Shown here piece after piece: positions 1-33,715 of a stretch of DNA of 33,715 nt. This DNA comes from Desulfurococcales archaeon. GTDB taxonomy: Archaea; Thermoproteota; Thermoprotei_A; Sulfolobales; Acidilobaceae. The translations under genes were made by a program, and so were the position numbers. The first letter of the stretch is position 1. Each line of letters opens with the position of its first letter. The stretch is from positions 1 to 33,715 of the forward strand of contig WAOQ01000046.1 of the NCBI GenBank assembly GCA_015521205.1, written 5' to 3'. The notes below the pieces were generated by a model. The model searched no databases. It was not told the origin of the DNA and saw nothing but the letters and a program-made list of their open reading frames with translations.

Positions 1-541
1 AGTAATTATCATATGAAATATAATAATTAGTATTTTCAATTAATTTATCACCTAAAAATAAAATTTCACTATCTACAGGTATGACTTTCGGTGACACATC
101 ATATACCATGATGGGATACGAGTATTGCACGCATGTTGAGCTAGTAAATAAATTCGAATTTTGTAAATTATCGATTGCAATAAAATATCCATTGTTCAGA
201 ACTATATACCGAGGCTCGCTTGTACTATTAATTTTTATGGCAATCGAGGCTCCAGGGAGGATAGTCTGGTTTAAACTCTCTTTTTGACCGTTTTCATACA
301 CTAATTCTTTGAGCTTTATCTCATATTCAGTGGGATTTGATACTACAATAATTGAATCGCTTATTTGTTCAGCTTTGACCGATGAAAGTTTTACTTCTTT
401 TATTTTTGAATCGAGATATGATGAGTAAATCTCAGTCTTTTCGTCGATATAACCGCTATAAATATATGTTAGATTTATCATTATGACAATCATTAATACT
501 GCACCTATCAATGAAGATATACCTGTTCTACTTCTATTCAT
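1..541 (-). CDS. Type IV pilin-like secreted protein, 3' end cut by window edge
   Basis: Manual translation of the minus strand from ATG at 541 is open to base 1 (180 codons): MNRSRTGISSLIGAVLMIVIMINLTYIYSGYIDEKTEIYSSYLDSK... A short basic N-terminus, then G, then a hydrophobic helix, is a class III (prepilin) signal. Absent from the ORF track because it has no stop inside the window. Confidence 0.6.
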   Translation of the reverse strand, partial: MNRSRTGISSLIGAVLMIVIMINLTYIYSGYIDEKTEIYSSYLDSKIKEVKLSSVKAEQISDSIIVVSNPTEYEIKLKELVYENGQKESLNQTILPGASIAIKINSTSEPRYIVLNNGYFIAIDNLQNSNLFTSSTCVQYSYPIMVYDVSPKVIPVDSEILFLGDKLIENTNYYISYDNY

Positions 542-666
542 CCCACCACACCCGACAATCATCTTCTTGATTATGACTTAATTCGCACCAACTGTAAGTT
601 TATGTTAGATGGCGTGAATGTTGAAAAAGAGGCCCAGAGAGGAATATGATTAGTGGGGATGAATAG

Positions 667-1482
667 GTGGAAGTAAAGATTAAGCAAGACGCTTATGGTA
701 GCATAGTTGTTAATGGAATTCCTATACCCTATATTGAGATTCCATTGTTATCGTTTCATCTCAAAAAGATAGATGTTAGTATATCTATATCTTCTTCAAG
801 TCGTAAGCCTCATACTGATATTTTGGAAAACACTGCTCTCTTCTGTACTAGTAGTAAAAATTATCTACAAAATTTTATTCGAAAACTGAGTGACATTTTT
901 GATATACATATAACTTGGAGCATAATTAAGCCTGGAGATCTTCCAGATCTTGCTGTTATATCGGCAATCTTAACCGCGTCTCTCTCTTCTCTTCATTCAT
1001 ACTTTAATGAGCAAATAGAGTTAGAGGAGATGCTCGAAATAGTCGAGGCCGTAAATAATGATTTAGGGATCCCACGATGGTGGAGCCGAGTAATAGAAGC
1101 CTCTATTCTTTCTTCGCACGCCATAAAACCAACAATCTACAGGCATAAACATGATTATATCATAATCGACGACATTCCAATTCAAATAGAGGTTACAATG
1201 CCACAAGCTAAACTGTGCATTGAAATGCCCCCAATGAAGACTCCACGGGGAGAAACGAATGTTGATATAAGAACTAGCATAGCTCGTATGTACTCAACAG
1301 TAATGACCGAGTCTATTATTGGGAAATCGTTTGGAATCAAAGAATTAAACAAGGTAGATCATTTCGTGATGGACTACTTATATGAGCTACCGTGCCAACC
1401 AACCAGTAAAGATTGCAAATTCATACCCTCAGCACCCTTCACGTTCCAACAAATCTGCCTAAGGAAAGAGGTGAAAACATGA
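667..1482 (+). CDS. Uncharacterised protein; possibly a highly divergent GHMP-kinase/mevalonate-pathway relative (by position)
   Basis: 271-aa ORF with ATGA overlap to the IPK start at 1479; first gene of an isoprenoid operon. No clear GLGSS motif. Confidence 0.45.
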   Translation: MEVKIKQDAYGSIVVNGIPIPYIEIPLLSFHLKKIDVSISISSSSRKPHTDILENTALFCTSSKNYLQNFIRKLSDIFDIHITWSIIKPGDLPDLAVISAILTASLSSLHSYFNEQIELEEMLEIVEAVNNDLGIPRWWSRVIEASILSSHAIKPTIYRHKHDYIIIDDIPIQIEVTMPQAKLCIEMPPMKTPRGETNVDIRTSIARMYSTVMTESIIGKSFGIKELNKVDHFVMDYLYELPCQPTSKDCKFIPSAPFTFQQICLRKEVKT

Positions 1483-2234
1483 ACAAGATAATAGTAGCCA
1501 AGATAGGTGGAAGCGTTTTCAGCGACAAATCAAAACCATACAGCCTACGCGAAACTATAATACATAGGTTAAGTGAGATCTTCGGAAAAGTATCAAAAGA
1601 AAATACCCTTGCATTAGTTCTAGGAGGAGGAAGCCACGGGCACGCTATAGTTCAAGAACTTTTAGAGAAGCATGGAAAACTCGAAAACTGGCATGTACCC
1701 ATAATAAATAGGGTCATGGAAAAACTCGCGATGAAAATAGTTGGTCTAATGGAATACAACGATTTAAGACCACTCATAATACATCCCCATAGCACATGTT
1801 TCTTCGCAAAAAATTCCTATCAATGTAACTTTGAAGTCGCGGTACAAGCGGTAAAGAGGAAAATCCACATACTTTCCTATGGAGATGCTATAGTTTCGGA
1901 TAGAGGAGCATACATTCTATCAGGAGACGATATAACCGTCGAACTTGCATTAAAGCTAGGTATAGACAGGATATTTTACTTAAGCAATGTAGATGGTATC
2001 ATGGATCAGACAGGAAGAGTCATAAAAGAAACATCGCTCAATTATCTGCTCAATAATATTACTATAACAGGCTCTTCAGGAATAGATGTTACAGGCGGTA
2101 TGCGTAAAAAAGTTGAAAGCCTAACAAAACTAACCAAAGGAACCGAAGTCTGCATAGTTAACGGGTTAAAACCCGAAATCGTGCGGAGTGCATTACTGGG
2201 AACACGGTGCAAAGGCACACTAATACATGTATAG
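1479..2234 (+). CDS. ipk: Isopentenyl phosphate kinase
   Basis: MNKIIVAKIGGSVFSDK..., LVLGGGSHGHAIVQE, LSGDDITVELALKLG, VTGGMRKKVE: amino-acid-kinase fold, archaeal IPK signature. ATG at 1479; the track ORF start at 1413 is over-extended. Confidence 0.9.
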   Translation: MNKIIVAKIGGSVFSDKSKPYSLRETIIHRLSEIFGKVSKENTLALVLGGGSHGHAIVQELLEKHGKLENWHVPIINRVMEKLAMKIVGLMEYNDLRPLIIHPHSTCFFAKNSYQCNFEVAVQAVKRKIHILSYGDAIVSDRGAYILSGDDITVELALKLGIDRIFYLSNVDGIMDQTGRVIKETSLNYLLNNITITGSSGIDVTGGMRKKVESLTKLTKGTEVCIVNGLKPEIVRSALLGTRCKGTLIHV

Positions 2235-2269
2235 CTGTAAGAAAGGCAAATCCTATATGACAGGAAAAG

Positions 2270-3457
2270 GTGGCGAAAATGGAACAACCGATAAAAATTG
2301 ATTTGAAGGACAGGAAACTAGATCACATAAAAATTTGTAATGAACGAAATGTTGAAGCCTCGGCCACTACCCTTCTAGAAAACGTTATGATAGAGCATAT
2401 GGCATTACCTGAAAACGATCTCGATGACATCGACACAAGAGTGTATTTCCTAAACAAAAAGATAAACGCCCCATTGATGATAGCAGCCATGACTGGAGGG
2501 CATCCTACGGCAGCAAAGATCAATGAAGAGCTAGCAAAAATAGCCGAGAAATACACCATACCCATAGGAGTAGGCAGTCAAAGAGCGGCAATAGAACATC
2601 CTAGACTAGCTTGGACTTTCAAAGTAGTTCGAGAAAACGCACCCTCGGTCCCGGTTATTGCAAACTTAGGAGCTCCACAATTTTCTCGCGGTTATTCAGT
2701 GAAGGAGGCAGAAGAAGCCGTCCAGATGATAGAAGCAGACGCTCTAGCTGTTCACTTAAACCCTTTACAGGAAGCATTCCAGCTGGAAGGAGATAACTGG
2801 TATAAAGATGTTCTAGTAAAAATAAAAGAACTAAATGACAGCCTACCGGTACCAGTAATCCTGAAAGAAACCGGTACGGGGATCTCTTATACGGTTGCCC
2901 GTACATCCTATAATCTAGGAATCAAATATTTCGACGTTTCGGGTTTAGGAGGGACCAATTGGGGGAAAGTAGAAGCAATAAGAGCAACGCTAAAGGGTAT
3001 AAAGGAGGCTCCAATGCGTATAAACGGATTCGGCGATTTCTGGGGGATACCAACAGCGTTTTCGATATTATCAACACGGATAGCAGCGCCCGACTCCACG
3101 ATCATCGCAAGCGGAGGCATACGGAACGGTCTAGACATAGCTAGAAGCATTGCTCTCGGAGCAGATTTAGCGGCCATGGCTTTACCAATTCTCCGCATAT
3201 TACTACACCGTGGAAGAAGCGGTTTAGAATCCTTTCTGGAACAACTATTCTACCAGATAAAAGTTGCTGTTTATCTTTCTGGTTCGAGGAACATCGATCA
3301 ACTAAAATGCAGTCCCAATATACTCCTATCAGGAGAACTTTTAGGACTTCTGAAACAACTATTACATCAAGTTAAACCAGACGCTGATATTATAACCAGT
3401 CTAACCCTCATAAAGTGTGTGAATAAACTGGAGGTGCCCAATGGATGGAGACTATGA
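2270..3457 (+). CDS. fni: Type 2 isopentenyl-diphosphate delta-isomerase
   Basis: RKLDHIKIC, PLMIAAMTGGHPTAAKINEELA, VGSQRAAIEHP, VILKETGTGISYTVA, ASGGIRNGLDIARSIALGAD: FMN-dependent IDI-2 motifs. Confidence 0.93.
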   Translation: MAKMEQPIKIDLKDRKLDHIKICNERNVEASATTLLENVMIEHMALPENDLDDIDTRVYFLNKKINAPLMIAAMTGGHPTAAKINEELAKIAEKYTIPIGVGSQRAAIEHPRLAWTFKVVRENAPSVPVIANLGAPQFSRGYSVKEAEEAVQMIEADALAVHLNPLQEAFQLEGDNWYKDVLVKIKELNDSLPVPVILKETGTGISYTVARTSYNLGIKYFDVSGLGGTNWGKVEAIRATLKGIKEAPMRINGFGDFWGIPTAFSILSTRIAAPDSTIIASGGIRNGLDIARSIALGADLAAMALPILRILLHRGRSGLESFLEQLFYQIKVAVYLSGSRNIDQLKCSPNILLSGELLGLLKQLLHQVKPDADIITSLTLIKCVNKLEVPNGWRL

Positions 3458-4452
3458 AACAGTTCTTGGACAAGTACAGAAACTTAATAGATCAAGAGCT
3501 AGATCAAATTGTTTCAGGAAAACCACCTATTCTTTACAACGCGGCAAGATGGCTCTTACTAGCCGGCGGCAAACGCATACGACCAGCATTAGCTCTAACA
3601 CTCGCCCATATGATATTAGGTCAGGAAGGAGAAAAGAATGTATTACCCTACGCCTTAGCGGTAGAACTAATACACAACTTCACCCTTATCCATGATGACA
3701 TCATAGACGAAGACGAGTACCGGAGAGGAGTTCCCACTGTACATGTAAAATATGGGAGAAACATGGCTATATTGGCCGGCGATCTCCTCTTCTCCCTCTC
3801 TTTCGAGAAACCTTTATCGGAAACAATGAAAAATAGGACAGATCCTGCCCGTGCTGTAAGAGCTATGCATATAATTGCGAGGGCTACACGCATATTGGCA
3901 GAAGGGCAAACCTTAGACATATCATTCGAGAAAACATGGGATGTTAACCTGCAAGAATATCTTAAGATGATCTACATGAAAACAGGTGCACTAATAGAGG
4001 CTGCCCTGGGCGCTGCAGCGGTTATCACCGGTCTTCAAGAAAAACACATTGAAAACGCCATGCTTTACGGTAGGAATGTGGGTGTTGCCTTCCAAATCCG
4101 CGATGACATACTTGGAACATTCGGTGATCCTGCGAAAACCGGGAAACCGGTTTACAACGATCTGAGAAAAGCGAAAAAGACGGTACTTGTAATTTATGCT
4201 ATTAACAATTTAGAAGGGGAAGAGAGAAACGAACTAATAGAAATACTTGAAAGCAAAACTGATGATCTCCAAAAACTCAAGAAAGCCGCAGAACTTATTC
4301 GCTCCTCCGGAGCATTGGAATATGCTGAGAAACTTGCTGAGCATTATGTACAAGAAGCTGTTGAGGCTATCAAAAAGATACCAGCTCAAAAAGAGGAAGC
4401 TCGGAAAGCTCTAGTAGAGTTTGCATGGTTTACCGTTAAGAGGGATAAATAG
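3445..4452 (+). CDS. Geranylgeranyl/polyprenyl diphosphate synthase
   Basis: GGKRIRPALALTLAHM, first aspartate-rich motif LIHDDIIDEDEYRRGVPT, second motif FQIRDDILGTFGD. Confidence 0.93.
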   Translation: METMKQFLDKYRNLIDQELDQIVSGKPPILYNAARWLLLAGGKRIRPALALTLAHMILGQEGEKNVLPYALAVELIHNFTLIHDDIIDEDEYRRGVPTVHVKYGRNMAILAGDLLFSLSFEKPLSETMKNRTDPARAVRAMHIIARATRILAEGQTLDISFEKTWDVNLQEYLKMIYMKTGALIEAALGAAAVITGLQEKHIENAMLYGRNVGVAFQIRDDILGTFGDPAKTGKPVYNDLRKAKKTVLVIYAINNLEGEERNELIEILESKTDDLQKLKKAAELIRSSGALEYAEKLAEHYVQEAVEAIKKIPAQKEEARKALVEFAWFTVKRDK

Positions 4453-4943
4453 TGGAAGAAATGGCCAATCCTTACTCATTCCCTCTTCTTTACGTTGAAA
4501 CAAGTAGTGTGGGCGAATTCTGGGTCTGCGGAAACATTTTCACGGCGAAAAAACTTACTGGCTTATGTAAGCCGTTCAAGCAAGCATTATACGAGGAAGC
4601 CCTTACTGAGGTTATCAATCTACAAGAAGGAAGAATACTAAAAACGTTCTGCGTTTTACTCCCTGATAGAGAAAAGGCACTCTACCTTAGGAAGGGTACC
4701 AGGGTTTCTTTGATTGATGTCAAAGGAAAAAAGACGGTTATCAGTGTTAGGGAAGGCGAACCCGTAAACCCTAAAACAATAATAGCACACACGATAACCA
4801 CGTCTGGTTCGTCGAGAACGATTAGAGCGGGGACTTATGGTATTGTTGTCTTCATAGGAGTGGTAAGCCACAAAAACCCAGAACACTACCTTGTGGCTAT
4901 AGCTGGTGAAGAGGATGTCAAAATACTCGAGAGAGGAGATTGA
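4452..4943 (+). CDS. Conserved archaeal hypothetical protein (DUF2118-like by recollection)
   Basis: 163-aa ORF tightly packed between the GGPP synthase and gltX genes; family assignment tentative. Confidence 0.5.
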   Translation: MEEMANPYSFPLLYVETSSVGEFWVCGNIFTAKKLTGLCKPFKQALYEEALTEVINLQEGRILKTFCVLLPDREKALYLRKGTRVSLIDVKGKKTVISVREGEPVNPKTIIAHTITTSGSSRTIRAGTYGIVVFIGVVSHKNPEHYLVAIAGEEDVKILERGD

Positions 4944-6630
4944 GCGGATAACATGGGCCTATGCGTTAAAAAATGCCCTAGATCACGACGGAAAGGCTCA
5001 AGTAAAAAGCGTTATTTCAAAGCTTATAGCTGAGAAGAAAGAATTGAAGGCATATATCCGAGAGATCATACCAATAATCAGACAAGTTGTAGAGCAGGTA
5101 AACAATCTAAGCATAGAGGAACAAGAAAGAATGTTTGAATCCTACGCAGAATTGGTGAAAGAAAAAGAGAAACAAGGCAAAAAAACACTACCACCACTCC
5201 CAGGCGCAGAGCCAGGGAAGGTAAAAACAAGGTTTGCGCCGAACCCCGACTTTGTAATACACCTAGGAAATGCGCGGCCTGCTATACTCAGTCACGAATA
5301 TGCACGCATGTACAAAGGGAAATTTATTCTTCGATTCGAAGATACTGACCCCAGAACGAAGTCTCCACTTGGAGACGTGTACTCTTTGATTAAAGAAGAC
5401 TTGAACTGGCTAGGAATTGATTGGGATGAAGAATATATTCAGTCAAAGCGCTTGCCGATATATTACGAGATAGCAAGGAAGTTGATACGGAAAGGAGGAG
5501 CCTACATAGACACGTGTCCCAGAGAAGTTTCTAGAGAACTAATAGTAAAAGGCAGGGCATGCCCCACAAGGGATAATCCTATAGAATGGCATCTAGAACA
5601 ATTCGAGAAAATGGTTGAAGGAGAATATGGAGAGGGAGAAGCAGTATTACGAGTTAAAACTGACCTCTCTCATCCCGACCTAAGCGTACGAGATTGGGTA
5701 GCTATAAGAATAATCGATACCACAAAATATCCCCATCCTATAGTGGGTAGCAAATACTTTGCCTGGCCTACCTATAATTTTGCAGTATCAATAGATGATT
5801 ATATGATGGGTGTAACACACATACTGCGTGGAAAGGAACATCAACAAAACACACTCAAACAAATGTACCTTTTCGATCATCTAGAATGGAAGTATCCCAT
5901 AGCTATACATTTTGGTAGGTTGCATCTTGAGGACTTCATAATGAGCAAATCACTAATCCGTAAGCTGTTATCTGAGAATCCAGATAAGTTCTGGGGATAC
6001 GATGATCCCAGATTCGGCACTATACGGGGGCTACGTAGAAGGGGTATACTACCAGAGGCTATTCGCCAGCTAATACTCGAAGTCGGCATAAAGGGAACTG
6101 ATTCTAGGGTAAGCTTCTCGAATCTAGCAGCAATAAACAGGAAACTCCTTGATGAGAAAGCTCACAGAATAATGTTCGTTAGCAATCCCTTGAAAGTTCA
6201 GGTAACCGGCTTTGACGAGATTATAGCAAAAATCCCAGTACACCCGTCCATTAAGGTACACAGGGTATACAAAGTGAGAAGCGGTTCCGAGATATGGATT
6301 AACAAGGATGATCTAGGGCACAAACAGCTCAGATTAATAGGGCTTGGGAACTTTGAAGTCGATGGAAAACGCTTGACATTTATAGGAAACGATGTCTCCT
6401 ACGCAAAGAAAAATAAGCTGCCCATAATTCAGTGGGTTCCAGCCGAGTCTAGCGTGGAAACCCGGGTGTATAAGCCTATAGGGCTCGAGTTTGAGGTGGA
6501 AGAGGGACTGGCAGAGCCTGGGCTCCTAGAGTATAAGCCTGGCGACCAATTACAATTTATAAGATACGGGTTCATCAGAATCGATACCTTGGAAAAACCA
6601 CGGGTAAACGTGGTGTTTTCCCATGAATAA
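4915..6630 (+). CDS. gltX: Glutamyl-tRNA synthetase (archaeal type)
   Basis: KVKTRFAPNPDFVIHLGNARPAILSHEYARMYKGKFILRFEDTDP (HIGH-like motif), FIMSKS (KMSKS-like). Likely start ATG 4915. Confidence 0.94.
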   Translation: MSKYSREEIERITWAYALKNALDHDGKAQVKSVISKLIAEKKELKAYIREIIPIIRQVVEQVNNLSIEEQERMFESYAELVKEKEKQGKKTLPPLPGAEPGKVKTRFAPNPDFVIHLGNARPAILSHEYARMYKGKFILRFEDTDPRTKSPLGDVYSLIKEDLNWLGIDWDEEYIQSKRLPIYYEIARKLIRKGGAYIDTCPREVSRELIVKGRACPTRDNPIEWHLEQFEKMVEGEYGEGEAVLRVKTDLSHPDLSVRDWVAIRIIDTTKYPHPIVGSKYFAWPTYNFAVSIDDYMMGVTHILRGKEHQQNTLKQMYLFDHLEWKYPIAIHFGRLHLEDFIMSKSLIRKLLSENPDKFWGYDDPRFGTIRGLRRRGILPEAIRQLILEVGIKGTDSRVSFSNLAAINRKLLDEKAHRIMFVSNPLKVQVTGFDEIIAKIPVHPSIKVHRVYKVRSGSEIWINKDDLGHKQLRLIGLGNFEVDGKRLTFIGNDVSYAKKNKLPIIQWVPAESSVETRVYKPIGLEFEVEEGLAEPGLLEYKPGDQLQFIRYGFIRIDTLEKPRVNVVFSHE

Positions 6631-7078
6631 AAATGAAGATGAAGGAGAAGGAAGGTTTTGTTTGGAAAAAAATATAAAAAACACCATAGCTATTATTGAA
6701 CTTTTATTAGCAGCTGTCTTAGCAGCTACAATTCTAATTGCCACATTTAAGATAGCACTAGACCTTAAAGATCTTATCTCGGCATCCTATTTTGAAAAAA
6801 CCGTCTTCCTCCATATACTTGACTCTATTTTATTGACAATATTAGCCATAGATCTAATGCGAACACTGGTAACTGCTGTTATAAGAAAACAAATGCCTAT
6901 CTCCATAGTTGTAGAGGTAGCAATACTAGCATTGCTCAGGGAGTTAATAGCAATTGAAATCAAGAACCCGTCTAATGCCAGGATATTAACGTTTGGTATG
7001 GTTCTCGCATTACTGGTTGTCGCCTGGATCGGGATAAACTGGTTTAGGATAAAAGTTATGGAACAAAAATCAGTTTAA
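6623..7078 (+). CDS. PsiE-like small membrane protein
   Basis: Four hydrophobic segments with ILDSILLTILAIDLMRTL...VEVAILALLRELIAIEIKNPS, characteristic of the phosphate-starvation-inducible E family. Confidence 0.7.
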   Translation: MNKNEDEGEGRFCLEKNIKNTIAIIELLLAAVLAATILIATFKIALDLKDLISASYFEKTVFLHILDSILLTILAIDLMRTLVTAVIRKQMPISIVVEVAILALLRELIAIEIKNPSNARILTFGMVLALLVVAWIGINWFRIKVMEQKSV

Positions 7079-7165
7079 TGGCGCCGGGGGCGGGATTCGA
7101 ACCCGCGCGGGCTTCTGCCCACTGGCTCTCCAGGCCAGCCCCTTAAACCGCTCGGGCACCCCGGC
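7079..7165 (-). tRNA. tRNA-Ser(GGA), CCA encoded
   Basis: Minus strand GCCGGGGTGCCCGAGCGGTTTAAGGGGCTGGCCTGGAGAGCCAGTGGGCAGAAGCCCGCGCGGGTTCGAATCCCGCCCCCGGCGCCA. 7-bp acceptor GCCGGGG/CCCCGGC, anticodon stem CTGGC/GCCAG with loop CTGGAGA, long variable arm, GGTTCGAATCC T-arm. Confidence 0.97.
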
Positions 7166-7240
7166 AATGCTAGAGGTTTCTCCCAACTATTGATTGTTTC
7201 AATATAACGTTTTAAGAGCTTACGCCGGGGGCTTCATTGT

Positions 7241-8329
7241 TTACATACCGTTTTTACTCTTTTTCTTCCAAAGACTAGGATAAACCCCGGGTTCCATAAT
7301 GACTCTCTTAGTCTTTGCCACTAACCCACGCTCCATATCTCTTATTTGTTCAGCATCGACCAACGCCTGTGCCAAGGCTACAAGTTCTCCCTTGAGTGTA
7401 AAAATAGCCACTGTGTCACCTTTCTTTATATCTGACTCTACCATAACAACACCTGGTACAGCGAGATCTGCACCATGGGCTATCGCATCGACCGCCGAAT
7501 CTCTCACCACTATCTTTGGAATATGGCAGGTCGAGAATTCTACTGGTAAGATGATTTTTCTCAGTAAATCTTCTCGTCCCTCGACCTTATACATGTATAG
7601 AGCTTCATTTACTTCTTGTAATCTGTAAAGGCTCTTTCTCTCAGTAAAAGGGCCGGTACGTATTCTACGTAATTCCCTCATATGTGCCCCGACTCCAAGG
7701 AGTATCCCGGCGTCATGGCATATTTTCCTCATATATGTTCCTGCCTCACTATCTATGAGAAGTAATGCGTATCTGCCAGTGTATTCTAGCAATTCTATCT
7801 TGTTTACTGTTTTCACACGGACGGTTCGTTTAACGGAGCTTCGAAGCGGTGGTCTTTGATAGATCCGTCCTTCGAGAAGCTTCAATGTCTCTCTTAATTT
7901 ATTTTCATCTACTTTCGCATGTAATTGCATTACACAAACATACGTCTTTGATGAGTGTATTATGTTGCCAATCACTTTGGTTGCTCGTTCCAAAGCCACG
8001 GGCAGGACTCCGGTGACTTTTGGGTATCCCCGCGGCGTACCCGGTCTATGCCTGGGTTATCGCCGCTCTAGGGTTCCCCCGTGTCCTGCCCGTTTGAGGT
8101 TGAACATCCTCTTTATCCATGCAACTACCTCATGACTGGTTGGGCCGGGAGGTTTGTCTAGGTTGATCACTCCCAAACGAATATGTTCGTCTAGTGATCG
8201 TTTTACTGGTATTTTCCCATAACTGTAATCGGTTTCTTCGTCTTTGATTTTTATCCACTCAGGCCTTCTTTCACAGAAATTCCTTACCGATTCGATGAAC
8301 TGCAAACCTGGCTCTTGCATTGAGTACAC
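7241..8329 (-). CDS. cbf5: H/ACA RNP pseudouridine synthase Cbf5, split by an archaeal intron: join(8329..8068, 8025..7241) on the minus strand
   Basis: Exon 1 ends ...[31 protein letters not shown]; exon 2 gives [21 protein letters not shown]... Spliced length 1047 nt (divisible by 3) restores the TruB/Cbf5 motif GHGGTLDPKVTG. Confidence 0.95.
8026..8067 (-). other. Archaeal bulge-helix-bulge (BHB) intron in the cbf5 pre-mRNA, 42 nt
   Basis: Minus strand ...CCCT-AG^A-GCGGCG...CGCCGC-GGGG-AU^A-CCC... Central 4-bp helix CCCU/GGGG flanked by 3-nt bulges AGA and AUA, inner helix GCGGCG/CGCCGC. Cutting after bulge position 2 on each side gives in-frame CUA GAC CCA AAA. Unspliced sequence has an in-frame TAA. 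Confidence 0.92.
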
Positions 8330-8447
8330 CTCACAACCGCCTAAATTCCCGGTTATCGAGTGTTCAGTTAGGACACATAAGAATTTAGATCCAAATACAA
8401 CGGGGATTGCGGATGAGCCTCTTGTTAGGGATAGGACGGTTAGGGTC

Positions 8448-8738
8448 TTAGAAGAGGGAAGCTTCTATTTTGACTGGTTCCCTCATGTAATCAGTCAAAC
8501 CAGCTGAGGTTATAGCATTTAGTACTTCCTCGTCAGAAGCCCCCTTCTCGATATCTATCTTTTTGCTGGTAGGCTCTATGTGGTCTATGTTAACCCTCCT
8601 TCTCCTAACACCTGTTAGTGTCTTTGGACCTGTAACTAGTACGAAGTTCTCATCAATAATATCGACGATTACACATTTTCTACCTGCTTCACGTCCCCTA
8701 GTTTTTACACATATCCTACCTATCTCAATGGCCGGCAT
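8448..8738 (-). CDS. rpl14e: Ribosomal protein L14e (eL14)
   Basis: [39 protein letters not shown]...[14 protein letters not shown]: eL14 KOW-type start. Confidence 0.93.
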
Positions 8739-8804
8739 TCCAGCTCAACCTCGCATATAGATCCCTTGGTAGCTGGGTGATGGATGGTTAGTAAACACCT
8801 GGTT

Positions 8805-9398
8805 TTAAACTTTCCAGCCCTTCCTCTTCAATACACTCTCGACGAAAACCCGTATAGTCCTGTATACCTCTTCGATAGATGCTTTAGAAGTGTCGATTAC
8901 CATGTCGAAACCACTGTATATATTCACGTCTATACCGTAAAATTTGAGATATCTATGATATTGGCTCTCCTCACGGGAGATAGTCTCTTCGATAACGTCG
9001 TTTTTCTCGCGTCCTGAAATTCTGCCTAACCTAACATCCAGAGGAGCATTAAGGAATATCGATACATCGGCTATATCCTTTAAGACCCACGCGGTTAGAT
9101 GACCTTCTATTACGCCACCACATCTTGTGGCTCGCTTCATGGTTGTCTCGTCTATTAGTAGATCAATAGATGGATCTTTCTCCGCAAGCCGACTCATCTC
9201 ATCTAATCTTAAACCCTTACTAGATGCTATTTCACGGAAAATTTGTCCAGCAGAATGATAGGGTAGGTTTAGATCTTGGGCAAGCCTTTTCGAATAAGTG
9301 GTCTTCCCACTCCCTGGGGGACCGCTTATAACGACTATGGGCTTCCTTCCTCGACCATTACACTCCGCTTGATCAAATTTGCCAGGCACTCTGTACAT
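8805..9398 (-). CDS. cmk: Cytidylate kinase (start uncertain, overlaps rpl34e)
   Basis: VVISGPPGSGKTTYSKRLAQDLNLPYHSAGQIFREIA...VIEGHLTAWVLKD...IFLNAPLDVRLGRISGRE: archaeal CMP kinase. Confidence 0.9.
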   Translation of the reverse strand: MYRVPGKFDQAECNGRGRKPIVVISGPPGSGKTTYSKRLAQDLNLPYHSAGQIFREIASSKGLRLDEMSRLAEKDPSIDLLIDETTMKRATRCGGVIEGHLTAWVLKDIADVSIFLNAPLDVRLGRISGREKNDVIEETISREESQYHRYLKFYGIDVNIYSGFDMVIDTSKASIEEVYRTIRVFVESVLKRKGWKV

Positions 9399-9652
9399 AT
9401 AACACCACCATAAGGTCTGCTAACTGTTTTACTCGTCTTTGACAAACGCCTTAACTTCACCGACCTAAGGCGAGGGACACCGTTTAGTGGTCTCCCACAT
9501 AGCGTGCATCGAGCCACTCCCGGCTTCCTTCGCTCATAGTGGATGACCAGTCTTCCTCCGGGGGTACGCTTGCGGATTTTTCTAAGCGAACCACTACGCT
9601 GTGAGGGCCTAGGCATGGGTTTCACCCCTGCGTAAGGCCTCTCAAGTAGCAT
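9335..9652 (-). CDS. rpl34e: Ribosomal protein L34e (eL34)
   Basis: RPSQRSGSLRKIRKRTPGGRLVIHYERRKPGVARCTLCGRPLNGVPRLR...RPYGGVICTECL; two CxxC zinc motifs. Confidence 0.94.
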   Translation of the reverse strand: MLLERPYAGVKPMPRPSQRSGSLRKIRKRTPGGRLVIHYERRKPGVARCTLCGRPLNGVPRLRSVKLRRLSKTSKTVSRPYGGVICTECLANLIKRSVMVEEGSP

Positions 9653-9693
9653 TTACCCGAAATCCTTGTGACAGGGATTAAAGTGTTTTAGGG

Positions 9694-10125
9694 TTAAAAT
9701 ATTAGCTCTTTCCTAAATAGAGCTATACTATAAAGGTAGCCTAAGAAATGTATTGTTACAGTTGGCATGTATTCGACACCAGCGTATGATACTGTAAAGC
9801 CGGGCACATAGATTGGCGAAACAACATTTGTTCCCAATGTGAAAACCACAACTATAGATGATATTACGTAAGCTATCATCATAAGCAATATTTTCTTGAG
9901 ACTTGACACGAATATTATTCTCCTAGCGCGTTTATACTGAAACTTCATTGCTGTAAGCTTCTTTCGTGCTCGGGGACGGGTTCTCGCTTCTTCTAGCAAC
10001 TGACGATACCGTTCTAAGACTTCTAATGCCTGCGAAACCTGCTCTTTTTCCACAAACCTGGACGAGAAAGCTACTGCAGTCCAAGCTGTTGTTAAAGCGA
10101 AAATGAATATTATCAAACTCAACAT
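9694..10125 (-). CDS. DUF106 membrane protein (EMC3/Get1/YidC superfamily insertase)
   Basis: TM helix, charged coiled-coil, then further TM helices; position between adk and L34e matches the archaeal DUF106 locus. Confidence 0.8.
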   Translation of the reverse strand: MLSLIIFIFALTTAWTAVAFSSRFVEKEQVSQALEVLERYRQLLEEARTRPRARKKLTAMKFQYKRARRIIFVSSLKKILLMMIAYVISSIVVVFTLGTNVVSPIYVPGFTVSYAGVEYMPTVTIHFLGYLYSIALFRKELIF

Positions 10126-10197
10126 GACTATCCTGCCCCGCCGGCTTCATGGTTTATTGAAATAGGTTTTATTTGCTAAGTGATAGGAGGTGTTTTG

Positions 10198-10806
10198 TTA
10201 AATTTTATTCATTAGTCGAAGAATATCCTCAACCGCCTTATCAGGGTTTCCCTCCGGGTTTTCAACAATCGCAACAGCAGATGCATAGCGTACGGCGCTG
10301 GCCATAGCTGAAGAACGGGCGAACCATATGAGTTCCTTTATATCTTCAACGCCTCCAAAGTTTCTTTTCCGTGTGGTGTCCCGTCGTTGTCTCTCCCATA
10401 TTACCTCTGGTTGTGCCTCAATAAGTACTATTAGATCGGGTTTGAACACGTCGAGCACATGATTGGGCAGTCCCGGCCAGTATCCTATTACAGTCTTTAC
10501 TACGCTGTGCGTATCGATTATTAGGTAACCCCTCTCATCAAGTCTTTCAGATGCATCACTTATTATCGACTCGGCTGCTTTAACCTGGAGTTCAAGCTGG
10601 TTTCTGAGGGGGAGCTTTCGAAGCTGATCTCTATCATCAACAAGTCCTATCTTTATTGCTGTGTTCACCATATAGGTTCCATAGTTAGCTATCATCAGGT
10701 TTACATTCCTCTTCCTTGCTTCCTCCTCTAATAATGTGAGAACGGTTGTTTTGCCTACACCCGGTATCCCTGTTACCACCACAACCCGAAATGGGTGTCT
10801 CATCAC
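10198..10806 (-). CDS. adkA: Archaeal adenylate kinase
   Basis: VVVTGIPGVGKTTVLTLLEEEA...NYGTYMVNTAIKIGLVDDRDQLRKLP: archaeal AdkA; adjacent to secY. Confidence 0.93.
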   Translation of the reverse strand: MMRHPFRVVVVTGIPGVGKTTVLTLLEEEARKRNVNLMIANYGTYMVNTAIKIGLVDDRDQLRKLPLRNQLELQVKAAESIISDASERLDERGYLIIDTHSVVKTVIGYWPGLPNHVLDVFKPDLIVLIEAQPEVIWERQRRDTTRKRNFGGVEDIKELIWFARSSAMASAVRYASAVAIVENPEGNPDKAVEDILRLMNKI

Positions 10807-12233
10807 TCCTCACCCAGTAGTTTTCTGAGCAATGGGTAAGTCTCGAGTGCACGTTCATACGAGATCATGGTATAGTATTGATAGATTATACCTACTGCGA
10901 GCAGTATTCCTATGCCGCTACCGTATGTTCCAAAAATATCTGCTGTTACAGCTATTATGCCAACTATTATTGAGCTAAGTAGTGTTAACGGGTAGACGTA
11001 CTTGGCTAGTCTTGCCTCTATAATCTTTTCGCTACGTCTCATACCTGGGATTTCCATTCCTGATTTAACGAGTTTCTCTGCTTGCCCGCTGGGGTTTAAG
11101 CCTGCTATCTCGACCCACATGAAGCCGAATAGTATTGATATTACTATCCATGAAATACTGAACACTACTGTCTTAACCGGGTCGGCCAAAGCCATTAACA
11201 CTCCTCTAGGCGGGCTTAGATAGTATACTGTCTTGCTTATCGCGTCATATACGAAGCCGCCTGGTTCCGCAAAATTCACTATTACATTTTGAAGGAGCTG
11301 TAGATCAGCGATGAGTATTCCCAGTAGAAGCACCGGGATGTTGGTGACGTAGAGGAACTGTAGTGGCACCTTAGAGCGTAGGCCTCTCATTCGTTGTGAA
11401 GTTATCGGTATCTCGACACGCATTGATTGAAGGTAAACAAGTAGCAGTATTAGTCCTATACTAAACGTTAAGCCGGTTAGATCTGGGAAACCTCTTGGTC
11501 TGACGATAAGATCTGTTATCGGCATAGCAAAGAGTGCTGGTATAAAGCCGTAGTAGTTGGAGGTTCCAGGGACGAAACCTAAGAGAGACCACATAAAACT
11601 CTCGGCCACGCCGGCGAGGATGAAGAGGCTTATAGCGCTGCCTATACCCCAGCCTTTCTGGAGCATTTCATCCATAAGTATAACAAGGAATGTTGCAAAA
11701 CTCAACTGTATAATAACAAGTATTCTATCCGACCAGGGAGCAGAGCATCCGGTTATAGGGTTTGCAGTGCCGGGCGCCAAGGTCCAGTATTTACACCCTA
11801 AAGCAAACATTGTAGCCTCGAATATACCAAAAAGCACGGATAACGTTTTCTGCGAAGCCGTGAAAAGCCTCTTGTCGTCAGGATCAGTGAGATCCAGGTC
11901 CAGTATCTTTGCCCCCACAAGCACCTGTAATATCAGTCCCGCCGTAACTATAGGGCCTATTCCCAGTTCCATCAACGTTCCTGCCTTTGATGCGAAGATT
12001 ATTCGTTGCAACTCGATCTGTGTTTGCTGTTCAGCAGTTATACCGTAGAGCGGAGTATTAGCCATTATAAGGTAGAGTACAAGTATAATGCCCGTCCACG
12101 CAAGCCTCCTGTATAGGGAGGGTTTCTGTACAGGCTTTGAAACCGTTGGGATATAATTGGCGATCGCCGCCAAAGCCGACATTACTCCCATGCGTCTCTC
12201 CCCTTCGTTCCTCCTTGTGCCAGCTAGCACCAA
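10803..12233 (-). CDS. secY: Preprotein translocase subunit SecY (likely start near 12189)
   Basis: Multi-TM protein with RRLAWTGIILVLYLIMANTPLYGI...ELGIGPIVTAGLILQVLVG...GWGIGSAISLFI...RGLRSKVPLQFLYVTNIPVLL. Confidence 0.96.
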   Translation of the reverse strand: MVLAGTRRNEGERRMGVMSALAAIANYIPTVSKPVQKPSLYRRLAWTGIILVLYLIMANTPLYGITAEQQTQIELQRIIFASKAGTLMELGIGPIVTAGLILQVLVGAKILDLDLTDPDDKRLFTASQKTLSVLFGIFEATMFALGCKYWTLAPGTANPITGCSAPWSDRILVIIQLSFATFLVILMDEMLQKGWGIGSAISLFILAGVAESFMWSLLGFVPGTSNYYGFIPALFAMPITDLIVRPRGFPDLTGLTFSIGLILLLVYLQSMRVEIPITSQRMRGLRSKVPLQFLYVTNIPVLLLGILIADLQLLQNVIVNFAEPGGFVYDAISKTVYYLSPPRGVLMALADPVKTVVFSISWIVISILFGFMWVEIAGLNPSGQAEKLVKSGMEIPGMRRSEKIIEARLAKYVYPLTLLSSIIVGIIAVTADIFGTYGSGIGILLAVGIIYQYYTMISYERALETYPLLRKLLGEE

Positions 12234-12400
12234 CGTTTTTCACGAAGAGGTTTCCGGCATAAAAATATCCTTTCCATCCAAAAACCGAGTTATCCTAAAG
12301 TTATAGAGCCATAAAACCGGATAATACTGGTGTATCACACAAACTGTCATCCTATACATGTTTTCATGACAAAATTCTCCTATGAAAGAGGGGATTAGTC

Positions 12401-12757
12401 TTGACAGGAGAGAGTTTCATCCCAGGCTTCCACGTAATAACCGTAGATGCAAACGGATTCGTGGAGAACCACTATGGAGAACCAGATAGCAAGCTCGAGG
12501 CCGCAGTAAAGACTATTGCCGGAGCCACACTCATAACCTCACGAACACTCAATGGTGTACCAGGACAGTATAAGGTAACAGTCAATGTGGATGGATGGAC
12601 ATTTATGATAGCAAGTAGGAAGAAAGGCGGGTTCGTGGCCATCGCTTGGAAGGAAGGGGTTACAGCACGTTATATTCCAGACTTCCATTCCGACCAGACA
12701 TTAATAGAAAAATTAAACGCGTTGCCAGACCCGTTCACTGACGGTGTCATAGCTTAA
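12401..12757 (+). CDS. Hypothetical protein, TTG start
   Basis: 118-aa ORF with GGATTAGTC upstream of TTG; family not recognised. Confidence 0.55.
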   Translation: MTGESFIPGFHVITVDANGFVENHYGEPDSKLEAAVKTIAGATLITSRTLNGVPGQYKVTVNVDGWTFMIASRKKGGFVAIAWKEGVTARYIPDFHSDQTLIEKLNALPDPFTDGVIA

Positions 12758-12763
12758 AAAGGG

Positions 12764-13123
12764 CTAACACACATCCGAGCCGGGCTCTACTGGCTCCATC
12801 ACAGTGAGTAGAACGGGCTTTGGGACGCCAGAACAGACTGCGGCAAGGATCATTCCTTCACTAACGCTCCCTGCCATTTTTTTCGGTTTTAAATTAGCCA
12901 CTACAACAACGTATTTTCCTAGAAGATCCTCCGGTTTATACCATTTTGCAAGACCGGCGAGAACCTGCCTTTTCTCCGATCCTAGATCAACTACCACACG
13001 TAATAATTTCTTAGAACCAGGGAGTTTTTCAGCTTCTACAACACGTCCTACTCTTAGATCTATTTTCGCGAAATCTTCTAATTCTATCACTTCTGGTTTT
13101 TTGGACATTCCATCCCACCTCAC
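12764..13123 (-). CDS. Stand-alone methionyl-tRNA synthetase beta subunit / EMAP-type tRNA-binding protein
   Basis: FAKIDLRVGRVVEAEKLPGSKKLLRVVVDLGSEKRQVLAGLAKWY...VVVVANLKPKKMAGSVSEGMILAA: classic Trbp111/MetRS-beta OB fold. Confidence 0.93.
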   Translation of the reverse strand: MRWDGMSKKPEVIELEDFAKIDLRVGRVVEAEKLPGSKKLLRVVVDLGSEKRQVLAGLAKWYKPEDLLGKYVVVVANLKPKKMAGSVSEGMILAAVCSGVPKPVLLTVMEPVEPGSDVC

Positions 13124-13250
13124 TCATCGACAGTTCTGAAATTGACGAATTGGAGCGGATTATTAGTTTACAGGCAATACACGTTTTATAGTTCGAAATA
13201 AATTATTGTACTCTAGGGTTATCCCTAACATTGGGGAGATGAAGAGCCCA

Positions 13251-13296
13251 GCAAAAAAGAGGCTTTTCTGCCGATGAGCTTAACCTGTCTCATCGG
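13251..13296 (-). terminator. Tandem-hairpin 3' end structure downstream of the nucleotidyltransferase gene
   Basis: Minus strand CCGATGAG-ACAGGTTAAG-CTCATCGG (8 bp, perfect) directly followed by GCAGAAAAG-CCT-CTTTTTTGC (9 bp with one G-U). Includes a T6 tract and lies 18-63 nt after the stop of 13314..14468. Confidence 0.45.
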
Positions 13297-13313
13297 ATCC
13301 CTTATCCCGTGTC

Positions 13314-14468
13314 TTATTCTATGATGCTCCCCGGTGGTATAACTGTGTGGGGACCAAGCTTCACCTTTGCACCTATAATAGAACCCATTTTGGGTTTCCG
13401 CTTTTTAAAGAATATCCTAATTGTAAACCTGGACGGAAGTTTATCCACATAAGTGCTTTTAGCTACTGAAAACTCGCCTATCCGCGAATACGGGCCGACA
13501 ACGCTATCAGCTATGACTGCACCACTCGATATTTCTGCATTTGACATTATCACGCTTCTCTTTAACTCGGAGCGGGAGCCCACAATGCTGGAAGACTCTA
13601 TAGCGCTGTAAGGCCTGACAAAGGCGCCCATACCGACTAGAACGTTTCGTCCTATATAGGTCGGCCCTCGCACCACTGCAAACTCGTCTAATCTGGCATT
13701 ATTATCGATAACCACGGGACCATCGATTATGGCAGTTTTCGCTATTTTTGCTGTTGATGCTATTTTAGTCTCCGTAACCCCATCTAGAAGCATGGCCACT
13801 GCTTCCAGGATATCCCAGGGATAGGATATGTCCATCCATTCTCCTGTCCATAAGGCGGCTCCCAAAGATCCCCTGGAAGCCAAATGATTTAGACCAGGAA
13901 TTATGCCGTCTTCGTATAATACTCTGGCTCCTTCCCTATTCACGATTAACACGCCTGCTAACGCGTATCCGCTCCCTCCTTTACCTTTTTCTTGTACAAG
14001 TTTAACACGGCTTCCGAAGTCGAACTCTACACTTGCATGTGTATCCGTTCCAGTGGCCACTGGTGTAACTAGTATCATGTTGCTTTCATTCAGTAACGTA
14101 TACTGCCTTAAACTTTGCTCAATTATATTGGGCGGTCTTGCTATGAACCCTGTGAAGGCTATTATCAACGTGTCTTCTATCCCATTTTGATACTCATTAT
14201 AGAATGCTCTATATGCTTCGTCCATCCCATAATTTTCTTGGCTCACAATTCTAAGCTGGATACCATTATGTTCTCGCTCGGTTATCCATCCCTTGCGAGA
14301 TACAATAATGGCCTCATCTAGTTTAGCCTCGGCGGCATAATCTAGCGTATACTGGTAAAGCTTCTTACCCATCACTTCTAAGAGAGGTTTGGGTGTTTCT
14401 TTTGTGATAGGTAAGAGTCGTTTTCCTAAACCTCCTGCTAGTACAACTAAAGACGTCACCATGCTCAC
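13314..14468 (-). CDS. Sugar-1-phosphate nucleotidyltransferase with C-terminal left-handed beta-helix (GlmU-like bifunctional)
   Basis: LVVLAGGLGKRLLPITKETPKPLLEVMGKKL plus hexapeptide repeats (IDGPVVIDNNARLDEFAVVRGPTYIGRNVLVGMGAFVRPY...); next to glmS. Confidence 0.88.
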   Translation of the reverse strand: MSMVTSLVVLAGGLGKRLLPITKETPKPLLEVMGKKLYQYTLDYAAEAKLDEAIIVSRKGWITEREHNGIQLRIVSQENYGMDEAYRAFYNEYQNGIEDTLIIAFTGFIARPPNIIEQSLRQYTLLNESNMILVTPVATGTDTHASVEFDFGSRVKLVQEKGKGGSGYALAGVLIVNREGARVLYEDGIIPGLNHLASRGSLGAALWTGEWMDISYPWDILEAVAMLLDGVTETKIASTAKIAKTAIIDGPVVIDNNARLDEFAVVRGPTYIGRNVLVGMGAFVRPYSAIESSSIVGSRSELKRSVIMSNAEISSGAVIADSVVGPYSRIGEFSVAKSTYVDKLPSRFTIRIFFKKRKPKMGSIIGAKVKLGPHTVIPPGSIIE

Positions 14469-14470
14469 CT

Positions 14471-16312
14471 CTATTCTACTGTGACTGTTTTGGCTAGGTT
14501 TCGGGGTTTGTCAGGGTCTAAGCCGCGTTGTACTGCAATGTAATACGAGAGTAGCTGATAGACTGGTATGTGGACATAGGGCTCCAATATCTGAGTGTTG
14601 GTACAGGGTATGGTTATGGGTTGCGCTCCATGTACACCGAGCTCTTCTGATTTACATGTCGTTATATATGCGTCAGCCCCACGTGCTGTCATTTCTTTTA
14701 TATTCCCTATTAACTCTTCTCTACCATCAATAGCATCTATAAAGAGTACAGGGAATCCTGGTTCGACTAACGCTATCGGTCCATGTTTACTTTCACCGGC
14801 CGGGTACGCCTCTGCATGAATATAGTCAATCTCCTTTATTTTGAGTGCCGCCTCCAGGGCAAGTAACGAGCCTAGACCTCGTCCAAGTATATAGATGCTC
14901 TGGGCGGTTGATAGACTCTTTGCAAGACTCTTTATTAATGGCTCAGTTTGTCGTATCGACTCTTCTGTAAATCTCCAAGCATCCCGGAGAGAATTCTTTT
15001 TCTGGTGGTACTCTGTTTTTGTTAGCATTCCTTCATACTTCGCTAGTCCTAATGAAAGATATGTCAAGACCAGTACTTGTGTAAGGTATGTTTTTGTTGC
15101 TGCTACTCCTATCTCTGGTCCTGCACGAGTATATAATGTCAAATCACTTTCTCTTGGTATAGCGCTTTCAATGACGTTTGATATCGCTATTATTTTGCCC
15201 CCAGACGCTTTAAACCAGCGAACAGCTCTGAGGGTGTCTATGGTTTCACCACTTTGGCTGATAGCTATTAAGACGTCCTTTTCAGAGATCTCGTTTATTA
15301 CTTGAGTATATTCTGAGGAAATAAACGGTATGGCTGGTCGTGAGGCAAATTTAGAAAACATATACCTACCCACTAGCCCTGCGTGGAAGCTTGTGCCTGC
15401 ACCAGTGATATAGATTAATCGGCTTTCACTGAGAATCCGGACAGCCTCGTCAACCAGTGGATCAGAGGAGATGCCAAAATATGTTTCACGGAGGGCTAAT
15501 GGTTGTTCATGTATTTCTTTTATCATGAAGTGTGGATACCCGGCTCTGCTTATTGATTCTATAGTCCAATCGATCGTTTTTATGCGTCCGGCTAGATTTA
15601 CGGGTTTTCGTTTTTTTAGTATATGAATTTTAGATGGTGTTATGTATCCATACTCTCCGTCTCTTAATGTAACGACTCGATTTGTATAACGTAGCAAAGC
15701 TGGTATATCACTTGCTACCAAATTATAATCTCCATTGCCTATTCCTATCACGAGAGGGCTCAGGTTTTTTGCGAAATATATCTTATCCGGCTCGTCTACG
15801 TTTAATATTACAAGAGCGTAACTACCCTCGATTTGATCCAAGAGAGTTGAAAGGGCTTCTAGGAAATTGTTTGTTTTCGTGTAATTCTCTTCTAATAGAT
15901 GTGATATTATCTCGGTGTCTGTATCACTTTTTATCGTGTGGCCCTTCATAATTGCCTCTTTCTTTAATTCGTAGTAGTTTTTGATTATTCCATTATGAGC
16001 TACAGCAATCTTACCATTACAATCTGTATGCGGGTGCGCGTTAATATCGTTTGGAGGACCATGTGTAGCCCACCTTGTATGACCTATCCCGGTTAAACCA
16101 TCTACTTTACGGAAACCAAGTTTTCTTGATACTTCATCTATTTTTCCCGCACCTTTCCTTACGACTAACCTTCCATCAGATATAACTGCGATGCCAACGC
16201 TGTCATAGCCTCTGTATTCTAAACTCTTTAAAAGTACGGTAAGTTCCGAACCAAGCGTTTCACCTTTCAATGATTTCTTTGTAAGTACCGTAATGCCCGC
16301 TATACCACACAT
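14471..16312 (-). CDS. glmS: Glutamine-fructose-6-phosphate aminotransferase (isomerizing)
   Basis: MCGIAGITV...LEYRGYDSVGIAV...GHTRWATHGPPNDINAHPHTDC (class II GATase) and SIS domains. The catalytic Cys after Met at 16312 fixes the start; the track ORF is over-extended by 101 codons. Confidence 0.96.
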   Translation of the reverse strand: MCGIAGITVLTKKSLKGETLGSELTVLLKSLEYRGYDSVGIAVISDGRLVVRKGAGKIDEVSRKLGFRKVDGLTGIGHTRWATHGPPNDINAHPHTDCNGKIAVAHNGIIKNYYELKKEAIMKGHTIKSDTDTEIISHLLEENYTKTNNFLEALSTLLDQIEGSYALVILNVDEPDKIYFAKNLSPLVIGIGNGDYNLVASDIPALLRYTNRVVTLRDGEYGYITPSKIHILKKRKPVNLAGRIKTIDWTIESISRAGYPHFMIKEIHEQPLALRETYFGISSDPLVDEAVRILSESRLIYITGAGTSFHAGLVGRYMFSKFASRPAIPFISSEYTQVINEISEKDVLIAISQSGETIDTLRAVRWFKASGGKIIAISNVIESAIPRESDLTLYTRAGPEIGVAATKTYLTQVLVLTYLSLGLAKYEGMLTKTEYHQKKNSLRDAWRFTEESIRQTEPLIKSLAKSLSTAQSIYILGRGLGSLLALEAALKIKEIDYIHAEAYPAGESKHGPIALVEPGFPVLFIDAIDGREELIGNIKEMTARGADAYITTCKSEELGVHGAQPITIPCTNTQILEPYVHIPVYQLLSYYIAVQRGLDPDKPRNLAKTVTVE

Positions 16313-16330
16313 TCCTTTCCAAACCTCCAA

Positions 16331-16435
16331 GGGGGCTCCGAGCTTTGGCCCTATTTCATCGTACCCGGTGGCCCGGGCCTCCTGCAGGCCGCGCGACAGA
16401 TAATGACACAGCGCGGCCTCGCTATCATCGCCCCC
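16331..16435 (-). ncRNA. Candidate structured RNA / glmS 5' leader element
   Basis: GC-rich island in an AT-rich intergenic. Closing stem GGGGGC/GCCCCC (16435-16430 with 16336-16331), 8-bp stem GGCCGCGC/GCGCGGCC (16418-16411 with 16394-16387), further GGCCC/GGGCC pairing. TATA-like CTTTATAGG (16466-16458) is ~26 nt upstream of base 16435; SD GGAGGT (16328-16323) follows. Confidence 0.55.
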
Positions 16436-16457
16436 TGCTATATTATAGTAGTATAAA

Positions 16458-16466
16458 CCTATAAAG
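16458..16466 (-). promoter_or_regulatory. Putative archaeal box A for the glmS leader transcript
   Basis: CTTTATAGG on the minus strand, centred ~26 nt upstream of the first base of the closing stem at 16435. Confidence 0.45.
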
Positions 16467-16585
16467 AATCTCTTAGCTTTATCGCAAAATATCCTCCTCG
16501 AAACGACACGATGAATGTAAATCACCGACGGTAGAATATATGCAAATAGTTTTGGGTTGTATAATATTAGCTTCAGGGATTCGAC

Positions 16586-17158
16586 ATGATAAGAAAGAGG
16601 TTTGTTGGAAGACACTTAATGATTAGGGGTAAATTTGCTGAAGCAATACTTGGTGGCGAAAAAAATCTCACAATTAGATTGGGGATTGTAAGGCCGAAAT
16701 ACGATGAAGTTATCATCCATAGTGGAGGACGTCCGATAGCTGTAGCGAAGATAAAAAATGTAAAACACACCCGTTTCGGCGAGCTAACCATAAACGATGC
16801 GAAAAGAGATGGTTTTACATCATTGTCAGCATTACGTAGAGAGTTATCTAAACTTTATAATTCAGAGATTAGCGATAATGATTGGGTAACTGTTATCGAG
16901 TTTGAGATAATTAAAAGACTTGATAGAATAAAAGACCCATATGAGGGCTTGGAGCCTGGACACCTTGCTAGGATAGCGTTGCGTTATTTGGACGAGGAAT
17001 TGAGCGAAGAAGATATACGGATCCTTAGGGATCTAACGGTAACGAACAGCATAAGATCTACTGCAAAGAGATTATATGGTAGGTGGGATAAGAGAAAGAA
17101 AATACGAGAGGTTCTACGCCGAGCAGTAACGTTGCTACGTGAAAGAGATATAATATAG
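16586..17158 (+). CDS. ASCH-domain (PUA-like) protein with helical C-terminal extension
   Basis: HLMIRGKFAEAILGGEKNLTIRLGIVRPKYDEVIIHSGGRPIAVAKIKNVKHTRFGELTINDAKRDGF...ELSKLY...DWVTVIEFEII: ASCH pattern. Confidence 0.75.
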   Translation: MIRKRFVGRHLMIRGKFAEAILGGEKNLTIRLGIVRPKYDEVIIHSGGRPIAVAKIKNVKHTRFGELTINDAKRDGFTSLSALRRELSKLYNSEISDNDWVTVIEFEIIKRLDRIKDPYEGLEPGHLARIALRYLDEELSEEDIRILRDLTVTNSIRSTAKRLYGRWDKRKKIREVLRRAVTLLRERDII

Positions 17159-17223
17159 ACACCATTAGTTTGGACGTGTTTATTAGGCAGGATGATCTTA
17201 TTCTCTAGTCTTGGGTGAATGGG

Positions 17224-17376
17224 ATGACCAGTTGGATACTTAAATGTGAGAATTGCGGTCAGACCTGGAAGCTTGAGGTTAGTTTTAATCTAGCCGAGAT
17301 GGGGAGGATTTACCATTTTTGCCCATACTGCCGGGTTAACAGGTTTCATGTTGTGGTTGAGAGGATCGACGATTAA
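17224..17376 (+). CDS. 50-aa zinc-ribbon microprotein (not in ORF track)
   Basis: Manual translation: MTSWILKCENCGQTWKLEVSFNLAEMGRIYHFCPYCRVNRFHVVVERIDD*. Two CxxC knuckles (CENC, CPYC). Sits between the ASCH gene and the convergent ThrRS-ed gene. Confidence 0.75.
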   Translation: MTSWILKCENCGQTWKLEVSFNLAEMGRIYHFCPYCRVNRFHVVVERIDD

Positions 17377-17386
17377 AGTGAAAGGG

Positions 17387-18574
17387 TTACTCGAAGATTC
17401 TTAAGAAAGAATATGTTCCAGTAGAGTATTGGGGTACCATATTTTTTATATAATTGGGCAGATCTCTACTTTTCACCGCTATTTGTTCTCCATTTTCTCG
17501 GACACGGAGTGTTACTAGTCCGGTCTCAGCTTCCTTCTTTCCTATCACTGCTGTCACTAAACTCCATAGCTGTCCTGCTTCGCGCAATTTCCTCCCTACC
17601 GACATTTTTCTAGCGTCTACTATTATCCGATAGTTCTTGGAAAGGTCGTCATCCAACAGCTCTATTACGTAATCACGTGTTTCAGGCATTGAGACAATGT
17701 ATAAATGCACTGGAGCGAGTTGTGGGGGAAGAATAGGTGTTTTACCTTGCTGGGCTTGCTTTAACTCTTCCCATATCTTAACCGCGGTGAGATAGTAAAG
17801 TGGCATTGCTTCACATGAATCGTTTTTACAAAACGCTATCAAACGCTTATCGTGATACACCCCGTCGCCCGAATCTTCATATGATATACCTAGCAGGGAA
17901 AATAGTTCCTTCAATTCTTCCTTATTTCCGCGTATTGTTTCATTTATACTGGAGATCCATAGTTTGGGTTGGTTACCAAGAAAACTTGTTCTTTTTATCA
18001 TCATGTTGTGAAAAGCATTTCGTGCCAAGTCTGTTATCAGTAGAGAAACCCAGCCCTGGCTACCATAGCCCCATCGTTTGAAGGTCTCGGCATACGTCTT
18101 TGGGAGATCGCCCCATTCCCATGGTGCTTCCCATCTCTTGTTTTTTACTTCTTTGCCCGGGAGAAAGGTCTTAGATAATTCACTTAGTGGATGCCCTTTA
18201 CAGTGAAGTTTGAACTCCTTATACCAACCGAATGGAGCATAGTATACATTTTCGTGCTTCGAAGACATAATTTCAACTATTTTGTGTAGTAGTCTAAGAG
18301 CTTTTGAAGGTTTAGCTAAATTAGTTGATAGATGTGCATAAGGATAGATAACTATCGAAGATGCTTTCACGGTTTCAGTATAATTTAATATCTCATCACA
18401 AACCTCATGTATTATTTCTTCTGTATCCCCTTCTTCTATAGAGACAAAGACTACGATTGTGTTATCGAGCGGCTCTACCAATTCCTGTGGGGGGTCTCTT
18501 AGTTGCGGATTCTTTATAGCTGGTCTGTGGACTTTGTACCAAAAACCATCCACATGAAGCAACATTAATCTCAT
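17387..18574 (-). CDS. Freestanding archaeal threonyl-tRNA synthetase editing protein (ThrRS-ed: N-terminal editing domain plus anticodon-binding domain)
   Basis: MRLMLLHVDGFWYKVHRPAIK...VIYPYAHLSTNLAKPSKALRLLHKIVEIM...VYYAPFGWYKEFKLHCKGHPLSELSK (archaeal N2 editing domain). C-terminus LAPVHLYIVSMPETRDYVIELLDDDL...RKMSVGRKLREAGQLW...VTLRVRENGEQ (anticodon-binding). No class II catalytic core between them. Confidence 0.85.
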   Translation of the reverse strand: MRLMLLHVDGFWYKVHRPAIKNPQLRDPPQELVEPLDNTIVVFVSIEEGDTEEIIHEVCDEILNYTETVKASSIVIYPYAHLSTNLAKPSKALRLLHKIVEIMSSKHENVYYAPFGWYKEFKLHCKGHPLSELSKTFLPGKEVKNKRWEAPWEWGDLPKTYAETFKRWGYGSQGWVSLLITDLARNAFHNMMIKRTSFLGNQPKLWISSINETIRGNKEELKELFSLLGISYEDSGDGVYHDKRLIAFCKNDSCEAMPLYYLTAVKIWEELKQAQQGKTPILPPQLAPVHLYIVSMPETRDYVIELLDDDLSKNYRIIVDARKMSVGRKLREAGQLWSLVTAVIGKKEAETGLVTLRVRENGEQIAVKSRDLPNYIKNMVPQYSTGTYSFLRIFE

Positions 18575-18745
18575 GGTTCTCGCCCACTTTATTTTCAGTA
18601 GAAACAATCTATAAAGAGTGTAAACCCCCTCCCTCCAAGAGACATTCAGACCTGGTATCACCATCTTTAATTAAGCCCAATTAATCACTACAACATGGGT
18701 TCCTGGTGAATCTTACCGGGTATGATACTCACACGAGGTGGAAGA

Positions 18746-19726
18746 ATGGCACCGCAAAACAAAGAAGCTGTAGAAGAAGAAACCGGACTCGAAAGGATAG
18801 CGAAACTCCCTGGAATAGGTCCAGCCACGGTATCAAAGTTGAAGGATGCTGGATACACTACACTTCAAGCTATAGCTGTGGTAACCCCTGAAGAACTACA
18901 TGCTGATACGGGAATCCCACTTGTAACTGCTCAGAAAATAATCAGTGCTGCTAGAGAAGCTCTTCACATAACTTTCAAAACTGCGTATGAATTGAAAAAA
19001 GAACGAATGACTGTAAAGAAGATTACTACATCGAGCAAAAACCTGGACAGCCTACTAGGAGGCGGGGTAGAGACTAGGATAGTAACTGAATTCTTCGGAG
19101 AATATGGTAGCGGTAAAACACAGATATGTCATCAGTTATCAGTAAATGTTCAATTGCCAGAAGAGCAAGGTGGACTTTTAGGAAAAGCAGTCTATGTTGA
19201 TAGTGAAGGGACGTTTAGATGGGAACGCATCGAAGCAATGGCAAAAGGTGTGGGACTCGATCCAGACGAGGTTATGAAAAACATATATTGGATACGTGCG
19301 ATGAATAGCAACCACCAAATGGAAATTGTTAGCAAGCTATTCGATTTTGTACCTAAAGAGAATGTAAAGCTAGTAGTAGTCGACTCTGTTACTAGTCATT
19401 TTAGGGCCGAATATGCTGGACGAGAAAACCTAGCTGTCCGCCAACAAAAGCTAAACAGACATCTACACCAATTGATACGATTAGCGGAAGTCTATGATGT
19501 CGCAGTTGTTATAACAAATCAAGTCATGGCACGACCAGATGTCTTCTATGGCGATCCCACACAAGCTGTGGGCGGACATGTCTTATACCATGCTCCAGGT
19601 GTAAGAGTCCAGCTGAAAAGGAGTAGAGGAAACAAGAGAATAGCTAGAATAGTGGACGCACCACACTTACCGGAAGGTGAGACCGTGTTCTCTATAACCG
19701 AGTGGGGTATACGAGATCCGGACTAA
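18746..19726 (+). CDS. radA: DNA repair/recombination protein RadA
   Basis: HhH N-terminus [24 protein letters not shown], Walker [48 protein letters not shown]. Confidence 0.97.
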
Positions 19727-20100
19727 CTATTTTCATTTATTAGAAATCTAAACCTAAACCTGCTCCCTGTCCATACACTTTCCCACACAACGTAACCATC
19801 GACAACGCCACGTGAATAAGGGATACGATGAAAAAGACCTGATAATCGATCCTTAACGAGAATCTTTTTCCTTTCTACAAGATATTCTTTTCCGTGAACA
19901 GTATAGATATGGCATTTTATTCCGTCCCATAATAACCATATGTAAGTTCTACCTTCTCTTCCTGTTATAGTTATGGGAAAGAGAACCTTCTCTAACTGAT
20001 CTATATTTCTGGTAGTGTAACTTGTATGGATTACGTGGACCGATGGCACTCTACTATATCCTTTTTTCTTCAAAATATCCAAACACTTTTCATGCGTCAA
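19723..20100 (-). CDS. Hypothetical protein
   Basis: 125-aa ORF, convergent with and overlapping radA by 4 nt, divergent from the prepilin peptidase gene. Confidence 0.5.
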
Positions 20101-20112
20101 AGGGGTGGCACC

Positions 20113-20853
20113 GTGGATTATGGCTTGGTGAGAGCGGTTCTAATATTATTATTACTCCTGCCTCCGGCCTACTGGGATCTGCGTACACGCGAAATTGAAC
20201 CTAAATACTGGGTTTTAGCTGGTGTTATCGTTGCTTTCTCAAGTTTAATCAGTTACAAGGATATACTTGCATGGGATCATAGGCTTCTTATGGTGTATAT
20301 AATAACAAGTCTACTCGTCCTAGGCGTTTTGACCATTTCTTACTTGGCCGGCATAATGGGTGGCGCCGATCTATTTGCCCTAGCAATGATATCGATAGGA
20401 GTACCCGAGAGTTATATGGGATCCGTCCTTGGGATACCTTTCCTTACACTTCTTTACGCATCTCTCGCATCCATGGTTCTACCTGTGAGCTTCTGTATAG
20501 GAAACATCATAAAATATAGAAGACATCTTAGAAACAGACCTAAAATCCTATGTTTACTGGGACTACCGTTCACCGCCGAGCGTTTGTCCAAAAACCCCGG
20601 CTTTTGGTTCCCATTAGAAATTTATGATGAAGATGGAAACAAGAAAATCAGATTCTCATTTAATGTAGAAGAAGAACCCGAAGATATTAGGAGACAATTT
20701 AAAAAACTCCTCGACAAAGGGATCCTAAATAAAGATGATATAATCTATTCAACACCGGGAATACCGTTCATAATTTTCATCGTGATAGGCTATATTATAG
20801 GCATATTATTCGGAGACACGCCTATAACGACCTTTCTGGGCGTGATAACATGA
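20113..20853 (+). CDS. Archaeal prepilin/preflagellin peptidase (A24 family, FlaK/PibD-like)
   Basis: AYWDLRTREIEPKYWVL (first catalytic Asp) and AGIMGGADLFALAMISIG (GxGD-like second Asp) in a multi-TM protein. GTG 20113 preceded by AGGGGTGG. Confidence 0.88.
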   Translation: MDYGLVRAVLILLLLLPPAYWDLRTREIEPKYWVLAGVIVAFSSLISYKDILAWDHRLLMVYIITSLLVLGVLTISYLAGIMGGADLFALAMISIGVPESYMGSVLGIPFLTLLYASLASMVLPVSFCIGNIIKYRRHLRNRPKILCLLGLPFTAERLSKNPGFWFPLEIYDEDGNKKIRFSFNVEEEPEDIRRQFKKLLDKGILNKDDIIYSTPGIPFIIFIVIGYIIGILFGDTPITTFLGVIT

Positions 20854-21395
20854 GTGGAGAAGAGGTTAACAGGTTAGCCATTCTCTGGGCGCCCTGGAGA
20901 ATCAAATATATACGTGAAAGCGTGGGGAAGAAGGCTACTCATTGTATTTTCTGTGAAGCACTAAAGCTTCCAGATAATGAAAGCCTAATACTTCTCCGTT
21001 CAACCTACGCGTACGTCATAATGAACGCCTTCCCCTACAACAATGGACACCTCCTTATAACACCATACCGCCATATAGCAACACTAGAACAATTAGATGA
21101 TTGTGAAATACAAGATATACACCGGCTCATGAAAATCTCTCTCAAAATACTTCGCAAGGCTATGAATCCACATGGTTTTAACATAGGGATAAACTTGGGA
21201 AGGGTCGCGGGGGCCGGCATCGACGATCACGTCCACGTTCACATAGTACCTCGTTGGAACGGAGATACCAACTTTATGACAACCATTGGAGGAACCCGCG
21301 TTATACCACAAAGCCTCCGAGATCTCTATTCCCAACTAAAACCATTGTTCGAAGAAGAAGACAAGAAAACAAGGAGGGTCGACTGTCAAAAATGA
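20850..21395 (+). CDS. HIT family hydrolase
   Basis: CIFCEAL...VIMNAFPYNNGHLLITPYRHIATLEQL...INLGRVAGAGIDDHVHVHIVPRWNGDTNFM (HxHxH). Confidence 0.93.
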   Translation: MSGEEVNRLAILWAPWRIKYIRESVGKKATHCIFCEALKLPDNESLILLRSTYAYVIMNAFPYNNGHLLITPYRHIATLEQLDDCEIQDIHRLMKISLKILRKAMNPHGFNIGINLGRVAGAGIDDHVHVHIVPRWNGDTNFMTTIGGTRVIPQSLRDLYSQLKPLFEEEDKKTRRVDCQK

Positions 21396-22393
21396 TCTAC
21401 ATACTCACACATACGGATCTTGACGGTGTCGGGGCCGCGGCAGCCTATCTACTTGTCAGAAACCTAAAAATCACCGATGCTTCGGTCGCATTTGTAGAAC
21501 CCTACAATCTCGGAGAGACGCTGAAACAATACACAGAGTACCTTGAGCCGAGGGATACCGTTGCGATAATGGACTTAGGACAACCTGGGCGGGAATGGAA
21601 TCATTTACTATCAGTCATTCAAAAAATTACCCGAAAGGGGATAAATGTAGAATGGTATGATCACCATGTATGGGATAAGGAGGACATCGAAAAACTCCGT
21701 GATCTCGGGGTTAACGTTGCGATAGATAGAACCACATGTGCGGCGGGGGTCGTCTCTCGATACTCCCGCAAAATCTACGGGGAACCAAACGGTAAGCTAG
21801 CAAAATACTTAGAAGAACTAGAATCAAGTATCTGTGCAGCAGATCTATGGAGATGGAACCATCCTCTAGCACCAAAACTTTTCCGTGTCGTTTCGCTCCA
21901 TGGTGCAAAAGGAGATGCACGGCGAAGATTAGTCCTGGGAAAACTAGTTTCACTAAGATTATGGGATGATGAATTAGAAGAAATACTGATTGATTACGTT
22001 GATGCAGAACTCTCAAATTACGGAAGAATAACCAAACACACAATAAAAGTAGAGGCAGACAACTGTGTTATAGCAGGCGTAGTAAAACCGTATGGGCCAC
22101 CCTCAAACAGTTTCATCGGTGCATACCTCTTAGCAAGGTTTAATGCCGATATAGCAGTTATAATACGTGAAAACGGTGCTATTTCGCTCAGAAGCCGTAC
22201 AATAGATGTCCAAAGGATCGCAAAACGCCTTGGTGGAGGGGGACACCCGAAAGCCGCTGGAGCCAAGATAGAATTAGGATTATTAGATAGGCTCTTTAAA
22301 AGAATTCTACCAAAAAGATTTACTGCACGGGTTTTGGGAATAGTACTTCGCGAAGCATTATCAATGGGTCTATGCAAACAATCATCGTTATAA
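21392..22393 (+). CDS. DHH/DHHA1 family phosphoesterase
   Basis: MIYILTHTDLDGVGAAAAYLL...WYDHHVW...LGGGGHPKAAGAKI. ATGA overlap with the HIT gene; track start over-extended. Confidence 0.88.
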   Translation: MIYILTHTDLDGVGAAAAYLLVRNLKITDASVAFVEPYNLGETLKQYTEYLEPRDTVAIMDLGQPGREWNHLLSVIQKITRKGINVEWYDHHVWDKEDIEKLRDLGVNVAIDRTTCAAGVVSRYSRKIYGEPNGKLAKYLEELESSICAADLWRWNHPLAPKLFRVVSLHGAKGDARRRLVLGKLVSLRLWDDELEEILIDYVDAELSNYGRITKHTIKVEADNCVIAGVVKPYGPPSNSFIGAYLLARFNADIAVIIRENGAISLRSRTIDVQRIAKRLGGGGHPKAAGAKIELGLLDRLFKRILPKRFTARVLGIVLREALSMGLCKQSSL

Positions 22394-22460
22394 AGGGGTT
22401 TCACCATCTGGATAAGTTTTTGTAGTAGGTTGATGTCAGTGAGACCAGGGAGGATGCGCT

Positions 22461-23480
22461 ATGGGAGCACGAAAACATCACACGCCGAGACGTGGAAGTC
22501 TAGGTGTACGGCCTAGAAAAAGGGCGGCCAGGCTAGTACCCAGAGTGAAGAGTTGGCCGGAACCGCAACTAGAGGAACCCAAATTGCTAGGCTTCCTCGG
22601 ATATAAGGCTGGAATGACACACGTATTCTATGTTGACCCCTTCAAAGAATCACCCACCTATGGGAAAGAGATCTTCAGGCCGGTCACAGTTATCGAAACA
22701 CCACCCGTCTTACCCCTTGCAATAAGGGCATATGGATATGACCCTAACAGAGGAAGATTCACTCTCAGCGAAGCTTGGTCTACACCCCCAGAGGAACTAG
22801 AACTATACAGGAAAATCAAAACCATAGGAGCTTCCGACTTCGAAAACAAACTATCAACTATCGAATCATCGCTGGAAAAAGTAAAAGAAATACGAGTAAT
22901 CATCGCGACACAACCAAAACTAATCTCCGGAATCCCTAAAAAGAAGCCAGATCTGTTAGAGGTAAAAATCGGCGGTGGAGACATACAATCACAGTTAGAA
23001 TACGCGAAGAAGATCATAGGGAACCCCCTGCCTGTAGACAAAGTATTCAAACCATATCAGCTGGTAGACGTAATAGCAGTTACTAAAGGTAAAGGATTCC
23101 AAGGAGTTATCAAGAGGTTCGGAGTAAAAGAACTACCACGATGGCACAAACATAGAAAGGGATCCAGGAAATCAGGTTCACGTAGCCACGGCAGAGGGAC
23201 ATGGTCCGAAACACCACAAGCCGGACAAATGGGATATCATAGGAGAACCGATTACAACAAACTAATCCTAGATATAGGGTCAAACGGCTACGATATTACT
23301 CCTCGAGGAGGTTTCCTTCATTACGGTGTAGTAAGGAACAGCTACTTGCTACTAGAAGGCACAGTCCCAGGCCCGGTTAAGAGGCCTATCGTTATACGGC
23401 ATGCTATAAGGCCACATCCAATAGGCGATGTTAAGCTAAACCTAACCTATGTAAGCTTATCATCCAAGCAAGGCAATTGA
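22461..23480 (+). CDS. rpl3: Ribosomal protein L3
   Basis: MGARKHHTPRRGSLGVRPRKRA...FLGYKAGMTHV...VTKGKGFQGVIKRFGV...GSRSHGRGTWSETPQAGQMGYHRRT. Confidence 0.97.
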   Translation: MGARKHHTPRRGSLGVRPRKRAARLVPRVKSWPEPQLEEPKLLGFLGYKAGMTHVFYVDPFKESPTYGKEIFRPVTVIETPPVLPLAIRAYGYDPNRGRFTLSEAWSTPPEELELYRKIKTIGASDFENKLSTIESSLEKVKEIRVIIATQPKLISGIPKKKPDLLEVKIGGGDIQSQLEYAKKIIGNPLPVDKVFKPYQLVDVIAVTKGKGFQGVIKRFGVKELPRWHKHRKGSRKSGSRSHGRGTWSETPQAGQMGYHRRTDYNKLILDIGSNGYDITPRGGFLHYGVVRNSYLLLEGTVPGPVKRPIVIRHAIRPHPIGDVKLNLTYVSLSSKQGN

Positions 23481-23495
23481 TGAGAGGTGAAAACA

Positions 23496-24311
23496 ATGAA
23501 GTTCCATACCTATCTGGCATACTACTCGAAAACACCCAGGTATGGGCTGTACTACGACCAGGATAAGGGAGAACTATACGACTATGAACTACCGCCACTA
23601 TTTTCATTCCCGGTCCGTAAGGACTTAATAAAACGGGTCTTCTTCGCAGAATTTACCGCTAAGCTACAACCGCAGGGAAGAGATCCCCTAGCTGGAAAAA
23701 GGACAAGCGCTGAAAGCTGGGGGGCTCACCACGGTGTTTCCAGGGTTCCTAGGATAAAGGGTAGTTCCAGAGCGGCCTTAGTAAATATGACAGTCGGAGG
23801 TAGACGGGCCCATCCTCCTAGAACAGAGAAGATCATCGTAGAACGGGTAAATAAAAAGGAAAGAATACTAGGAACCATAAGTGCCTTAGCTGCCACTAGT
23901 GCCGTTGATCTTGTAAGAGCCCGGGGACACTTGTTCAGTGTTGATAAGTTACCAATCATCGTGTCTAACCAAGTTGAAGGTCATATAGCAAAAACCAAAC
24001 AGGCACGAGAACTCCTTGCAACAATTGGTGTCCTTGACGACGTGATAAAATCGGAAGCGTCCATAAGGTATAGGGCTGGAAAGGGGAAGATGCGTGGTCG
24101 ACGTTATAAAGAAAGGAAAAGTATCTTATTCATAGTATCCCATATAAACTCTCCTCTAGCTATGGCAGTAAGGAACTTGCCTGGTATCGATGTTGCCACG
24201 GGCAAGAATGTCAGTGTACTGGAACTGGCCCCGGGCGCCGTTCCCGGTCGTTTAACAGTAATCACGGAATCTGCCCTTGAACAACTGAAGGAGCGTTTCG
24301 GGGTGATCTGA
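23496..24311 (+). CDS. rpl4: Ribosomal protein L4
   Basis: [56 protein letters not shown]...[11 protein letters not shown]. Confidence 0.97.
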
Positions 24312-24313
24312 AA

Positions 24314-24577
24314 ATGAAAGAGCCTACGAAGGTTCTCTTATATCCTGTTTCCACAGAGAAGACGCACTTGTTGGCAGAGAAGGAGAATACCATTGTATTC
24401 GTGGTAGCAAGAGAGGCTACTAAAGCCGATATAAAGTATGCTTTAGAAAAGCTATACGAGGTAAAAGTCGAAAAGGTAAACACTCTAATAACGCCTAAAG
24501 GACAGAAAAAAGCTTACATTAAACTCTCAAAGGAGTTCTCTGCTGAAGAGCTGTTAACAAGACTAGGCGTAGCCTAG
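24314..24577 (+). CDS. rpl23: Ribosomal protein L23
   Basis: [65 protein letters not shown]. Confidence 0.96.
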
Positions 24578-24663
24578 CCTTACCAAACCAGTACAAGTTA
24601 CTTTTATTCATAATTTCTTTCAGCTATGTTCGATGAAAAGATTTGTGTCATCCTGGTTGTTTT

Positions 24664-25539
24664 CTAGTTAGACGTCTCCTCATGTTGTTTGAGATATTCA
24701 ATGACCTTATTTGCTATGTCTAGGAATGCCTTGGACGCAGGGCTATCGGGATATTCCAGGAAGAATACTTGTCCAGCATCATTTGCTTCTCTTATCCTCG
24801 GATCTATAGGAACGCCGCCCAAGTAGTTAATCTTGAATTCCTTAGCTAACTCTTCAGCTGCACCCTTACCAAATATGTAATGTTTTGTTCCATCTGGGCA
24901 CTCAAAATACGTCATATTTTCCACGATACCTATTACCGGGATGTTTAGCCTATTCGTGAATGCGATCGCCTTCTTCACCACGACCTTTGAGACCTCGGAG
25001 GGTATAGTTACTATAACAGACCCGGTTAGCCCGTGTATCAGCTGCGCTATGGTCAACTGTTCATCTCCGGTACCCGGCGGGAGATCAATGAGTAGAATAT
25101 CTAATTCTCCCCAGTCGACTTCCGCTAATAGTTGCCTAATAGCGCCGGTCTTCATAGGTCCGCGCCAGATCACAGGAGTATCCTCGCTAGGTATCAACAA
25201 TCCTATGGACACTACTTTTACTCCCAAGGCACCAACGGCGGGTTGTATACCGTTAAATGTAGCGTAGAGTCCTGTTCCTTCTTTTAATCCCAACATTTTC
25301 GGTATTGACGGACCATGTATATCTGCGTCGAACACGCCTACTTTGTAACCTTTCGATGCAAGTGCTGTTGCTAGGCTTGCTGTTACAAACGATTTCCCTA
25401 CGCCACCCTTACCACTCAAGACGACTAGTTTATGTTTTATTCTAGCCATGTTTTGGGCAACTTTCTTCTGCATCTCTTGGATCTCTTTCATACGTTGAGC
25501 AAGAGCCTTGTAATCCTGTTTGTACGCCAAAGTATTCAC
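24664..25539 (-). CDS. Mrp/NBP35 (ApbC) family P-loop ATPase
   Basis: KHKLVVLSGKGGVGKSFVTASLATALASKGYKVGVFDADIHGPSIPKMLG...LPPGTGDEQLTIAQLI. Confidence 0.94.
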   Translation of the reverse strand: MNTLAYKQDYKALAQRMKEIQEMQKKVAQNMARIKHKLVVLSGKGGVGKSFVTASLATALASKGYKVGVFDADIHGPSIPKMLGLKEGTGLYATFNGIQPAVGALGVKVVSIGLLIPSEDTPVIWRGPMKTGAIRQLLAEVDWGELDILLIDLPPGTGDEQLTIAQLIHGLTGSVIVTIPSEVSKVVVKKAIAFTNRLNIPVIGIVENMTYFECPDGTKHYIFGKGAAEELAKEFKINYLGGVPIDPRIREANDAGQVFFLEYPDSPASKAFLDIANKVIEYLKQHEETSN

Positions 25540-25621
25540 CTCTCCAAACCATATTCCACTAGGTGATAGTGTGCCAGCCTGTAAGTATAAATGAATGTTA
25601 TATACTTTCTTTGAGAAAAAC

Positions 25622-25710
25622 TACTTCAGGCGATGAGGTGTTTGCCGAGTACCGACAACGTACCTGGCATTATGGGGAGAAACGGGACAGCCGAGCCTCT
25701 CTGAGGGAAT
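25622..25710 (+). ncRNA. Candidate small RNA (GC-rich island, C-box-like GCGATGA and CTGA)
   Basis: CTACTTCAGGCGATGAGGTGTTTGCCGAGTACC...GCCGAGCCTCTCTGAGGGA. TATA-like TTATATAC ~25 nt upstream; CCTC/GAGG hairpin at the 3' side. Confidence 0.3.
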
Positions 25711-25748
25711 CGATATTTATCTCTATTCGAATTTAAGAGGAAAATTTG

Positions 25749-25795
25749 GCCCCGATGAACGAGGGTGCAAGCAGGCGTTAGGTGGCCGGAGCAGG
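25749..25795 (+). ncRNA. Candidate small RNA (GC-rich island with K-turn/K-loop-like CCCCGATGAACGAGGG)
   Basis: GGCCCCGATGAACGAGGGTGCAAGCAGGCGTTAGGTGGCCGGAGCAGG: GGCC/GGCC outer pairing, CC(C)/GGG around GATGAACGA. Box A-like TTTAAG lies upstream. Confidence 0.25.
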
Positions 25796-25801
25796 TAAAA
25801 A

Positions 25802-26548
25802 CTACATATTAAGCGTTAAGAGGGGCCTTATTTCTGGCACCCGTTCTCTCCACCTGGCTCCCAAGGCATAGACGACATAGCTGCAACATATCTTCATACC
25901 TGCTTTTTCCGCTATATCGTAAAGCGACTCTATTGTTCCACCGTCTATCGTTATGTCATCGAGAATCATTACCTTGGCTCCTCTGTATTCCTCTGAAAGG
26001 GGAATGTAATATTCTCGTAGACTGTCGTGTGAGCCGCCTAGCCCTGCTACGTATTTTTGCCATAAAATGTTTCTTCTGCGTTTCGCTATTATTAGCCTTG
26101 AACATGTCTGGTAGGAAAAGAACACTCCCAGGGGTATGCCACCGCTTTCTGGAACCATTACATAGTCTATATAATCGGGCTGTATTCCCTCCTCTTCGAG
26201 GTGTTTAATTAGGAGTAGAGAAACGAAAACTATGGCCTCTGGATCAGTGTTAAGTCGATATGCAGAAACTCCTCTTATACTTGTATCTAGGTAATCCCTG
26301 AGGACGTGGTGGATTAAGCTCTTTTTCTTGTATAGTTGCTCGATGTTATGGAGATGTTTATCGCTAGGAAGTACCTTTCCCGTTGCATATCGGGAAACCA
26401 GTGAGATCGGTATATTGGTCTCTTCGGAGATCCTCTGTAATGTGAAGTATCTTCTTAAAACTTGTAGAAATACGGTTGAACTAATTTTCCGCTCGTACAT
26501 TACTCTTTTATTAACGCACATACCACGTGGAGAGTGTGTCGCTCTCAA
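25802..26548 (-). CDS. HTH plus phosphoribosyltransferase-domain regulator (GfcR-like)
   Basis: N-terminal HTH (TLQRISEETNIPISLVSRYATGKVLPS) plus PRTase fold with AKVMILDDITIDGGTIESLYDIAEKAG. Confidence 0.75.
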   Translation of the reverse strand: MRATHSPRGMCVNKRVMYERKISSTVFLQVLRRYFTLQRISEETNIPISLVSRYATGKVLPSDKHLHNIEQLYKKKSLIHHVLRDYLDTSIRGVSAYRLNTDPEAIVFVSLLLIKHLEEEGIQPDYIDYVMVPESGGIPLGVFFSYQTCSRLIIAKRRRNILWQKYVAGLGGSHDSLREYYIPLSEEYRGAKVMILDDITIDGGTIESLYDIAEKAGMKICCSYVVYALGARWRERVPEIRPLLTLNM

Positions 26549-26739
26549 TTCCGTACACCTTTCCGTTGCTAGCTACCCGCCGTTGACATGATGGTTTCCT
26601 ATTTTTGCATATTCATGCATATTTAAAATATACCCGCAAGATTTCTGTGAAGACATATGTTTTTACAGTATCAATACAATAATACACTGCGGGGGGTGAG
26701 CGAGGTTTTAAGAGCGTAGAGCCTCGTGGAGGCGGGGCG

Positions 26740-27159
26740 GTGACTAAAGAACCCACGCAGCGACCCCGCATATGTTTACAGGACGTAATGGAATATGACT
26801 GGGACGCTATCCAAGCGGAACTGTTGTCTTCAGGGGGATTCAGAGTATTACTACTCTTGGGTACCTATGGGGAAAGCTTCATTTTGGCGGCTGAGGCGGA
26901 ACCTATAGGATTCGGGGATTGTCTAGAGCCTCAAGTCTTCTACCTCGCATCGTGTAAAGAAACCGAACCCGTTGACGATAGAATATTATCGGTTGCCTCG
27001 ATAGCAGACAAGATAGAGTATAGGAAAGGATGTTTTTATATCATTTTTAATTTAAGAGGAACCAGAGAGCTGCTTCGTGTATACGAAATGGTTACCTCCA
27101 AGCTAGGAATAAAAACCGAGAGAACCATTCGAGGACACTGGGTTGTCGACGATGCCTAG
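26740..27159 (+). CDS. Hypothetical protein, translationally coupled to XPB
   Basis: 139-aa ORF, GTG start preceded by GGAGGCGGGGCG; 8-nt overlap with XPB ATG 27152. Confidence 0.55.
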   Translation: MTKEPTQRPRICLQDVMEYDWDAIQAELLSSGGFRVLLLLGTYGESFILAAEAEPIGFGDCLEPQVFYLASCKETEPVDDRILSVASIADKIEYRKGCFYIIFNLRGTRELLRVYEMVTSKLGIKTERTIRGHWVVDDA

Positions 27160-28762
27160 AATCGAATATAAGATCAGACGGTGGCTTAGCGAGGACGAGT
27201 TCAAATCATTACTCGAGTTCAGCGATTATCTAGGATACTATGATGGGTACAAGCATTTCGTTGTCAACCCGGAGAAGATGAGGAATGCTGGGTACAAATA
27301 CAAAGATGTTATCGCAAAACTTTCTGAGGTAGATGCGGAATTCACTACTACGTCAAGACGGGTTCTAGAAAAATTAGCCTCCAGCGAAGATCTGGCAATC
27401 GTAGAATACGACAGATTCGAGAACACCTTCATATTATCCTCAGATATATTATTGAAGCCATACCTAAAACAATTCCTCAATAAAATAAAATATTCGCGTG
27501 TGAGGAGAGGATATCTTGTTCCGCCATATCTGATATGGGATGTTGTAAACATTCTCCGCTCGTATGGGCTGTCCATCGAGGATAGAAGCAACATACTCCA
27601 GGTAAAAAAACTGCCACGCGAGATCACGTTCCTAGGTAAACTTCGCGATTATCAAGAAAAAGCGTTGGAGGCTTGGAGGAAGAACAAGAAAAGAGGAATA
27701 ATAGCCCTTCCAACGGGCGCGGGTAAAACCATCGTAGCAATAAAGGCTATGGCAGAAGCCAACGCCAGAACACTTATTGTAGTCTTCACAAAAGACCAGC
27801 TTCATCAATGGATCGATAAGATAAAAGAGTTTACTGACGCGGGCGACCTGGTCGGGGCATACTACTCTGACGAAAAAGATCTTGCTCCCATAACTGTAAC
27901 TACCTACCAAACAGCGTTCAAGAAAATCCAGCTTTTCGGTCCACGCTTCTATATGCTTATAATAGATGAAGCCCACCATTTGCCCGCAGATAAATTCCGT
28001 GTAATAGCAACCGGGTCGATAGCTCCTTATAGGATGGGTCTATCCGCTACTGTTGCACGCGATGATGGAAAACATGTTGAAATATTCCCGTTAATGGGAG
28101 GCGTGGTATACGCAAAGCGTGCCTCCGAACTAGTGGCTCAGGGTTATCTGGCTCCATATGTTATAAGAAGAGTCTATGTGGATCTTGAGCCCGAGGAAAG
28201 GAAGAAGTACGACCAGCTACGCAAGCGATATCATGCCCTCGCTATGGGAAGAAAGTTCAATGAACTACTAGAACTTGCCCAGCGCGGAGATCCAAAAGCC
28301 ATAGAAGCTGTGCGTGTAAATGCACAGATGAGGAAAATTATAGCAGAATCCGAAGCTAAGATAAAGAAAATAAAACAATTAATAGAAAACGAGTTGAAGA
28401 AAGGTTCAAAGATACTTGTTTTTACCCAGTATAAAAGTCAAGCAGAAATGATAGCGAAGGAGACAGGAGCGCTTTTACTCCATGGAGGCATAGACTCCAA
28501 GACGAGAAAACGTGTGCTAGAAAAGTTCCGCCGGATGAAGTCCGGGGCACTAGTGGTTACTACTCTTGGGGATGAAGGTTTAGACTTACCTGATGTAAAC
28601 GTTGGCATATTAGCTTCCGGTACCGGTTCACAGAGACAATACATTCAACGGCTCGGGCGCCTCGTAAGGCCCAGAGACAACAAGACTGCTATACTCTATG
28701 AGGTTATACTCAGAAAGACGAGTGAGGAATTGCAAGCTAGAAAGAGAAGAAGATGGGTTTAG
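27152..28762 (+). CDS. XPB/Rad25-type DNA helicase
   Basis: LRDYQEKALEAWRKNKKRGIIALPTGAGKTIVAIKA, LIIDEAHHLPADKFR, GLSATVARDDGKHVEIFPLMGGVVY, LGDEGLDLPDVNVGI, RQYIQRLGRLVRP. Confidence 0.94.
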   Translation: MPRIEYKIRRWLSEDEFKSLLEFSDYLGYYDGYKHFVVNPEKMRNAGYKYKDVIAKLSEVDAEFTTTSRRVLEKLASSEDLAIVEYDRFENTFILSSDILLKPYLKQFLNKIKYSRVRRGYLVPPYLIWDVVNILRSYGLSIEDRSNILQVKKLPREITFLGKLRDYQEKALEAWRKNKKRGIIALPTGAGKTIVAIKAMAEANARTLIVVFTKDQLHQWIDKIKEFTDAGDLVGAYYSDEKDLAPITVTTYQTAFKKIQLFGPRFYMLIIDEAHHLPADKFRVIATGSIAPYRMGLSATVARDDGKHVEIFPLMGGVVYAKRASELVAQGYLAPYVIRRVYVDLEPEERKKYDQLRKRYHALAMGRKFNELLELAQRGDPKAIEAVRVNAQMRKIIAESEAKIKKIKQLIENELKKGSKILVFTQYKSQAEMIAKETGALLLHGGIDSKTRKRVLEKFRRMKSGALVVTTLGDEGLDLPDVNVGILASGTGSQRQYIQRLGRLVRPRDNKTAILYEVILRKTSEELQARKRRRWV

Positions 28763-28776
28763 ATACTTAGTCGAGT

Positions 28777-29655
28777 CTACTTTTTCAGAACTTCCTTGAG
28801 TAGAGCGGGTATTTCCATCGGTGTACGGGCCACTTTGACACCGACGCTTTCAAGTGCTTTAACCTTGCCTTCAGCTGTCCCTGTTCCCATCATGATTATT
28901 GCTCCAGCGTGTCCCATTCTTTTGCCCGGTGGAGCGGTCCTCCCAGCTATGAATGCTACTGCTGGCTTTGTTATCTTGCCTTCCTCTATCATTTTCGCTG
29001 CACGTTCCTCCATGTCTCCCCCGATTTCTCCTACTAACACTATAGCCTCCGTTTCAGGATCGTCTTCGAACATTTGTAATGCTTCTACGAAGGATGTACC
29101 CACTACCGGATCGCCTCCTATACCAACTGCTGTAGTTTGACCTATTCCTGCCTTTGTCATGGCATACGCGATCTCGTAGGTCAGTGTACCGCTCCTGGAC
29201 ACTATGCCCACGTTGCCTGGCATGAATATATGGCCTGGCATTATGCCTACCTTGGCTTTACCTGGGCTTATAACGCCTGGACAGTTAGGTCCTATTATCG
29301 TAACTCCCTTGCTTTTAGCATAGTTTACGAATCTTAAAGCATCGTGTACTGGTATTCCCTCTGTTATCACCACGATTGTCTTTATTCCAGCGTCTATGGC
29401 CTCATATACCGCGTCTGCCGCGAATCGGGCTGGGACGAATATTATTGACGTGTTTGCCTCGGGATGTGCTTTAACAGCTTCTTCGACACTGTCATACACT
29501 GGAATACCATGTACCTCCTGTCCTCCCTTGCCGGGTGTAACCCCAGCTACTATCTTTGTACCGTATTCTTTCATGAGCTTTGTATGGAAACTTCCTTCAC
29601 GACCTGTTATACCTTGGACGATGAGCCTTGTCTTTTCATCAACAATTATAGCCAC
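28777..29655 (-). CDS. sucD: Succinyl-CoA synthetase alpha subunit
   Basis: [38 protein letters not shown]...[23 protein letters not shown]...GHAGAII. Confidence 0.97.
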
Positions 29656-29679
29656 TACTTTTCACCTCCTAGACCACGA

Positions 29680-30810
29680 TTAGAGAGAAATCACCTTTTT
29701 GACGGCTTCTACGGGATCCGTATAGGCTGTTAACCCGTTTTCCTCGAGTATAGATCGCCCTTCTTCCTCGTTGGTTCCTGAGAGGCGGACTACTAAAGGT
29801 TTCTTTAGACCTAGTTCTTCGATTGCGGCCACTATGCCTCTTGCCACCTCATCTCCCCTTGTTATTCCGCCAAATATGTTCATAAAGATCTTCTTAATCC
29901 TAGGGTGTTCCATGAGGAATCCCACGGCTTTCTTAACTAGGTCTTTGCTAGCGCCCCCTCCGATATCGAGGAAATTGGCTGGTTTGCCGCCGTGGAGATA
30001 GACTAGATCCATGGTAGTCATGGTAAGGCCGGCGCCGTTTCCTATTATGCCTATATCACCGTCTAGTTCTACAAATGCCAATCCCATCCTTCTGGCTTTC
30101 ACTTCCCATTCTGTATATTCCCCCGTAACTTCGATGTCCTTTTCAAACTCCTTATGCCTGTAGAGACTGTTATCATCGACAATTATCCTCGCGTCAAGAG
30201 GGATTACTTTATCTCCTGTCACGCCAAGCGGATTAGATTCCACGAGGTCTGCATCATACTTCTCAAAAACCTTATAGAGCACCTGTAGAAACGCTGCGAA
30301 TGAATTTAGAAGACGTCCTTGGAGTCCTATAGACCGGCCTATTTTCCTGGCCTCAAATGCCCTGAGGCCTATGAAGGGGTCAACGTGGTATCTTACAATA
30401 CTTTCTGGCTTCTCGCGGGCTATTTCCTCTATATCCATACCTCCATATTGGGATGCCAATATGACTGGTTTCCTCTCGCTTCTATCGATTATTATTGCTG
30501 CATAGAGTTCTTTTTCGTGTGGTATTGCTTCTTCGATTAACAGGTATCGGGGGAACAGTCCTTTTATTGGTTTGTTGAACAGTTCTTCGACCAACCGGAC
30601 TACGTCGTCCCAGGTCTTAGCCATTTTTATACCGCCAGCCTTGCCTCTCCCAGCGACCAGAACTTGGCTTTTTACAACGACTGGAGGCTTAAGCCCTGCT
30701 TCTTTCATTTTCCTTACAGGATCATCCTTTTTTTCGAGAAGAACAGACCGTGGCACAGGAAATCCCAGTTCTTTAATTATTCTTTTAGCCTCGAATTCGA
30801 ATAGCTTCAA
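29680..30810 (-). CDS. sucC: Succinyl-CoA synthetase beta subunit (TTG start)
   Basis: MKLFEFEAKRIIKELGFPVPRSVL...VVVKSQVLVAGRGKAGGIKMA...GNGAGLTMTTMDLVYLHGGKPANFLDIGGGA...FGGITRGDEVARGI. SD GGGAGGTG upstream of TTG. Confidence 0.97.
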   Translation of the reverse strand: MKLFEFEAKRIIKELGFPVPRSVLLEKKDDPVRKMKEAGLKPPVVVKSQVLVAGRGKAGGIKMAKTWDDVVRLVEELFNKPIKGLFPRYLLIEEAIPHEKELYAAIIIDRSERKPVILASQYGGMDIEEIAREKPESIVRYHVDPFIGLRAFEARKIGRSIGLQGRLLNSFAAFLQVLYKVFEKYDADLVESNPLGVTGDKVIPLDARIIVDDNSLYRHKEFEKDIEVTGEYTEWEVKARRMGLAFVELDGDIGIIGNGAGLTMTTMDLVYLHGGKPANFLDIGGGASKDLVKKAVGFLMEHPRIKKIFMNIFGGITRGDEVARGIVAAIEELGLKKPLVVRLSGTNEEEGRSILEENGLTAYTDPVEAVKKVISL

Positions 30811-30906
30811 TATTATACACCTCCCGGGTAGCAGTCAAGACCATCGTCTACCTAGCCTTGAACGACTCCCTTGGGTTTCCTCCATGAATTATCGCCGGAA
30901 GAATGA

Positions 30907-30914
30907 GTATAAAA
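30907..30914 (-). promoter_or_regulatory. Putative box A for sucCD
   Basis: Minus strand CTTTTATACTC ~100 nt upstream of the sucC TTG; implies a leader containing a TCAAGGC/GUCUUGA hairpin at 30861-30835. Confidence 0.4.
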
Positions 30915-30923
30915 GGTTAGGCG

Positions 30924-31017
30924 GATACCCGGACAGCCCTTCACAGCCAGCCTGGTTTCACATCACCCTTAGGAGAGTCATCCCTTACAGGGGCGTTCAT
31001 CGGGCTACCCGGGTATC
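30924..31017 (-). ncRNA. Candidate independent structured RNA upstream of sucC
   Basis: 16-bp closing stem GATACCCGGGTAGCCC (31017-31002) with GGGCTGTCCGGGTATC (30939-30924). Two tandem G-U wobbles exist only in the minus-strand RNA. The 62-nt internal segment holds GATGAA, GGATGAC, GTGATGTGA. T-rich CCTTTT follows. Confidence 0.55.
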
Positions 31018-31085
31018 TATGTTACATAAACCATATTTGCTCGAAGATGAATCTTACGTAAACATTTAGAATCCGTTTTACCGTC

Positions 31086-31694
31086 TTGGTAGTTGATGAT
31101 GTGGTGAAGGATTTGTCCAGGGTAAGACGGGGACAGCAAGTGTTGCCTATAGAGGATATTCTGGCAAAACCTGTGGAGATAGCCTCAAAGATACTTGATA
31201 TCACAAAAAATCATTGTTCGATAGAAATCGTGCAGAGGCCTGGAAAAATATTTGTAGAGAACATAATGACCGGGGATACTTACACAGTAGTAGTAGGGCG
31301 GGGTTCTATAGTCTTACCTGATAAGTGTCTCTTGGACTTCCCCGAGGTGTATTTGGTTGCTAGAGACGAGTGGCTTGATACTTGCAAGATCGACAAGGTC
31401 GGTTATTTTGGTGTAACAACTGGAAAGTCGGAAGGCATTGTTGATGGTGTGATGACGTCTTTTACCCTAAAGATGATATATCCTATGACTGTTAATGGTT
31501 TCCGTGCTGGTCGCGTCCAGTATCTGGGTTTACAGAGGGGAGACGAGGTTATACTGGGGATCGACTGTAAGCCTGAGATACCCCTCATAGTTTACCGTGG
31601 AAACGAACTTATAGTATCGAATAGTCTTTCCTGGTTGATACCATTGTTACAGCTGGAATCACGGTGCAGTCATTATAAGTTCCTGTCAACATAA
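31086..31694 (+). CDS. Hypothetical protein
   Basis: 202-aa ORF, weak TTG start; no recognised family. Confidence 0.55.
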   Translation: MVVDDVVKDLSRVRRGQQVLPIEDILAKPVEIASKILDITKNHCSIEIVQRPGKIFVENIMTGDTYTVVVGRGSIVLPDKCLLDFPEVYLVARDEWLDTCKIDKVGYFGVTTGKSEGIVDGVMTSFTLKMIYPMTVNGFRAGRVQYLGLQRGDEVILGIDCKPEIPLIVYRGNELIVSNSLSWLIPLLQLESRCSHYKFLST

Positions 31695-31696
31695 TA

Positions 31697-31790
31697 GGTA
31701 GTATAGGGGGATGACCTAGCTACCCTATATTGAACCACCCTTAAAGGGGTGGATGGCAGAAACCGACCTCGGGGACCCCCGGTTAACTGT
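31697..31790 (+). ncRNA. Candidate multi-hairpin intergenic RNA/leader of the wHTH gene
   Basis: TATAGGG/CCCTATA (31702-31708/31723-31729) competing with GGTAG/CTACC (31697-31701/31720-31724); CCACCC/GGGTGG (31735-31740/31747-31752); GGCAG-AACCG...CGGTT-CTGTC (31756-31790). Confidence 0.45.
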
Positions 31791-31805
31791 CGTGGCAGGG
31801 GAAAA

Positions 31806-32099
31806 ATGATGGTGCTGTGGCCCGACAAGAGGGAATTGACGGCATTTATTATATTGGCCTCGAAAACGGGGAAGACTCTAAATTTGGGCGAAGCACAAGA
31901 TATCCTGGCTAAAGAACTGTGCATTTCTAGGCGTGTCGCACGTTCTATCCTGAAAAAGCTGAGAAATCTAGGTCTGGCAAGGATAAAGTTGTTAAAAGAA
32001 GAAGTTCAAGTAGAACTACTTGACCTCGAGGAAGGAATGAAGATGTTAGCCGAAAGGTATGCTACTGAACGACGTTTAAGACACAATTGTAATGTTTAA
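31806..32099 (+). CDS. Small winged-helix DNA-binding protein
   Basis: TLNLGEAQDILAKELCISRRVARSILKKLRNLGLARIKLLKEEVQVELL: wHTH. ATG 31806 is a more plausible start than the track start 31749. Confidence 0.65.
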   Translation: MMVLWPDKRELTAFIILASKTGKTLNLGEAQDILAKELCISRRVARSILKKLRNLGLARIKLLKEEVQVELLDLEEGMKMLAERYATERRLRHNCNV

Positions 32100-32110
32100 C
32101 GCACTAAATG

Positions 32111-32179
32111 GTGCGGGATGATGAAGGCTGTACTCGGAGACGCTATGAGTATGATCTTGCCTTTAAGTTCTGACCGCAC
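32111..32179 (+). ncRNA. C/D-box 2'-O-methylation guide sRNA
   Basis: Terminal stem GTGCGG (32111-32116)/CCGCAC (32174-32179); C box ATGATGA (32118-32124); D box CTGA (32170-32173); D'-like CGGA (32135-32138) and C'-like GCTATGA (32142-32148). D guide TTGCCTTTAAGTT is complementary to 16S AACUUAAAGG. Confidence 0.88.
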
Positions 32180-32216
32180 ATAATTAGTTACTCAATAATG
32201 TTGGAGGTGTTTTGCG

Positions 32217-33191
32217 ATGAGGCTTCGGCTTCCAAAGACCAAGGAATTGGAAGGGAAAACATTTGATACTGTTATTATAGGTGGGGGACCGGCCGGTTTT
32301 TCTGCTGCGATATACACGAGCAGGTTTCTAATGAGTAGCTTAGTCATAGCAGAGAATGTCGGGGGACAACTTACTTTGACCGACAAGGTGGATGACTACC
32401 CAGGAACTCTTGAGGTCCCAGCAGCAGATCTTGTTAGAAATTTCAAAAAGCATGCAGAAATGTTTGGTACTAGGGTTCACTGGGGTGACAGAGTAGAAAC
32501 CTTCAAGCGTTTAGAGGATGGTAGGTATGAAATACTTACCCGGCGTGGACTGAAACTTTACGGGAGAACCGTGATTGTTGCTATAGGTTCAAAAAGACGA
32601 AAGCTAGGTGTTCCTGGTGAAAGAGAATTCGCCGGTCGTGGAGTTAGTTACTGTAGCGTATGCGATGCACCATTCTTTGCCGGTAAAGAAGCAGTTGTAG
32701 TTGTGGGAGGAGGAGACGCTGCCTTTGAAGGGGCTCTCATGTTGTCTGGTTATGTGAAAAAGGTGTACCTTGTACATAGAAGAAAACAGTTTCGTGCAAA
32801 GCCCTTCTACGTTGAAAAGGTTCTCACACTGCCTAATGTTGAGATACTAGTAGATACTGTTGTAGAGGAGATCCGGGGTGAAAAGACCGTTAACGAAGTA
32901 GTAGTGAAAAATAAGATTACTGGCGAAAAGAAAGCGCTAAAAGTTGATGGTGTTTTCATTGAGATAGGTTTCGAGCCCGACATAGAATGGGCTAGAAAGA
33001 ATGGATTGAATACCGATGAAAGAGGATATATCGTAGTTGATGAGTGGATGAGGACAAACTTGCCGGGAGTTTTCGCTGCGGGAGACTGTACAACAATGTG
33101 GCTTGGATTCCGCCAAGTTGTCACTGCTGCGGCTATGGGTGCTGTAGCTGCTTACTCGGCATTCAACTATCTGGCAGAACATGGTGGCTAG
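32217..33191 (+). CDS. trxB: Thioredoxin reductase (FAD/NAD-linked)
   Basis: TVIIGGGPAGFSAAIYTSRF...GGQLTLTDKVDDYPG, redox CSVCDAPFF, VVVVGGGDAAFEGALML, GVFAAGDCT. Confidence 0.95.
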   Translation: MRLRLPKTKELEGKTFDTVIIGGGPAGFSAAIYTSRFLMSSLVIAENVGGQLTLTDKVDDYPGTLEVPAADLVRNFKKHAEMFGTRVHWGDRVETFKRLEDGRYEILTRRGLKLYGRTVIVAIGSKRRKLGVPGEREFAGRGVSYCSVCDAPFFAGKEAVVVVGGGDAAFEGALMLSGYVKKVYLVHRRKQFRAKPFYVEKVLTLPNVEILVDTVVEEIRGEKTVNEVVVKNKITGEKKALKVDGVFIEIGFEPDIEWARKNGLNTDERGYIVVDEWMRTNLPGVFAAGDCTTMWLGFRQVVTAAAMGAVAAYSAFNYLAEHGG

Positions 33192-33207
33192 TTGACTATT
33201 TTGATGT

Positions 33208-33699
33208 TTAGCCTTTTTTGAAGAGTCGTTCGTATTCTTTTATTATCTGCCTGTCCTCTTCTTCATAACTTGTATAGTTGATTAATTCATAGAATTCTTT
33301 TCTAGTCATCATACCATTTAACAGATTCTTCTGGGTTCCCTCTAACTTAAGTACTTGTAATGCTTGCCTCATCGCTCCAAGCGAATAACGTAAAAGTGTT
33401 ACTGGAAATATAACGAGTTTGTAACCCCATCTACGAAAGTCGTCTACCGAATAATAGGGTGTAACGCCGAATTCAGTCATGTTCGCTAAAAGAGGTACCC
33501 CGCTGAGCTTCTTTGCTACTTCTTTAAACTCCTCCTCGCTTCTAAGAGCTTCAGGGAAAATTATGTCTGCACCAGCTTTAATGTAAGCTTTTGCACGTTC
33601 TATAGCCTCGTCGAGGCCTAGGACTCCTCTAGCATCTGTTCTTGCCACAATCAACAATTCGTCTCCTGCTGCTCTTTTTGCAGCTATAACTTTCTTTAC
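33208..33699 (-). CDS. prpB: (Methyl)isocitrate lyase / PEP mutase family protein, 5' end truncated by contig edge
   Basis: LLIVARTDARGVLGLDEAIERAKAYIKAGADIIFPEALRSEEEFKEVAKKL...LLANMTEFGVTPYYS...VIFPVTLLRYSLGAMRQAL. The first residues in the track (MYKRQ) come from adapter. Confidence 0.85.
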   Translation of the reverse strand, partial: VKKVIAAKRAAGDELLIVARTDARGVLGLDEAIERAKAYIKAGADIIFPEALRSEEEFKEVAKKLSGVPLLANMTEFGVTPYYSVDDFRRWGYKLVIFPVTLLRYSLGAMRQALQVLKLEGTQKNLLNGMMTRKEFYELINYTSYEEEDRQIIKEYERLFKKG

Positions 33700-33715
33700 C
33701 TGTCTCTTATACACA
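33700..33715 (+). other. Nextera/Tn5 mosaic-end adapter remnant at contig terminus
   Basis: CTGTCTCTTATACACA matches the first 16 nt of the 19-nt mosaic end CTGTCTCTTATACACATCT. Confidence 0.95.

Follow-up and report, generated by a model that had tools for sequence, protein, structure and literature searches.

Archaeal C/D-box sRNAs assemble with L7Ae, Nop5 and fibrillarin on two kink-turn motifs, and the base that is methylated in the target is the partner of the fifth guide base before the D or the D' box. The dual-guide members of this class are characterized by C, D', C' and D boxes, 12-nt guides, a D+5 target and a terminal stem, and the locus described here shares all of these features and does not differ from the class in kind. 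Predicted methylation sites are especially dense in a few regions of 16S rRNA, one of which is helix 27 (h27) (Dennis et al. 2015, PMC4644070). The sRNA sR56 of Pyrobaculum calidifontis has, like our locus, a D guide predicted to direct methylation there, at 16S alignment position U894 (PMC4644070 Table 3), whereas its D' guide is predicted for G1358/G925 and not for the 5' strand of h27. Position U894 was converted to E. coli position 912 with an offset of 15: at G530 (position 507), A1408 (1395) and U912, the alignment numbers lie 15 above those of the 16S of a single intronless relative; with one relative compared, an error of one base is possible. As U894 maps to 912, the U912 site has probably already been predicted elsewhere, so it is probably to be counted as a known predicted target, in the same way as the kind of RNA and the h27 hotspot are known. 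In N. equitans, the dual guides sR17 (helix 28) and sR15 (helix 30) likewise address the two opposing strands of a single 16S helix, and a chaperone role has been proposed for them (PMC4644070); they differ from the present case in the helices concerned, whose strands lie far apart in sequence. Beyond Dennis et al. (2015) and a 2021 review, we found no literature on RNA-guided methylation of h27, and no description of the guide pair 891/912 was found in the main texts consulted.

The DNA analyzed, referred to here as the window, is a stretch of 33,715 nucleotides from a Desulfurococcales archaeon. The host assembly comprises 769 kb, is 55% complete, and has an Acidilobaceae MAG as its nearest named relative. 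Searches for the 16S and 23S rRNAs and for fibrillarin in this 55%-complete assembly found none of them, and we infer the host's own 16S sequence at the target sites. The sRNA is unannotated in this sequence, its kind being well known among archaea, and is placed between the stop codon of a wHTH-like gene (32097-32099) and the start of a trxB-like gene at 32217. Its elements follow each other in the order GTGCGG-G-ATGATGA-AGGCTGTACTCG-GAGA-CGCTATGAGT-ATGATCT-TGCCTTTAAGTT-CTGA-CCGCAC (Table 1).

Table 1 Features of the sRNA locus and of the neighbouring genes, in coordinates of the window.
Feature	Position	Strand	Basis or remark
wHTH-like gene, upstream	31806..32099	+	start assumed at ATG 31806; stop 32097-32099
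C/D-box sRNA gene including both stem arms, 69 nt	32111..32179	+	model R1, 75 bits; orthologs
Terminal stem, 5' arm GTGCGG	32111..32116	+	stem covariation
Bulge base G between 5' stem arm and C box	32117	+	
C box ATGATGA	32118..32124	+	window sequence; orthologs
D' guide AGGCTGTACTCG, 12 nt	32125..32136	+	pairs with 16S GAGUACGGCC
D' box GAGA, degenerate CUGA	32137..32140	+	NNGA in most orthologs, CTGA in some
Spacer between D' and C', CGCTATGAGT		+	window sequence
C' box ATGATCT	32151..32157	+	RTGANNA in orthologs
D guide TGCCTTTAAGTT, 12 nt	32158..32169	+	pairs with 16S AACUUAAAGG
D box CTGA	32170..32173	+	window sequence
Terminal stem, 3' arm CCGCAC	32174..32179	+	window sequence; stem covariation
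trxB-like pyridine nucleotide-disulphide oxidoreductase gene, downstream	32217..33191	+	Pfam PF07992, 1.6e-52

A preliminary description of the locus, made from the letters of the window, had proposed a C/D-box sRNA with a C box, a D box and a 6-bp GTGCGG/CCGCAC stem, and these elements held up as a kink-turn-spaced unit in the wHTH-trxB gap: the C box fits RUGAUGA, the D box fits CUGA, and both stand in kink-turn geometry with the 6-bp terminal stem. The 3-nt bulge of the kink-turn consists of G32117, A32118 and T32119. The internal C' and D' boxes, which had also been proposed, are present in the ortholog alignment, degenerate in the window and nearer to the consensus in the orthologs. Their exact placement had to be corrected in one case, as the D' box had been read as CGGA (32135-32138), two bases off; this reading is ruled out by the alignment, in which the D' box is NNGA following ACTCN, and GAGA is the correct box. 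The boundary of the D' guide shifts with the box. With GAGA as D' and ATGATCT as C' in the ortholog comparison, the guides adjoining D and D' are therefore both of the standard length of 12 nt, within the expected 10-12 nt. In the predicted fold, the sRNA can form a long hairpin (z = -3.36) that hides the D' guide, which can pair internally with GAGTA at 32147-32151.

Only one RTGATGA..CTGA unit of the window, the sRNA at 32111-32179, has a stem of 5 bp or more at kink-turn spacing. A comparable unit with a 6-bp stem was absent from all of 400 windows generated with a first-order Markov model, so that the expectation for such a unit is below about 0.0025 per window. At the gathering threshold, Rfam gave no match for the window sRNA or for the scanned orthologs; the best sub-threshold matches were C/D snoRNA families, namely sR41 with 16.3 bits and SNORD52 with 13.5 bits.

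To collect homologues, 301 bases around the locus were used as a query against 60 related genomes. Six other genomes matched, each match being confined to the sRNA (within positions 156-223 of the query). An alignment (A1) of 21 orthologs was made from wHTH neighbourhoods in the family and two matches from another family of the order. The pattern used for the collection fixed part of both guides, and the invariance of those columns is no independent evidence; boxes, spacing and stem were left free. The 21 orthologs share the order C, 12 nt, D', a variable spacer, C', 12 nt, D, with NNGA after ACTCN as D' and RTGANNA as C', and their terminal stem varies in sequence yet stays paired. In this stem, 20 cells were changed on both sides, compared with 8.1 after shuffling (0/500), and slid controls gave lower values. 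A covariance model (R1) yielded strong matches (E<=5e-9) in five families of the order (f1, f4, f6, f7, f9); those in the Sulfolobaceae-like family f11 were weaker (E about 1e-4). Treating the f11 matches as weak noise was considered and dismissed, because they share the D guide with the exact C'-D spacing. In these orthologs (e.g. L115), the D guide CCTTTAAGT has U912 at D+5 as in the window, and the D' guide ACTCCCCAG addresses the same h27 strand, differing by a shift of about 5 nt that puts its predicted site at about G886.

The pattern of C', a 12-nt guide and D (TGANNANNCCTTTAAGTNCTGA) was found in 44 of 400 genomes of the phylum and in 0 of 400 with the reversed control. A complete dual guide is present in family f35, placed only as belonging to the same phylum, and in families f31 and f22 the D guide is unchanged but is combined with an unrelated D' guide, GCTTCACC. 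The f31 and f22 loci (L145-L159) represent a second sRNA type that keeps the U912 D guide; visual inspection suggests that its D' guide could pair with the 16S h44 strand near 1485-1494 (GGUGAAG). The D' guide GGCYGTACTC is kept within f1, f4, f6, f7, f9 and f35, even in those f9 genera in which the D guide drifts. As judged from these comparisons, the predicted sRNA is conserved in many related archaea, with orthologs across the order. In one genome, two copies of the sRNA (L102 and L103, G106:C3) share their D' guide but differ in the D guide, an apparent duplication with guide drift.

The wHTH gene is a conserved neighbour of the sRNA in Acidilobaceae, where the sRNA is often located at its 3' end; a Pfam search with the wHTH-like gene of the window (31806..32099) gave no match. 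In five Acidilobaceae genomes (L007, L014, L015, L018, L020) the UGA that ends the wHTH gene coincides with the first UGA in the C box, and in L003, L019, L022 and L024 the wHTH reading frame continues into the sRNA. Overlap of the C box with the stop codon of the upstream gene is typical of archaeal C/D genes (PMC7994747), a further likeness of these orthologs to the class. With trxB as bait, a search of GTDB contigs retrieved no sRNA and a single close locus, L031, which is truncated. The wHTH-trxB gap of genome G014 (L010, 1860-1910) contains a shortened, probably decayed form of the sRNA, consisting of TGATGA followed by AGTCTTTAAGTT, with CTAA replacing the D box and no recognizable D' guide. 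Small genes at 31086-31694 and 31749-32099 of the window, beside a sucC-like gene, have no Pfam match, and a relative (L012) shows a similar arrangement.

Targets of the two guides were searched in the rRNA operons of three relatives. E. coli numbering was assigned from the 907-926 primer site. In the relatives' 16S, the D guide TGCCTTTAAGTT pairs 10/10 with AACUUAAAGG (908-917), and U912 is at D+5. The D' guide AGGCTGTACTCG forms 10 pairs, one of them G-U, with GAGUACGGCC (E. coli about 888-897), which puts U891 at D'+5; orthologs with GGCCGTACTC pair with this target free of wobble. Guide complementarity extends through D+5 in the relatives' 16S. Since the guides pair with 908-917 and 888-897, they address opposite strands of h27, and sites 891 and 912 themselves fall on opposite strands near the decoding centre. 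In all three relatives, each guide finds its best rRNA site within h27, at 891 for D' and 912 for D, 21 nt apart. Among random 12-mers from the window, 6% reach the score of the D guide and 12% that of the D' guide, and a single guide match to rRNA is weak evidence when taken alone. The comparison across relatives is what settles the targets, and this weakness does not extend to the joint finding, made in each relative tested, of two sites within one helix at a distance of 21 nt.

Guide-target covariation at 912 is the strongest test of the predicted target assignment. U912 predominates among the genomes of the order, and an A stands opposite it at D+5 in all readable orthologs whose genomes are known to have U912. 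The 16S of f9 genera g22 and g45 has C912, and G replaces the guide A in 7/7 of these genomes, which, given the relatedness of g22 and g45, may reflect just one or two events. The four g45 genomes retain the D+5 register, with other mismatches present; in the three g22 genomes, 2-3 nt are inserted before D, and the modified base would move to 909/910. Two genomes of genus g11 have an altered 16S (ACUUUAAGG), and a search of this genus for orthologs whose guide compensates for the change was negative; its one match, in G019, shows no D' box and has a long gap between its two segments. Phylogenetic conservation and guide-target covariation were both found, and they support membership in the C/D class without strictly defining it. 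The orthologs and this covariation bear out two claims of the preliminary description, namely that the D guide targets 16S AACUUAAAGG and that D+5 is the second U of ACUU at E. coli 912; with stem covariation, they also confirm the identification as a C/D-box sRNA. The D' guide, for which no target could then be named, in fact pairs with GAGUACGGCC on the other strand of h27.

The D-guide duplex overlies 16S site 908, a known intron insertion locus in Aeropyrum and others (PMC4496867), and pairing with the D guide would extend across the splice junction. Introns at 908 were found in seven genomes of the order (G012, G021, G016, G059, G090, G130, G141), and the sRNA is present in 0/7 of them, compared with 28/57 intronless genomes (Fisher p = 0.015, relatedness ignored). 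Genus g13 includes two intron-bearing genomes without the sRNA and four others with it; the 16S of these four was not found in their assemblies. It is conceivable, though on balance unlikely, that sRNA-guided methylation and an intron are mutually exclusive within the same stretch of ten bases, a deeply conserved h27 dual guide being lost or incompatible where a mobile intron occupies site 908.

We consider it highly probable that the locus encodes a dual-guide C/D-box sRNA whose D guide would direct Um912 and whose D' guide would direct Um891, on both strands of h27. This reading rests on RNA anatomy, orthology, stem covariation, guide complementarity in relatives and covariation at 912, all of them observed at the level of sequence; expression, protein binding, methylation and a chaperone role are what we infer from it. 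An intergenic hairpin, an mRNA 3' UTR element or a chance motif would agree with the long-hairpin fold and with the lack of an Rfam match above threshold. Such an origin appears extremely improbable and is already disfavoured by the comparison, as the orthologs keep the boxes, the spacing and the guides and have a terminal stem that covaries; a chance motif would account for none of these features.

Within the C/D class, it might be asked whether only the D guide is active, at U912, with the D' guide serving as a weak or non-methylating anchor. The GAGA box of the window points in this direction, as do the G-U pair and internal pairing of its D' guide, the shift of the Sulfolobaceae D' guide next to an unchanged D guide, and the f31/f22 loci, where the D guide stays and the D' guide is unrelated. 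Against this, GGCYGTACTC is kept across six families and the 12-nt spacing is preserved, and we regard a sole activity of the D guide as doubtful. A role as an h27 folding chaperone is plausible because the guides occupy both strands of this helix, as has been proposed for other dual guides (PMC4644070), and it might even be the primary one, with methylation secondary. The covariation at 912 follows the D+5 base, which fits methylation, although a role in pairing only would covary too; taken together, chaperoning as the primary role seems quite improbable.

According to the dual-guide reading, the sRNA would probably derive either from the wHTH transcript, at its 3' end, or from a nearby promoter of its own, and L7Ae, Nop5 and fibrillarin would assemble on its two kink-turn/k-loop modules. 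The D guide on 16S 908-917 would then place a 2'-O-methyl group on U912 and the D' guide on 888-897 one on U891; the sRNP would probably keep the h27 strands apart during assembly, and the strands would close after methylation. The predicted sRNA would almost certainly serve to direct the methyltransferase to the two strands of a single hairpin in the decoding core of the ribosome.

Mutations in E. coli tie this segment of helix 27 to decoding fidelity and the streptomycin response, and methyl groups at 912 and 891 would sit within it. With a guide family that persists in an archaeal order, and whose D guide also occurs in other families of the phylum, the role of such a methyl group becomes tractable to test, as does the idea of dual guides as folding chaperones. 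The sRNA adds an unannotated family of non-coding RNA that is reached by no Rfam model.
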